From the NCBI GenBank assembly GCA_021784835.1, contig JAJYHI010000049.1, positions 1-58,171 on the forward strand: 58,171 bases of DNA, read 5' to 3'. The position numbers and the translations under genes were made by a program. Source of the stretch: a bacterium. GTDB lineage: Bacteria; SZUA-79; Acidulodesulfobacterales; Acidulodesulfobacteraceae. The notes under the pieces were generated by a model that was given only the letters and a program-made list of their open reading frames with translations, had not been told where the DNA came from and made no database searches. Each line of letters begins with the position of its first letter. Positions within the stretch are counted from its first letter, which is position 1. Of the stretch, positions 1-58,171 are shown one piece after another.

Positions 1-394
1 TAGACCCTGCCATAATAGAAGCCAATAAATTGGATGCGGCTAAAACGTATATGGGCTTTAAAGGCTATAGGCCGATAATAGCTACTTTAAACGAGATTCC
101 TATAATATTATTCTATAAGTCTAAAGATGGTAATGCGTCTGGCGCGGACGTAGAAGTTTTAGAAGATATATTTAACCTTACGCCAAAAAATAAAAGAATA
201 AAACACGTATCATAGATTCCGAATTTTATTCCTCCGGCGTTATAGAATATTTAACCTCAAAAAATGTTACCTTCACAATATCCTCGGATAATACCTCTTC
301 AATGAAAGAAACGATTAAAAGGATAGGTAACCGGTCTGAATTTAAAGCCAAAGATTCTATTGCAAAGGATAGATTAATAGGCGAAGGCGTATAA
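1..394 (+). pseudogene. IS1380-like transposase remnant, 5' truncated by window edge
   Basis: Open from base 3 in one frame: a DPAIIEANK stretch runs into TYMGFKGYRP and ends at a stop at 213-215. The reading then resumes in another frame from 212 (IDSEFYSSGVIEYL...) to a stop at 392-394. An Asp-x-x-x-Ile-Glu-Ala segment followed by Y-x-G-F-K-G-Y-x-P, then an Asp-Ser motif about 60 residues later, matches my memory of the DDE domain of IS1380-family transposases. The frameshift near 210 and the early end mean it cannot encode an active enzyme. No terminal inverted repeat could be recognised before rfbG. Family assignment is from motif memory. Confidence 0.55.
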
Positions 395-494
395 AGAAAA
401 AACGATAAAAACTATTTAAAATTAAATTGTAAAGTTTCTAACGGTGAGTTAAGGTTATTATAAATTATCAAGCAGTTTTCGAAAATATTTCCTC

Positions 495-1649
495 TTACAT
501 CTTTTCCTCATACATTCCGATTTGTTTACTGCATAATTCATAAACGTCTTCCTGCCGGCAGCGTTTATAATAATCCACGGTCAGCTTAACGGCTTCATCT
601 ATGTTTAGCTTTGGCTTCCAGCCGAGAACGGAGACCGCTTTATCAATGTTAAGAGTTAAAAGTTTAGCTTCATGGAAGGCGGATTCGACATGAAGATTCG
701 ATTTAGCTTTGTTATGTTCAACGGCTGCAACGGTTATGCCGGAAACGTCTTTCCATTCTCCTTTGCCGTAATATTTTACTACTTTTTCCACGACTTCTCC
801 GACGGTTGCGGTAGAATCCTGAAGAGGTCCGAAATTCCATGCGCCGGAGTATATCTTAGGGTTTACTAATATTTTGGAAGCCAGAAACAGGTAGCCGGAA
901 AGAGGCTCTAATACATGCTGCCAGGGTCTTATTGAAGCTGGGTTTCTTACTTCGATAGGCTCGCCTTTTTCTATTGCCCTTACGCAGTCCGGTATAAGCC
1001 TGTCTTTAGCCCAGTCTCCGCCGCCTATTACATTGCCTGCTCTAACTGTTGCCATTGCCTTGCCTTGGCCGAGTCTGTCGACGTTAAAATCCTCCGGATT
1101 AAAAAAGGACTTCATGTAAGCGGAAGAAATTAATTCCGCCGCGCCTTTGCTTGCGCTGTAAGGGTCGTAACCGCCCATAGGGTCTGTTTCTTTGTATCCG
1201 CATAGCCGCTCTTTGTTGTCGTAGCATTTATCGGAAGTTATGACTATGAGGATTTTTGCCCTTTCGGAAACCCTGAAAACCTCGAGGACGTTTGCGGTGC
1301 CGGAAACGTTAGTTTCTATGGTTTCAAGAGGTATTTTATAAGACTCCCTGACTAGCGGCTGAGCCGCAAGATGAAATATTATTTCCGGCTTAAAATTATT
1401 TACTGCGGAATTTAATTTATTAAAATCCCTTATATCGCCTCTTATATCGGACATCTTTTCAGACAGGCGCGCATGAACGAAATTATCGTCGGGCGTATAT
1501 GGGTCGAGGGCGTAGCCCGCAACTTCTGCGCCGAGCCTTAAAAGCCATATAGAAAGCCATGAACCTTTAAAACCGGTATGTCCGGTTATTAATATTTTTT
1601 TATTTCTGAAATAACCGTTAAAATTATTATTTTTTTTAATATCGTTCAA
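495..1649 (-). CDS. rfbG: CDP-glucose 4,6-dehydratase
   Basis: This 384-aa short-chain dehydrogenase/reductase should convert CDP-D-glucose to CDP-4-keto-6-deoxy-D-glucose in the cytoplasm, the entry step to CDP-linked deoxysugars. It shows the Rossmann motif GHTGFKGSW at residues 23-31, the HLAAQPLV segment near residue 95, a TSDKCY motif and the catalytic YSASK near residue 165. Length and motifs fit the RfbG family well. It is transcribed divergently from rfbF (1778), which makes its substrate, so the pair flanks a shared 128-bp control region. AAGG lies about 12 nt upstream of the ATG. No enzyme for the later 3-deoxygenation step (E1/E3 type) was seen in the window. Confidence 0.93.
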   Translation of the reverse strand: MNDIKKNNNFNGYFRNKKILITGHTGFKGSWLSIWLLRLGAEVAGYALDPYTPDDNFVHARLSEKMSDIRGDIRDFNKLNSAVNNFKPEIIFHLAAQPLVRESYKIPLETIETNVSGTANVLEVFRVSERAKILIVITSDKCYDNKERLCGYKETDPMGGYDPYSASKGAAELISSAYMKSFFNPEDFNVDRLGQGKAMATVRAGNVIGGGDWAKDRLIPDCVRAIEKGEPIEVRNPASIRPWQHVLEPLSGYLFLASKILVNPKIYSGAWNFGPLQDSTATVGEVVEKVVKYYGKGEWKDVSGITVAAVEHNKAKSNLHVESAFHEAKLLTLNIDKAVSVLGWKPKLNIDEAVKLTVDYYKRCRQEDVYELCSKQIGMYEEKM

Positions 1650-1694
1650 TAATATAGCCTGCCTTGCTCTATAATTTGTTTTTAATCTAAAAAA

Positions 1695-1722
1695 ATTATA
1701 TCATATTACTATCAATTTTTAA
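1695..1722 (-). promoter_or_regulatory. Possible rfbG promoter
   Basis: On the minus strand TTAAAA, a 16-bp spacer and TATAAT lie about 45 bp upstream of the rfbG start. The -10 is perfect, the -35 is only fair and the region is very AT-rich, so the call is weak. On the plus strand GATAAT at 1765-1770 ends just 7 bp before the rfbF ATG, which would give a leaderless rfbF message, but its -35 is poor. Confidence 0.3.
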
Positions 1723-1777
1723 TTTTTATATTTAAAGCCGCTTAATTTAACTCTTAAAATAACCGATAATATTTCAT

Positions 1778-2560
1778 ATGAAAGCAGTAATCCTTGCAGG
1801 CGGACTCGGAACGAGGCTCTCGGAAGAAACCGAAACGCGGCCTAAACCTATGGTAGAAATAGGCGGCAAGCCGATATTATGGCACATAATGAAAATATAT
1901 TCATCCTACGGTTTCAACGAGTTTATTATATGCCTCGGATACAAAGGAAATATGATAAGGGAATATTTCGCAAACTACTTTTTATATCAGTCCGACGTTA
2001 CCATAAACTTATCCGATAACTCTATCGACGTCCACAACTGCAAAGCCGAACCTTGGAAAATTACGCTCGTGGATACCGGCCTAAACACTCAGACCGGCGG
2101 AAGAATAAAAAGGATTAAGAGCTACATAGGCGATAAACCTTTCTTTCTTACTTACGGCGACGGCGTATCCGACGTAAATATCGAAAAACTCCTGAAATTT
2201 CACAAAAAACATAAAAAGTTACTGACGATGACCGCCGTTCAGCCCGAAGGGCGTTACGGTTCTTTAGACATAAACCCTAATACCGGTACAATAATAAAAT
2301 TTCTCGAAAAGCCAAAGGGCGATAACGCATGGATTAACGGAGGATTTTTCGTAGCGCAGCCGGAGATAATCGATTACATTAAAAACGACACGACTATTTT
2401 TGAGCGGGAACCTTTAGAAAAGCTTGCAAAGGAAGGCAATCTTCTTGCATATAAGCATAAAGGCTTGTGGAAATGCATGGATACCCAGAGGGATAAATTC
2501 CAGCTAAACCATATGTGGGAAACCGGCAATGCCGCATGGAAGGTGTGGGATGGAGAATAA
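1778..2560 (+). CDS. rfbF: Glucose-1-phosphate cytidylyltransferase
   Basis: A 260-aa nucleotidyltransferase that makes CDP-glucose from glucose-1-phosphate and CTP. The N-terminus carries the signature GGLGTRLSEETETRPKPM (residues 8-25) followed by EIGGKPILWHIMK. A YGDGVSD motif and WINGGFF further on complete the active-site set typical of RfbF. Length is standard. It heads a plus-strand run with the epimerase at 2590 and the reductase at 3147, and supplies the substrate of the divergent dehydratase RfbG. No convincing Shine-Dalgarno precedes the ATG. A badly damaged second copy lies at 9509-10282. Confidence 0.95.
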   Translation: MKAVILAGGLGTRLSEETETRPKPMVEIGGKPILWHIMKIYSSYGFNEFIICLGYKGNMIREYFANYFLYQSDVTINLSDNSIDVHNCKAEPWKITLVDTGLNTQTGGRIKRIKSYIGDKPFFLTYGDGVSDVNIEKLLKFHKKHKKLLTMTAVQPEGRYGSLDINPNTGTIIKFLEKPKGDNAWINGGFFVAQPEIIDYIKNDTTIFEREPLEKLAKEGNLLAYKHKGLWKCMDTQRDKFQLNHMWETGNAAWKVWDGE

Positions 2561-2589
2561 AACCTCGTAATATTTTAAATGGATATCTC

Positions 2590-3150
2590 ATGACTAATTT
2601 TATATTTACGCAAACGAAATTGAAAGGATTATATTTAATTGCCCCAAAACCTAAAACAGACGGCAGGGGCTATTTTGAAAGGCTGTATTGCATCGAAGAA
2701 TTTAAAGAGTTAGGACTTCAAAAACCGATTAGCAACATTAACCGTTCATTCACCAAACAAAAAGGAACAATAAGGGGTCTTCATTTTCAATATCCGCCGT
2801 TTCAGGAAATTAAAATAATAATATGCCTAAAAGGTTCGGTCTATGACGTTTCGGTAGATATACGAAAAGATTCCCCGACGTTTTTACAATGGCACGGCGA
2901 AACGCTTACCGAAAAATCGGAAAAAATGATTATTGTGCCTAAAGGGTTTGCCCACGGCTTTCAGACGCTGGAAGACAACGTCGATTTTATGTATTTCAAT
3001 ACAAGTCCTTACAGCAAAGAAAATGAATCGGGGCTTAATTACAACGACCCAGCACTCAATATATCATGGCCGCTTAAAACAACCGAAATTTCTGATAAAG
3101 ACAAAAATCATAGATTCATTTCAACTGATTTCAAGGGCATAGATTTATGA
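2590..3150 (+). CDS. rfbC: RmlC-like deoxysugar 3,5-epimerase
   Basis: A cupin-fold epimerase of 186 aa acting on a nucleotide-linked 4-keto-6-deoxyhexose. The hallmark RSFTKQKGTIRGLHFQ with the catalytic His sits near residue 60, followed by KGSVYDVSVDIRKDSPTF and VPKGFAHGFQTL, and the later Tyr (MYFNTSPY) is present. The frame opens upstream at 2515, but the family start matches MTNFIFTQTKLKG at 2590; the upstream stretch is only a shadow of the rfbF end. The natural substrate is probably the CDP-sugar made by RfbF/RfbG rather than a dTDP-sugar (context inference). It overlaps the next gene by 4 nt (ATGA). Confidence 0.88.
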   Translation: MTNFIFTQTKLKGLYLIAPKPKTDGRGYFERLYCIEEFKELGLQKPISNINRSFTKQKGTIRGLHFQYPPFQEIKIIICLKGSVYDVSVDIRKDSPTFLQWHGETLTEKSEKMIIVPKGFAHGFQTLEDNVDFMYFNTSPYSKENESGLNYNDPALNISWPLKTTEISDKDKNHRFISTDFKGIDL

Positions 3151-4013
3151 AAGTGCTCGTCGTCGGTTCTACCGGTTTTATAGGCTCTCATATAATTGAC
3201 TATCTTTGTCGGAATAATCGGAATGACATAAATATAATAGCCGCTACTAGAAACATCGAAAAAGCAAAAAAATTTTTATGGTTTAAAGACAAAAAAGTAA
3301 ATATAATAGAGTTCGATATATCGCAAACAAATTCGGATGTTTACGGCAGACTTCAAAGACCGGATATAATGATACATCTGGCATGGGACGGACTCCCGGA
3401 TTACAAAAACATAAGCCATATTGAACTGAATCTTTATGATAACTATTTTTTCATAAGAGATATGATACTTGGAGGATTGAAAGATTTAACCGTTACCGGA
3501 ACATGTTTCGAATATGGAATCAAAAACGGACATTTATCCGAAGAAACGGAAACCAATCCGGTAACTCCGTATGCAGTAGCCAAAGACAGCCTTAGACGTT
3601 TTTTGTGGGAACTTCAAAAAATAAAAAATTTCGATTTAAAATGGCTAAGGCTTTTTTATGCGTACGGCAAAGGTCAATCGCCCAAAAGCCTTTTATCGCA
3701 GTTGGATGCGGCTATAAAAAATAACGAAAAGGTATTCAATATGTCAGGCGGAGAACAGCTAAGAGATTATCTTCCCGTAGAAATATTATCCGAATATATT
3801 GTCAAATTATCTTTTCAAAACAAAATAACCGGCATAATAAATAGCTGCAGCGGTAAACCTATATCGATAAGGAATCTTGCCGAAAATTATATAAGAGAAA
3901 AAGGCGCCGATATTAAACTTAATTTCGGCTATTACCCTTACCCAGATTACGAGCCTATGGCTTTCTGGGGGGATAATTCTAAACTATTAAAAATTATAAA
4001 GAATAACGGCTAA
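3147..4013 (+). CDS. NAD(P)-dependent sugar epimerase/reductase (SDR)
   Basis: An extended short-chain dehydrogenase of 288 aa. The N-terminal VVGSTGFIGSHI (about residues 5-16) is the nucleotide-binding motif; MIHLAWDG and TPYAVAKDSLR (Tyr-x-x-x-Lys) are the other active-site elements. The start codon overlaps the epimerase stop by 4 nt, so the two are probably translationally coupled. In CDP-deoxysugar pathways a protein of this type reduces the C4 ketone, as in paratose/abequose-type synthases, and that is the likely role here. The final sugar cannot be deduced from sequence alone. Its 3' end overlaps the convergent glycosyltransferase by 4 nt. Confidence 0.8.
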   Translation: MKVLVVGSTGFIGSHIIDYLCRNNRNDINIIAATRNIEKAKKFLWFKDKKVNIIEFDISQTNSDVYGRLQRPDIMIHLAWDGLPDYKNISHIELNLYDNYFFIRDMILGGLKDLTVTGTCFEYGIKNGHLSEETETNPVTPYAVAKDSLRRFLWELQKIKNFDLKWLRLFYAYGKGQSPKSLLSQLDAAIKNNEKVFNMSGGEQLRDYLPVEILSEYIVKLSFQNKITGIINSCSGKPISIRNLAENYIREKGADIKLNFGYYPYPDYEPMAFWGDNSKLLKIIKNNG

Positions 4014-5347
4014 TCGATTTTGCCTATAATCTCTCTTAATAAGTTATCTTCAAAAAAACTGTTATAATGATAAATGGATCCTCTTGTTTTTGATTTCCAA
4101 ATATAATTAGAATTCATAATCTCGGTAATTAGTTTCAACGACTTATTTTTTTGCATATCATTTTTAGCATTGAGATAATCTTCAAAAGGTTTTCCGTATT
4201 TTCCTAAAGATTCAATAAAAACTTGAAAATAAGTAACTTTATCTACGTTAAATTTACCTGTCCAACTTTTCGGAGTTTTTGGAAGATTCAGAATTTCTAG
4301 AAAAATTTTATTCCAGTCGTTTATCATTGTTGCTAAAGAAAAACGCTTTAAAGCCTCTTTTTTAGTTTCAATAGAAAGCATATTCCTTAAATTAACGTTT
4401 TCATGGAGTTTTTTAATTGCTTGCACATATTGATTTTCATCCTTAGTCACAAAACCTGTTACGCTGTCCTTTACCATATAATTTTCGGTTTTATTTACCA
4501 TCACGACCGGAACGACACCTGCCGCCATAGCCTCGGCAAGGGACTGTTCGCATGTCCCGTAATGATAGGGTGCCAGAGGATAACCAAAAATATCGAAAAT
4601 CGATAAGTAATCTTTAATATTATCGACATGTCCTTCAAATGAAAACCTTTGACCTTCGCCTTCTTTAACCGCCTCATGATAAATCTCCTTATTCATCGGT
4701 CCGCCGCAAACAATAAAATGGGCGTCTTCTATGTCAACCTTCCTGCACATTTTTATAAAATCTGGATGCAACTTGCAATAATCGACTGTTCCTATATAGC
4801 CGACGTTAAATCCGCGGTGCGTCTTTGGTTTTATTCCTGCAAAATGTTCCGTTCCGCTTGTTGACCAAACCGTCCTTATTTTCTCTTTATATTTTTCGGG
4901 AAGCATCTTAATTTCATCTGTTTCATAGCTGACAGGAGTGGTAAAAACAAACAAGTCGGCATACTTAAAAAGCGGTTCTACGAAAACATAGGGGGGATTA
5001 AAACCGGAAATATGGCTCCACATAATTACTCGACATGGAGGGAGGAATTCTCTGACTAAAAAGTCGTAAAGCAGCGGATGATTCCACCAGTGAATAAGGA
5101 CGATGTCGGCAGTACTGATTTTTTTTATAAGGCTATAGCGGTCATTGAAAAAATTATCCGACAGCAATATTTTTTCACGGCTTGCAATACCTTTAGCATT
5201 CTCGTTTGCATAATCCATGCACGTGATTTCATGCGCAAAACAACTATCGTTTTTAACGCTTGCTGTATAATTAAGCAAAACTCTGCCAACCCCGCCGCCA
5301 AGGTGAGGCGTTATATGTAGAATATTATATTTTTTAATACCATGCAT
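4010..5347 (-). CDS. GT4-type glycosyltransferase
   Basis: A 445-aa cytoplasmic or membrane-associated GT-B glycosyltransferase. The N-terminus (NILHITPHLGGGVGRVLLNY) is the glycine-rich acceptor-side loop of GT4 enzymes. The C-terminal half shows FNVGYIGTVDYCKLHPDF and the donor-binding segment EQSLAEAMAAGVVPVVM, where the family has E-x7-E. About 110 residues at the C-terminus extend beyond the usual core. It lies at the end of the minus-strand block, convergent with the reductase. Sugar and acceptor are unknown; surface-glycan or flagellin glycan assembly is inferred from neighbours. Confidence 0.8.
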   Translation of the reverse strand: MHGIKKYNILHITPHLGGGVGRVLLNYTASVKNDSCFAHEITCMDYANENAKGIASREKILLSDNFFNDRYSLIKKISTADIVLIHWWNHPLLYDFLVREFLPPCRVIMWSHISGFNPPYVFVEPLFKYADLFVFTTPVSYETDEIKMLPEKYKEKIRTVWSTSGTEHFAGIKPKTHRGFNVGYIGTVDYCKLHPDFIKMCRKVDIEDAHFIVCGGPMNKEIYHEAVKEGEGQRFSFEGHVDNIKDYLSIFDIFGYPLAPYHYGTCEQSLAEAMAAGVVPVVMVNKTENYMVKDSVTGFVTKDENQYVQAIKKLHENVNLRNMLSIETKKEALKRFSLATMINDWNKIFLEILNLPKTPKSWTGKFNVDKVTYFQVFIESLGKYGKPFEDYLNAKNDMQKNKSLKLITEIMNSNYIWKSKTRGSIYHYNSFFEDNLLREIIGKID

Positions 5348-5366
5348 AAATATTTAAAATTATTTT

Positions 5367-6135
5367 TTAATCAAGCAATCCGAAATGTTCGGCATAATAT
5401 TTCCACTCAGTATCTTCGTCGACAATTTATAGAAAGTTCTACTTTTGAACTGTTATTTTTATTATTAATATCGACCGATCTGTTATTATATTCACTTAAA
5501 ATCTATAAGTTTATACGTAAAAATAGGTATATCGTCTAAATTTTCTATATATGAGGCAGTTGGAATCTTTTTATTTTTTAAAGATTTCAATGTTATCCAC
5601 GACGGGTGGTTATTCATAAGTTCAGCATAATTATCGGAGTTTATTAAGTCGTCATAGGTATCTTTCCCTCACCGTAACCGTAACATACTCCGTCTAATTG
5701 AGGAAAATCATACAATATTTTATCATACAATATTTTATCATACAAGTTTGAAGCTAATCCGCCGCCCATAATTGTTAAGGGTCCCCTATTCTCTTTTTTT
5801 CACGGCAGATAAGATGCTTTCTATGTAATTGTAACAGGTATTAAAAAGAGCGGATATTGCAATAATATCGATTTTTTTCTTTAGCTTTAGATTAATTAAT
5901 TCTTCAAGATAATCTTCTTTGATACCGATTTTGATTTATAATTTTATATATTTCAAGATTCAAATCCAATAACTCAGTATTTATAGGATATTTAGAATAC
6001 TTTTTTAAATACGAGTCTATGGATAGAACGCCATACGGAATAGTAAATGTCGGCAGTATAGATTTTTTTCTTCATGCACAAAATCTTGAATATTGAAATA
6101 AGGAGGAATAATGAATAAAATATTTTTTGGGGCAT
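5367..6135 (-). pseudogene. Decayed B12-binding radical SAM gene
   Basis: No intact gene fits here, but fragments in all three minus-strand frames line up in order as one protein. They are an N-terminal ILFIIPPYFNIQDF, then LPTFTIPYGVLSIDSYLKKY, then KKKIDIIAISALFNTCYN, then IMGGGLASNLYDK, then FPQLDGVCYGYGEGK, and a C-terminal EWKYYAEHFGLLD before a stop. The order (Pro-Pro start, PYG-x-LSI, GGG-LAS, DGV-x-YGEG) is that of the cobalamin-binding domain preceding a radical SAM domain. At least four frameshifts are needed. A 15-bp unit is duplicated in frame at 5707-5746. The CxxxCxxC motif is not recognisable, so the copy is truncated as well as frameshifted. Confidence 0.6.
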
Positions 6136-6178
6136 ATTATTTTATAAATTGAAAAACAAATCTTAACTATATGCAATA

Positions 6179-7090
6179 TTATAACGCACAAATTTCTTTC
6201 GTTGCTATAGAATAAGGGACAGAACATTGCCTACATAACTCTAATTCCGATATCTTTCCGGTCTCTATTTTCTTCCTATATTCTTTAAAAATTTGTGATT
6301 CATTATAAAGAATTACTGGATCCTTATTTAAAACATTGCCAATTTTGTTTTTTCCAATCTGGTCTCCGCAACACAAACCTAAAGAACCGTCGGAAAAAAT
6401 TGTCAATCTATCGTATAATTGATCGCATTTAAAATTATTTAAAATATTATGTTTTACAATATCATCTTCTCTAAGATAAGAATTATTTCCTCCGAAATTA
6501 TGAACATGATAACAAAAAATGGAATCTAAATATTTAACATTAAGCCTATTCTTCCAAAAATTATAAAAATCTCCCCATTCGTTTTGGTTAAGAAATTGCT
6601 TTGTAAATCTCACAATAATTCTTGTTTTTAACTTACTTTGTTCGCGTATATAGATAAAATCATCAATATTTTTAATAATTTTATTAAGATTAGAACCCTT
6701 TCTGATAGATTTCTGTATTTCGTCAGTATAGCCATCTATGCTCACTATGAGAGAATCAAGTCCCACTTTTAACAAGCATTCCGATATCTTTTCAGTTAAT
6801 AATTCGCCATTAGTAAATATACCAATACCTTTAAAATGCATTTTTTTAGCAATAAATACTTTTTGGCAAACTTCTTTATCTATTAATGTTTCTCCTAATC
6901 CAAGTAAAGATAAAAATTTTTGCTCCGCCATATAAGGTTTCAACGTTTTTAAGATAGCAGTAAAAAATTGATTATCCATCACCTTTTGCCGCTCGCTTTC
7001 ATTTATTGGGCACATAATGCACCTATAATTGCATTTTCCTTCAACGGTAGCTATTTGTATATGCGAAGGTATAATTAGTTTTTTAATCAT
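6179..7090 (-). CDS. Radical SAM/SPASM-type protein
   Basis: A 303-aa protein with the [4Fe-4S] radical SAM motif CNYRCIMC (Cys20, Cys24, Cys27). Later features are LLGLGETLIDKE and ILTNGELL-like and VSIDGYTDEIQ segments typical of the TIM-barrel fold. Near the C-terminus Cys pairs (GLCCGDQIG, LCRQCSVPY) suggest an auxiliary Fe-S cluster of the SPASM/twitch kind. Substrate is unknown. It sits beside a second radical SAM gene and a methyltransferase in a very AT-rich block, which suggests a sugar- or small-molecule-modifying set. It is downstream of the methyltransferase with a 68-nt gap. Confidence 0.8.
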   Translation of the reverse strand: MIKKLIIPSHIQIATVEGKCNYRCIMCPINESERQKVMDNQFFTAILKTLKPYMAEQKFLSLLGLGETLIDKEVCQKVFIAKKMHFKGIGIFTNGELLTEKISECLLKVGLDSLIVSIDGYTDEIQKSIRKGSNLNKIIKNIDDFIYIREQSKLKTRIIVRFTKQFLNQNEWGDFYNFWKNRLNVKYLDSIFCYHVHNFGGNNSYLREDDIVKHNILNNFKCDQLYDRLTIFSDGSLGLCCGDQIGKNKIGNVLNKDPVILYNESQIFKEYRKKIETGKISELELCRQCSVPYSIATKEICAL

Positions 7091-7158
7091 AATACTGATT
7101 CTTATTGTTTAATAATTCGTAATGAAATTAATAAATAGTCTTATTATAACGTGCAGAA

Positions 7159-8391
7159 TTATATATATATAATCATGCTTTCATTAAAACCTAATTTTAT
7201 CGCATCTTGTTTAATTTTATCTATGTGCCCAAAAGCAGTAATCATAAGGACTGCGTCTTTGTTTTGAATATTTTTTATTAAAGTTGGATCTTTAATTTTT
7301 ATTCCTTTAAAAGTGCATTCTAACTGTTTATATAAATTTGTATCCAGCAGAGCAACAATATTGCAGTTTTTTAAATTAGTTGTTTGATATAAATAAAAAA
7401 ATTCTCTTCCTATGCCCCATATATAAAGAGGTTTTCCACTTTTTGCCAAATTTTCTATTTTTTTTAATTTTGTTTCAAAGATTAATTTATTTTGCGCTAT
7501 ATAATTTTTTATTATAAATTTTAAATCTGACAAATTTTTATTCATTATTAGTTTTTTAGAATTGCCTGTATATTTATAAACAGCATTTAAATTTGGAAGT
7601 ATCATATTATTACTCATCATTGGAGATTCGTTTAAATTATGTTCGACAAGTTCAAAGCCGTAATTACCTGCAACTTCATTTAAATGATGCAAATCAAAAT
7701 GCTGTAAATGTTCTCTAAGGAGAAACCAGTAAAAATCAAATATGTAATATTTATCATATTGGCTTGCATCTGGAAGCCCTATGAATATTAATCCTCCGCT
7801 TTTAAGAATCTTTGACGCTTCTTGAAAAAATTTGCCAGGGTTCACAAGATGTTCTAATACCTGGTCAATAATTATTACATCAAAAAAATTATTTTCAAAC
7901 GGTATATTCTCAGCGCTGCCCAATTTTAAAACTAGATTATTATTTTTACCGGCTTCTATGATATAATTTTCGGTAGTATCTATGCCGAATAGATTAAAAT
8001 AACCTCTTTCTTTTAGGTAAGACAAAAATCCGCCGCTAGCGCAACCAACATCTAGCATCTTTGATTCATGGTCGGTAAATTTTTCAATCTGTTTAGCTAA
8101 TTGCGAATACCTTAGAAAAGTATTACTATTGCAACTGCCCGGCCTGTCCCCGCATTTATCTTTAGAACTAAGATTAATTAGTGCATATTCGTTATTATAA
8201 TAATTAATCAACCCTGAATATTCTTTTTCCGTTATATAATTATAAATATGTCCGCATTTTTTACAAGAGATAATTTTTACGGTTTCATATAAATACGACC
8301 CGTCAAAATTTCCGCAATCTAAATTTATTAAAACTTCATTCTCGTTAGAATTGCAAATCGCACAGTTGCTAAGTTTATTTTTTTTATACAT
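7159..8391 (-). CDS. C-methyltransferase-like SAM enzyme with N-terminal zinc motif
   Basis: A 410-aa, three-part protein. The N-terminus has two Cys pairs (NCAIC and CKKCG, about residues 8-42) typical of the zinc-binding domain of NDP-sugar C-methyltransferases. The middle has the class I SAM-binding motif LDVGCASGGFLSYL and DVIIIDQVLEHLVNPGKF. The C-terminal third (IWGIGREFFYLYQ..., then IVALLDTN) resembles the Rossmann-like C-terminal domain of the same family. The overall plan matches TylC3/NovU-like sugar C-methyltransferases; the actual sugar is not known. It ends 14 nt after the start region of the upstream radical SAM gene, consistent with an operon. Confidence 0.75.
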   Translation of the reverse strand: MYKKNKLSNCAICNSNENEVLINLDCGNFDGSYLYETVKIISCKKCGHIYNYITEKEYSGLINYYNNEYALINLSSKDKCGDRPGSCNSNTFLRYSQLAKQIEKFTDHESKMLDVGCASGGFLSYLKERGYFNLFGIDTTENYIIEAGKNNNLVLKLGSAENIPFENNFFDVIIIDQVLEHLVNPGKFFQEASKILKSGGLIFIGLPDASQYDKYYIFDFYWFLLREHLQHFDLHHLNEVAGNYGFELVEHNLNESPMMSNNMILPNLNAVYKYTGNSKKLIMNKNLSDLKFIIKNYIAQNKLIFETKLKKIENLAKSGKPLYIWGIGREFFYLYQTTNLKNCNIVALLDTNLYKQLECTFKGIKIKDPTLIKNIQNKDAVLMITAFGHIDKIKQDAIKLGFNESMIIYI

Positions 8392-8405
8392 ATTGATTTA
8401 TAATT

Positions 8406-9410
8406 TCAATTTATCTTACTAATCAATTCATTTGCAAACATATCTATATTATCAGGCATTCCATGCGTTAATTGACCGCAATATTTACAGACAGGATGGC
8501 TTTTTCTTTTCATTTTTAAAAACATTTTTTGATATTTTTTTATATTTTCCCCAAACCAAACATTCTTGACGGTCTCATTCTGCACATTACCTATTATAAG
8601 TTTTCTATGCCAATCAATAAAACACAGGCTGACACTTCCATCGGAATTAATAGAAAATGAATAAAAAACATACGGACATACTTTTGCTTCTAATATTTCC
8701 TGCCCATAAATGCCTAATTCCGTATTAACTGTTACGTCTTTTAATTCAAACTCCGGCCAGCAGGGCATAATATGCTCTATAAAAATAAAATCGGATATGT
8801 CGCCAAAAATATTATAAAATTTTTCTTTTTCTTCCTCGCTTAATATATCTCCGTTGATTTTTATAAGCACTTTGCATTGTTTCCTGTTTTCATAAAAAAA
8901 CCTTATATTGTCCACGAGTTTATCGAAATCTATATCATAACCTGAGAAATTTCTGTATTGGTAATTATCTACACCGTATATAGATATGTTAATTCTATCC
9001 AGTCCGGCTTCTATAATTCTTAAACTCTTTTCTTTTGTCAGCAATGAAGCATTGGTCGTTGTATCTATCCTCTCGGCGCAGCCCTTATCCTTTGCATATT
9101 TCACCATGTCCGCGAAATGAGGATTTAGCAGAGGCTCTCCGTCTTTGTAAAGCCTTAAAACCTTGATGGGTTCTTCAAATTCACAGATATCGTCGATAAT
9201 TTTTTTATAAAGTTCAAAGTCCATTATCCCAAAATTCCTGCCTGGTGTCTTTTTCATGAGATCCCTGTCTCCCGTGGGGCAGAATTTACATTTAAAATTG
9301 CAGGTATCGGCCGGATCCACAAAAATGACGAATGGCGTTCTTAGAGGTATAACCTCTTCGAGCCTTGTCCTGTTTTCTAATTCTATCCGGGGCTTAATTT
9401 GCGCTTTCAT
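8406..9410 (-). CDS. Radical SAM protein with SPASM-like C-terminus
   Basis: A 334-aa radical SAM enzyme: the cluster motif is CNFKCKFC (Cys37, Cys41, Cys44), preceded by FVIFVDPADT. RLYKDGEPLLNPHF and TTTNASLLTKE are the usual barrel strands that follow. The C-terminal CYLxW-like segment SLCFIDWHRKLIIGNV and the closing HPVCKYCGQL match SPASM domains, which bind auxiliary clusters. It is first of three genes (this gene, the methyltransferase, the second radical SAM) on the minus strand with small gaps. A role in modifying a glycan or a small molecule is only inferred. Confidence 0.82.
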   Translation of the reverse strand: MKAQIKPRIELENRTRLEEVIPLRTPFVIFVDPADTCNFKCKFCPTGDRDLMKKTPGRNFGIMDFELYKKIIDDICEFEEPIKVLRLYKDGEPLLNPHFADMVKYAKDKGCAERIDTTTNASLLTKEKSLRIIEAGLDRINISIYGVDNYQYRNFSGYDIDFDKLVDNIRFFYENRKQCKVLIKINGDILSEEEKEKFYNIFGDISDFIFIEHIMPCWPEFELKDVTVNTELGIYGQEILEAKVCPYVFYSFSINSDGSVSLCFIDWHRKLIIGNVQNETVKNVWFGENIKKYQKMFLKMKRKSHPVCKYCGQLTHGMPDNIDMFANELISKIN

Positions 9411-9508
9411 AATAATTTAAAATATAAAATTAACCAATCGTAAATTTGAAGCTACGAATATGAATATATCTAAAACCTAAATATAGGTTAAACTTCTTTA
9501 TGTTATAT

Positions 9509-10282
9509 TTACCATATTTTCCATGGAGCCGTACCTTTTCCCATAACTGATTTAAATAATAATACTTATCCCTTAAGGTATCCATGGCTTTCCAGAATTT
9601 TCTATGTTTATATGCCATAAGCTCACCATCCTTAGCAAGATTAACTAGCGGGTCTTGTTCTAATACCGTCATATCTTCATTATTTATATAATTTAATATG
9701 TTCGGTTCAAATACAAAAAACCGCCGTTAACCCATGAATGATCGCCCTTAGGTTTTTCTATAAAATTTTTAATTTGATTCTTTCTATTAATATCCACTGA
9801 ACCATATTTTCCGTCCGCTGAATAGTTGTCATGGTCGCAATTTTTCCGTGTTGTTTATGAAACTGTATAAGGTCTTTAATATTTATATCCGCTACTCCGT
9901 CTCCGTATGTCAGCATAAATGTTTCATTATCAATATAATTTTTACTCCTTAGTATCCTGCCTCCGGTCATAGTTTCTATACCTGTATCGACAAGCGTTAT
10001 TTTCTAGTTTTCCGTTCTTACGTTATTAAACTCCGTACTATTATTGGAAAGGTTTATAGTTATATCGCTTTGATGCAGGAAATAATTTAAAAAATATTCT
10101 TTTACAAAAAATCCTTTATAACCTAATAAAACTACGAAATCATTAAATCCGTAGCGGCTGTAAATTTTCATTATGTGCCATAAAATAGGCTTTCCGCCTA
10201 TTTCAACCATAGGTTTCGGGCGAATTTCCGTTTCTTCAGACAGCCTCGTGCCGTAACCGCCAGCTAAGATTAAAATCTTCAT
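9509..10282 (-). pseudogene. rfbF: Broken second copy of rfbF
   Basis: Reads as glucose-1-phosphate cytidylyltransferase but is interrupted at least four times. The intact start MKILILAGGYGTRLSEETE ends at an in-frame TAG at about 10014 where the working copy has Trp. The frame reopens to TMTTIQR, shifts near 9817 before the expected DGKYGSVDIN, shifts again at a run of six T near 9725 (VNGGFF), and shifts a last time near 9534 before GTAPWKIW and the true stop at 9509-9511. Three separate short open frames cover parts of it but none is a gene. It differs in sequence from the copy at 1778, so it is a paralogue or xenologue and not a recent duplicate. Confidence 0.85.
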
Positions 10283-10344
10283 TGGATTATATATAGCTCT
10301 ATATTGTTTGTTAAACTTAATTTTTTATATTTTAAAATAACCTG

Positions 10345-10989
10345 CTATTTAGCGGTTGCCCAAATAATCGATTCAAATCCGTAAAGCGACCAGGTCGGAA
10401 CTGAAGTTTTTTTATTATGCGCGAAAAGCGGTTCCAATAAAAACCCGATAAAGGATAAAGGAGATGGGCGGTATCTTTTATTTGCATATAATATATCGCA
10501 ATTATTATCTTCAATAAATTTTAAAACTTTAACCCATGAAAGGGGCTCATTTTTATGGGTTTTATCATCGTAAAAATTCAACGTTCCCTGACGGAAAGGA
10601 AATACTACGCTTTCTTCGCAAGGAAAGGAAATATACATTATGCCTCCTTTTTTCAATGTCTCAATCATTGCTTGCAACACGGAATACGGGTTATCGCAGT
10701 GCTCCAAATTATGGGAACTAACCACGGCATTCATTTTTCCTTTATATTTTTCAATAGCTTCCGTAAATTTTTCCGGAGGTACGATTAAATATTCATTCGC
10801 AAATTCCATAGGGTCATCCGATTGGTTATAGCTTTCGACGTCTATCCCGACATAATATAAATCAGGACGAAAGATTCTAAACTCTTTTGGGGAATTATTT
10901 CCGCAACCTACGTCTATAACTGAGCCTCTTTCGGGAATATGTTTTAAAAAAGACCTTTTTGCGTAAATATTTTCATAAACATTGTCCAA
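10345..10989 (-). CDS. Class I SAM-dependent methyltransferase
   Basis: A 214-aa Methyltransf_11-like protein. Motif I is VIDVGCGNNSPKEFR (residues about 24-38), with acidic YYVGIDVES after it and AVVSSHNLEHCDNPYSVL as motif IV. The C-terminus ends in a hydrophobic stretch. It is the last intact gene of the minus-strand glycosyltransferase run, 30 nt after the GT2 gene. It may methylate a sugar of the glycan built by the cluster, but methyltransferases of this fold act on many substrates. Confidence 0.75.
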   Translation of the reverse strand: MDNVYENIYAKRSFLKHIPERGSVIDVGCGNNSPKEFRIFRPDLYYVGIDVESYNQSDDPMEFANEYLIVPPEKFTEAIEKYKGKMNAVVSSHNLEHCDNPYSVLQAMIETLKKGGIMYISFPCEESVVFPFRQGTLNFYDDKTHKNEPLSWVKVLKFIEDNNCDILYANKRYRPSPLSFIGFLLEPLFAHNKKTSVPTWSLYGFESIIWATAK

Positions 10990-11019
10990 ATTTAGAATTC
11001 TCCATATAAATGAAAGCCT

Positions 11020-11868
11020 TTAAGATAAGTTGGATTTATATAAACTATAATCCTGAAATAAGTCGCCTTTATACTCTTCTATAAATTTATCGGCAATAAA
11101 ATGATATTTTTTAAGGTTTATTTTTTTTTGAATATTCCTTTCAGCTTTATCGGCATTTAGAAAATGTAATATTTTTGATATTATAAGTCTGATCCCCGAA
11201 AACTCTTTTTCGTAAATTTTAAATGTTTTAACTCCATAATATAAATTTTCTTTAATAAATTTTTCTAAATCAACGGATAACCCGTTTGCTTCTATATTAT
11301 AATACTCTTTAAACTTTTCGATATAATCATATGGGTTGGGATACGCAAAATGTATTAAACCGTTATTGCCCCGATATTTTATATAATGAACTTTTGTCTC
11401 ATGGAGCGGATTAATATATAAAAAATCATTAAATATCGAGATATTAACCTTGCTTTTTTGGAAAAACCTCAAGGAGGCATCGGAATCCGGTGTAAAAAAA
11501 TTGGTGTCCAAAAACTCTCCTATTATATATGTCGATATAGGGATAAATACGGTCTCCGCTATTTTTTTTTCGGCAATATACAATAATTCCATCGCTAAAT
11601 ATTTTGGAACGATTTCATCAGTGTCTATCAATAAAATATTTTCATTTGTGGCTCTTTCTATCGCCGCTTTCTTAGCTTCGGTATATGACCATTTGCCTTG
11701 GTATTCAAATATCCTTGCATCATACCGATTAGCAATTTCCAAGGTTTTATCCGCGCTGCCGCCGTCGGCTAAAATAATTTCGTTTGCCCAGGTGCATACG
11801 GAATTAAGAACATACGGTAAATTTTCTTCATCGTTAAATGTAGCTATCGCTATCGATATTTTTTCCAT
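11020..11868 (-). CDS. Family 2 glycosyltransferase
   Basis: A 282-aa GT-A fold glycosyltransferase. It starts EKISIAIATFNDEENLPYVLNSV and has EIILADGGSADKTLEIA, the nucleotide-binding region, and LLIDTDEIVP, the metal-binding DxD. Residues up to about 220 form the core and the remaining tail is helical and basic. The layout is that of the WaaE/KdtX-like GT2 group that transfers a sugar onto lipopolysaccharide or protein glycan. It follows the 876-aa fusion protein by 15 nt in the same operon. Acceptor unknown. Confidence 0.83.
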   Translation of the reverse strand: MEKISIAIATFNDEENLPYVLNSVCTWANEIILADGGSADKTLEIANRYDARIFEYQGKWSYTEAKKAAIERATNENILLIDTDEIVPKYLAMELLYIAEKKIAETVFIPISTYIIGEFLDTNFFTPDSDASLRFFQKSKVNISIFNDFLYINPLHETKVHYIKYRGNNGLIHFAYPNPYDYIEKFKEYYNIEANGLSVDLEKFIKENLYYGVKTFKIYEKEFSGIRLIISKILHFLNADKAERNIQKKINLKKYHFIADKFIEEYKGDLFQDYSLYKSNLS

Positions 11869-11883
11869 TAAATTTTATTATTT

Positions 11884-14514
11884 TTATTGGATAATATTAA
11901 TTTTTTTACCATTATTAAAGATAATGATATTTTCTTTAGTAACGAACAAAGAAACGATATCGTATCTGCCGGGATTAAAGGCGGCCGAAGGAATAGAGAA
12001 ATGATACCCGTAACTGCCCGCTGGATTTAAACCTAATTTATTAACGATGTCCGGTCTTTTATGCAATTTTGTTTCCAAAAAATATTTTATCTGGCCGTCC
12101 TGGCTGAATCCTAGGTAAACTGCATCGGGTGCGGTTTTATCGGCATCGTTCATTACCCATCCGTTTCCATGTATATCGGTTATGCTATCCGGAATATTGA
12201 ACTCCGGACCATCGGCGCCGTTAATCCGGTCAAGACTGCCCCTTACGTTTTGAGTAAAATTAAGATATTTAATTTTTGCCGGCAAATACTGGTATATTTT
12301 TGAATATATGAAGACATCGAAAAAATCCCCGATTTTATCTTCCGTTATGCCTGACTCTAAAAATATTTTTTTTATTCTTCCGTCGTAGTTAATGCCGCCT
12401 ATTGCTTCCAAGTCCTTTTTTAAATAATCGGCAATTTTTTGTTTCAAAATATTGTCGCTTTTTAAGATATTTTTATAATCGGTATTCTTAACTTGATAAT
12501 GCGCTAATATGTGATTATTGATAACCGACATTAATCCGCCATCCGGGTCCCCCAAATAATCTTCGGTGATATTATCGGGTGAATAATATATCTTTTCTTC
12601 AAAGTTTTTAATTTTACGCAATCTTCCTAATAAGGATTCTATTCCAAATTCTGAAATTGAAAATCCCCTATTGGCCAATTCACTTTCGTAAGCATTTTTA
12701 AGAACGGAAAAATTATCCCATCCCCATGGGCCTATCATTAATAAAACTATATTTTTTACTAACCATTTATTAATTATTATTTTTAAAAAATAATCGGTAT
12801 TCTTTATGTCGTTATAAAAAATTATAGGCACTAAAGAATTGCCGATTAAATTTTTTATAAAATAGTCTATTGAATCGCCCCTGCCGGCATTATTCCCATG
12901 CACCCTGAACATAAGGAACGGCTTTCTTAAAATATAAACTTTTCCTTGAAGACATAATTTCCAGAAATACAAAACATCGTTTCCAGGAAGAGTATATCTA
13001 AAATCGAATATTTTTTTGGCCGAATCTGCTTTTATTAATATCGCCCCCAATTCGAAAGGCTTCCACGCCGGCTCTCCCCCCAGAATAATCTGTCTTCCGT
13101 CGCAAATACAGTCTGTGTTATCTGAAAAATCATCTATCCGGGTTACATTTCCTTCTTCCTTAAAATATTTTTTGCCGCCGCAGACCATTATTAAATCGTT
13201 ATCGGCATGTATCCTGTCGGCAACTTGAGATAAAAAAGTCGGATCGGACCAGTAATCGTCGCTGCTAAGAAAAACCATAAAATCGCCTTTTGCATAATAT
13301 AAAACTTTTTCAGCATTGCGAACCATTCCTATATTAGATTCGTTTTGATAAAACCTTATTCTTTCGTCCCAAAGGTATCCTTTTATTACATCTATTGTTC
13401 CGTCCGTCGAACAGTTGTCGCTTATAATTATTTCTATATTTTTATAATCCTGCAATAACACGCTTTCGATGCACTGTGCGATATATTTTTTATGATTAAA
13501 AACCGGAATGCATACGCTTATTTTGATATTTATGTTTGCCGAAGAATAGGTATCATTATTTGGCAAAAATGCTTTAACATCATCGGTATCTCTGTTTTTA
13601 TTTAATATATCGTTTATGGCCTTTTTGGTTTCTTCGACGCTTTCGGGGGCGATATGTCCATTTTCGCCCAATGGATACGCATTCTTAGGAAATCCTGGGA
13701 GTTCGACTATCCTGGGAATTTTTAGTCCCTCCGCTACGGCATAAGACATGCCGGGGTTGCCTATAAATAAATTCGCTCCGTTTATAATTCTAGCAAGTTC
13801 CAGAAAATCTCTGCAGGTAATGAATTTATCGGTAATTCCCGAAATATCTGCAAAATCGTTAGGAACACCTATGGCCAAAATATCGTCTTTGAAATCTTTT
13901 AGCGTGTCCGCCCAGAATTCTTTACTCTTAGAACGGTATCTTGGGGTCAGGGCCAATACTATGCGATATTTATGATTGGATGGATTGCTTATCTTCCCGT
14001 CCGCATTTTTTTTATTATCCTCCCCTGCAAGATACAACCATTTTTCCGATGGATTTATTTCTACTCCGAACGGTTGGGAGTGGCATAAAATTAAATGGTT
14101 ATTATTGGTATCGGCAAGCCTGAATTTATCGAGTATATAATCGGCTCCAGTTAAATATTCTTCCATATATTCGAGCGGATAAGGCATTACCGTAAGAATT
14201 CCATTTCCGGTTTTAAAATTAGACGGAAACGGATTATTCATAAAAACTATGCTTACTCTCTTTATATATGGCTGGTCCAAAAGAAGAGGAATAAGGGAAA
14301 ATGCTGTTTTTTCGTCTAAAAACCTTGCTCCGAATCCAGGAGCGTTACTCGCGTTCATGATAAAATGCCCGGCTCCGAGTTTTTTAACCGTCGGAAGCGA
14401 ATATATTATATCTCCTGCATTACCGCTGTGAATGCAGGATTTAAACTTTTCGGTATGGCCGACCCCTTCTTTAAAAACATCCGCGATTGTTTTAAATTTT
14501 AAAGAAATATCCAT
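11884..14514 (-). CDS. Large GT9-like/GT2 fusion glycosyltransferase
   Basis: An 876-aa multidomain protein. Residues 1 to about 310 look like a GT9-like GT-B domain: SCIHSGNAGDIIYSLPTV at the N-terminus and LFIGNPGMSYAVAEGLKIPRIVEL later. Residues about 325-560 form a GT2 domain: SVCIPVFNHKKYIAQCIESV, IIISDNCSTDGTIDVI and FLSSDDYWSDP (metal site). A helical linker follows. The last ~105 residues (GNGWVMNDADKTAPDAVYLGF, LHKRPDIVNKLG, SGYHF-like, FNPGRYDIVSLF) resemble a beta-sandwich module seen in surface-glycan proteins. Two catalytic folds in one chain suggest successive sugar additions. Lies between the 208-aa protein (17-nt gap) and the GT2 gene. Joint use in flagellin glycosylation is inferred. 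Confidence 0.78.
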   Translation of the reverse strand: MDISLKFKTIADVFKEGVGHTEKFKSCIHSGNAGDIIYSLPTVKKLGAGHFIMNASNAPGFGARFLDEKTAFSLIPLLLDQPYIKRVSIVFMNNPFPSNFKTGNGILTVMPYPLEYMEEYLTGADYILDKFRLADTNNNHLILCHSQPFGVEINPSEKWLYLAGEDNKKNADGKISNPSNHKYRIVLALTPRYRSKSKEFWADTLKDFKDDILAIGVPNDFADISGITDKFITCRDFLELARIINGANLFIGNPGMSYAVAEGLKIPRIVELPGFPKNAYPLGENGHIAPESVEETKKAINDILNKNRDTDDVKAFLPNNDTYSSANINIKISVCIPVFNHKKYIAQCIESVLLQDYKNIEIIISDNCSTDGTIDVIKGYLWDERIRFYQNESNIGMVRNAEKVLYYAKGDFMVFLSSDDYWSDPTFLSQVADRIHADNDLIMVCGGKKYFKEEGNVTRIDDFSDNTDCICDGRQIILGGEPAWKPFELGAILIKADSAKKIFDFRYTLPGNDVLYFWKLCLQGKVYILRKPFLMFRVHGNNAGRGDSIDYFIKNLIGNSLVPIIFYNDIKNTDYFLKIIINKWLVKNIVLLMIGPWGWDNFSVLKNAYESELANRGFSISEFGIESLLGRLRKIKNFEEKIYYSPDNITEDYLGDPDGGLMSVINNHILAHYQVKNTDYKNILKSDNILKQKIADYLKKDLEAIGGINYDGRIKKIFLESGITEDKIGDFFDVFIYSKIYQYLPAKIKYLNFTQNVRGSLDRINGADGPEFNIPDSITDIHGNGWVMNDADKTAPDAVYLGFSQDGQIKYFLETKLHKRPDIVNKLGLNPAGSYGYHFSIPSAAFNPGRYDIVSLFVTKENIIIFNNGKKINIIQ

Positions 14515-14531
14515 ATCACCTGCTTGAAAAA

Positions 14532-15158
14532 TTATTTACCGAAACCTTCCAATTTGGATTTCATATCTCCCAGTATGCCTATCCATATTTCTATATTAGG
14601 CTTAAGCTCGAACTCGGTAACGTCGGCCAGCAAAACGAAATCCTGTTCCAGCTGGGTGGCAAGAATGGACGATAAAATTTTTTCCAGGTCGCCGAAGTAG
14701 GATTGAACGTCCTTTCCGTTAAATATATAATTATTGTAATCTATCTTTAAAAATTCGGAAAGCTTTTCCATAATCTGGACGAACCCCGCTATGCCTTTAA
14801 GGTATCCGGCAAAGTTGTTAAACCCCGATACCGCGTTGCCCCATTTTATCTCGTCTGTAGCCCTTGTTATGCCTTTGTCTAATTCTTTCATGAAAGCGGC
14901 CGCGGCGTCTATCGACCCTATTACGAGTTCTTTCTGGTCCATAGTGGTTATTTTTATTTCGTCCCCTTCGGATACCTTGAATGCTTTTGATTTTTCGGCA
15001 TCCATTAAAAAACTGCCGTAACTTTTTCCGTTCACAAAAATATCTTTTACTACCAATCCGGGAGAAATTAATTTTCCGACGTTATTATGAAGGATTTCAT
15101 GCATGGATTGCGCTTCGACTGGAAAGTCCGACAGCTTTTCATCAATATACAGCTTCAT
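14532..15158 (-). CDS. Uncharacterised protein in flagellin glycosylation operon
   Basis: I do not recognise this 208-aa protein. It is soluble-looking, without a signal peptide or membrane helix. Residues 1-75 (KLYIDEKLSDFPVEAQSMH..., VKDIFVNGKSYG, FKVSEGDEIKI) alternate short strands and one helix in a way that could be a small beta-grasp-like fold. Residues 80-200 look all-helical. The start overlaps the end of the upstream GT9 gene by 17 nt, so it is almost surely co-translated with it, and the fusion glycosyltransferase follows after 17 nt. A structural, chaperone or carrier role for the glycosylation machinery is possible but unproven. Confidence 0.75.
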   Translation of the reverse strand: MKLYIDEKLSDFPVEAQSMHEILHNNVGKLISPGLVVKDIFVNGKSYGSFLMDAEKSKAFKVSEGDEIKITTMDQKELVIGSIDAAAAFMKELDKGITRATDEIKWGNAVSGFNNFAGYLKGIAGFVQIMEKLSEFLKIDYNNYIFNGKDVQSYFGDLEKILSSILATQLEQDFVLLADVTEFELKPNIEIWIGILGDMKSKLEGFGK

Positions 15159-16968
15159 CTATTGCCTCCCGATTAATTAATGTTGAATTGCCGCTGTCAG
15201 CGGCTTCGCTCTTAAAAAATTTAATTTTATTCGAATCGTCGTATTCAATTAATTTATCCAAAATAAATAACCCCGTTTTTTTAAATATTTTTAACAGGAG
15301 CTTGGCTTCTGAATAGCTTTTAAGGGAATCTATGGAAATTCCGAATATATCGTAGCTAACGGAATTATTCTGGTTAATCGTATGTATCTGGTTTAAAAGA
15401 GCCAATTCGTCGAAAGGGGATGCCATATACTTTAATTCAAAATCAATGGATTTGATAATATCGGTCCCCTTATTTATTTTATCCAGTTCAAACGGGCTTT
15501 TTACCGCTATTCCGGCTAAGTTTTTGGCTTCGCTCATTCCTCTTTCGCACAGCATTATCATTGCATCTACCGTCCTGAGCTCCTCATTTATATCCGCCAT
15601 AAAGGCATAATCCATCCTGTCGAAACACTTAAGGAAAACAATTATTTCATTTTCGTCCGCTATTCCCGGTTTTTTTTCATAAAATTGCTCTAATGCAAGT
15701 TTTAAAATTCTCAGCTTTAAATCTTTCAAATTAAGCGTTCCTTTAACCGCCGGCAAAAAGTCTATAAAGCCGTTTGAATCGAATCTGGATATGTACGGTA
15801 TTATACCGCTGTTTTTATATTTAGAAAGCGCAGACCGCCTCTTTTCGAAATCGGAAAAAGCACCCCCTGCAGATTCATCCAATTCCATTTTTGCAATATC
15901 GAAAACGTATTCCGGTTTAATAAGCCCTTTGCAGACCGGGTCCATGCAGTTTATCCTGAAACTGCACGGGAAGCATATTATATCAGGAATAACAAGCGTC
16001 CTGTTTTCGGCGTAAGGCCCCGTTTCCATAAATCCTACGTGTCCGGTATAAATAACTATAAGTTTAACCCCTAAGCTCACTCCGATATGCATGGTACCCG
16101 TATCGTGGGTAACGAGCAGGCTGCTTCCTCCGACTATATCGATAAGTTCGGAAAGCGAAGTCTTGCCTGCAAGATTGAGAACTCTTCCGTCCCTGACGAT
16201 ATTTTCTATATAATTGCCGTTATCTATATCGTAAGGAGCGCCGAGAATGGCTATTTTTATCCTTTCGTCGTGGTTCAAAAGCATTTTGGCAAGGTCGGCA
16301 AAATAATCCATATGCCACCTTTTATATTGCGAGGAAGCTCCTATTGCGAAAGAAACCAGTATATCTCCTTTATTTATCCTGTATTTATTTGACTTATCTT
16401 TTATTTCATTATTTTCCGGAACCTTAAGGTAAAGTCCTCTTGTACTGTTTTCGTCTATTTTGTTCTTCATAATCCCGTCAAGGCATCTTTTGTCGATATC
16501 GACCAGGTTTAATATACTGGCCTTTCTGTACTTTACGGCGGAAAAAAGATAGCTCGTCATTTTATCGTTGGAAACCGTAGCTCCTTCGCGCGTTATGGAA
16601 AGCCCGATACTTATTTTAGAATTTAAAATATATAAAAAATAAACGCTGAACTCGTCGTGGGACATATTTATGGCGATGTCCCATGTTTCTTCCTTTATTC
16701 CTTCTAATATAGCGTTAGCCGCCCTGTAAACTTCGGAATTAAATTGTACGTTGGATGAATTTATAGCGTTAGCGAGCCCTATTATTTCAATTTTCTTAAT
16801 TTCGTCAATGTAGGGAATAAAAGGAGCAAGTTCGGAAAATTCGGTAGATATCACCAAGGTAATGCGGCAATCCGGATAGGCAATTTTAAGCTTCTTAAAA
16901 AAAGGGGTTGACTGGATTATATCCCCCATCCTTGTGAGATTCAGTATAAGAATTTTTTTTGGTTCCAT
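15142..16968 (-). CDS. GT9 (heptosyltransferase-type) glycosyltransferase with C-terminal extension
   Basis: A 608-aa protein. Residues 1-350 are a GT9 domain: ILILNLTRMGDIIQSTPFFKKL (acceptor-side loop), SFAIGASSQYKRWHMDYFADLA, and LLVTHDTGTMHIGVSLGVKLIVIYTG with a downstream Cys-rich ICFPCSFRINCMDPVCKGLI segment. The remaining 250 residues are helical and not part of the classical family. Most GT9 enzymes have about 350 aa, so the tail is unusual and is shared in style with the GT9 protein at 18768. It follows the CgeB-like gene by 3 nt. GT9 enzymes in flagellar loci are thought to glycosylate flagellin; heptose as donor is not shown. Confidence 0.85.
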   Translation of the reverse strand: MEPKKILILNLTRMGDIIQSTPFFKKLKIAYPDCRITLVISTEFSELAPFIPYIDEIKKIEIIGLANAINSSNVQFNSEVYRAANAILEGIKEETWDIAINMSHDEFSVYFLYILNSKISIGLSITREGATVSNDKMTSYLFSAVKYRKASILNLVDIDKRCLDGIMKNKIDENSTRGLYLKVPENNEIKDKSNKYRINKGDILVSFAIGASSQYKRWHMDYFADLAKMLLNHDERIKIAILGAPYDIDNGNYIENIVRDGRVLNLAGKTSLSELIDIVGGSSLLVTHDTGTMHIGVSLGVKLIVIYTGHVGFMETGPYAENRTLVIPDIICFPCSFRINCMDPVCKGLIKPEYVFDIAKMELDESAGGAFSDFEKRRSALSKYKNSGIIPYISRFDSNGFIDFLPAVKGTLNLKDLKLRILKLALEQFYEKKPGIADENEIIVFLKCFDRMDYAFMADINEELRTVDAMIMLCERGMSEAKNLAGIAVKSPFELDKINKGTDIIKSIDFELKYMASPFDELALLNQIHTINQNNSVSYDIFGISIDSLKSYSEAKLLLKIFKKTGLFILDKLIEYDDSNKIKFFKSEAADSGNSTLINREAIDEAVY

Positions 16969-16971
16969 AAA

Positions 16972-18765
16972 TTAACCAAGCTTTATCAGTTTCGATTTTG
17001 CGGCCCATAGCATAAGTATCATAGCTTCTGTTTTAGAAAGCCTTCCTTTTCCCCGCCTGATGTAATCCACCATTTCTCCGATAGATAAGGATTCTTTATC
17101 GGAGAAATGCAAAAGCAGTTCATGAAGTTCCGGATTGCTTTCGGTTTCCTTAAGTAGCCGGGACATATTTTCGCGCCGAAGTATAAGCTTCGGCTTTATC
17201 GATTCGTAAGAATCCAGAAGAATAACGCTCATCATTTCCGAGACGCGCTGTTCATAGGTATGGAGTTTCCTTACCGTCGCGTAGCCGTGTTCGGCAATCG
17301 CATTCCTTTCGTCTTCATGGTCTAAGTAATATCTTATTTTCTTTCTTAAATCGCTGACGCTGTCGAAAACGACTAAATCTTTTCCGTCTTCAAAAACACC
17401 CTCCAGATAACTGCGCCTGTCGATTAGCTGAAACCCGCCGCAGCCGAGTATCTCGTAAACCCTTGGATTAAGGAAATCGCCGTTGGGGTTTATTTCCCAG
17501 TGCCACATCGATGAATGTAGATTTATATTTATTTTGGAATAATTATAAATTTTTACGGCTTCTTCTTCCGAAAAACGTCTCCCGCCTTCCTGTATAAACA
17601 ATTTCAGGGGCATTTCGGCCGCCCAGTCGTTGCCCCATATTTTGAAATTAAAATCCAATAACTGGGCAAAAACGTTTTTTCTGTTGAAATACCCTGCCCC
17701 CGCAAAGCTTACATCGCAGGCATAGCGTTTTTCGTCGTATTCGTTTCTTTCGGCTATCTTGTTATGAAAATCTGGCAGGCAGGCCATAGGAAGGTAGCGG
17801 TAATTACTAATGCCCAAATTTTCCAATTCTTTAAAAAAAGCGTCTTTCTGAATGGTAAAAAAATAATCGACGTGCCTTGCAATGCTCCCCCAGTAGGTAA
17901 TAGTGCGAAAATCCTCCACGAACCAGTAAGCGGTTTTTATTCCCATGCTTTTTAATTTCAGAATCACCCTTTCGGCCGCCGGGGCCTGCGCCATAAAAAG
18001 CACCATGTCCGGGGGTTCGTTTAACACCGACGAAAGAAGCGCTTCAGACATCAGATTAATCTGCAGCTGCCGTAAAGAATTCACATGGTCTTCGTTTTTG
18101 GTAAAATCCCCAAGATACCTGTAACCGTCGTAGAACCTCGAAAAGTCGATTATTTTAGCATTGTATCCGCAGTTTAAAAATGCCCTGTAAATATAATTGC
18201 CTATGGTGGAAGAACCGCCGTACATAGGCTGAACTATCAATACCTTAAAAGCCGGAGGGCTGAAAAACTGGCTTATATTATAAGACTTATATATTAAATC
18301 GTAAGTTTTGGGAAAAATATTTTTATAGGATGCGAGCTCGAAAAATAAAGCCCCCCTATCTTTCATCTCCAGTTTTTCTATTATTTTTTGAGCGTCTAAA
18401 CTTTCGGCGTCCGGCACAAAAACATTTATGCCGTTTTTTTCCAAAAAATCTGATATTTCAATATTTTCCTTTATATAATCAAATGATTCTGCGCTTGGTT
18501 CGACTACGGTAATTTTAACGCCGTAAGTTTCTCTCAGGAGTTCCACGAGAGCTTTTATATGGTATCCGAATCCGAGGCCAAAAATAATTACCGATTCAGG
18601 TTTCCCGGTAATTTTTTCCATTGCGGATTCCGCCCACTTTTTCCCTTCCGAAACCGGGTTATAAGCTGAATGAACGGTGATACCGTTAATTTTGAAAGAC
18701 GGGGCGTTTTTTAATTTCGCCTGGACAAGTTCAAAATTCAAGCCTTTATCGTCTGAATAATCCAT
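16972..18765 (-). CDS. CgeB-like glycosyltransferase with Maf-like N-terminal domain
   Basis: A 597-aa protein. Residues about 35-160 (SVIIFGLGFGYHIKALVELL, VKITVVEPSAESFDYI) form a Rossmann-type region resembling the N-terminal part of Maf/DUF115 flagellin-modifying proteins. Residues about 185-530 are a GT-B region of the CgeB type (FKVLIVQPMYGGSSTIGNYIY at its start, then KIWGNDW, LNPRVYEILGCGGFQLIDRR as donor site, and DLRKKIRYYLDHEDERN). A short helical tail ends the protein. It lies 2 nt after the GT9 gene at 18768. Flagellin glycosylation is the best guess from the position between fliS and other glycosyltransferases. Confidence 0.78.
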   Translation of the reverse strand: MDYSDDKGLNFELVQAKLKNAPSFKINGITVHSAYNPVSEGKKWAESAMEKITGKPESVIIFGLGFGYHIKALVELLRETYGVKITVVEPSAESFDYIKENIEISDFLEKNGINVFVPDAESLDAQKIIEKLEMKDRGALFFELASYKNIFPKTYDLIYKSYNISQFFSPPAFKVLIVQPMYGGSSTIGNYIYRAFLNCGYNAKIIDFSRFYDGYRYLGDFTKNEDHVNSLRQLQINLMSEALLSSVLNEPPDMVLFMAQAPAAERVILKLKSMGIKTAYWFVEDFRTITYWGSIARHVDYFFTIQKDAFFKELENLGISNYRYLPMACLPDFHNKIAERNEYDEKRYACDVSFAGAGYFNRKNVFAQLLDFNFKIWGNDWAAEMPLKLFIQEGGRRFSEEEAVKIYNYSKININLHSSMWHWEINPNGDFLNPRVYEILGCGGFQLIDRRSYLEGVFEDGKDLVVFDSVSDLRKKIRYYLDHEDERNAIAEHGYATVRKLHTYEQRVSEMMSVILLDSYESIKPKLILRRENMSRLLKETESNPELHELLLHFSDKESLSIGEMVDYIRRGKGRLSKTEAMILMLWAAKSKLIKLG

Positions 18766-18767
18766 AG

Positions 18768-20435
18768 TTATAATCTTCCTAAAATTTCGAGGGCCGTATC
18801 TAAAAGCAAAATAATATCGTTAAAAGCTTTAGATAAAATTTTGAGTTTATGTTTTTCGGAATATCCTGCATCCGGAATAACAGCCTCGTCGATGAAGTAA
18901 TCTACGGCCAGTTTCAAATAACCGTAATTGTAGCCGAGAGATTTTACCGACTCCGCAAATTTCTTAAAATATTCTCCTTTGTAGCCTTCGGAACGGGCAA
19001 AACATTTTTTGCCGTTTTCGAAAACGCTTTTAATGAAAGTTATTTCAGATATTAAAATGACCGCGGCCTTTTTACTATTTTTATAATATTTTTTAGTATA
19101 TTGCAAGATTCTGTTTAAATCCGGGTTTACGGCTACGTCCGATAGAACATAAATCCAGGAGAATTTTAATATCTCCGAGGCAAGTTCGTTTTTGCCGATT
19201 TCTTTTTTAACTAAAGGAAAATAATGGATAGAGCCTATATGTTTGCAAACGGCCGCTTCAAAATTCCCTTTTTTTATATTCCCGGAGATAATTTTTGCGG
19301 CAGCTTTATTTTTAGTTCCGTCTAAAATCATTTCGGCTAAATGAAAAACGTCCTGGGGATTTACGTCTCTTTTGCACCCAAAGTTATACCGGCAGGGTTC
19401 ATTCTCTAAGCAAGGATAACATTCGGCCTTCGAGTAAATAACGTAAGAATTTTTTAAATGGGGGCCCGTTTCGTAAAAATTAGAATTTCCTATGAAAACG
19501 GAAACGGCGGGAACGTTTAAAACCTGCGAAATATGAAGCGTACCCGTGTCGGCAGAAACGATTAAATCGAAGTCTTTTAATAAATATATAATTTCGCTCG
19601 GAGAAGTTTTTCCGGTTATATCCAGAACCATGTGTGCGATTTCCAAGGGAACGTATTTCTTGATTTCGGCAGCAATTCCTGTTTCTCCGGCAGCGCCTAC
19701 TATGACTATTTCTGAATTTATATTTTTAAGTAAAAGTTCAATCAGTCTGGCGTAACTTTCCGGATGCCAGACTCTTTTTATCGAGGAAGCGCCCGGTGAT
19801 ATACAAATCCTAAATTTGCGGTTACTTTTTGGGGTTTTTTTTATCCTTTTTTTATCTAAATTTAAATACTCCGGGTTAAAAGCTTCGTATTTTTTTTTTA
19901 TTTCTGCCGGCATGCCAAGACCGATAAAAGAAAAAATATCCACGATATTGATTTTATTAAGGCTCCGGTTTTTAATGGAATTATAAAGATAATTCGGCGC
20001 TCCTTTCCTTAAAATGGCGTCCGAGGGTTTCTCCGACTTGTTAATGGATATAAAACCTTTTTTTTCGGCATCGTCGAAAAAGTCCATAAAAAGCGAAGTT
20101 TTTATATCATGGTTTAAATTAACCGCAAGGTTGTATTTTTTTAAAAATTTAGAAATATAAGGCCGGTAGTTATCTAAAAAATTAAAAAAAAGAGATGGAT
20201 TAAAGTTGTCTAAAGAGGGGTCGGTATTTCCGGCAGAAGTTAATTCTTCTAAAGTATGCAGTTTTATGTTATCGTTGAAAAGCCGCTTTATATCCGTAAG
20301 GCTTTCGTCTATTGCTATGTCTATCTTCCCGGGGACATTCCCGTCCTGGTTTTTTTTATAAAGGCCGTTTATTAATGGGATAGACTGGAAGAAGTCCCCT
20401 ATTCTCCTTATCTGAAAAATAAAGATATTGTCCAT
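18768..20435 (-). CDS. GT9 (heptosyltransferase-type) glycosyltransferase with C-terminal extension
   Basis: A 555-aa protein. The N-terminus FIFQIRRIGDFFQSIPLI is a GT9 acceptor loop, ICISPGASSIKRVWHPESYARLIELL and LIVSADTGTLHISQVLNVPAVSVFIG are the two donor-site motifs, and a Cys cluster (ECYPCLENEPCRYNFGC) follows. Residues beyond about 360 form a helical extension, as in the protein at 15142. Its ATG shares one base with the end of fliS (1-nt overlap), so it is the first glycosyltransferase of the run and is tightly tied to the flagellar genes. Sugar unknown. Confidence 0.86.
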   Translation of the reverse strand: MDNIFIFQIRRIGDFFQSIPLINGLYKKNQDGNVPGKIDIAIDESLTDIKRLFNDNIKLHTLEELTSAGNTDPSLDNFNPSLFFNFLDNYRPYISKFLKKYNLAVNLNHDIKTSLFMDFFDDAEKKGFISINKSEKPSDAILRKGAPNYLYNSIKNRSLNKINIVDIFSFIGLGMPAEIKKKYEAFNPEYLNLDKKRIKKTPKSNRKFRICISPGASSIKRVWHPESYARLIELLLKNINSEIVIVGAAGETGIAAEIKKYVPLEIAHMVLDITGKTSPSEIIYLLKDFDLIVSADTGTLHISQVLNVPAVSVFIGNSNFYETGPHLKNSYVIYSKAECYPCLENEPCRYNFGCKRDVNPQDVFHLAEMILDGTKNKAAAKIISGNIKKGNFEAAVCKHIGSIHYFPLVKKEIGKNELASEILKFSWIYVLSDVAVNPDLNRILQYTKKYYKNSKKAAVILISEITFIKSVFENGKKCFARSEGYKGEYFKKFAESVKSLGYNYGYLKLAVDYFIDEAVIPDAGYSEKHKLKILSKAFNDIILLLDTALEILGRL

Positions 20436-20863
20436 CAGGCCATAACTGCCATATTTGTATTAATAGTCATGCCTGCATCCGATTTTTTATTAAATTTTTC
20501 TTTTTCTATTATTATTTTCCATCCTTTTAAAAGATTTTCCAGGATGGCGATGGATTCGTCCAATTTATACAAATCTTTCTTTAGATTGGCGGTAGTAAGG
20601 TGAAAAGATAAAAAAGTATAAAGCTTATTTAGATTTTTAGCGGTTTCTCCGCCCTTTTCCATATTTAACCTGTTGTTTAATTCGTTAATTATGGCTACCG
20701 CGTTCGAAATGTTTATCGATTTACCCGCGTAATCGTTTTGCGCGAGTTTTTCTTTAGCCGTTTTAATAAAATTTATAGTCCCTTCATAAGCCATGATTAT
20801 TAATGTTCCCTGGTCTAAACTGTTTGCCTCCACGGCTTCATATCTCGATGCTGGATTTAACAT
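20435..20863 (-). CDS. fliS: Flagellar export chaperone FliS
   Basis: A 142-aa helical protein. FliS binds the C-terminus of flagellin in the cytosol and prevents early polymerisation before export. NPASRYEAVEANSLDQGTLIIMAYEGTINFI is the conserved start (usual form N-x-Y-x-x-x-x-x...L-I-x-M-L-Y-D-G), and the SINISNAVAIINELNNRLNMEKGGETAKNLNKLY region is the second helix pair. GGAGGAA lies 10 nt before the ATG. It lies between fliD and the glycosyltransferase operon, overlapping the latter by 1 nt. Confidence 0.92.
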   Translation of the reverse strand: MLNPASRYEAVEANSLDQGTLIIMAYEGTINFIKTAKEKLAQNDYAGKSINISNAVAIINELNNRLNMEKGGETAKNLNKLYTFLSFHLTTANLKKDLYKLDESIAILENLLKGWKIIIEKEKFNKKSDAGMTINTNMAVMA

Positions 20864-20930
20864 GATTTTTAAATTCCTCCGTCTTTTTTGTATATTTTTT
20901 ATTCATTATTTTATATTAATTTTTATAATC

Positions 20931-22328
20931 TTATGGAGCGCCCGTATTTACCATCTGTTTAATGGAATTAGTCAGCGTCGAGTTAGTTGTTTGCATCTGT
21001 CCTATATACGATTCCAAACTTGAAAATTCTTTCGTGTACATCCCCATCTGCTGCTGGACGATTGCCTGTTGAAGAGATATCTGGTTATTCATGCTCGCAA
21101 GCTGGGTATTAATTGAAGCTTCATTATATTTAATTACGCCGTTAGCAGGATTGGTGTATGAATTTAAAAAATAAGTCAATCCTGCGGATTCTGAAACGCC
21201 GTCCGCACTTGAAGACCCGTTGACCAGCGCGCTGAAGAATTGCTGAACCTGCTGGGGATTCGAAGAAAGCATAGAATTTAATGTAGAAGTATTAAGTGAA
21301 ATTTTTCCCGAGCCGTCCGAATTGGAAGTTATCCCGTATGTCGAAGGAAGGCCCGCATCTCCAGAAAGGGTAGGCGCCTCGCTGCCGATATATCCGTAAA
21401 GCGTATTTACTAATTGCGAAAGCGACGCGTTTCCGCCAAGCGGTCCAAGAGATTTTGTAGTCTGGTTATACGACTGCTGTGTAGATATATCCCCTATTAG
21501 CTGATTATATAAGGTTACGAAACTGCTGGCCGCAGCGTCTATAGCCGAATTATCCAACGCTACGGTTATATTCGCCGAACCCGTCGAAGATAAATTTAAA
21601 GTTACCCCGGGAATAACGTTGGAAACTGTGTCCGACTGACTCTGGATGTTTATTCCTTCGTAATTTAAGGCCGCGTTCTGAGCGGACTGGGTCGAAGAAA
21701 AAGTTAATCCGGTAGGATTGCTTGGAAAAGTAATAGAATAATTAGTTCCAGTATTATTGCTTTCTAAAACGAGTTGATAAGGGTCCGTAGAATTCCCGTT
21801 GTTAATAATAGAAGCAGTCACTCCGGCGCCGGCATTGTTTATTGCCTGTTCTAAGCCTTGGAGCGTGTCGTTCGACGAATCCACGGTTATATTCGTAGTA
21901 GTCCCGTTAACGGTAATTCCGAACGTTCCGTTCCCAACGGATGAAGAAACTGAAGCTACTCCGTTGGAAGCTTGGACGTTTGCCTGGGCTAAATATGTAA
22001 CGGTTACGGGGTATGTTCCCGCAATGGCGGAAGACGAAGTCGATGCTGTCGCCACAGCCGTGTTGTTGGAAGACGCGGTATATGTCTGAAATAACGAAGG
22101 TTCTCCCAGGACTTGCGCCGCAGAACTTAAATTGGAAATATCCGAACTTATAGTCTGCCAGGCAGAAAGCTGGTTATTTAGTGGTGTTTCCTGGCTCTGC
22201 ATAAGCGTTATAGGCTCAGACAGACTTTGCTGGTAAGCATTAAGTATCGTCGTATAATTAATTCCCGATGAAGGACCGGTTCCTAATACTACAAGCCCCT
22301 GATTAGGAAACGAACTTGAAATCGACAT
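20931..22328 (-). CDS. fliD: Flagellar filament cap protein FliD
   Basis: A 465-aa hook-associated protein 2 which caps the filament and directs flagellin folding. INYTTILNAYQQSLSEPITLMQSQETPLNNQLSAWQTISSDI is the FliD_N coiled region. The middle part is Ser/Thr/Asn/Gly-rich, and the C-terminal coil (YNEASINTQLASMNNQISLQQAIVQQQM, then YIGQMQTTNSTL) is FliD_C. It carries only five Lys and no Arg or His, unusual for this family. GGGAG is 11 nt before the ATG. Order fliC-flaG-fliD-fliS is common in flagellar loci. Confidence 0.92.
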   Translation of the reverse strand: MSISSSFPNQGLVVLGTGPSSGINYTTILNAYQQSLSEPITLMQSQETPLNNQLSAWQTISSDISNLSSAAQVLGEPSLFQTYTASSNNTAVATASTSSSAIAGTYPVTVTYLAQANVQASNGVASVSSSVGNGTFGITVNGTTTNITVDSSNDTLQGLEQAINNAGAGVTASIINNGNSTDPYQLVLESNNTGTNYSITFPSNPTGLTFSSTQSAQNAALNYEGINIQSQSDTVSNVIPGVTLNLSSTGSANITVALDNSAIDAAASSFVTLYNQLIGDISTQQSYNQTTKSLGPLGGNASLSQLVNTLYGYIGSEAPTLSGDAGLPSTYGITSNSDGSGKISLNTSTLNSMLSSNPQQVQQFFSALVNGSSSADGVSESAGLTYFLNSYTNPANGVIKYNEASINTQLASMNNQISLQQAIVQQQMGMYTKEFSSLESYIGQMQTTNSTLTNSIKQMVNTGAP

Positions 22329-22410
22329 TTATATCATCTCCCGAAAAAACGCAAAGATATATCATTAATATTTGTTTACATCTACAATTTACATATTTGA
22401 ATCTAATCAT

Positions 22411-22851
22411 TTACATTTGCTTATTGTAAATAGAACCCTTCTGGTAATTGGACATAGTTTTTAAAACCTGTTCAGGCGGAATCTGGGCTACAACCTTTCC
22501 GGTTTTAAAATCCACTATAGTAACCACTCCTGCGCCTACGCTAGGATCCCATTTAAAAAGAATAGCCTGTGAAAGCATTGGGGAAGGATTAATATCCGAC
22601 TGTATCTGATTAGATAGTTCCTGTTGTTTCGTCTTATTATTATCGACCGAATTATTATTTGCGGTATTTTGCGAATTACCGTTTCCGGACGATGCGTTTT
22701 GAATATTATTATCGTTTTTATTAACGGTTTGAGAACTGTCGTTTATATTATTTCCGCTATTCAAGACCGACGGATGATTCAACCCGTTAGCTTGATTTAT
22801 AATCTGGCTTTGAATATCTAAACCGTTTATGTTTAACAATGGCTGGCTCAT
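22411..22851 (-). CDS. flaG: FlaG-family flagellar protein
   Basis: A 146-aa protein whose last 50 residues (LFKWDPSVGAGVVTIVDFKTGKVVAQIPPEQVL) carry the FlaG core: a two-stranded V-x-I-x-D-x-x-T-G-x-V-x-x-Q-I-P-P-E motif. The N-terminal 90 residues are low complexity, with a striking number of Asn, Ser and Gln. In Campylobacter and Vibrio FlaG affects filament length. Gene position between fliC and fliD agrees. The Shine-Dalgarno is weak. Confidence 0.85.
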   Translation of the reverse strand: MSQPLLNINGLDIQSQIINQANGLNHPSVLNSGNNINDSSQTVNKNDNNIQNASSGNGNSQNTANNNSVDNNKTKQQELSNQIQSDINPSPMLSQAILFKWDPSVGAGVVTIVDFKTGKVVAQIPPEQVLKTMSNYQKGSIYNKQM

Positions 22852-22881
22852 AATTTACCACATTTCTTTCGTTACGTTTAA

Positions 22882-22919
22882 ATCCGGGAGGAGAAATAAA
22901 CTAACTTATCCTCCCGGAT
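22882..22919 (-). terminator. Hairpin between fliC and flaG
   Basis: Perfect 11-bp inverted repeat (22882-22892 and 22909-22919) with a 16-nt loop, lying 33 nt after the flagellin stop on the minus strand. The following tract on that strand (TTTAAAC) is only a short U-run, so it could be a partial terminator that makes flagellin mRNA abundant relative to flaG-fliD, or an mRNA 3'-end stabiliser. The symmetric arms are certain, the function is not. Confidence 0.55.
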
Positions 22920-22951
22920 ATATTGAATACTTGTCCTATTGATACCGCTAT

Positions 22952-24298
22952 TTATTTCAATAGGGTTAAAAGCCCCTGGGGAACGAGCGAAGCCTGTGAA
23001 AGCATAGCCTCGCCGGATTGCGCCAACGTTGAAAGCAATGTAAAATTCGACATCTCTGAGGCGAAATTTACGTCCATTATGATATTATAGGCAGCCTGCG
23101 TATTCGTATTTTCGGTCTGAAGATTCCCGAGTATCTGGGTAACCCTGTTCTGATACGAACCCAGCTGGCCGCTTATGCCCGCAACCTGATTTATAGCGTT
23201 TTGGACCGCCGAAATAGCGATTAACGCGCTGGAAGCGTTTGTCAAACTCACGTTATTTAATGAAGAAACGACGTTGCCGTTGGATACGAGTCCTAGCAAT
23301 GCAGCCGAAACACCTTGGATTGCAACAGAAATCTGGTTATTGGTAGTATCCGAATTAGGCCCTATCTGAAACGTAAACGTGCTCGTTGCATTGTTGACGT
23401 TCGCATAAGTGCTGTAGTTATCCGCTACGGTACTCGTAAGGCTCGAAGCCGTGTTGGTAATAATCGTTTCCGCGCCTTGATATGTAGTGTTGAGTCCTGA
23501 GACGGTGCTTCCTGATGCGGAACCGAAAAAATATGTAGTGCTTCCGCTAATTACGGATGTAGAGGCGATTGTATCTGAAGTGCTGGCAGTCGTATAAAGA
23601 TATTGCGTAATTGCCGTCTGTCCTCCGGTATAGAATGTGCTCGTTCCCGATAATCCGGCGTAAACGGTTTCGTTGCTGGTAAGGGTTTCGCTTGCGGCTC
23701 CGGTCAATGCCGAATAAGAATCGAAAGCAGTTCCGCTTAAGGTCATTGCCGTCGCAGTTCCCGTAAAAGTTGACGGATTGGCAAGAGTCGTGCTTGTTCC
23801 GTCGGTTCCGTAAATGGTAGTCGTCGCTCCGGAAACGGTAGAACCCGAAAAAAATATGGATCCGCTTCCGTAAGCGTTCAGCAGGTTAAGTCCGTTAAAG
23901 TTCGTAGAATCGGCTATCTGGGTAATTTCCGAAGAAAGCTGTACGAACTCGCTGTTTAATGCAGCAAGGTTGTCTGTACTGTTAGTTCCGTTCGCGGCAT
24001 TTGTAGCAAGAGACTGCATAGTGCCTAACATGCCCTGAATAGTAGCAAGCGCGCCGGAAGCGATATTGATAAGGGAATTTCCGGTGTTTGCGTTGTTTGT
24101 GGCTTGAGTGAGACCGAGCGAAGTCGCATTTAACGTCTGAGCGATTTCGTAACCTGACGGATTGACCCATGCTCCGGTAATTTCCAAACCGCTGGAAAGC
24201 CTGTTTAATGATTCCCCTAATGAGTTATTAGTGTTTTGAAGATTGTCTTCCGCGACTACTGCGGACTGGTTTGAATTGATAAATAAACCGTTGTACAT
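22952..24298 (-). CDS. fliC: Flagellin
   Basis: A 448-aa filament protein. The N-terminus (SLNRLSSGLEITGAW..., NTGNSLINIASGALATIQGMLGTMQSLATNAANGTNS, then IADSTNFNGLNLLN) is the D0/D1 helical part. The C-terminus (QLGSYQNRVTQILGNLQTENTNTQAA... SEMSNFTLLSTLAQSGEAMLSQA) is the partner. Residues about 145-305 form a Ser/Thr/Gly-rich variable domain. Only R33, R385 and K448 are basic in the whole chain, against about 21 acidic residues, with no His or Cys. The RBS CGGAGG is 5 nt upstream. The operon downstream encodes glycosyltransferases that probably decorate this Ser/Thr-rich domain. Confidence 0.95.
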   Translation of the reverse strand: MYNGLFINSNQSAVVAEDNLQNTNNSLGESLNRLSSGLEITGAWVNPSGYEIAQTLNATSLGLTQATNNANTGNSLINIASGALATIQGMLGTMQSLATNAANGTNSTDNLAALNSEFVQLSSEITQIADSTNFNGLNLLNAYGSGSIFFSGSTVSGATTTIYGTDGTSTTLANPSTFTGTATAMTLSGTAFDSYSALTGAASETLTSNETVYAGLSGTSTFYTGGQTAITQYLYTTASTSDTIASTSVISGSTTYFFGSASGSTVSGLNTTYQGAETIITNTASSLTSTVADNYSTYANVNNATSTFTFQIGPNSDTTNNQISVAIQGVSAALLGLVSNGNVVSSLNNVSLTNASSALIAISAVQNAINQVAGISGQLGSYQNRVTQILGNLQTENTNTQAAYNIIMDVNFASEMSNFTLLSTLAQSGEAMLSQASLVPQGLLTLLK

Positions 24299-24318
24299 TT
24301 TATCCTCCGTGATAAATT

Positions 24319-24340
24319 ATTCCGGCATCCGTGCCGGAAT
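24319..24340 (-). promoter_or_regulatory. Leader hairpin upstream of flagellin RBS
   Basis: A 9-bp perfect inverted repeat (24319-24327 with 24332-24340, loop TCCG on the plus strand) lies 8 nt before the CGGAGG Shine-Dalgarno of fliC. In the mRNA it would fold as a stable stem just 5' of the ribosome-binding site. It could protect the abundant flagellin mRNA from 5' decay or be bound by a regulator. No U-tract follows, so it is not a terminator. Confidence 0.5.
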
Positions 24341-24446
24341 TGTTTAATTAATTTTTTACTTTATTTTTTTAAAACTTATTTTTTGGAATAGATTAACACC
24401 TCGCCCATTTAGATAACATCGACTAAATAATAATAAATCTTAAATT

Positions 24447-24456
24447 TCACCTCCTT
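24447..24456 (-). promoter_or_regulatory. Perfect anti-SD match without an obvious start codon
   Basis: AAGGAGGTGA on the minus strand is a 10-nt complement of the 3' end of 16S rRNA, about 150 nt before fliC. No ATG, GTG or TTG follows at a normal distance; only an ATT lies about 11 nt on, which would give a 9-residue peptide. A second mini frame (ATG at 24400, MGEVLIYSKK) starts in the stop of the first. It may be a ribosome docking or regulatory site in the leader, or chance. Confidence 0.35.
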
Positions 24457-24517
24457 GATTAATTTTTATCTCATATTTTCTAAATTATTTAGATGCATAA
24501 CCTATCCTTTCATATTT

Positions 24518-24545
24518 TAATCGTCACGACTATTTAAAAACTTTA
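24518..24545 (-). promoter_or_regulatory. Candidate sigma-28 promoter of flagellin
   Basis: On the minus strand TAAAGTTT, 12 bp, then GACGATTA; this is close to the sigma-28 form TAAA(GTTT)-N11-GCCGATAA, with six of eight bases at -10. Spacing from TAAA is 16, inside the 14-16 range reported for Bacillus sigma-D promoters. It would give a leader of about 210 nt containing the two sites described at 24447 and 24319. Confidence 0.5.
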
Positions 24546-24576
24546 ATTTATATTTTACTTCTGCAGGTGTGGTTCA

Positions 24577-25206
24577 TCAATTAATAAAAATCTCTATTTC
24601 TTCCGCTACTGCCGGTGCCGCCAACCCTTCAGTATATATAGTCATATCGGCCTGCCCGTAAAATTTCTCTCTTTCTTTAAGTTTTTCGGAAACCGTCCTT
24701 TTGGTAAATCCTTTTTCGCCTAAAACCGGTCTGTGCGTTTCGGATTTTATCCTTTCGTAAATAGTCTTTGCATCGGCTTTCAGATAGAGCGTCGTTCCGA
24801 TGTTTTTCAGCAGTTTCATGTTGCCGTTAATCATCGGCATGCCTCCGCCCGTCGAAATTACCCAATTTTTACTTTCTTTACCGGTCATTATGGAATTTTC
24901 GCAGTTAACAGCTTTTACTGTTTTTTCTTTTCCTTTATCTTTACTTGCATTCAAATATTTTTTTAAAATTTTAGATAAATCTGATTTATTTTTATCTAAT
25001 TCTTTTAAAGTTTCGGCTTCGAGATTTCTGAAATAATTCTCGCCTTTTTGTTTAAATATTTCAGTAATAGTCATACATTCTTGCGCTTCTATTAAACAGT
25101 CTAAATCTATAAAATTAAGCCCTTTATTTTTTGCAATAATCTTCCCGACTTCCGTCTTCCCCGCCCCCATAAAGCCGATTAGGACAATATTCCTATTTAT
25201 TTTCAT
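24577..25206 (-). CDS. aroK: Shikimate kinase with internal insertion
   Basis: A 209-aa P-loop kinase that phosphorylates shikimate in the chorismate pathway. Walker A is GFMGAGKT at residues 11-18; FIDLDCLIE binds shikimate, STGGGMP (119-124) is the second substrate loop, and THRPVLG lies in the lid. Typical AroK is about 170 aa; the extra length is a Lys-rich segment at about residues 71-113 inserted before the GGG loop. It is 17 nt after the toxin gene of the TA pair, so transcription may come from aroC or from the TA promoter. Confidence 0.93.
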   Translation of the reverse strand: MKINRNIVLIGFMGAGKTEVGKIIAKNKGLNFIDLDCLIEAQECMTITEIFKQKGENYFRNLEAETLKELDKNKSDLSKILKKYLNASKDKGKEKTVKAVNCENSIMTGKESKNWVISTGGGMPMINGNMKLLKNIGTTLYLKADAKTIYERIKSETHRPVLGEKGFTKRTVSEKLKEREKFYGQADMTIYTEGLAAPAVAEEIEIFIN

Positions 25207-25223
25207 TTTTTTTAATCTTTTTT

Positions 25224-25493
25224 CTATCTATATACATCTTTTCTATGTCTAACCCTAATAATTTCAACAGTCAAGATATCCTCACTAACGGAATATACAA
25301 TACAGTAATCTTTTACTCTAATTCTATATATAAAATCATTGTTTGTTAATTTCTTACATTGATTTGGGAAGGGATTTGTTTTTAAATCTTCGACTGCGTT
25401 AATTATTAACGGAATAATAGATTTGTCTATCTTTAACAATTCTTTCTTTGCAGACTTTTTCCATCTAATATTATAAGAATTATAAGATGTCAT
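25224..25493 (-). CDS. RelE-type mRNA interferase toxin
   Basis: An 89-aa small basic protein. YNIRWKKSAKKELLKID at the start and FIYRIRVKDYCIVYSVSEDILTVEIIRVRHRKDVYR at the end are the classic RelE/ParE superfamily strands, with the C-terminal R-V-x-H-R-x-x-V-Y-R of RelE. RelE toxins cut mRNA on the ribosome. It overlaps the antitoxin gene by 14 nt. The pair sits inside the aro operon. Confidence 0.87.
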   Translation of the reverse strand: MTSYNSYNIRWKKSAKKELLKIDKSIIPLIINAVEDLKTNPFPNQCKKLTNNDFIYRIRVKDYCIVYSVSEDILTVEIIRVRHRKDVYR

Positions 25494-25713
25494 TCTGTTT
25501 TAATTCTGTAATTATTTTTTCATGCGATACGGTTGGTTCGTTTATCCTTTCTGCTACAATTTCAAGGTCTTTAATATCTTCTAATAATTCTTCGAAATCG
25601 GACATAGATAATACGACAGACTTTTTATTGCCTTGCGCATCTGTTATATATTCAGGATGTAAATTTTTAATGAATGCATCATATATCTTGGCTTCTGCGT
25701 TTGTTTTTTTCAT
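25480..25713 (-). CDS. Phd/YefM-like antitoxin
   Basis: A 77-aa acidic protein preceding RelE. The segment YITDAQGNKKSVVLSMSDFEELLEDIKDLEIVAERINEP resembles the C-terminal toxin-wrapping half of Phd/YefM- or RelB-like antitoxins, in which a VVL-S-x-x-DFEELLE-D-x-x-D-L stretch is common. The N-terminal DNA-binding part is short. No clear SD sequence precedes the ATG. It is first in the TA pair and probably represses its own promoter at 25773-25801. Confidence 0.78.
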   Translation of the reverse strand: MKKTNAEAKIYDAFIKNLHPEYITDAQGNKKSVVLSMSDFEELLEDIKDLEIVAERINEPTVSHEKIITELKQNDIL

Positions 25714-25772
25714 AATTTATCGTTTATTTAAATATCTATTATTAGTATTAACATCGACTATAAACATCTTAA

Positions 25773-25801
25773 ATTATATTCAATAAGTAAATAAAAATCA
25801 A
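25773..25801 (-). promoter_or_regulatory. Toxin-antitoxin promoter
   Basis: On the minus strand TTGATT, 17 bp, TATAAT; the -10 is perfect and the spacing is ideal. It starts transcription in the 99-nt gap between aroC and the antitoxin. A direct repeat GATGTTTATA/GATGTTAATA lies just downstream (25746-25768), which may be the antitoxin's operator. Confidence 0.5.
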
Positions 25802-25812
25802 GTTTGCAACCC

Positions 25813-27147
25813 TCATTTTTTCACATACCCGTCATAGTTTCTTTTAATCTCCGCTAAACCGTCGCCGCCGAATTTTTTGAGGAAAAAATAGCATATGGAA
25901 AAAGCGAGGGCGGATTCGACGACGATTGACGCCGCAGGAACGGCGCATACGTCAGACCTTTCGAGAAAGGCTTTTTTTGCTTCGCCCGTATTTAAATCTA
26001 CGGTATCGAGATAAGGTTTCATTAAAGTGGGTATGGGCTTCATCGCGCAGGTTACGCTTATTATTTCTCCGTTCGACATTCCGCCTTCTATGCCGCCGGC
26101 ATTGCCGGTTTTTCTGTAAAAGCCGCCGCCAACTTTGAACAAAGGGGTCTGATTTGAAATCAGACCCCTTTGTTCTTTATTATCGCTATCGCCGTTATCG
26201 TTATAATAAATCGAATCGTGGCATTCCGAACCTTTCAGATAAGCCGATTTTACTCCGGCGCCGATTTCGACGCTCTTAATTGCCTGTATGCTCATTACGG
26301 ACATCGATATATGGGCGTCCAATTTCTCGTCCCACTGCGTAAAACTGCCCAGACCTACGGGTACGCCCTTCGCCTTGGCGGTTATAATCCCGCCTGCGGT
26401 ATCTCCTTCCGCTTTCATCTTGTCGATAAATGCCTTTGTCTTTTCTTCATGTTCGGGATAAGGCATGCGGAGTTCGGAATTTTCGATATTTTGCATAATC
26501 GTTTCGTCGAAAAGATTGGCGTCTGATGAAAAAAAAGCGCCGCAATTCGATTCCGGCATCTTTTTTTCGCTTGGCGCCTTTTCCTCCGACCCATTTTCTG
26601 CCTGCCTTTCTTTTCCCAATGCAGAAATTTGAGCCGCGTCGATTCCCGCCCCGCCGATGCTCAGAACCGCAGAAGCAAACTCGATGCCGAAATTTTTCAA
26701 GAATATCTGGCAGACAGCCCCGACAGCAACCCTCGACGCGGTTTCTCTTGCGCTCGAACGCTCCAAAACATTTCTTATATCGTCTAATCCAAATTTTATT
26801 GAGCCGGCAAAATCGGCATGCCCCGGTCTCGGAGTATGGATTTTGCTTTCTTCTTGAACGGGTTTAAAGGCGTCCATCCTGTCCCGCCAGTTTTCGTAAT
26901 CCTTATTTTTTATAAAAAACGAAATAGGCGAGCCCGTCGTTAAACCGCCCCTGACACCTGATAAAAACTCTATTTTATCCGTTTCTATCTTCTGCCTTGC
27001 GCCCCTTCCGTATCCCGACTGCCTGAGCCTCAGCTTTTCGTTTATAAAATCTTCGTTTATTTTAACGCCCGCTGGAAAGTTGTCTATTATAGTAACGAGC
27101 CCCTTGCCGTGCGACTCGCCCGCAGTCAAAAATCTGAGCATTTTCAT
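25813..27147 (-). CDS. aroC: Chorismate synthase with two insertions
   Basis: A 444-aa enzyme making chorismate from EPSP with reduced FMN. RFLTAGESHGKGL at residues 5-17, RQSGYGRGARQKIE, RPGHADFAGSIKFG and ERSSARETASR are standard AroC motifs, and NAGGIEGGMSNG (349-360) and RSDVCAVPAASIV follow. Typical length is 350-390 aa. The surplus lies in two places: residues about 178-208 (Glu/Lys/Ser-rich) and about 312-343, where residues 325-337 are encoded by a perfect palindrome (26137-26175). Both inserts keep the frame. RBS AAGGAG is 8 nt upstream of the ATG. Confidence 0.94.
   Translation of the reverse strand: MKMLRFLTAGESHGKGLVTIIDNFPAGVKINEDFINEKLRLRQSGYGRGARQKIETDKIEFLSGVRGGLTTGSPISFFIKNKDYENWRDRMDAFKPVQEESKIHTPRPGHADFAGSIKFGLDDIRNVLERSSARETASRVAVGAVCQIFLKNFGIEFASAVLSIGGAGIDAAQISALGKERQAENGSEEKAPSEKKMPESNCGAFFSSDANLFDETIMQNIENSELRMPYPEHEEKTKAFIDKMKAEGDTAGGIITAKAKGVPVGLGSFTQWDEKLDAHISMSVMSIQAIKSVEIGAGVKSAYLKGSECHDSIYYNDNGDSDNKEQRGLISNQTPLFKVGGGFYRKTGNAGGIEGGMSNGEIISVTCAMKPIPTLMKPYLDTVDLNTGEAKKAFLERSDVCAVPAASIVVESALAFSICYFFLKKFGGDGLAEIKRNYDGYVKK
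26137..26175. repeat. 39-bp palindromic element inside aroC
   Basis: A 19-bp arm, GAACAAAGGGGTCTGATTT at 26137-26155, one spacer base (26156) and the perfectly complementary arm at 26157-26175. On the aroC strand it codes for EQRGLISNQTPLF without a stop. It falls within a loop that is absent from typical AroC proteins. The sequence has the look of a mobile palindromic repeat similar in idea to Rickettsia palindromic elements. Confidence 0.8.
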
Positions 27148-27337
27148 ATCTCCTTGATATTTATTACGCTAACATAAGAAAACAAATCTGACTTTTTTAC
27201 GACTCCTTTTTTAAACCACCCCGTCAGGCTGACGCCTGACACCCCTCCTTTAAAAAGGAGGGGAGCTTATAGACGTTTATATTATTTAATTTAACAAATC
27301 CTTTTATGGAAAAACGTATATTGAAAATATAATGCAA

Positions 27338-27366
27338 AATATAAAATATGCCGGATTTAATGTAAA
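27338..27366 (-). promoter_or_regulatory. Promoter-like motif in repeat unit 1
   Basis: On the minus strand TTTACA (27361-27366), 17 bp, TATATT (27338-27343); five of six consensus bases in each box with the ideal spacer. It points toward aroC, about 190 nt upstream of its start. The same motif lies in the other two units. Confidence 0.45.
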
Positions 27367-27492
27367 ATATAATATAAAATATGCCGGATTTGTTAACTCC
27401 CCTCATTATAAGGAGGGGAGCTTATAGACGTTTATATTATTTAATTTACCGAATCCTTTTATGGAAAAACGTATATTGAAAATATAATGCAA

Positions 27493-27521
27493 AATATAAA
27501 ATATGCCGGATTTAATGTAAA
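27493..27521 (-). promoter_or_regulatory. Promoter-like motif in repeat unit 2
   Basis: Same TTTACA-N17-TATATT arrangement as at 27338, carried by the second 155-bp copy and pointing toward aroC. Confidence 0.4.
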
Positions 27522-27647
27522 ATATAATATAAAATATGCCGGATTTGTTAACTCCCCTCATTATAAGGAGGGGAGCTTATAGACGTTTATATTATTTAAT
27601 TTACCGAATCCTTTTATGGAAAAACGTATATTGAAAATATAATGCAA

Positions 27648-27676
27648 AATATAAAATATGCCGGATTTAATGTAAA
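27648..27676 (-). promoter_or_regulatory. Promoter-like motif in repeat unit 3
   Basis: Third copy of TTTACA-N17-TATATT, again pointing toward aroC, nearest to folE2. Confidence 0.4.
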
Positions 27677-27768
27677 ATATAATATAAAATATGCCGGATT
27701 TGTTAGCTCCCCTCCTTATAAGGAGGGGTGTCGGCCTTAGGCCGACGGGGCGGTTGCCTGAAAAAAAT

Positions 27769-28638
27769 TTACCCCTCTATCATCGCATAAGCATTATGAT
27801 TATGTATGCTTTCGAAGTTTTCCGCCTCGACTTTAAACCGCTTAATACTTTTATTCTTCTTAAGGACTGCGGCCACGCACCTTGCCACGTCTTCGACAAA
27901 CATCGGATTTTCATACGCGCGCTCGGTCAAATACCTTTCGTCCTCCCTCTTTAAGAGCGGGTAAATCGGTGAGCTTGCGCATGATTCGACGTTCTCTATT
28001 ATATCTTCGAACCATATGAGCTTGGAAAATTCCAGCGAAACAGAAACGACGCCCCTCTGGTTATGCGCCCCATATTTTGATATTTCCTTAGAACAAGGGC
28101 AAAGAGTGTTTATCGGCACCTTGACGCCGATTATTATTACGCTTTCTTCGTCGGAGCCGGCGTCTATGGCAACGGCAGAAGAATCGGAATCGGAAAATAC
28201 GCATGGATTAAATTCCGGCGTCTTTTCCTTCTTACGGTTTTTTTCGCTGCAGCTTTTTATCGTTCCGTTATAATAGCAGATATACTCCATCAGGCTTTTT
28301 TTCCCGCTGACCGGAGCGGTTTTTTCTATAAAATAAGGAAATTCAATTTCGACCGAAGCCGAACCGGCATTCAAAATTTTTTTAATTTTTCTTAAAATAT
28401 CGGGGAAGCTGACTATGCTTATTTCGCCTCTGTGTTCGTTTAAAATCTCTAAGAAGCGGCTCATATGCGTCCCCTTAAAATAATGCGGAAGGTCCACGTA
28501 CATGTTTATGTCTGCTACCGTATGCTGGAATGATTTTGCTTTATCGAGAACCGATATAGGATAATGAAGGTTTTTTATACCGACTTTATCTATTGCTATG
28601 CCTCTTTTATCCTTTGAATTTTGAACGTCTTTAAGCAT
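27769..28638 (-). CDS. folE2: GTP cyclohydrolase FolE2
   Basis: A 289-aa type IB GTP cyclohydrolase that makes dihydroneopterin triphosphate, first step of folate and queuosine-type pathways. INTLCPCSKEISKYGAHNQRG (about 177-196) is the family signature holding the metal-binding Cys182 and His192. VGIKNLHYPISVLDK and VDLPHYFKGTHMSRFLEIL mark the N-terminus. FolE2 does not depend on zinc alone and is often used when zinc is scarce. A segment at about 130-165 (Lys- then Ser/Asp-rich) looks inserted. It lies 6 nt after pilQ, an odd but tight operon position. Confidence 0.93.
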   Translation of the reverse strand: MLKDVQNSKDKRGIAIDKVGIKNLHYPISVLDKAKSFQHTVADINMYVDLPHYFKGTHMSRFLEILNEHRGEISIVSFPDILRKIKKILNAGSASVEIEFPYFIEKTAPVSGKKSLMEYICYYNGTIKSCSEKNRKKEKTPEFNPCVFSDSDSSAVAIDAGSDEESVIIIGVKVPINTLCPCSKEISKYGAHNQRGVVSVSLEFSKLIWFEDIIENVESCASSPIYPLLKREDERYLTERAYENPMFVEDVARCVAAVLKKNKSIKRFKVEAENFESIHNHNAYAMIEG

Positions 28639-28644
28639 TAAATA

Positions 28645-30102
28645 TCAACTCTTTATTATTCTCGGCGTAATAAATATAAGCAGTTCGTCTTTGGAATAAC
28701 TTATGTTGCGGGATTTAAAAAGCCAGCCTAACAGCGGCACGTTCATTAGCAACGGTATTCCGCTATTCGTTACGGTTTTGCTCATCTGGTAAACTCCGCC
28801 CATAACGACCGTCTGGCCGTTTTTTATTATAACGGTAGAATTCGCGCTTTCGGTATCGAGGGTCGCCTGAGCGCCGGAAACGGGAGGAGCGACGGTATTA
28901 TTCGATGAATTAATTACGAGTTTGACGTTGCCGTTATTCATGATATGCGGGGTTATCTGAAGGGAAATCTGCGCGGTAATAGCCTGCGGGGCCGCCGTTG
29001 CGCCGACGCCGGCAACTCCCGGAAGATAAAGCGTCTGTCCTTTTTCAATAGTTGCGGTCTGATTGTTTAAAACCGTGACCTTAGGCGAAGCTATGGATTT
29101 TGCTTTAGACAAGCTTTCTAGCGCCTGAAGTGTCGCATTTATGCTGGCATACGAGTTTAATATTCCTACCGAAAAAGTTCCCGGCGAAGCCTGGGTCGTA
29201 AGAGAAGGGTTAAGACCCGGGCCGGACGGAGAGCCTGTCGTTTCCCCCCCAAGATAGTTAGGCGTTAAGGCGGCGTTGGAAGAACCCGGAGCCGCGTTAA
29301 GATAACTTCCGTTCCAGTTTATTCCTAATTCATTGGAATAGTTTTTGCTGACCTCTACCATTTTTGCGACGATTTCTACTTCTGGAGTTCTTTTATCGAG
29401 CATTTTTACTAATCTTTCGGCTTTTGCCACGCTTTCCGGAATATCGCTTATCAACAAACCGTGGAGCGACTTGTCGTACATAACCTTTCCCTGAGGGCTG
29501 AGAACGGATTTGATTTTATCTATAAGCCCTTCGGTCGAAACATAATTGACCGGAATAATCCTCGTAATTTTAGGTTCCGAAATTGCTTTTGCGTTTTTTT
29601 CGGCGGAAATTACCGAAGCAATCGTCGCGTTCGAATTTATATAATATATCCCGTCCTTTCTGACCATTCCGAGCCCGTATGCTTCCAATATAAGCGATAA
29701 GACGTCCTTAAGAGGGACGTCGCGCATTTTCATGGTAACCGTTCCCTTAACGTCCGAACCTATCAGAACGTTCATATCCGAAATTTTTGCAATCATTCTT
29801 ATAACTTCTTCTACGCTTGCGTTCTGAAAATCGAAACTGACCCTCATGCCGGTCGGGTCGACAAGAATATCCTTGACGGTTTTCGTATCCGGCCGGCTGT
29901 CCGAAAGTCCGGCCGAACCGCCTGCGCCGTCCGCAGAACCCGCGGCGACCGTATTGCCCGTATTGCCCGTATTGCCCGCGCTATCCGCATAAACAACTTT
30001 CGGCGCCGGCAAGGAAAACATATACAATGCCAAAAAAGCAAGAAACGCAATTGCAATTATAGATATTGCCGATGCCGAAAATTTTAACGCGCGCTTTTCC
30101 AT
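28645..30102 (-). CDS. pilQ: Type IV pilus secretin PilQ
   Basis: A 485-aa outer-membrane secretin through which the pilus exits. Residues 10-38 form a signal/anchor (ISIIAIAFLAFLALYMFSLPAP). About residues 88-160 are an STN/N0 domain (VSFDFQNASVEEVIRMIAKISDMNVLIG), 185-245 an N1 domain (RIIPVNYVSTEGLIDKIKSVLS), then the secretin core with GVAGVGATAAPQ and the closing GGVYQMSKTVTNSGIPLLMNVPLLGWLFKS. No AMIN domains, so it is shorter than the classic 700-aa PilQ. A 9-bp unit repeats three times at about 29950, giving NTGNTGNT. Last pil gene of pilMNOPQ. Confidence 0.93.
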   Translation of the reverse strand: MEKRALKFSASAISIIAIAFLAFLALYMFSLPAPKVVYADSAGNTGNTGNTVAAGSADGAGGSAGLSDSRPDTKTVKDILVDPTGMRVSFDFQNASVEEVIRMIAKISDMNVLIGSDVKGTVTMKMRDVPLKDVLSLILEAYGLGMVRKDGIYYINSNATIASVISAEKNAKAISEPKITRIIPVNYVSTEGLIDKIKSVLSPQGKVMYDKSLHGLLISDIPESVAKAERLVKMLDKRTPEVEIVAKMVEVSKNYSNELGINWNGSYLNAAPGSSNAALTPNYLGGETTGSPSGPGLNPSLTTQASPGTFSVGILNSYASINATLQALESLSKAKSIASPKVTVLNNQTATIEKGQTLYLPGVAGVGATAAPQAITAQISLQITPHIMNNGNVKLVINSSNNTVAPPVSGAQATLDTESANSTVIIKNGQTVVMGGVYQMSKTVTNSGIPLLMNVPLLGWLFKSRNISYSKDELLIFITPRIIKS

Positions 30103-30193
30103 ATTATTTTCCCCGTTTCGATATCTATGTTATTATAATGTTATTATAATCTGATTAATGTATAATATATTATATTATATAAATCGCAAGATT

Positions 30194-30700
30194 TTATTTC
30201 AACCTCATAACTATGCCGGTGGAATGCATCTGCCCCAAAACGTCGCGGGAATTTTCAGTCAGATATACTTCGCTGCTGTTTATCGAAAGCACTATTGCTC
30301 TGTTTACGCCGACTAAAGAACCGACCGTAATTATATAAGACCTGTTGTTCGGCGTCTGAATCATAGCGAAATACCTGCCCCTTCTTTCCATAATGCCTAC
30401 GACTTTCAGCGACGATATGCCGTATCGAAGCAGGGGTAATTCGCCGGATTTAAAAGAAGCGGCATTTTTTTGCGTGTATAAAAACGTCTGAAAAGGGTTT
30501 CTTTTTAATAGATAAGGCTCCGTAGGTCCCGCCAAAGGTTTTGATTTATCGGTTTTGCCTCCTGCGCCGGTTTTTTTAACGGAATTGCTTTTGGCGAAAG
30601 ACCTTGCGGGACAGCAGGCGAAAGAAAGCAAAAACGCTGATATTAAAAACACGGCCGGTAAAAAAAACTGAATTTTACAATTTAATAAACGCTTATTCAT
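30194..30700 (-). CDS. pilP: Type IV pilus lipoprotein-like PilP
   Basis: A 168-aa protein with an N-terminal hydrophobic signal ending in LSFACCPARSFA, whose Cys-Cys could be a lipobox variant. After a Lys/Pro-rich linker, RNPFQTFLYTQ and LLRYGISSLKVVGIMERRGRYFAMIQTPNNRSYIITVGSLVGVNRAIVLSINSSEVYLTE form the small beta-barrel PilP domain. It joins the inner-membrane PilN/PilO pair to PilQ. Its start overlaps the pilO stop by 4 nt. Confidence 0.9.
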   Translation of the reverse strand: MNKRLLNCKIQFFLPAVFLISAFLLSFACCPARSFAKSNSVKKTGAGGKTDKSKPLAGPTEPYLLKRNPFQTFLYTQKNAASFKSGELPLLRYGISSLKVVGIMERRGRYFAMIQTPNNRSYIITVGSLVGVNRAIVLSINSSEVYLTENSRDVLGQMHSTGIVMRLK

Positions 30701-31323
30701 TTTTTAACGGCGCCCCCCGTTTTTTTAACTGTATTTACCGGCTTTGCGGGAACGGTTTTTATAAAAGAAAAAGTCGTTCCTTTAAAACCGGCCGAAACCT
30801 CGTTATTCTTAGACATTCCGGAAATAGAAACGTTATGCACGTCCACGATTCTTTTCATAACCGCGAGTTTGTAGAAAAACTTATAGACGTTATAAAAATT
30901 TCCGGTAATATTCATAGAAAAGGGAACCGTTCTGTAAAAACCCTCGGCCGCTCCTTTTTCCGGCTTAAACATTTTTAAATTCAGTCCGAGAATTTTTTCG
31001 TAGTTAGAAATTTTCATTAAAAGCTGAGGTATGTCTTTTTTTGACGGAAGCTCGTCTAGAAGGCCGGAGAATTCTTTATTAAGCTTTTTTTCCTGCGCCA
31101 GCAAAGCCGGATAGCTCTTCACAAGAACCAGATAGGAATCATATTTTGTCTTTACGGCGCTTAACGCCGCTTCCTTCTGCGCCGCTTTTATCTTAAGTTT
31201 GGAATATATAAAATAATCGTAAATTCCTATTATAACGATAAAAATAGCCAGACTTACCGCTATGCCGAGAAATACCGGATTTTTAAAATTCAATTTCGCT
31301 TTAATCGATTTTAAATTTATCAT
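30697..31323 (-). CDS. pilO: Type IV pilus assembly protein PilO
   Basis: A 208-aa inner-membrane protein. One membrane helix (VFLGIAVSLAIFIVIIGIYDYFIY) is followed by a coiled-coil (KLKIKAAQKEAALSAVKTKYDSYLVLVKSYPALLAQEKKLNKEF) and the ferredoxin-like PilO domain (LLDELPSKKDIPQLLMKISNYEKILGLNL, then FYRTVPFSMNITGNFYNVYKFFYKLAVMKRIVDV). PilO pairs with PilN. Start 3 nt after pilN ends. Confidence 0.93.
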   Translation of the reverse strand: MINLKSIKAKLNFKNPVFLGIAVSLAIFIVIIGIYDYFIYSKLKIKAAQKEAALSAVKTKYDSYLVLVKSYPALLAQEKKLNKEFSGLLDELPSKKDIPQLLMKISNYEKILGLNLKMFKPEKGAAEGFYRTVPFSMNITGNFYNVYKFFYKLAVMKRIVDVHNVSISGMSKNNEVSAGFKGTTFSFIKTVPAKPVNTVKKTGGAVKK

Positions 31324-31326
31324 GCT

Positions 31327-31893
31327 TTATTTTTTATTCATAGAAATAGCGTTGCTTTTCACTTTCATCGTCAAACTAAAATTCTGGAGCCTTAAGCCCT
31401 CTTTTTTTACTTCCGTAGTCTGAACCAAGCTGACGTTGGAAAAAAATCCCGAATCGTTTAAATTGTCCATAAACAAAGATACGACTTGGCCGTCCAAGGC
31501 TATTCCGTCTATCGTTAAATTGCCGTTGTTCGATTTTAAGGAATTAATCCATGAAAACCTCGGAATGGAGGCGGTAAGGCGATAAATATAGCCTATGGGG
31601 CCTATCTGTTCTTTTTTTAACGTATTTATAGCGTTAATTTTTTGCGTAATCCGCGATATTTTTGCTTTTATTTCGTTTACCATGCGCACGCGAGGCATTA
31701 TCTCCGTCGTCTTGTTATTGTATATTTTTATATTGTTGTTTAAATCGTTAATTTTCCTGTCCATCGAATATTGAAGCAAAAAAACCGCAATAGCCGCCAA
31801 AACTACCGGCGCTATGAAATAAGGAAGCAGGCCGCCAGTTTCGAATTTTATCTTTATATTTTTCTGTTTTTTATTTAAATTGACTTTAATCAA
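31327..31893 (-). CDS. pilN: Type IV pilus assembly protein PilN
   Basis: A 188-aa bitopic protein with a cytoplasmic N-terminal motif (MIKVNLNKKQK, the PilM-binding IKVNLL-type segment), one membrane helix (YFIAPVVLAAIAVFLLQYSM), then a coiled-coil and PilN domain (SIPRFSWINSLKSNNGNLTIDGIALDGQVVSLFMDNL). The stop is 3 nt before pilO; pilM lies 15 nt upstream. Confidence 0.93.
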   Translation of the reverse strand: MIKVNLNKKQKNIKIKFETGGLLPYFIAPVVLAAIAVFLLQYSMDRKINDLNNNIKIYNNKTTEIMPRVRMVNEIKAKISRITQKINAINTLKKEQIGPIGYIYRLTASIPRFSWINSLKSNNGNLTIDGIALDGQVVSLFMDNLNDSGFFSNVSLVQTTEVKKEGLRLQNFSLTMKVKSNAISMNKK

Positions 31894-31908
31894 TTTATTC
31901 CGCTCCTC

Positions 31909-32961
31909 TTATTCTACTCCCCTAAGCGCCAATCCCACGGCGGTGCCGAAAAAATAACTCTTGTCTTCGGCTATGTCCTCTTTGAACAATACATTCCTGA
32001 AAGGATTTAAAATCACGGCAGGAATGTTGATATTAGTCTCTATCTCCTCCGAAATGCCCTTAAGTTTGCTTGAACCGCCGGTCAAATAAATTTTTTTAGG
32101 ATACTGCTTGTCGTTGTTTGCGGCAAAATAGTCGATAGTCCTCTGAATTTCGGAAGTGATTCTGGACAATATCATGCCTAAATAAGTCGTATAATCGGAA
32201 AGAAAATCGGGGCCCTTTTCTCCAGCGTTTCCGATTTTTATATTTTCGGCTTCGTTAACGTCGATTTGAAATTTTTTTGCTATTTCTTCGGTAATGTTAA
32301 GGCCGCCTATGGGGATATCCCTTCTAAACAGATTTAACCCTTTCTGGACGATATGGACGTTGGTTTCCGATGCGCCTATTTTTACAATGGACACAAGTTC
32401 GTCGAATTCTTCGGGATAACTGAAGTTAAACATATTTTCTATGGCGATGCAATCGACGTCCACGATATAAGGATTAAGTCCGCATTCGCGGACAAAATTC
32501 ATCTGGTCGTTAATAATGTCTTTTTTTCCCGCAATTATCATTATCAAATTGTTGGCCGGATCGTTCGGGGAATCGCCCAGCACGACATAATCGAAAAAAA
32601 CCTCGTTCATGTCGTAAGTTATGTACCTCTGGGCCTCGTAATAGATTGACGATTCAAGCTCGCTCGGCTTCATTTTGGGTATTTCGATGGTTTTTATAAT
32701 AACGTGCTTGCAGGGTATCCCGATTACGGCTTTTTTTTCTTTGACGCCTAAATTCGACAGGGAGCTTTTCAGGAAAGAGGCGACCGAAGCGCCGTCGTTT
32801 ATCGTGCCCGCGCTTACCGCGCCCGCGGGAAGGTCGATAACGTCTAAAGCCTCGATATAATATTTATGTCCAGACTTGGATAGTTCGAGCAATTTTACGG
32901 AGCTGGAACCTATATCGATTCCCAAGCCTATTTTTGCGCCGATGCCAAATTTTAAAAACAT
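31909..32961 (-). CDS. pilM: Type IV pilus assembly protein PilM
   Basis: A 350-aa actin/FtsA-like protein. LGIDIGSSSVKLLELSKSG is the phosphate-1 motif, KKAVIGIPCKHVIIKTIEIPKMKPSELESSIYYEAQRYI a conserved block, and KKIYLTGGSSKLKGISEEIE the adenosine motif. It sits in the cytoplasm on the PilN tail. First gene of the pilMNOPQ-folE2 unit; a TATAAT at 33059-33064 (minus strand) could be its -10, with a poor -35. Confidence 0.95.
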   Translation of the reverse strand: MFLKFGIGAKIGLGIDIGSSSVKLLELSKSGHKYYIEALDVIDLPAGAVSAGTINDGASVASFLKSSLSNLGVKEKKAVIGIPCKHVIIKTIEIPKMKPSELESSIYYEAQRYITYDMNEVFFDYVVLGDSPNDPANNLIMIIAGKKDIINDQMNFVRECGLNPYIVDVDCIAIENMFNFSYPEEFDELVSIVKIGASETNVHIVQKGLNLFRRDIPIGGLNITEEIAKKFQIDVNEAENIKIGNAGEKGPDFLSDYTTYLGMILSRITSEIQRTIDYFAANNDKQYPKKIYLTGGSSKLKGISEEIETNINIPAVILNPFRNVLFKEDIAEDKSYFFGTAVGLALRGVE

Positions 32962-33182
32962 TACCGCCCCTATAAATTGTTTTTATAGCCTTTACTCGCC
33001 GCTTTAATCGGCATCTCAGGCAATTTTATCGTACCGCAATCATCTGCCAAACATTTAAATTATATCGTCTTTCTTATGGCTTTACTTAAATAAAATTATG
33101 TCCGCAATACAACATTTTTTATAAGGATGCGCCGACCGGGTTTGCGTTATTAATAAAATAACTTTAATTTAATTATTTGTCA

Positions 33183-33238
33183 AGATTTTTTACAGATTTT
33201 TTACTAACAGATTTTTTACTAACAGATTTTTTACTATT
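33183..33238. repeat. 15-bp direct repeats
   Basis: A unit AGATTTTTTACTAAC at 33194-33208 and 33209-33223, with a near copy at 33224-33238 and an 11-bp partial copy at 33183-33193. Low complexity, likely from slippage, or a set of binding sites between the divergent promoters. Confidence 0.75.
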
Positions 33239-33331
33239 TAATGCGAAAATTATAAAAAATTCGCATGGTTTAAATACGGTCTTTATTAAATATCCATTAA
33301 TTTATTTCTTTAATTTTAAATTTAAAAATCG

Positions 33332-33337
33332 TATAAT
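33332..33337 (+). promoter_or_regulatory. Candidate -10 box of GT39 gene
   Basis: TATAAT ends 20 nt before the ATG of the glycosyltransferase gene, giving a leader of about 14 nt without a Shine-Dalgarno. A 17-bp spaced TTTAAT is a weak -35. Confidence 0.35.
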
Positions 33338-33357
33338 GTTTCTAAAAATTATAAACC

Positions 33358-34917
33358 ATGGACAGAAACAAAATAACAAAATACGCCTTATTCTCTGCGC
33401 TGCTCATTCTTTTTATAATCAGGCTGTTCCTTATCGCAAAAATAGACCTGATTCCCGAAGAAGCCTATTACTGGCAGTGGTCGAGGCATCTTTCGCTTTC
33501 TTACTACGATATGTCTCCTATGATTGCCTATACCATAGCTCTTACCACTTTTTTCGGAAGGACGGACTCGCAGTTTTTTATAAGGCTCGCGGCTCCAGCA
33601 ATATCGCTTCTTCTCTCCCTTTTCGCATATATCCTATTAAAAAAAACTACCGGAAAAACTTTTCTTTCCCTTGCGTGGGCGGTTCTTTTAAACGCCATTC
33701 CCATTTTAAACGTGGGCTCTATCCTGATCGTTTACGGAAATCTTCAGATGCTGTTTTTTTCGCTGACGGTTTTTCTGCTCTTATTTTTCATTATTTCGGA
33801 TAAAAATTATTACTGGTATTTAATTGGAATTTCGACCGGGCTTGCCCTTTTAAGCAAATATACGGCGGTATTTATTTACTTGATAGTATTCGCGTTTCTT
33901 GCGTTTAGCGATAAATACCGCAAATATTTTTTAAAGAAAGAGCCTTATATTGCTTTTTTATTGTCGGCGATAATTTTTTCCCCGGTAATTATATGGAATC
34001 GCCTGAACGATTTCGTATCCTTCAGGCATCTCTTGACGCTTTCCGGAAAATATGCGGATTTTAACGCTTTTTTATCGAATTTTTCTTTATTTTTAGGTTC
34101 TCAGGCCGGCATAATATCGCCTTTTCTGTTTATAATCATCATAGTTTCGTCTTTTGCCGGCCTATATCTGGGCTTGAAAGAAAAAAACGACGTATATAAG
34201 GCGCTTTCTTTGTCCGCATTGATTCCTTTTTTATATTTTATATATCAGTGCGCAAAAACTACGGTTCAACCGAACTGGCCTGTTTTTCTATATTTTCCGG
34301 CTTTTGTGCTGTCTTTAATTATGGCGCTGAGATTGCACTCTAATCTTGCTTCCGATAAAATTAAAAAAATAATGGCCTACTTTTACGGATTTTCCTTTTT
34401 AGTCGGGGCGGTTTTTTCTTTGATTATTTTTATAGAGCCTTATTATCCGGTTATGAATCCCGTTATAAATATTAAAATCAGCAAAAGCCCTTTCAGGGAT
34501 ATGCTTGGATGGAAAAAAATGGGGGAGGATATAAGCAAAATTATTGCGGCTAATAAAAAGGAAAATCTCCTTATCGCGGCAAGAAGATTTCAGACTGCAA
34601 GCGAACTGGCTTATTACGTTAAAGGAAAACCTCAGACATATTCTTTTAACTATTTTATAAGGAGCAACGAATACTCGTTGTGGAACGATTTTAAAAATAA
34701 AAAAGGCCGGAACTTTCTTTACGTTATCAACGTAAAATACGGCAATAAGTTGGAAAAAAGCCTGTGCAGGAACTTTTCAAGCTGTTCTTTCATAAAAAAA
34801 ATAGACATAAAGACGCCGTACGGCGAACATATAAGAACGATAAAAATATATATCCTGAGGAATTTTCTTTATAAAGACAAATTTATGTTTGAAAAATTCG
34901 CTTCTAAAGAGTTTTAA
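33358..34917 (+). CDS. GT39/ArnT-like membrane glycosyltransferase
   Basis: A 519-aa polytopic protein with about 10-12 hydrophobic segments. The first loop IDLIPEEAYYWQWSRHLSLSYYDMSPMIAY contains the catalytic acidic pair (Glu34, Glu35), as in the PMT/ArnT family that uses polyprenyl-phosphate sugars at the outer face of the inner membrane. YGNLQMLFFSLTVFLL and LLSKYTAVFIYLIVF are typical. Target (lipid A, protein or glycan) unknown. It is alone on the plus strand in this part, convergent with the drug exporter. Confidence 0.85.
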   Translation: MDRNKITKYALFSALLILFIIRLFLIAKIDLIPEEAYYWQWSRHLSLSYYDMSPMIAYTIALTTFFGRTDSQFFIRLAAPAISLLLSLFAYILLKKTTGKTFLSLAWAVLLNAIPILNVGSILIVYGNLQMLFFSLTVFLLLFFIISDKNYYWYLIGISTGLALLSKYTAVFIYLIVFAFLAFSDKYRKYFLKKEPYIAFLLSAIIFSPVIIWNRLNDFVSFRHLLTLSGKYADFNAFLSNFSLFLGSQAGIISPFLFIIIIVSSFAGLYLGLKEKNDVYKALSLSALIPFLYFIYQCAKTTVQPNWPVFLYFPAFVLSLIMALRLHSNLASDKIKKIMAYFYGFSFLVGAVFSLIIFIEPYYPVMNPVINIKISKSPFRDMLGWKKMGEDISKIIAANKKENLLIAARRFQTASELAYYVKGKPQTYSFNYFIRSNEYSLWNDFKNKKGRNFLYVINVKYGNKLEKSLCRNFSSCSFIKKIDIKTPYGEHIRTIKIYILRNFLYKDKFMFEKFASKEF

Positions 34918-34924
34918 AAAAATT

Positions 34925-36472
34925 TTAATTTTTGCCGTGCCTTTTATTTTTTATGAAAAAAGCCACCGCCGCCCCGACGAGCGTTATATAGCCTAGTACG
35001 GCAAAAGAATCTCCGAATGAAGCGGTAGCGGCAAACATTTGGACTATTTCGTCAAAAAAACCTAACGAATGGCTTGGAAAAACGGTTCCCTGTCTTAAGT
35101 ATGAGGGCGCCCTGCTTGCAAGTTCCCCGTTTATAAAATTTATTACGTTACGGTATGTATAAAAATTATATTTAATGCCTCCGGCATACTGGTTTAAATG
35201 ATAAACCTGCCTTACCGCAAGCTCGTTGCCAATAAAAGCTATTCCGAACGATGCCCCGACCTGAAGCGATACCGGAATCAAACCGGAAGCCTCCGGCAGC
35301 AGGTCCGTTTTTACCGAGTTTAAAGCCGCGCTCATTACCGGGGCGTTCAACAGTCCGATGCCTACCCCCCTTATAAGCTGATTGATTACTACGTCGTAAA
35401 CGCTTGTATTAAGGGAAAGGTCGTCGAACATAAACATGGAAGCCGCCACTATCAATAATCCTATGAAAAGAGGATACTTGGGGCCGATTCTATCTGATAT
35501 TTTTCCGGAAAACGGAGAAACGAAAGCGACCGCTACCGCCGTAGGAGCCATTAAAATTCCGGCATTCATCGCATTGTAATTTAATACGTTTTCTATAAAA
35601 AGGGGTAGCAGGAACATGGCTCCGAACAGTCCGACCGCCCTTATCATATTAACTATAAAAGCTATAACGAAATTGTAATTTTTAAATATATTCAGATTTA
35701 ACAGGGGCGTTTCTACGAACAGTTCGTTTATAATAAAAAAAACAAACGAAAAACCGCTGACTACTTCCGACTGTATTATAATCGGAGCTCTCCATCCGAA
35801 AGTCTGCCCTTCGTTTAACGCGTACAATAAAGAGCCCATTGCGACCGACATAAATAAAAAACCGAGAATATCGAACTTTTTTAAATATTTATTTACCGGA
35901 ATATCATGCGGCAAAATCGCAAACGAACCCAGTATAGAAATGATTCCTATGGGAACGTTCACGTAAAAAATCCACCTCCAATCCACGTAATCTACGAGGT
36001 ATCCTCCGAGCGTCGGTCCGACGGCGGGAGCGACCATAGCGCCTATCGACCATATGCCCATTGCTTCGCCTCTTTCGTCCGGAGGAAAAACCTCGGCAAG
36101 AAGCGTTAAACCGGTAGGCGTTAGTCCGGCGCCCCCTATCGCCTGCAATATGCGGAATATGACAAGGTAGGTAAAAGTCGGGGCTAATCCGCACAGAGCC
36201 GAAGCAACTACGAAAATCAGTATGGAAGCGATAAACGGATATCTTATGCCGAATTTTCTCCTGAAATATGCCATGGGGAGTATAACTATCGAGTACGCGA
36301 TAGTATAGGCTATCATTACCCATTCGACGTCCGTAACGTTTATGCCGAAATGCGACATCATTTTCGGAAGCCCCACGGTTACTATATTGACGTCCAAGAT
36401 TGCCATAAAAGACGATACGACGACAAGGGCGAGAACTATCCATTTGTAATTTTTATGGGTTTTTTCGACCAT
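34925..36472 (-). CDS. DHA2-family MFS drug exporter
   Basis: A 515-aa inner-membrane proton antiporter of the EmrB/QacA group with about 14 membrane helices. SSFMAILDVNIVTVGLPKM is the DHA2 helix-1 motif D1, TEYMIAYTIAYSIVI-like and RRKFGIRYPFIAS follow in motif A position, and GLTPTGLTLLAEVFPPDERGEAMGIWSIGAMVAPAVGPTLGGYLVDYVDWRWIFYVNVPIG covers motifs B and C. Situated 13 nt after tetR, so it is expected to be under that repressor. No partner HlyD/EmrA adaptor gene is adjacent. Confidence 0.92.
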   Translation of the reverse strand: MVEKTHKNYKWIVLALVVVSSFMAILDVNIVTVGLPKMMSHFGINVTDVEWVMIAYTIAYSIVILPMAYFRRKFGIRYPFIASILIFVVASALCGLAPTFTYLVIFRILQAIGGAGLTPTGLTLLAEVFPPDERGEAMGIWSIGAMVAPAVGPTLGGYLVDYVDWRWIFYVNVPIGIISILGSFAILPHDIPVNKYLKKFDILGFLFMSVAMGSLLYALNEGQTFGWRAPIIIQSEVVSGFSFVFFIINELFVETPLLNLNIFKNYNFVIAFIVNMIRAVGLFGAMFLLPLFIENVLNYNAMNAGILMAPTAVAVAFVSPFSGKISDRIGPKYPLFIGLLIVAASMFMFDDLSLNTSVYDVVINQLIRGVGIGLLNAPVMSAALNSVKTDLLPEASGLIPVSLQVGASFGIAFIGNELAVRQVYHLNQYAGGIKYNFYTYRNVINFINGELASRAPSYLRQGTVFPSHSLGFFDEIVQMFAATASFGDSFAVLGYITLVGAAVAFFIKNKRHGKN

Positions 36473-36485
36473 TTTTCCGATTAAA

Positions 36486-37115
36486 TTATTTTACGGCAAT
36501 CCCGTGAAGAAACAGGCTTAATATTTCTTGGGTATCTTTTTCTATTGTTTCAGCGGTCGTTTCAAGCCTGTCGTTCATAAAATTGTATATGGCGCTGGTC
36601 TTAATCATAGAGACAAGCATATATCCGGCTTTGGAAACGTCTAAATCCTTTCTGAATTCTTTAGATTCTATGCCCGATTTTATTACTTCGGCTATAAAAT
36701 CGGTATATCTCTTTCTTCTGAGGTTAAACGATTCCTTGGATTTTTTTTTTAAAAAAACTACGTTTACCTCGTCTAAAAAAATAGTTTTAAAAAAATATCT
36801 GTTTTCGTAAATATGTTTGATATTTTCGCCGATAAGCATTTTTAATTTATTAATGCCGCTTTCTTCTTTCCCGACGGCATCCTTTATTTTTTCGAACATT
36901 TTTTCGAAACCCGAGGACAGAACCTTTTCCATAAGTTCGTTTTTATCCTTAAAATAAAGATAGACCGTCCCCTTTGCTATTCCGGCTTTATGCGCGACTT
37001 TATCCATAGTCAGGGCGGAGAACCCTATATCCTCGATTAACTTTCTGGACGAGGACAATATCAGTTCGTATTTATCGTATTTATCGTATTTATCTAAAAT
37101 ATTATTTTCCGCCAT
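36486..37115 (-). CDS. TetR/AcrR-family repressor
   Basis: A 209-aa regulator. KLIEDIGFSALTMDKVAHKAGIAKGTVYLYFKDKNELMEKVL (about 26-68) is the TetR HTH. The rest is an all-helical ligand domain. The N-terminus has the tripled DKY (DKYDKYDKY) from a 9-bp microsatellite. It is followed by the MFS exporter and preceded by a perfect palindrome lying between its own -35 and -10, so it probably represses itself and the exporter. Inducer unknown. Confidence 0.92.
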   Translation of the reverse strand: MAENNILDKYDKYDKYELILSSSRKLIEDIGFSALTMDKVAHKAGIAKGTVYLYFKDKNELMEKVLSSGFEKMFEKIKDAVGKEESGINKLKMLIGENIKHIYENRYFFKTIFLDEVNVVFLKKKSKESFNLRRKRYTDFIAEVIKSGIESKEFRKDLDVSKAGYMLVSMIKTSAIYNFMNDRLETTAETIEKDTQEILSLFLHGIAVK

Positions 37116-37123
37116 ATATTAAC

Positions 37124-37152
37124 ATTATAATGACTTTAAAGTCATAATTCAA
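37124..37152 (-). promoter_or_regulatory. tetR promoter
   Basis: On the minus strand TTGAAT (37147-37152), 17 bp, TATAAT (37124-37129). The -10 ends 9 nt before the ATG, so the transcript would be almost leaderless. Confidence 0.6.
37130..37145. promoter_or_regulatory. TetR operator palindrome
   Basis: ATGACTTTAAAGTCAT is a perfect 16-bp palindrome filling the spacer between the -35 and -10 of tetR. A half-site TGACT with AGTCA is common among TetR-family operators. Occupancy would block RNA polymerase. Confidence 0.7.
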
Positions 37153-37175
37153 TAAAAAAATATTTAATCCTAATT

Positions 37176-37724
37176 CTAATTCTGGCAAAATTGCATTAGC
37201 GGCTGCCTTAACTTTTTAATTAAAAAAGATAAAGCCAGAACGGTTATTATAATATATACGGCGGAAAAAATAAAGTGAACCGCTTCGCCGTTTTCCAAAT
37301 TTGACCCGTAAATCAATAAATTGGCAAAAACCAGAACAGGAAACGACCACATTAAAATCCAGCCTTCCGCAAAATGAAAGCAGTGGGCCTCCTTCCCGTA
37401 CAGGCCCGAAAGTCCTGCAAGAACAAGTCCTGCGGAAACTATTAAAACCTCGGCGTTTTTAAAAAATAAAACATACGCCGTTCCGGCGATAATCCCAGAA
37501 ATTACACACGACAGTATAAATATTTTTATCTCTTTCTTCCATACAAGAAGAAATGAAGACGAAATAAGCGACCCGGCGTAAAAAACCGGCATCCCCGCCC
37601 AAAAGCCCTGCGCGTACGAAAAAACATAGGAATATACGAACAGTGCTATGCCCGCAAAGCCGATTATGTAGCCCGCTCTGTATATAACGTCGTAAGATTT
37701 GGGATAATAAATTTCTCCGTCCAT
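37176..37724 (-). CDS. Small integral membrane protein (DUF2301-like)
   Basis: A 182-aa protein with about six hydrophobic segments (AGYIIGFAGIALFVYSYVF, MPVFYAGSLISSSFLLVW, IFILSCVISGIIAGTAYVLFF, VLIVSAGLVLAGLSGLYG, WILMWSFPVLVFANLLIYG, FSAVYIIITVLALSFLI). GKEAHCFHFAEGW before the fifth helix, with Cys and two His, is the only striking motif and reminds me of DUF2301 membrane proteins (recalled, unverified). It lies 12 nt after the M16 peptidase gene, at the end of the rimP-pnp operon. Function unknown. Confidence 0.75.
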   Translation of the reverse strand: MDGEIYYPKSYDVIYRAGYIIGFAGIALFVYSYVFSYAQGFWAGMPVFYAGSLISSSFLLVWKKEIKIFILSCVISGIIAGTAYVLFFKNAEVLIVSAGLVLAGLSGLYGKEAHCFHFAEGWILMWSFPVLVFANLLIYGSNLENGEAVHFIFSAVYIIITVLALSFLIKKLRQPLMQFCQN

Positions 37725-37736
37725 ATAATTTTATGT

Positions 37737-38978
37737 TTACGATATTTTTCCGAGAACGGAAATATTCCTGCCAGACTTATTTGAGAATAGCCTTTCCGCG
37801 ATTCTCTTAACCGACGCTCCGTCCACTTTATCTATCTTTTTCAAAACCTGAGATTTTGGGATATACTTATTCTCGTAAATTTCGTTTACCGCATTACGGT
37901 TCATTATCTGGCTCGTCGATTCCATACCCAGAAGAAAACCGTCGTAAATATGTTTTTTTGCATTCAGTATTTCGCCGTCGTAAGTATTGCTGTCGACTAT
38001 TCCGTTTATTATATCGAAAATAAGCTTTTTGGAAAGTTTGAATTTTTTGGGGGAAACGCCCGCGTATATATAAAAATAGCCGTCAAATTTATGGAAAACC
38101 GCATTGGAATAAATGGAATATGCAAGTCCTTTATTTTCGCGCACCTCCTGAAACAGCTTAGAACTGACCGAACCGCCAAGAATAGTGTTTAAAACTTCCG
38201 CTGAAAAAAAATCGGGGTCGGACCTGTTAATGCCTTCGAGTCCTATAAGAAAATGGGTCTGCTCCAAATCTTTTTCATGGAAAAAATCTCCGTAAATTTT
38301 ACCCGTTTCAAATTTTTTTTGCTCCGTCTTGCTATCGAATTTAGAGCCTATTTTATCCATATGACTGTTAATGGAATCGGCCATTTTATCATGCTCGAAA
38401 TTTCCGGCGACCGAAATGACTATATTTTGAGGATTATAATGCGAATAATAATAATCCATGATTTTTTTTCTGCTAAAATCTTTTATCGTGTCTTCCGTTC
38501 CCAGAATAGGAAAAGCGTACGGCGAATTACCGTAGAAGTTTTTATGAAAAAGCTCCATGGAATAATCGGAGGGGTCGTCCTCGACTCCGGATATTTCCTG
38601 AAGGACTACGCTTTTTTCTTTTTCTATTTCGTCTTCCGGAAACAGGGAATTGAACATAAGGTCTATTAAAAGAGAAACGGCGTTGTCGTAATTTTTATAT
38701 AAAACTTTAGTGTACAGGCAGGTCAGCTCCGTACCCGTAAATGCGTTCAGCGCGCCGCCCATAAGGTCTATTTCCCTGTTTATATCCTTATACGTCCTGT
38801 TCTTGGTTCCTTTAAAAAGCAGATGCTCTATAAAATGGGATATTCCGTTTAATCCCGCCGGTTCGCAAACCGAACCCGTTTTAACCCATAATCCTATGCT
38901 TACGGAATTAAAATAAGATTTTTTTTCCGTTATTAAAGTAATACCTGATTTTAAAACCTCTTTCTTAAAATTTCCCAT
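37737..38978 (-). CDS. M16-family zinc metallopeptidase
   Basis: A 413-aa inverzincin with HFIEH (His48, Glu51, His52) and the third ligand Glu128 in VVLQEISG, matching the H-x-x-E-H...E76 pattern of processing peptidases. The C-terminal half (FFSAEVLNTILGGSVSSKLFQEVRENKGLAYSIYS) holds the R-x-Y-type substrate loop in variant form. Such genes are often found after pnp in bacteria, as here (29 nt). Substrate unknown; may degrade small peptides. Confidence 0.92.
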   Translation of the reverse strand: MGNFKKEVLKSGITLITEKKSYFNSVSIGLWVKTGSVCEPAGLNGISHFIEHLLFKGTKNRTYKDINREIDLMGGALNAFTGTELTCLYTKVLYKNYDNAVSLLIDLMFNSLFPEDEIEKEKSVVLQEISGVEDDPSDYSMELFHKNFYGNSPYAFPILGTEDTIKDFSRKKIMDYYYSHYNPQNIVISVAGNFEHDKMADSINSHMDKIGSKFDSKTEQKKFETGKIYGDFFHEKDLEQTHFLIGLEGINRSDPDFFSAEVLNTILGGSVSSKLFQEVRENKGLAYSIYSNAVFHKFDGYFYIYAGVSPKKFKLSKKLIFDIINGIVDSNTYDGEILNAKKHIYDGFLLGMESTSQIMNRNAVNEIYENKYIPKSQVLKKIDKVDGASVKRIAERLFSNKSGRNISVLGKIS

Positions 38979-39007
38979 ATATATTTATATTCTATTTCCT
39001 GTGTTAT

Positions 39008-41077
39008 TTATAAAGTTTCTTTTCGGGAAAGTTTTATCTTTCCAGCTTTATCTATATCTATAACTTTGACTTTTACTTCGTCTCCTTCTTTTAAAACGTC
39101 CGATACCTTTTCGACCCTTTTGACGTCTATCTGGGATATGTGGACAAGTCCGTCGGTTCCCGGAAATATTTCTACGAAAGCGCCGAAATCCATAATTTTT
39201 CTTACCTTGCCGAAATAAATTTTGCCTATCTCCGCCTCCTGCGTTATATCGTTTATCATGGCCACCGCAAGTTTCAAGGATTCGCCGTTCGACGACGAAA
39301 TGGTAACCTTTCCCGCATCGTCTATATCCACCTTTGCCCCTGTTTTTTCTACTATGCCCTTTATAACCTTTCCGCCTGAACCGATAACCTCTCTGACTTT
39401 TTCTGGTTTAACGTTGATAGTGATAATTCTCGGAGCGTTTTTTGCCATTTCCTTTCTGGGCTCTTTTATCGATTGAAGCATAATGTCAAGTATATGCAGA
39501 CGGCCCTCTTTCGCCTGGGAAAGGGCGTTTCTTAAAATTTCCTTGGTTACGCCGGAAATCTTAATATCCATCTGCAACGCCGTTACGCCCTTTAAAGTAC
39601 CGGCAACTTTGAAATCCATGTCTCCGAGATGGTCTTCGTCTCCCAGAATATCCGAAAGTATTGCAACCTTGTCTCCTTCTTTTATAAGACCCATGGCAAT
39701 TCCCGCAACGGGGGCTTTTATGGGAACGCCGGCGTCCATCATGGACAAAGTGGCCCCGCAGATAGTCGCCTGCGAAGAAGAACCGTTGGATTCAAGTATC
39801 TCCGAAACAATCCTTATAGTATAAGGAAATTTATCTGGCTGCGGAATAACATATCTGAGCGCTTTTTCGCCAAGAGAGCCGTGGCCGATTTCTCTTCTGC
39901 CGGGAGACCTTAAAGGAGAAACTTCTCCGACCGAAAAAGGAGGAAAATTGTAATGGAGCATAAACCTTTTTGTAGATTCTTTTTCGGGCGCGTCGATAAT
40001 CTGTTCGTCAAATTTTGTGCCTAGTGTAACGGCGACAAGAGCCTGCGTCTCCCCGCGGGTGAAAACCGCGCTGCCGTGCGCCATGGGAAGCTCCCCTACC
40101 GAACAGGCAATTGGCCTTATATCCCTTAAACCTCTTCCGTCTATTCTTTTGCCCGCATTTATAATTTTGCTTCTCAAGAGGTCTTTCTGAATGGATTCCA
40201 TTATTCCGGCGATTGTTCCTTCCTGTCCGGGATAGGATTCTTTAAGCAGTTCGATAACCTTGGAATTTAAGCTCTCGACTTTTTCGTTTCTTTCTAATTT
40301 TGCCGATATTTCTAAAGCTTTAGACAAATCTTCGCGGGCGATTTCATCGACTCTTTCGCGCAATCCTTCGGGTATTTTAACATCCTCCGGCGCCAATTTG
40401 TTAACGGTCATTTCCGACAGCATCTTATTCTGGAAATCGACTAATTCTATTATCTTGCCGTGGCCAAATTCTATGGCAGAAAGAAGCTCTTCCTCGTCCA
40501 ATTCGTCGAAACTGCCTTCTACCATCGTTATTTCGTCTTTTGAACCCGCGACTATGAGAAACATGTCGCTGGATTCAAGCTCTTTGTAAGACGGGTTGGC
40601 AATAAAGCCGCCGTTAACCCTCGCAATCCTCACGCCTGCGGTAGGTCCGCCGAACGGAACTTCGGAAGCCATTAAAGAAAAAGAAACGCCGAGCATGGCG
40701 GCCATATCGGGGTCGTTTTCGTTATCCATAGAAACGGCAGTGGCAATTATCTGCGTATCGAAAAAATAATTATCGGGAAAGAGCGGCCTTATGGGCCTGT
40801 CTAAAAACCTTGAAGTCAGGACTTCTTTTTCCGTCGGCCTTGCTTCTCTTTTGAAAAAGCCCCCCGGTATTTTCCCCGCGGCATAATATTTTTCGACATA
40901 GTTTACCGTCAGAGGCAAAAAGTCGGTTCCTTCCTTTACGTTTTTATTCAAACATGCGGTAACAAGAACTTTTGTATCTCCGATAGTGACTAAAGCGCTG
41001 CCGGATGCCTGCTTTGCAAGCCTTCCCGTTTCGATAGTTATTTTTTTACCGTCCAGTATTAATGTATTGCTTACCAT
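39008..41077 (-). CDS. pnp: Polynucleotide phosphorylase
   Basis: A 689-aa 3'-5' phosphorolytic exoribonuclease and degradosome component. Two RNase PH domains (GDTKVLVTACLNKNVKEGTDFLPLTVNYVEKYYAAGKIPGGFFKREARPTEKE; and RRIDGRGLRDIRPI, GETQALVAVTLG), a KH domain (IITINVKPEKVREVIGSGGKVIKGI) and an S1 domain (GAFVEIFPGTDGLVHISQI). Ends right after the S1 domain. Downstream of rpsO with a 169-bp AT-rich gap, the usual gene order. Confidence 0.97.
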   Translation of the reverse strand: MVSNTLILDGKKITIETGRLAKQASGSALVTIGDTKVLVTACLNKNVKEGTDFLPLTVNYVEKYYAAGKIPGGFFKREARPTEKEVLTSRFLDRPIRPLFPDNYFFDTQIIATAVSMDNENDPDMAAMLGVSFSLMASEVPFGGPTAGVRIARVNGGFIANPSYKELESSDMFLIVAGSKDEITMVEGSFDELDEEELLSAIEFGHGKIIELVDFQNKMLSEMTVNKLAPEDVKIPEGLRERVDEIAREDLSKALEISAKLERNEKVESLNSKVIELLKESYPGQEGTIAGIMESIQKDLLRSKIINAGKRIDGRGLRDIRPIACSVGELPMAHGSAVFTRGETQALVAVTLGTKFDEQIIDAPEKESTKRFMLHYNFPPFSVGEVSPLRSPGRREIGHGSLGEKALRYVIPQPDKFPYTIRIVSEILESNGSSSQATICGATLSMMDAGVPIKAPVAGIAMGLIKEGDKVAILSDILGDEDHLGDMDFKVAGTLKGVTALQMDIKISGVTKEILRNALSQAKEGRLHILDIMLQSIKEPRKEMAKNAPRIITINVKPEKVREVIGSGGKVIKGIVEKTGAKVDIDDAGKVTISSSNGESLKLAVAMINDITQEAEIGKIYFGKVRKIMDFGAFVEIFPGTDGLVHISQIDVKRVEKVSDVLKEGDEVKVKVIDIDKAGKIKLSRKETL

Positions 41078-41246
41078 CTCGTCTCCTATGTAAGATTTAA
41101 TATGTTCATATTTATATATCGATTATTAATATATTTAATATAGCGGCATTAAATCTAATAAATTACTTTTATTTTATTGTTATTTAAATTATTCGTTTAA
41201 TTTGTAAATTTTCTTTTAAAAATTAAATTATTTCGATTTCGGAACT

Positions 41247-41516
41247 TTACTTGCGAAGGTCCAGCGCTTCTATCAGCGTTTTATATCTTGCTTCGTCCTT
41301 GCCTTTTAAATAATCCAGCAGATGCCTTCTTCTGGCGACCATTTTTAAGAGTCCCCTTCTTGAATGATGGTCTTTGGCAAACTTTTTAAAATGTTCCGAT
41401 AATAAATTGATACGGTAGGTAAGCAGCGAAACCTGCACCTCAACGGAACCGGAATCGCTTTCGTGAGTCTTGAACTTCTGGATAATCGCATTTTTTTCTT
41501 CTTTTGAAATCGGCAT
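41247..41516 (-). CDS. rpsO: Ribosomal protein S15
   Basis: An 89-aa primary binder of 16S rRNA. The family core [60 protein letters not shown] is intact. AAGGGGG lies 9 nt upstream of the ATG. Between truB and pnp, the standard order. Confidence 0.97.
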
Positions 41517-41558
41517 TTAGTTAACCCCCTTAAGGATATATTATAGTTATTATGTTAT

Positions 41559-42305
41559 TTACGCTATCTTTGCCTTCGCGACGTTATGGCCATTAACGCC
41601 GTCTGCCGGCCTTAAATTTTCTATTATGAAATCAGCCCCTTTTTCTAATGATTCGATAGGCAACGCTTCCGAAATGTCGAATCCGCCGGCGCTTGTCCTC
41701 TTAAGGCCGCACAGATGGGCGGGAATATCGAATTTATCCATTATGTCCTGCGCAATCGCCCTTACGTAAGTTCCTTTTGAAACCGTGCATTTAAAGTCGA
41801 TATACGGGTTGAGATAAGATTTTATCTCAAAATCGTAAATCTTGACGACGGACGTTGGGTTATCCAATACCACGCTTTCATTTTTCCTCGCATATTTATA
41901 TAAAGGCACTCCTTTGTGCTTTCTGGCGCTGAAAGCGGGTATTTTTTGGACGAATTCCCCTTTGAGCCCGCTCAAATATCCGGCTATGTTTTTTATTTCC
42001 GCATCGGAAACGCTTCTTTCGCCGTTCCTGGCGCCTGAAACGTCCAGCGTATCCGTGCTTATGCCTATCCTGAAAGTTCCTTCGTAAGATTTTGGGATAT
42101 TTATAAGGCTGTCCTGAAGCTTGGTCGCTTTATTTAAAAGAACCGGCAGTACGCCCGTCGCAAACGGGTCTAAAGTTCCGGCGTGTCCGACTTTGGAACA
42201 GTTAAGCTCTTTTTTTATTAAGGAATCCACTTTAAACGACGTTAAGCCTTCAGGCTTGTCTATGACGAGAATCCCGCTTATTCCGTTATTTTTATACGTT
42301 TTCAT
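41559..42305 (-). CDS. truB: tRNA pseudouridine-55 synthase
   Basis: A 248-aa enzyme; GILVIDKPEGLTSF at the N-terminus and KVGHAGTLDPFATGVLPVLL, with catalytic Asp46. ISTDTLDVSGAR and VSKGTYVRAIAQDI follow. It lacks a long C-terminal PUA domain, as some bacterial TruBs do. 19 nt after nrnA ends, 42 nt before rpsO. Confidence 0.96.
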   Translation of the reverse strand: MKTYKNNGISGILVIDKPEGLTSFKVDSLIKKELNCSKVGHAGTLDPFATGVLPVLLNKATKLQDSLINIPKSYEGTFRIGISTDTLDVSGARNGERSVSDAEIKNIAGYLSGLKGEFVQKIPAFSARKHKGVPLYKYARKNESVVLDNPTSVVKIYDFEIKSYLNPYIDFKCTVSKGTYVRAIAQDIMDKFDIPAHLCGLKRTSAGGFDISEALPIESLEKGADFIIENLRPADGVNGHNVAKAKIA

Positions 42306-42324
42306 AATTTATATATAATTTATA

Positions 42325-43449
42325 TTATATAACTTCGCCGCAATATTTATATACTTCCTTCTTGATTTCGCTTAAATCGCCGCTTACTTTGCATCCCGCG
42401 GCAAATTTATGTCCGCCCCCTCCAAATTTTTCGGCGACGTAGGCGACGTTTGCGTAGCTTTTAGACCTGAAATTCAACCTGTACTGTCCAGGTCCGGTTT
42501 CCCTGAAAAATATGGCTATTTCTACTCCCTGAATCGACCTCGGATAATTTACGAAATTCTCGTACAAGCCGTTAATTCTGTTTCCGCCTCCGTCTTTCAG
42601 GACGTCTTCTATCATTTTTTTGGTTCCGGTCATAGAAGCGACTTTCCCGCTTAAGGCAAATTCCAGGGTTGAAAGGCTTTTCCCGAGCAAAAAATACATC
42701 TCGGCGGGTTTTGTTTCAAAAATTTCGGTGGCGATTTTAGACGGGTCCAGGTCGTATTCGTTCAAAACGGAGCATATATAAAAAGACCTTTTATTGGACG
42801 AAGAATAATGAAAGGAACCCGTGTCGGTCAAAATAGAGGTGTATAAAGATAACGCTATATCGCCGGTTATAAAAGACAATATATTTTTTCTTTCGTCAGG
42901 GTCGCACGGAAGGGGTTCGCTGAATTTGTCTCCTAAAAAATTATCGTACGGAGAATAAGAGGCTTTGCAGGCGGAAGCGCCGTATGCCAGAAAAAGATAA
43001 AAAAGGACCTCTCCGGTAGAACTTGCGTCGGGAAGCACTAAATTTAAATGTCCGAAACCGGTATTGGTAAAATGATGGTCTATGTTGATTATTTTGTTTA
43101 TATCGGAAAGCTGTTCGTATTTAGAGCCGATGCGCGAAAATTCTCCGCAATCGACGACGATAAGCAGGTCTATGGATTCATTGGGAAATTCGTTTAAAAA
43201 TTTTTCCGACCCCGGTAAAAATTTTATGTTGTTTGGAATCTGGTCTTTATCGTAAAGATAGACTTCTTTGTTTAACGCAGTCAGAAAAAGGCCCATGGCT
43301 ATGGCCGAACTTATAGCGTCCCCTTCCGGATTTTCGTGCGTTGCTATCAGTACCTTTTTAGACGTTTCTATCGTCCGGAAAATAGCGGCCGAGGCTTCGT
43401 TAAGCGTTTTTAGCTCCTGCTCCGAATATTGTTTTTTTACCGATGCCAT
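42325..43449 (-). CDS. nrnA: DHH/DHHA1 oligoribonuclease (NrnA-like)
   Basis: A 374-aa phosphoesterase that degrades nanoRNAs and often pAp. Motif I ATHENPEGDAISS (His38, Asp44), motif II LLIVVDCGEFSRIG, motif III INIDHHFTNTGFG, and the DHHA1 loop FGGGGHKFAAGCKV are all present. The usual N-P-D-G-D is N-P-E-G-D here, seen in many bacterial homologues. Between rbfA and truB. Confidence 0.93.
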   Translation of the reverse strand: MASVKKQYSEQELKTLNEASAAIFRTIETSKKVLIATHENPEGDAISSAIAMGLFLTALNKEVYLYDKDQIPNNIKFLPGSEKFLNEFPNESIDLLIVVDCGEFSRIGSKYEQLSDINKIINIDHHFTNTGFGHLNLVLPDASSTGEVLFYLFLAYGASACKASYSPYDNFLGDKFSEPLPCDPDERKNILSFITGDIALSLYTSILTDTGSFHYSSSNKRSFYICSVLNEYDLDPSKIATEIFETKPAEMYFLLGKSLSTLEFALSGKVASMTGTKKMIEDVLKDGGGNRINGLYENFVNYPRSIQGVEIAIFFRETGPGQYRLNFRSKSYANVAYVAEKFGGGGHKFAAGCKVSGDLSEIKKEVYKYCGEVI

Positions 43450-43499
43450 AAGGTTTTGGTTGTTTTTAGTTTAATTTGTTTTATATTAGTTTAGTTTAG

Positions 43500-43880
43500 T
43501 TAATTATTGTCGTTTGAATCCGTTGATTTTACATTCGTTAATTCAGAATTGTGCCGGTTTATAATTTCGTTGATATCCGAAACTTTTTGCAGTCCGCCGT
43601 AGTACTCGAACCTTATTTCCGGCACCACTCTTAACAGCACTTTGGAAAAAACATTTTTTTTAATAAAATTTTTTGAACTCTCGAATCCTCTTAATGCCTT
43701 TTTTATTTCCTTTTCGGAGCCCAATACGCTGAAAAATATCTTGCAGAACTTTAAGTCTTTCGAAATTTCGGCGTTTATAATTGTAACGTTCTTCAGCCTG
43801 TTATCGTTCGCTTCAAATTCTAAGCAAAGGGAAACTTCTCTTGCTATCAATTCCGCTACTCTTTTATTTCTTTCTATCAA
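43500..43880 (-). CDS. rbfA: 30S ribosome-binding factor A
   Basis: A 126-aa KH-like protein assisting 16S rRNA maturation. It starts NKRVAELIAREVSLCLEFEANDNRLKNVTIINAEISKDLKFCKIFFSVLG and contains VLLRVVPEIRFEYYGGLQKVSDINEII, the normal RbfA end. 26 nt after infB. Confidence 0.94.
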   Translation of the reverse strand: MIERNKRVAELIAREVSLCLEFEANDNRLKNVTIINAEISKDLKFCKIFFSVLGSEKEIKKALRGFESSKNFIKKNVFSKVLLRVVPEIRFEYYGGLQKVSDINEIINRHNSELTNVKSTDSNDNN

Positions 43881-43906
43881 ACCGTTAATTTTCCCTCTTT
43901 AATATG

Positions 43907-46387
43907 TCAAATATTTGCCTGTTCAACGGCGCCCGCTATGGATTCCGGCTTCTGGCTGACGGAAGATTCCAACGTTTGCTTGATATATTCTATATCGTAA
44001 GCCTCTATTACGTCTCCGGTTTTAATATCGTTAAAGTTTTCCAGAAGTATACCGCATTCGAAATTTGACTGGACTTCCTTGACGTCTTCCTTGAATCTTT
44101 TCAATGAATTTATATGACCGCTGTATATAACGACGTTGTCCCTTAAAAGCCTGACGTTCGACGACCTTTTAATAAAGCCGTTCAGCACGAAAGAGCCGGC
44201 GACCGTTCCGGACTTTGGAACGGTGAAGACGTTTCTAACTTCGGCCTTGCCAGTAATTTTTTCCTTTTCTATGGGGGCAAGCAGTCCTTCCATTGCATCT
44301 TTAATATCCTTAACGGCGTCGTAAATTACGCTGTAATATCTTATCTCTATTCCTTCGCTTTCGCTGAGAGACATGGCCTTGGATTCCGGACGCACGTTAA
44401 AAGCGATAATAATAGAGTTGGTGGCTTTCGCAAGCATTACGTCGCTTTCGGTAATCGCGGAAGCTCCGCTGTGTATAATGTTGACTTTTACTTTTGGATT
44501 GGAAAGCTTTTTAAAAGACTGTATCAGCGCCTCCATGGAACCGTAAACGTCTGTCTTGACTATCAGCTTGAGCTCTTTGACGTCTCCGGATTTTATCTTT
44601 GCGTATAATCCTTCGAGCGTCAATCTGGCGGTAGAGCTGAGCTCGGTTTCCCTGTGCTTTAACTGCCTTTCCAAGCTTATTCTTTTTGCCTCTTTTTCGT
44701 CTTTTAGGGCAATAAAATTGTCGCCGGGTGAAGAAACCCCCTCCAGTCCGAATATTTCTACCGGAATAGAAGGGCCCGCCGATTCTATCTTGTTTCCCAT
44801 GTAATCTACCATTGCCCTTACCTTGACGTAATATAATCCGCATACCGCGCTGTCGTTTACTTTTAAAGTGCCGCTTTGTATCAGGACGGTAGCTACCGGA
44901 CCGCGGCCTTTATCGAGTTTAGCTTCGATGACCGTGCCTCTCGCCGGTTTATTTGGATTTGCTTTTAATTCTAAAATCTCGGCCTGAAGTATAATAAGTT
45001 CGAGAAGTTCTTTTATCCCCTGACCCGTTTTGGCCGAAACTGCCGCATAAAGAGTAGTGCCGCCGAGTTCTTCCGAAACGAGGCCGTATTCTAATAAGCT
45101 GTTTTTAATTTTCGACGGTTCGGCGCCCGGTTTGTCTATTTTATTTATCGCAACGATAATGGGAACGTTTGCGGCTTTGGCGTGATTAATGGCTTCTACG
45201 GTTTGCGGCATAACACCGTCGTCGGCGGCGACTACAAGGACCACTATGTCCGTTATGCCCGCTCCTCTCGCCCTCATTTCCGTAAACGCTTCGTGGCCGG
45301 GGGTATCGAGAAAAGTAATCATCGAATCGTCCGTCTTAACGCTGTAAGCCCCTATATGCTGAGTAATGCCTCCGGCTTCGTTGGAAGTTACGTTTGTTTT
45401 TCTTATGGCATCGAGCAGAGATGTTTTGCCGTGGTCCACATGACCCATAACCGTGACTACCGGCGCTCTCGGCACGAGAGATTCGGGAGAGTCGGCGGCT
45501 TCTTCGAGCGCGATGGTTTCGTTAAAACTGACGTTCTCGACGGTATATCCGTATTCCGAAGAGATAAGAGACGCGGCATCTATATCTATTACGCGGTTTA
45601 TAGCGGCAATAATGCCTACGTCCATTAATTTTTTTATAACCTCGGACGCCTTTACGCCCAGAGCCTGCGATAATTCGTTTACCGTAATTCCGCTGCTTAT
45701 TTTAATTACCTTTTTCGACGCCCTTTTTTCCGGTATTATCTGCTGAATGCGCGGCGCCTGCTTACGCGCCTTGCCTCCAAACTTTCTTTTATGTTTCCTG
45801 AAAATAAAGGATTCGCCTTCTTCGGAAGTATCGATAAATTTTTCGTTCTTATTAAAAAATTTTACGGGCGGGCCTTTCTTTATATCTTCTTTTTTTACCG
45901 GTTTTTTATGCAGGGATGATTCCGCCGCTTCCTCGGCTATATTCTTTACTTTTAGCGTATCCATGGTCTTTATTACGCTTAAAACGTCTTTTGTGCCGAC
46001 TGCCGGAGCGGCTGTTTTTTTAGTTTCGCCTTTTTTGAAACCCTTTTTCTGAGGATAGGCATTTTCTTTTTCTGCGGCCGGTTCCGCCGCCGAGGATTTT
46101 TTAACGCCTTTAACTTCCAAAACTAAAGCCGTACCTCTGGAGGCTAATACTTCGGAAGTTTCTTTGGCTGCCTCGCGTACTGCCGGTTTAACCTGCGCGG
46201 AAGGTTCGTTAGGCGAGGGGATATTTGCCGCCTGCGGGCTTTCCTGCGCCAAAGCGCCTGCGGCTGCTGCCTTATTTTCTTCAACGGGCTCAGCCTTGCT
46301 GGCTCTTCTTCTTATGACGCCTTTTGAAACCCTTCTCTCTTCCATTTTTTTATCTTCCCTGTTTCCTATATCCTGATTATCCGTCAT
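43907..46387 (-). CDS. infB: Translation initiation factor IF-2
   Basis: An 826-aa GTPase that positions initiator tRNA. An N-terminal low-complexity Ala/Lys/Glu-rich part (1-230) precedes the IF2_N domain ([34 protein letters not shown]). The G domain has [34 protein letters not shown] and [10 protein letters not shown], then domains II-IV. 17 nt after nusA. Confidence 0.97.
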
Positions 46388-46404
46388 ATTTTTTAATTTT
46401 TAAT

Positions 46405-47700
46405 TTAGTTAATATCTCTTTCTATCTCCTCTTTAAGAGCTATATCCGATTTTACTTTTTCCAAATATTCCGCGGCGGAGGCTATGAACTTTTGGGCTTT
46501 TTTTATATCCACCGAAATGTCTTCGGCCAATTTTGACGCATCGGCATTTGCTATATCGTTTACCTGAACATAGCCGTTTTGAAATAAAAGTTTTGCGGTA
46601 ATATCGCCCACTCCGGGTATCTCCATAAGGTCTTTATACGCCGTCCTGTCTTTTGCGCCGACTTTAGACGCGCTTAAAATGTCTATTTTATAGCCGGTAA
46701 TTTTCGTGGCAAGCCTTACGTTTTGCCCCTGCTTGCCTATGGCGAGCGCCAGCTGGTCGTCCGGAACTATGACGGTAATGGATTTTAAATCTTCGTTTAC
46801 GGCAACGCTTGAAACCTCCACGGAACTTAAAGCGTTCACGACAAACTTGGCGGGATTGTCGGAATAAGGTATAATGTCTATTTTTTCTCCCTTAAGTTCG
46901 TTGGTTATACTCTGTATCCTGATTCCTCTCATGCCCACGCATGCGCCGACAGGGTCAACGTCCTTGTTCGTAGTGGCAACGGCTATTTTCGACCGGAATC
47001 CCGGCGCGCGGGCTATCCTCGCTATTTTAACTACTCCGTCGTAAATTTCCGGAACTTCCGTTTCGAAAAGTTTAGCTAAAAATTCGTCGGAAGCGCGGGA
47101 CAGAATAAGTTTAGGCCCGCCTTTTTCCATTTTAATATTGGATAATACCGCTCTTATTCTGTCGTGCGGCTTGTACGTTTCGCTGTATATCTGCTCCTGT
47201 CTCGGTAAAACCGCCTCGGTTTTTCCTAGGTCGACTATTATCATGGATTTTTCGACCTTTCTGACCAGTCCGCTTACTATTTCGCCTTTTCTTTCGTTAA
47301 ATTCGTTATATATATTTTTATATTCTATTTCTTTTATCTTTTGAAATATAACCTGCTTTGCTACCTGCGCCTCTATCCTTCCGTATATATTTTTTTCGAC
47401 TTTAAGCCCCAGGCTGTCTCCTAAAATTGCGTCGGGGTCGTTTATAAGGGCTTCTTCGACGGATATTTCCGTTTTGGGATTTTTAACTTCCTCCACGACC
47501 TGTTTGAACATAAAAACCTCTATCTCTCCGGTTTCTTCAGTAAAATGAGCCTCCAAATCGTAACCGGGGCCGAGATTTTTTCTGGCAATAGCAAGAATAG
47601 CCTGTTCCAAGGCCTCTACGACTAAATTTCTATCTATATTTTTATCTTTTGAAACCTGGTCTATTACCGGATTCAGATCGCTTATGATAATTTGAGACAC
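46405..47700 (-). CDS. nusA: Transcription termination/antitermination factor NusA
   Basis: A 431-aa RNA polymerase-binding protein: NusA N-terminal domain (1-125), S1 domain (GEIVSGLVRKVEKSMIIVDLGKTEAVLPRQEQI), two KH domains (GACVGMRGIRIQSITNELKGEKIDII and LAIGKQGQNVRLATKITGYKIDI) and a C-terminal helix-hairpin-helix (LMEIPGVGDITAKLLFQNGY). NusA stimulates intrinsic terminators. The terminator upstream of rimP makes autoregulation plausible. 100 nt after rimP. Confidence 0.97.
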   Translation of the reverse strand: MSQIIISDLNPVIDQVSKDKNIDRNLVVEALEQAILAIARKNLGPGYDLEAHFTEETGEIEVFMFKQVVEEVKNPKTEISVEEALINDPDAILGDSLGLKVEKNIYGRIEAQVAKQVIFQKIKEIEYKNIYNEFNERKGEIVSGLVRKVEKSMIIVDLGKTEAVLPRQEQIYSETYKPHDRIRAVLSNIKMEKGGPKLILSRASDEFLAKLFETEVPEIYDGVVKIARIARAPGFRSKIAVATTNKDVDPVGACVGMRGIRIQSITNELKGEKIDIIPYSDNPAKFVVNALSSVEVSSVAVNEDLKSITVIVPDDQLALAIGKQGQNVRLATKITGYKIDILSASKVGAKDRTAYKDLMEIPGVGDITAKLLFQNGYVQVNDIANADASKLAEDISVDIKKAQKFIASAAEYLEKVKSDIALKEEIERDIN

Positions 47701-47800
47701 TTTGCCGCTCTCCTTAATGTTATTAAACTATAATTTAGTACGATATTTATATTTTTATTTATATATTTAGTTTATTTTATATTATAAATATATTATAAAA

Positions 47801-48286
47801 TTATACGACCAACAAATTTCCTTTCTTGATTTCCATAAAAGAAACTATTCTTTGCTTTTTCTCTATTTCGTCAAAAATCGCGACGTCCTGCTTTCCGCCG
47901 TCGCAGTCTCCATATGTATCCGTAATTTCTCCGATAAGGTTTAACCTGCCCTCTGCCTTATTTTTTAAAGAAATTTTAACTCTTTTTCCCTTAAATTTTT
48001 TATAATCTTCGAATTTTAACAGAATCCTGTTTACGCCGGGAGACGAAACTTCCAGCGTATATCTAAATTTTATAACGTCCTTTACGTCTAAAATCATGCT
48101 CAATTCTTTAGATATATTTGATAGCGACGATATATCGACTCCTTTGTCCGCATCGACGTAAACCCTTAAAATGGCTCCGCTGTCTTTTCTTGCGGCAAGA
48201 AATACCGCACCCACGATATAGCATCCGTAATAAGGCGCTATATCCGCGCAAATTTTTTCTATATCTTTTATTAAATTTTCGTGCAT
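47801..48286 (-). CDS. rimP: Ribosome maturation factor RimP
   Basis: A 161-aa protein for 30S assembly. LRVYVDADKGVDISSLSNISKELSMILDVKDVIKFRYTLEVSSPGVNRIL is the RimP core. It starts MHENLIKDIEKICADIAPYYGCYIVGAVFLA, which fits the family start. No Shine-Dalgarno precedes the ATG; instead the U-tract of a terminator hairpin ends directly at it. First gene of rimP-nusA-infB. Confidence 0.95.
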   Translation of the reverse strand: MHENLIKDIEKICADIAPYYGCYIVGAVFLAARKDSGAILRVYVDADKGVDISSLSNISKELSMILDVKDVIKFRYTLEVSSPGVNRILLKFEDYKKFKGKRVKISLKNKAEGRLNLIGEITDTYGDCDGGKQDVAIFDEIEKKQRIVSFMEIKKGNLLVV

Positions 48287-48317
48287 AAAACAAAAAAAGC
48301 GGGTCTAGCCCACTTTT
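48287..48317 (-). terminator. Intrinsic terminator abutting rimP start
   Basis: On the minus strand AAAAGTGGG-CTAGA-CCCGCTTTT followed by TTTGTTTT and the ATG. The stem has one G-U pair and a 5-nt loop. Placed both after truA and in the rimP leader, it can end the pil-truA message and also attenuate rimP-nusA. Confidence 0.8.
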
Positions 48318-48353
48318 ATATAAAAAATCCGGATATGAAATCTTTTTTATATA
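48317..48353 (-). promoter_or_regulatory. Second leader hairpin upstream of terminator
   Basis: An 11-bp AT-rich inverted repeat (48317-48327 with 48343-48353) with TCCGGA inside the loop. It sits directly 5' of the terminator stem in the rimP leader and shares one base with it. It may influence folding of the terminator. Confidence 0.5.
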
Positions 48354-48365
48354 CCAATATATAAA

Positions 48366-48394
48366 ATTATAAATAATATTTAATAAAATATCAA
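48366..48394 (-). promoter_or_regulatory. rimP operon promoter
   Basis: On the minus strand TTGATA (48389-48394), 17 bp, TATAAT (48366-48371). The -35 overlaps the truA stop region. It would start transcription near 48359 and give a leader of about 73 nt holding both hairpins. Confidence 0.65.
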
Positions 48395-49158
48395 CAATAA
48401 ATTTTATGCCTGTAACTTACGGAGTATAAAAAAAGCCCGCAGGGAGGCGCGCAAACCGAACCGTAAGCTCCTTTTTCGCCGGCCAGCATGCGCTTTATAT
48501 TATTTAAGCTCATTTTGCCGGCGCCGCACAGAACTATGCCGCCGGCTATCCTTCTTACCATATGCCTTAAGAAACCCTCTCCCTCGACAAAGATATCGAA
48601 TCCGTAATTCTTCCGGCAAATTTTTATTCCCATTACGACTCTGAAATAGTTTTCGGAATTTTTTCCTTTTTCTTTTTTCGTAAAGTTAAAGAAATTGTTT
48701 CTGCCGGAAAAAATAGCAGCCGATTCGCTCATAATATCAAAATTTAATTCTTCTTTGACGAACCACGAACCGTCGGATAATATAGGGCTTTTATATCCGG
48801 AATTAATTTTATAAAGGTATGTTTTGGACAGTGCGTCGTGCGTAGCGTGAAAGGAATCGTGGACTATTTCTAAATTTTTTACGGATATATCCGAAGGAAG
48901 GATGCCGTTAAGAGAAATTTTAAACCTGTCCAAATCGTAATAGAACGGAAGCCGGAAATTAGCGACCTGGTTTAACGCATGGACTCCTGCATCGGTCCTC
49001 CCCGATACCGATAATTTCGTTCCGCATTTCGTTGCGGCGTATATGGCCTTTAAGATTTCGTCTTCTATGGTTTTGTTCTTTTTAACGCTATTATCGTTCT
49101 GCGCCTGCCAGCCGTTATAATTGGTCCCGCAATATTCCAAAACTATTAAATAATTCAT
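48391..49158 (-). CDS. truA: tRNA pseudouridine(38-40) synthase
   Basis: A 255-aa enzyme. LEYCGTNYNGWQAQ at the N-terminus, then LSVSGRTDAGVHALNQVANF with catalytic Asp56, and EGEGFLRHMVRRIAGGIVLCGAGKM near the end. Its ATG overlaps the stop of the response regulator by 4 nt, so it is translationally coupled to the pil operon, though it has no pilus role. Confidence 0.96.
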   Translation of the reverse strand: MNYLIVLEYCGTNYNGWQAQNDNSVKKNKTIEDEILKAIYAATKCGTKLSVSGRTDAGVHALNQVANFRLPFYYDLDRFKISLNGILPSDISVKNLEIVHDSFHATHDALSKTYLYKINSGYKSPILSDGSWFVKEELNFDIMSESAAIFSGRNNFFNFTKKEKGKNSENYFRVVMGIKICRKNYGFDIFVEGEGFLRHMVRRIAGGIVLCGAGKMSLNNIKRMLAGEKGAYGSVCAPPCGLFLYSVSYRHKIYC

Positions 49159-50672
49159 CTTTCATTTTTATTATTATTTTTAGACAATATATATCTTAAG
49201 GACCTCAAAGACAAGCCAAGGCTCCTTGCGGCTTCGACCCTGGAATTTTCTTTATCAGCCCTGCCGGCGGCTATGCTTCTTTCTATGTTTTTTATAAAAT
49301 CCGGCAGGGATAACCCCCGCTCTCTGTTTATGGCGTCGAAGATGCCCGCTATCTTCGATAAATAATCGCCGCCGCCTGCCGCGGAGGAACCTGTTCCGTT
49401 TTCTTTCTCCGCCGCATATGGCGCGGCTTTTCTTTCGATTTTATTTTCTCTAAAAACATAATCCGGCAGACATTCAGCTCCGATTTCTTTTGTCCCGCCG
49501 GATGCGCTATCGCCTCCGCAGTAGATGCATGCTCTTTCTACGATGTTTTCGAGCTCCCTCACGTTGCCGGAATAGCTGTAATTCATAAGGACCGCCAGAG
49601 CTTGGGGAGAAATAGAATTTATATTTTTCGAAAATTTTTTAATAAAATAAGACGCGAGGGCGGAAATATCTTCTTTATGCTCCCTTAAGGAAGGCATTCT
49701 AATATTTACGGCATTTAACCTATAATATAAGTCCTCCCTAAATTTGCCTTCGGATATCAGCTTCTCTAAATCTTTGTTCGTGGCGGCGATTATCTTTATC
49801 ATTACGGATTCTTCCTTGTTGGAACCTAATTTTCTATAAACTTTTTCCTGCAGGACCCTTAAGAGCTTCACCTGAACCTGCAAAGGCAAATCCCCTATTT
49901 CGTCCAGAAAAAGAACGCCCCCGTCCGCATATTTTATCATGCCCATTTTATCTTTTTCCGCTCCCGTGAAGGCTCCTCTTAAATAGCCGAACAATTCGCT
50001 TTCGACGAGGTTTTCCGGAATTGCGGCAAGATTAACTGGAACAAACGGGATATCCGTCCGTCCGGATAAATTTTTGGAATAAATCTCGTGAATCAATCTC
50101 GCCGCCAATTCTTTACCCGTGCCGGATTCCCCGGTAATAAGAACCGTGCCGGAGCTTAAAGAAACCCGCGATATCTCGTTCAAAACATTCCTTACGGCGT
50201 TGGATTCCCCTATTATTCCTCCCGCCGCGGGACGCGCCGCTTTAAGGCTGCTTAACTCCTCGTAAACGGAAAAATAATCCAGCGCCCGCTTTATAATCAG
50301 CTTAAACTCCTCGTTGTCGAACGGCTTGGGTATGTAATCGTAGGCGCCCGCTTTTACGGCCTCTATGCCGGTTTTGACGTCCGAATATGCCGTCATCAAT
50401 ATAACCGGAATATATTTAGAGTTTAAATCCGCTCTTTCGACTTTAAAATATTTTAAAAAATCTATGCCGGAAGATTCCGGCATTTTTACGTCGGAAATAA
50501 TCAGGCAGAAAGAATTTTCGCCGATAAGTTTTTTTGCGTAGTTTACGCTTTCGGCGGTAAAAATATCGTATCCTTCGAATTTAAGAAGTATTTTAATAGA
50601 TTCGAGTATAGATTTTTCGTCGTCTATTATTAATATTTTTCTTTTATCTTTATCGTCCATATTCAAATTCAC
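49155..50672 (-). CDS. pilR: Sigma-54-dependent response regulator (PilR-like)
   Basis: A 505-aa NtrC-family activator. Receiver domain with phospho-acceptor Asp61 (SDVKMPESSG), a AAA+ domain with Walker A GESGTGKE (181-188), GAFTGA sigma-54 contact (233-238) and GGVLFLDEIGDLPLQVQVKLLRVLQEKVYRKLG, and a C-terminal Fis-type HTH (SRVEAARSLGLSLRSLRYIL). Position between pilS and truA with pilB/T/C upstream argues for PilR. Its target, likely pilA, is outside the window. Confidence 0.88.
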   Translation of the reverse strand: MNLNMDDKDKRKILIIDDEKSILESIKILLKFEGYDIFTAESVNYAKKLIGENSFCLIISDVKMPESSGIDFLKYFKVERADLNSKYIPVILMTAYSDVKTGIEAVKAGAYDYIPKPFDNEEFKLIIKRALDYFSVYEELSSLKAARPAAGGIIGESNAVRNVLNEISRVSLSSGTVLITGESGTGKELAARLIHEIYSKNLSGRTDIPFVPVNLAAIPENLVESELFGYLRGAFTGAEKDKMGMIKYADGGVLFLDEIGDLPLQVQVKLLRVLQEKVYRKLGSNKEESVMIKIIAATNKDLEKLISEGKFREDLYYRLNAVNIRMPSLREHKEDISALASYFIKKFSKNINSISPQALAVLMNYSYSGNVRELENIVERACIYCGGDSASGGTKEIGAECLPDYVFRENKIERKAAPYAAEKENGTGSSAAGGGDYLSKIAGIFDAINRERGLSLPDFIKNIERSIAAGRADKENSRVEAARSLGLSLRSLRYILSKNNNKNER

Positions 50673-50703
50673 TAGGGATTATATAATATATAACTAACCG
50701 CGA

Positions 50704-52473
50704 TTAATTAGGATTAAACGGCGTCATGGGTATGCCTATTTTTATAAGCATCCCCTCGTTCGCCCGGCTGTACGCTTCTATCGAGCCGCTAAGGCTTTCC
50801 GTAATGGAATGAACTATCGACAACCCTAAGCCGAATCCGTCTTCTTTTGTCGTGAAAAGCGGCTTAAAGGCATTGCGCAGTGTAAAGTCGTCCATTCCTT
50901 CCCCGTTATCCGCTATGCTAATCAAAATGATTTTTTTTCCGCTTTCGTTTTCCGTAATTTTTGAGCCGAGCCTTATTGTCCATGTTTTTCCGGCTGTTTC
51001 GTTCCCGCCCTTAATAGAATTTCTTTCTATAGATTGTATAGCATTTTGAAGTATATTTACAAGTATCTGCCCCAGCCTGCTTTTTTCGGAAAACATTTCC
51101 GTGCGCTTATCGATATTATTGCGCATGCTTATTTCTACCCCGCCGCTTATATATTTTTTATCCGAATTTGCAAACCTCGAAATTAACTCTTCCGCAAATA
51201 AAAAAAGATTGAATTCTTCAATATTGCTTGCTCCTCCGCCGTTTTTAGATTTTACTTTAACGAATCCTAAAAAATCTTTTACCAAATTATCCAATCTTTG
51301 CACTTCCGTTTTTATTATGCCCGTCAATTGTCTGTAATCGCTTTCGTTGCATTCCACGCTCCCCGAATTTAAAATATAGGCGGAAGTATTGATTGCCGCA
51401 AGAGGATTCCTTATCTCGTGGGCCAGCCATCCTGCGAGTTTTCCGGCCGTAGCCAGGCCTTCGTTGATTTTTGATTCGATTTCAAGCCGTTTTATATAAG
51501 TTATATCCCTGAAAAGCATAATATATCCGCCCGTTTTATGTTTGCCGCCGTCCATCTTAGTCAGGCTGAATCCCAAAATCATATCTTTATAATTTAATTC
51601 GAACCTTTTAATATTGCCATTATAAGTTCCCGATTCTATGCCGGCTAAAATATCGGGCGGAAAATTAAGAATAATGTCCCTTATTTTTATGCGGAAATTA
51701 TGCATAATGCCGGCCTTTGCCAGAAATTCTCCGCGGACGGAGTTTAAACCGAGCATCTTTACCGCCGCATCATTAATAAAGATAATTGAGTTGTCGGCGT
51801 CAAGCACTATTATTCCCTGGGAAAAACTGTTGAACAATTCTCTGTTAAAATATTGCGACCTTATAATAAATTCTTCCCTTTCGACGATTTTCTTGCTAAG
51901 AATATTTAATTCTCCGGAAAAATTATAAAGAAGCCAGCTGAATATTAAAACGCCGAGGATGTTGATGCTAGTCAAAAATAAAAGCTTGTCCGGGTTAGCT
52001 AAAAAATATGCGTGATTGCCTAGGGCGAGATAATATTGCATATCTGCGGACAAGCCTAAAGCCAGAGCGGACGCCGTTCCTATAAGCATTACTCCCGGCC
52101 TTAAAAAAACAAATGCGGATATCAGTATAAAAATATAATACAAAAATATAAATTTGCCGCTCAAACCGCCGGTCAGTAAAACTACCGCCGTTATAACTAT
52201 AATGTCGGCGAAAAGTTGAAGATAGCCGAAATACGACAGGTAGGCGGCGTTTTCCTTTTTATCGAGATATGAAAGGGCGGCGGAATAAACGAGGGTTGCA
52301 AATATGGCAAAGGCCGTAAGGAAATAAACTAAATAACTGTGGCGTATTAAATCTTTAAGGTTGATTAAAACATATGTCAGGATAATTATGGAAAAAGCGA
52401 AAATCCTGAAAATTATTATAAATTTTATTTTTCTGTATAAATCCGCGTAACCGGTTTTATTATCTTTTTTCAT
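50704..52473 (-). CDS. pilS: Membrane histidine kinase (PilS-like)
   Basis: A 589-aa kinase with about six membrane helices (residues 17-185), a PAS domain (205-330; IIVLDADNSIIFINDAAVKMLG), the HisKA box LAHEIRNPLAA with His352 and an ATPase domain with NILQNAIQSIERN, ISIADNGEGM and GFGLGLSIVHSI. PilS layout (6 TM, PAS, kinase) and position fit. Overlaps pilC stop by 4 nt. Confidence 0.88.
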   Translation of the reverse strand: MKKDNKTGYADLYRKIKFIIIFRIFAFSIIILTYVLINLKDLIRHSYLVYFLTAFAIFATLVYSAALSYLDKKENAAYLSYFGYLQLFADIIVITAVVLLTGGLSGKFIFLYYIFILISAFVFLRPGVMLIGTASALALGLSADMQYYLALGNHAYFLANPDKLLFLTSINILGVLIFSWLLYNFSGELNILSKKIVEREEFIIRSQYFNRELFNSFSQGIIVLDADNSIIFINDAAVKMLGLNSVRGEFLAKAGIMHNFRIKIRDIILNFPPDILAGIESGTYNGNIKRFELNYKDMILGFSLTKMDGGKHKTGGYIMLFRDITYIKRLEIESKINEGLATAGKLAGWLAHEIRNPLAAINTSAYILNSGSVECNESDYRQLTGIIKTEVQRLDNLVKDFLGFVKVKSKNGGGASNIEEFNLFLFAEELISRFANSDKKYISGGVEISMRNNIDKRTEMFSEKSRLGQILVNILQNAIQSIERNSIKGGNETAGKTWTIRLGSKITENESGKKIILISIADNGEGMDDFTLRNAFKPLFTTKEDGFGLGLSIVHSITESLSGSIEAYSRANEGMLIKIGIPMTPFNPN

Positions 52474-53696
52474 CCCTTAATAGCTTTTCCGAGATTAAAT
52501 ATCGGCAAATACATCGCTACTACCAATGTTCCGACGACTATTCCGAGGAATACTATTAAGGCTGGCTCCAGCATCTGAGTTAAATTATTAACCGCGTTAT
52601 CGACCTCCTCGTCGTAATAATCGGCAACTTTGTTAAGCATGGCGTCGAGATTTCCGGTTTTTTCTCCCACTATGACCATCTGGATAACAAGCGGCGGAAA
52701 TAGCTTGGTTTTATTGAGCGCGGAGCTTAAAGGCGAGCCGGAAGATACGTCCTCTTTAGTCTGTAAAAGCGCCTCCTCGATTATCTTATTTCCGCTTGTC
52801 TTAGAAACTATGCCTAATCCGGCAAGAATGGGAACGCCGCTTTCCACCATGGTAGAAAGGGTTCTTGCAAAACGGGCTATCGCTACTTTTTTAAGCAGAT
52901 TGCCTATGACCGGTATTTTAAGAAAAAGCTTGTCTATATTTCTTCTTCCGCTTTCTCTTTTTCCGTAGGTCTTGAACAAAAATACAAGTACGGCAAAGGC
53001 TATGAGGATATAAAAAATATACTCTCTCATAAAATCCGAGAAAGATATGACGTCTCTCGTCAGGGCCGGCAGTTTAGCTCCGACGCTTGCGAACAGATTT
53101 GCAAAAACTGGTATGACGAAAGTCATAAGTATTACTATGACTCCTATTGCGACGGCAAGGACGATTATGGGATATATCATCGCGCCTTTTATCTTTCGTT
53201 TCAATTTCAATATTTTTTCGAAATAAACCGCCAGCCTCTTAAAAACCCTGTCTAAAACTCCGCCTTTTTCGCCGGATTCGACGAGGCTTACGTATAAATC
53301 GTTAAAAACCCTCGGAAATTTTTTTAAACTGTCGGATAAAGAAGAGCCGCTCTCGATGCCTTCTCTTATTTTGGTTAAAATGCCTTTTAACTGCATGTCT
53401 TTCTGCTGTTCTATCATTATAGTCAAACCCTGAAGTATAGGCACTCCTGAATCTACGAGGGAAGAAAACTGCCTTGTAAACACGATGAGGTTATTGTCGC
53501 TTATTTTTGTTTTTGGACCTACTTCCTTGGTGGATTTAATGCTTAAGTTTAAAAAATCGTTTTTTTTCTTTACGTCTATGGGGAAAATGTCCATCTTGCG
53601 TATTGCTTCAAGCGCCTGTTCGGAACTCTGCGCCTCAATTTCTCCTTTAGTGTATTCACCGTTCCGTTTCTTCCCTCTCCACCTATATGCGGCCAT
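52470..53696 (-). CDS. pilC: Type IV pilus inner-membrane platform PilC
   Basis: A 408-aa T2SSF-type protein with two similar halves: [27 protein letters not shown]... and [78 protein letters not shown] and [40 protein letters not shown]-like termini hold the membrane helices. It transmits motor power to the pilus. 68 nt after pilT. Confidence 0.95.
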   Translation of the reverse strand: [408 protein letters not shown]

Positions 53697-53764
53697 TTAT
53701 TTTAGCTCTCCGGATTAATTAATCATTAGTGCATATAACATAATATACTAAATAATGCATAAAA

Positions 53765-54979
53765 TTATAGGCTGCCGAAATCTATTCCGGAAAAAGGCTT
53801 TGCGGCCGCGGTTTCAAGTTTGCCCGAAGCCGTCCCGCCGCCCGCCGCGCCCGCGCCCGCCATAACATTATTTGAACCTGCCCCGATTACTCCGGTAAGC
53901 CCTCCTTTAGAAATAAGTCCGGAACTTATGGCAAGTTTTAATTCGTCCGCGTCGGACGACCTGGAATAGGCATCTTCTTCGCCGATTATTTTTTTATTTA
54001 CGAGCGACGCCAGCGCCTGGTTTAACGTCTGCATTCCGTACTTTTCCTGTCCAAGCTGCAACTGAGAATAAATCTGGTGAATCTTGCTTTCCCTAATCAA
54101 GTTTCTAATGGCGGCGTTAGGTATCATAAGTTCCGCCGCCAGCACCCTGCCCGTGGTATCTATTCTGGGAATCAGGGTCTGAGACAGAACCGCCACGAGC
54201 GAAAGGGACAGCGAAGACCTTATTTCTGACTGCTGGCTCGGGGGAAATATGTCTATTACCCTGCTGATAGATTGAACGGCGGAGTTTGTATGCAGCGTAC
54301 CGAAGGTAAGATGTCCGGTTTCCGCAATGGTGATGGCCGCCGCCATGGTCTCCATATCCCTTATTTCGCCGATAAGAACGATATCCGGGTCTTCCCTTAA
54401 AATATGCTTCAAAGCTTCGGAAAAACTGTTGGAGTCCTGGCCGATTTCCCTCTGGTTTACGAGACATCCTTTGTGCTGAAAAACATATTCGATTGGGTCT
54501 TCGATAGTAATTATATGTTCATGCCTGGTTTGGTTTATGGAATCTATCATGGCGGCGAGAGTCGTAGTTTTGCCAGAACCGGTTGGGCCGGTTACCAATA
54601 TGAGTCCTCTTGGAGATTTTATGATTTCCTTTATTATAGGCGGAAGCCCAAGCGAATCTATGTTGGGAATTTCATGCGGAATAACCCTGAACGCTCCGGC
54701 TATTGACCCCCTGTCGTAATATAAATTGCCCCTGAATCTTGAAACGCCTTTCTGGCTGAAGGAAAAATCAAGCTCATGAGTTTCTTCGAGCTTTTTTTTC
54801 TGCATATCTGTAATAACGCTGTAACAAAGCCCCTGAGTATCCGCAGGAGTAAGAATCGGAAAATTTAAGGGAATTAAAGACCCCCTTAGCCTTATCTGGG
54901 GCGGCGTTCCAGCTGCGATATGAAGGTCTGAAGCCCCTTCATCGACCGTTGTTCTTAATAAATCGGCAATCGACGGCAT
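53765..54979 (-). CDS. pilT: Pilus retraction ATPase PilT
   Basis: A 404-aa hexameric motor. LLRTTVDEGASDLHIAAGTPPQIRLRG at the N-terminus, Walker A GPTGSGKTT (131-139), Asp box DPDIVLIGEIRDMETMAAAITIAETGHLTFGTLHTN. The last 50 residues are a Gly/Ala/Ser-rich tail (GVIGAGSNNVMAGAGAAGGGTASG) beyond the usual ~345-aa length. 93 nt after pilB. Confidence 0.95.
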   Translation of the reverse strand: MPSIADLLRTTVDEGASDLHIAAGTPPQIRLRGSLIPLNFPILTPADTQGLCYSVITDMQKKKLEETHELDFSFSQKGVSRFRGNLYYDRGSIAGAFRVIPHEIPNIDSLGLPPIIKEIIKSPRGLILVTGPTGSGKTTTLAAMIDSINQTRHEHIITIEDPIEYVFQHKGCLVNQREIGQDSNSFSEALKHILREDPDIVLIGEIRDMETMAAAITIAETGHLTFGTLHTNSAVQSISRVIDIFPPSQQSEIRSSLSLSLVAVLSQTLIPRIDTTGRVLAAELMIPNAAIRNLIRESKIHQIYSQLQLGQEKYGMQTLNQALASLVNKKIIGEEDAYSRSSDADELKLAISSGLISKGGLTGVIGAGSNNVMAGAGAAGGGTASGKLETAAAKPFSGIDFGSL

Positions 54980-55071
54980 ATATACCTCGCGTTAGTTTGT
55001 TGAAATATTATACGTTATTGTATAATTTATATATTATATAAAAATTAAAGACTGGAACGGCGGTTTTTTAT

Positions 55072-56922
55072 TTAGTCGGCATCATCTTCGTTTAAATACT
55101 GTATAATTTCTTCGAGCGAAGTCGTCCCGTCGAAAAACTTTTCCTTCGCGGAATCCCTAAGAGTCTGCATTCCGTTATTTACCGCAACCGCCTGTGTTTC
55201 GATTTCGTTGGCGTTTTCGTAAATTTTGTTTTTAATGTCGTCGTTTACGTTTAGCACTTCGTATATCGCGATTCTGCCTTTATATCCGGTTTTGTTGCAG
55301 GCATAACACCCCTTTGCCCTATAAAGGCGTTTCCCCGAAACTTCGTCCTCCGAAAACCCCGTTCCGGATATAATGCGAGGCTCCAGACGATAAAGCTCCT
55401 TGCATTCGTTGCATAATTTCCTGACGAGCCTCTGGGCGATTATAAGGTTTAAACTGGAAGCGACCAGAAACGGCTCTACTTTCATATTTATAAGCCTCGA
55501 TATAGTCGATGCGGCATTGTTGGTATGGATGGTCGAAAGGACCAGATGCCCCGTAAGAGCCGCCTTTATGGCAATCTCCGCCGTTTCCAGGTCTCTTATT
55601 TCGCCGACCATTATTATGTCCGGGTCCTGCCTTAAAAAAGACCTTAGCGCGGAAGCAAAAGTAAGGCCGATTTCTTCGTTGACGAACACCTGGTTTATGC
55701 CCTGAATATTGTATTCGACGGGGTCTTCGGCCGTGGAAATATTTACGTCGGGCCTGTTTACCTCGGAAAGCGCGCTGTATAGGGTCGTGGTTTTTCCGGA
55801 GCCGGTAGGGCCGGTAACCAGAATCATGCCGTACGGCCTGTGAATTGCCGTTTTAAAATCTTTCAGCTGCTTTTCCGAAAATCCCAGTTTTCGCATATCT
55901 AGCTGAAGATTGGATTTGTCCAATATTCTTATGACGATTTTTTCTCCGAAAAGGGTCGGAAGGCACGATACCCTCATATCGACCTCCCTGTTGTCGATTC
56001 TTGCTTTTATGCGGCCGTCCTGCGGCAGCCTTCTTTCCGAAATATCCATCTGGGACATTATTTTTAATCTTGAAATTATTGGATTTTTAAGCTGCGCCGG
56101 TATTTTCATCTGTTCTATCAATTTTCCGTCCATGCGGTATCTTATCCTGACTATGGATTCGTAGGGCTCTATGTGGATATCGCTTGCGCCCATTTTAACC
56201 CCGTCCAAAAGAACCTTATTGACGAATTTTATAATGGGCTGTTCGGAGGACGACTTTTGCAGTTCGGATATGTCAAGCTCCTCATCCGGCGCTTCTATGG
56301 CTATGGAATTAAGGTAGTCTTTATTTTCGGTAAGAATGCTGGATGCGTTGTAATATTTGGAAAGCGCCAAGGCAATTTCGTTTTCGGACGCGACTACTAT
56401 TTCGACGTTTAATCCGGTAAGAAATTTTATGTCGTCTAAGGCTTCGACTCTTGTAGGGTCGGATACCGCAAGATATATAGTGTTCCCCTGCCTTTTAAAG
56501 GGGATAACCTGAAGTTTGACGGCCAAATCGGGGGGAATAAGTTTTATTACGCTTTCGGGAATATCTTCGTCGAATAAATTTACCGTCGCCGCTCCAAATT
56601 CTTTAGACAGAAAAGCAACGAGGTCGGAATCTTTTATAAAACCGAGTTTCGTGAGTTGTTTCCCGATACTGCCGCCGACGCGCTTCTGCTCTTCGAGCGC
56701 CGTATTTAACTCCACGGGGGTTATTATGCCGCTTTTTACTAAAATCTCCCCGAGTTTTAAATCCCTTAACTTTTCTCCCTTTGCTATCCCCGACCTTATT
56801 CTTTCCTGAATCACAAGGGCATTGGATATGTCGCCGTTTTTAGCGATGCCGTGCTTTAATAAAATATCCCCTAATTTTTCGCCGGACAGCTTTCCTGAAG
56901 ACGACATAAATTCTTTATTCAT
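55072..56922 (-). CDS. pilB: Pilus extension ATPase PilB
   Basis: A 616-aa motor. Two N-terminal MshEN-type motifs (LGDILLKHGIAKNGDISNAL and LGEILVKSGIITPVELNTAL, residues 17-75, with LTKLGFIKDSDLVAFLSKEFG), then Walker A GPTGSGKTT (371-379), Walker B-like DIIMVGEIRD (435-444) and a zinc site of Cys504, Cys507, Cys539, Cys542. MshEN domains bind c-di-GMP in some homologues. 106 nt after aroE. Confidence 0.96.
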   Translation of the reverse strand: MNKEFMSSSGKLSGEKLGDILLKHGIAKNGDISNALVIQERIRSGIAKGEKLRDLKLGEILVKSGIITPVELNTALEEQKRVGGSIGKQLTKLGFIKDSDLVAFLSKEFGAATVNLFDEDIPESVIKLIPPDLAVKLQVIPFKRQGNTIYLAVSDPTRVEALDDIKFLTGLNVEIVVASENEIALALSKYYNASSILTENKDYLNSIAIEAPDEELDISELQKSSSEQPIIKFVNKVLLDGVKMGASDIHIEPYESIVRIRYRMDGKLIEQMKIPAQLKNPIISRLKIMSQMDISERRLPQDGRIKARIDNREVDMRVSCLPTLFGEKIVIRILDKSNLQLDMRKLGFSEKQLKDFKTAIHRPYGMILVTGPTGSGKTTTLYSALSEVNRPDVNISTAEDPVEYNIQGINQVFVNEEIGLTFASALRSFLRQDPDIIMVGEIRDLETAEIAIKAALTGHLVLSTIHTNNAASTISRLINMKVEPFLVASSLNLIIAQRLVRKLCNECKELYRLEPRIISGTGFSEDEVSGKRLYRAKGCYACNKTGYKGRIAIYEVLNVNDDIKNKIYENANEIETQAVAVNNGMQTLRDSAKEKFFDGTTSLEEIIQYLNEDDAD

Positions 56923-57028
56923 ATTTCAGCCTTTTTAATTTCACAAATTTCATAAACAGCGCGCCATAACTTTCGCCCTGCTAAAAATAATAATATCCTT
57001 TTCACATTTTACCATATAACGTAAAATT

Positions 57029-57925
57029 TTAAAATATGTCCTTAAGGCTTTCTTTTAGGATATTAAAATCTACTCTTTTCCCCGTCCATATATAAAAACT
57101 TTCTATCGCCTGAAAAAACAGCATGGAAAGCCCGTTTGCCGATTTTAAAGGTTTGCTTTTAAAAATGGTTAGTAAATCCTGCAGCTTTTCGGAATAGGAA
57201 ATATCCAGCAGAAAGGTTTTGTCCGATAAATTCTTTAGCCCGGAAACAAGATTTTTAATAGATTCGCGGGTGTCGTCCGAAGGCGTCGCCGTATTTAAAA
57301 TAAAATCCCATTCGCCAAAAAAATAATCGCTTGAAATTCCGGTTAAATTATAATCCGAATATGAAACATTAGAATCGGATTTTAACGCTATTTTCCATGA
57401 ATCGGATTCTTCTTTTAAAAATTTTGCTTTGCTTATGCCGCGGTTTACGATTAAAATATCGGCGGCTTTTTTTTTAACTAAAGCGTAAAGTATCGCCCTA
57501 GCCGCTCCGCCGGCCCCTAACAACAATACCCGCCCGCCGTTTAAATCTTTATTGAATTCATAGTTTACCGCCCTGATAAAACCGGTTATATCCGTATTGT
57601 ATCCTTTATAGACGCCGCCGTCTTCGAGATTTACGGTATTCACGGCGCCGGCAATTTCAGCTTCTTCGCTTATGGAATCTATATATTTTAAGGCTTCAGT
57701 TTTATACGGCCGGGTAATATTCGCGCCTTTTATGCCCATGGCCTTAAAACCGTTAAACGCGGCTGAGAATTTTTCCGGAGGAACGTCGAAAATTCCGTAG
57801 CAAAGACCGGCGCCGGCAATCTTAGACATCGTATTATGCAAGCGTGGAGAAAGGGAATATTTTATGTCGAAGCCGAAAATCCCCGTCATAGCCGCGGGAG
57901 TATATCCGGCATGTTTTAAGTCCAT
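57029..57925 (-). CDS. aroE: Shikimate dehydrogenase
   Basis: A 298-aa NADPH enzyme that reduces 3-dehydroshikimate. TGIFGFDIKYSLSPRLHNTM (14-33), ANITRPYKTEAL with catalytic Lys75, NTDITGF with Asp112, and the nucleotide loop LLLGAGGAARAIL (135-147). Together with aroK and aroC elsewhere in this window it belongs to the chorismate pathway. It lies upstream of pilB. Confidence 0.95.
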   Translation of the reverse strand: MDLKHAGYTPAAMTGIFGFDIKYSLSPRLHNTMSKIAGAGLCYGIFDVPPEKFSAAFNGFKAMGIKGANITRPYKTEALKYIDSISEEAEIAGAVNTVNLEDGGVYKGYNTDITGFIRAVNYEFNKDLNGGRVLLLGAGGAARAILYALVKKKAADILIVNRGISKAKFLKEESDSWKIALKSDSNVSYSDYNLTGISSDYFFGEWDFILNTATPSDDTRESIKNLVSGLKNLSDKTFLLDISYSEKLQDLLTIFKSKPLKSANGLSMLFFQAIESFYIWTGKRVDFNILKESLKDIF

Positions 57926-57964
57926 TTTATATTTATATTAAATTAAAAAATTAATTTTAATTTA

Positions 57965-57993
57965 ATAATACAAAATCGTTGCGTTTTTTTCAA
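57965..57993 (-). promoter_or_regulatory. aroE promoter
   Basis: On the minus strand TTGAAA (57988-57993), 17 bp, TATTAT (57965-57970), five of six bases in both boxes. Starts about 33 nt upstream of the ATG and may serve aroE and the pil genes after it. Beyond 57994 nothing more is seen to the end of the window. Confidence 0.5.
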
Positions 57994-58171
57994 TATGTTT
58001 TTATTTTTATGCTATTATTTTTTAAATTAAACGAATTAAAAGAATTCCCTAATCCAGACATAGACTCGCAAAATATTAAATAAAATTCACGGTAAAAACA
58101 CTAAAACCTCTTGTTATTCCTCAGTTTACGCGATATAATTTTATATGTTTTAAAATAAAATAACATATCAC

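Follow-up and report, generated by a model that had tools for sequence, protein, structure and literature searches.

A conserved candidate attenuator of the rimP-leader class that reaches the rimP start codon in the Acidulodesulfobacteraceae

The closest described system is the rimP-leader of Naville and Gautheret (2010; PMC2965389), which in the sections of that paper drawn on here is termed the most ubiquitous transcription attenuator and is presented as a short conserved terminator with no larger element, with NusA as the best candidate binder and feedback by RimP also raised as a possibility. The same sections state that nusA and infB are present in almost all bacteria, and leave open which factor reads the conserved stem of the leader. 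In Bacillus subtilis, NusA regulates its own synthesis by stimulating termination in its 5′ leader, according to the portion used here of a 2025 review (PMC12288461, citing Mondal 2016). For the rimP-nusA-infB operon of Streptococcus agalactiae, the cited part of PMC4448216 gives termination 31 nt after the transcription start by RNA-seq and proposes a feedback by NusA. According to the excerpted literature on Escherichia coli, rimP is preceded by two terminators and NusA takes part in the control of its own operon, and a Rho mutant gave decreased rather than increased values for fusions to the rimP 5′ UTR and ORF (extract of PMC7815308). As characterized in an extract of PMC8745188, NusA-dependent terminators have a weak hairpin and/or an interrupted distal U-tract.

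The window, by which we mean the whole stretch of 58,171 nucleotides analyzed here, carries rimP, nusA and infB downstream of truA, and the features of the rimP leader and the surrounding genes are shown in Table 1. The initial annotation had placed a TTGATA-N17-TATAAT promoter just upstream of rimP, followed by a GC hairpin and a U-tract ending at the ATG with no Shine-Dalgarno sequence, and all of these were recovered. The promoter has 11 of 12 consensus matches and ranks at the top of the eight promoter-like sites found in a 3-kb scan, while the number of such sites is itself not above chance (8 against a shuffle mean of 7.2). The stop codon of truA (TGA, 48393-48391) sits within the -35 hexamer, and the start point of the leader, at about 48359, was deduced from the position of the -10 box. 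The GC hairpin has a folding energy of -10.2 kcal/mol (z -3.7), and none of 200 shuffles was equally stable, while the whole leader from 48359 to 48278 folds modestly (z -1.33, with 24 of 200 shuffles as good). The ATG of rimP (48286-48284) adjoins the U-tract, lying 0 nt from its end and 8 nt from the foot of the 9-bp stem. In addition to the Pfam domains given in Table 1, the NCBIfam RimP models hit the encoded protein with a best value of 4.6e-29, yet below their cut-offs.

Table 1. Features of the rimP leader and of the neighbouring genes in the window.
Feature	Position	Strand	Details
truA, upstream gene	48391..49158	-	Ends within the -35 box; TIGR00071 above cut-off
Promoter TTGATA-17-TATAAT	48366..48394	-	-35 TTGATA 48394-48389; 17-nt spacer; -10 TATAAT 48371-48366
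5′ part of leader, inferred start (~48359) to hairpin	48318..48359	-	A/U-rich; weak hairpin possible at ~48353-48317
Putative attenuator/terminator hairpin	48295..48317	-	AAAAGUGGG-CUAGA-CCCGCUUUU; 9 bp with an internal U-G pair
U-tract U7-G-U4	48287..48298	-	Reaches the start codon; first four U overlap the stem foot
rimP, 161 aa	47801..48286	-	ATG straight after the U-tract; Pfam RimP_N and RimP C-terminal domain above cut-off
nusA, 431 aa	46405..47700	-	GTG start; strong Shine-Dalgarno (duplex -8.2); TIGR01953 385 bits, above cut-off
infB (IF-2), next same-strand gene	43907..46387	-	TIGR00487 814 bits, above cut-off

No Shine-Dalgarno sequence precedes rimP, as the best duplex there has +0.5 kcal/mol against -8.2 kcal/mol for nusA. 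A clear Shine-Dalgarno is also missing at three of eight other starts tested in the window, namely those of infB, truA and a response regulator as called, so its absence is not unique to rimP. The response regulator (49155-50672), which has no clear Shine-Dalgarno at its called start, may begin at a later codon. As an alternative start of rimP, an in-frame GTG that several relatives have within the hairpin was weighed and discarded: in the window the hairpin loop holds an in-frame TAG, and the loci of genus g2 carry the GTG 26 nt before the ATG and out of frame.

The family was sampled with 30 genomes, the nearest of which shares 83% of the sampled words with the window, and a rimP match was obtained in 28 of them, the other two genomes being 84% and 86% complete. 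The initial annotation had suggested an alignment of rimP leaders from relatives as a check for conserved hairpins, and the comparison yielded the GC hairpin at every one of the 28 loci, together with the same promoter hexamers and 17-nt spacer; this layout, with identical hexamers and spacer, stands in all 29 leaders aligned. The U-rich tract of the family is interrupted once by G or A and touches the ATG at 28 of 28 loci, with nine of its 12 columns invariant across the 29 leaders, and the start-to-ATG length inferred for these leaders ranges from 60 to 91 nt. The gene order is also maintained, with nusA downstream of rimP in 28/28 loci and truA directly upstream in 27/28. By a length threshold, the truA stop codon was called within the -35 box at 25 of 28 loci; among the remaining three, L024 has truA in frame and truncated where the contig ends, L021 has it shifted, and L010, where truA was not found upstream, retains both promoter and hairpin. 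The initial annotation had also read the hairpin as the end of the pil-truA operon, and its position behind truA fits such a role.

Substantial variation in conservation was observed along the leader. The mean identity between genera was 1.00 for the promoter hexamers, 0.98 for the stem arms, 0.89 for the U-tract and 0.86 for the hairpin including its loop, while the promoter spacer reached 0.64 and the 5′ leader 0.44; for comparison, the value was 0.31 at fourfold sites of rimP and 0.59 for the RimP protein. The pattern GTGGGN{3,7}CCCRCTTTTT gave exactly one match per genome, just before rimP, in 28 of the 30 family genomes, and no match in the two genomes where rimP was not found; read backwards, the same pattern gave one match across all 30. 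This conservation is the strongest evidence against a chance occurrence of the promoter-hairpin layout. In 28 of 29 family leaders a U-G pair stands next to GGG, by which the DNA palindrome is broken and the RNA helix kept, and this favours an RNA helix and disfavours a DNA operator.

A claim of two hairpins in the leader held in part, since the GC hairpin is general in the family while the upstream A/U one is not. An upstream hairpin of at least six pairs was predicted in 22 of the 29 leaders, and it was not always the same one, as it folds differently in L016, L017, L020 and L025; none was predicted in the other seven (L021-L024 and L026-L028, which comprise L021 and six of the seven loci of genus g2). 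No antiterminator common to all genera was obtained from either the pairing of the 5′ leader with the two stem arms or the whole-leader folds of the 29 leaders; in the pairing test the leaders of L006 and L007 were shortened, with a second TATAAT taken as the -10 box, and the whole-leader folds use the right one.

Outside the family, a RimP match was present in 227 of 292 genomes, 20 of which belong to the family, leaving 207, and the leaders of the best-scoring 110 of these 207, several of them from the same family, were sampled with a search that requires the GGG/CCC core. Among them, 57 carry a GGG..CCC hairpin followed by a U-tract, mostly of the form AGUGGG...CCC(A/G)CU, and the other 53 failed the hairpin criterion. 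The shuffle controls gave a mean of 0.64 with single-base shuffling and 0-4 over 30 dinucleotide rounds, while the opposite strand of the 110 leaders gave 13 matches, an excess that near-perfect palindromes among the hairpins would be expected to produce. Outside the core, the 5′ arm of the 57 leaders holds A in 50, G in 55 and U in 49. The pair adjoining the core is U-A in 37 leaders, U-G in 12, C-G in 7 and A-U in 1, and the fourth pair out is A-U in 22, G-C in 21 and G-U in 7, with the remainder unpaired or of another kind; these changes on both sides of the pairs support an RNA helix. The 5′ arm mostly keeps its A, G and U, while the 3′ partner of that U is A or G. This asymmetry suggests where mutations should be placed, though some of it could arise from wobble pairing alone; since the U-G wobble accounts for a part, the asymmetry is not read as proving a binder. 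A control with other GGG..CCC terminators gave 14 sites, eight of which have AGT...(A/G)CT, leaving six; visual inspection put these eight down to palindromic leaders or pattern sites read on the other strand. The control drops all pattern sites, with or without RimP behind them, and therefore cannot prove exclusivity of the motif to rimP, a point on which only the family scan counts.

A scan of named species with GTGGGN{3,6}CCCRCTTTTTTTN{0,5}ATG returned at least 116 stretches (L161-L276), all of them selected by the motif itself, and RimP was sought downstream of the sites with an HMM built in this analysis. RimP was detected downstream at 74 of the 118 pattern sites among the matches listed, which is not a genome-wide rate (53 of 81 sites in the first 80 loci among these matches), and was not detected at the other 44 listed sites, six of which had less than 300 nt left in the locus. 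Across bacteria the motif thus appears enriched at rimP, with exclusivity supported within the family only. The 74 listed sites with RimP comprise eight from the family and 66 others, and the ATG abutting the U-tract is the likely RimP start at 21 of them (8/8 family, 13/66 others); with a stricter offset of at most four residues, an abutting RimP start is seen at 10 of the 66 listed non-family sites. At the other 53 of the 74 listed sites, such as L206 and L238, the ATG after the U-tract is not the RimP start by the frame and offset criterion; RimP begins further downstream there, and the abutting ATG may be the start of a short leader ORF or a chance occurrence. Two sites from Anaerolineales (L192 and L216) have the same layout, CCCACTTTTTTTGTTTTATG, with no RimP detected downstream.

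Taken together, a leader attenuator before rimP-nusA-infB, as the initial annotation had proposed, is well supported as a prediction, with anatomy, family conservation and the consulted rimP-leader literature (PMC2965389) in agreement, and NusA is a plausible sensor by analogy. We consider NusA-stimulated attenuation at the rimP-leader of this lineage to be the best explanation and a fairly probable one. RNA polymerase would start about 73 nt before rimP at the strong promoter and transcribe the short A/U-rich leader, which offers no conserved antiterminator, and the hairpin and U-tract would then end a fraction of the transcripts just before the ATG. The efficiency of termination would be set by a protein, NusA being the likeliest, that acts on the hairpin as it emerges, so that plentiful NusA would give more termination and less rimP-nusA-infB, and scarce NusA would give read-through. 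On the read-through mRNA, the hairpin would lie in the landing zone of the ribosome, and the translation of rimP may be damped, which is the more speculative part of the proposal. A bolder reading, in which a single protein, either NusA or RimP, recognizes AGUGGG in the nascent RNA of different bacterial phyla and the terminator of this lineage is fused to the start codon, one element thereby controlling both termination and translation initiation, is doubtful.

The conservation of the stem may instead serve another binder, such as RimP or a ribosomal protein. An attenuator of this kind, whose hairpin is bound by the ribosome or by an operon product other than NusA (candidates being RimP, IF-2 or a ribosomal protein) while NusA only assists, would account for a stem conserved in sequence beyond pairing, as expected of a specific binder, and RimP acts on 30S assembly and has its feedback mentioned in the consulted sections of PMC2965389; however, NusA is the published favourite in those same sections, and NusA control of termination at nusA is reported for B. 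subtilis (cited portion of PMC12288461) and argued for S. agalactiae (cited part of PMC4448216), so we hold this reading to be unlikely. Just behind it in probability, and unlikely as well, comes a plain constitutive terminator of the pil-truA operon that lets a constant fraction of transcription pass into rimP and has no sensor. The classical terminator shape of the hairpin and the near-constant place of truA directly upstream are what such a terminator would predict, but the hairpin is preceded by the rimP promoter, so the rimP operon's own transcripts, all those begun there, must cross the terminator. The stem identity is also far above the need of simple pairing, similar hairpins stand before rimP in more than half of the sampled non-family leaders, and the locus in which truA was not found upstream keeps promoter and hairpin nonetheless.

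Two further readings take the element out of attenuation altogether. Promoter and terminator frame a unit that could be a small RNA gene of about 60-90 nt, from which rimP is read through, and the inferred start-to-ATG lengths agree with such a size; but the 5′ leader, where the function of a small RNA would reside, is the poorly conserved part, and we regard this as very improbable. The least credible has a repressor binding to palindromic DNA downstream of the promoter. Many of the sampled leaders do have a near-palindrome in AAAGTGGG...CCCACTTT, but the T opposite G next to GGG in nearly all family leaders breaks the palindrome and keeps the RNA pair. With NusA-stimulated attenuation as the preferred reading, the lineage offers a minimal rimP-leader of about 73 nt, with one general hairpin, a strong promoter and an almost frozen stem, which would be easy to test in vitro, and this leader sharpens the question of which protein reads the stem and its AGUGGG.

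Some other observations were made in the window and its lineage. Classical intrinsic terminators look scarce in the lineage, with 13 strict matches in 400 kb (G017:C2 1-400000, L277-L296), some of which overlap or are the same site on both strands, and five shuffles gave 1-6; the window (1-58171) has three strict intrinsic terminators, and 20 shuffles gave 0-4. A perfect palindrome, GGGGTCTGATTTGAAATCAGACCCC, was found at 26144-26168 inside the chorismate synthase ORF (25813-27147, minus strand), which has 444 aa against 327 profile positions, and the palindrome is possibly a small in-frame insert.

The Rfam family RF01770 (rimP, 102 positions) is named for the same gene context as the element of the window. 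No match at or above its gathering score (47 bits) was obtained in the window, and none of 61 genomes, 30 of them from the family, gave one above the cut-off in searches with E up to 10; weaker RF01770 matches were read as chance, as they also occur in 11 of 14 control genomes, archaea included. Around the site (E up to 10), five weak matches below the cut-off were seen, RF01770 not among them, and the Rfam matches from both the whole window and this surrounding region, which lie below the cut-off only, were rejected.

Compared with the rimP-leader as described in the consulted sections of PMC2965389, the element of the window likewise stands before rimP of a rimP-nusA-infB operon and has a terminator stem with a GGG...CCC core, a G-rich 5′ arm, a C-rich 3′ arm, a U-stretch and no visible antiterminator. 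The extended core AGUGGG...CCC(A/G)CU goes beyond the description in those sections and was measured here. The inner pair by the core is c...g in the rimP-leader, given in lower case as it is not invariant, whereas in the window C stands opposite A; at the same position the family relatives have U with A, G, U or C, and C-G occurs in 23 of the 57 non-family leaders. Like the nusA leader of B. subtilis, to which it is likened by the description in the cited portion of the review, the element is a predicted intrinsic terminator that sits in a nusA operon leader, with nusA downstream. With the S. agalactiae operon it would share an intrinsic terminator near the transcription start and a short and a long transcript from one start, while the termination point given in that part of PMC4448216 (31 nt) differs from the approximately 62-73 nt from the predicted start in the window. 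Set beside the NusA-dependent terminators of the PMC8745188 extract, and with no threshold applied, the stem has -10.2 kcal/mol with a U-G pair, and the U-tract is broken by one G. The initial annotation had spoken of an uncommon design, a description that does not hold for an element called the most ubiquitous attenuator in the consulted sections of PMC2965389, and whose abutting start recurs at non-family sites among the matches listed. The gene distance of the rimP-leader in those sections is 4-130 nt, compared with 0 nt from the end of the U-tract and 8 nt from the stem foot in the window. The element of the window belongs to the already described and very widespread rimP-leader class, and it is unusual mainly in the zero distance between U-tract and ATG, which is itself not unique.
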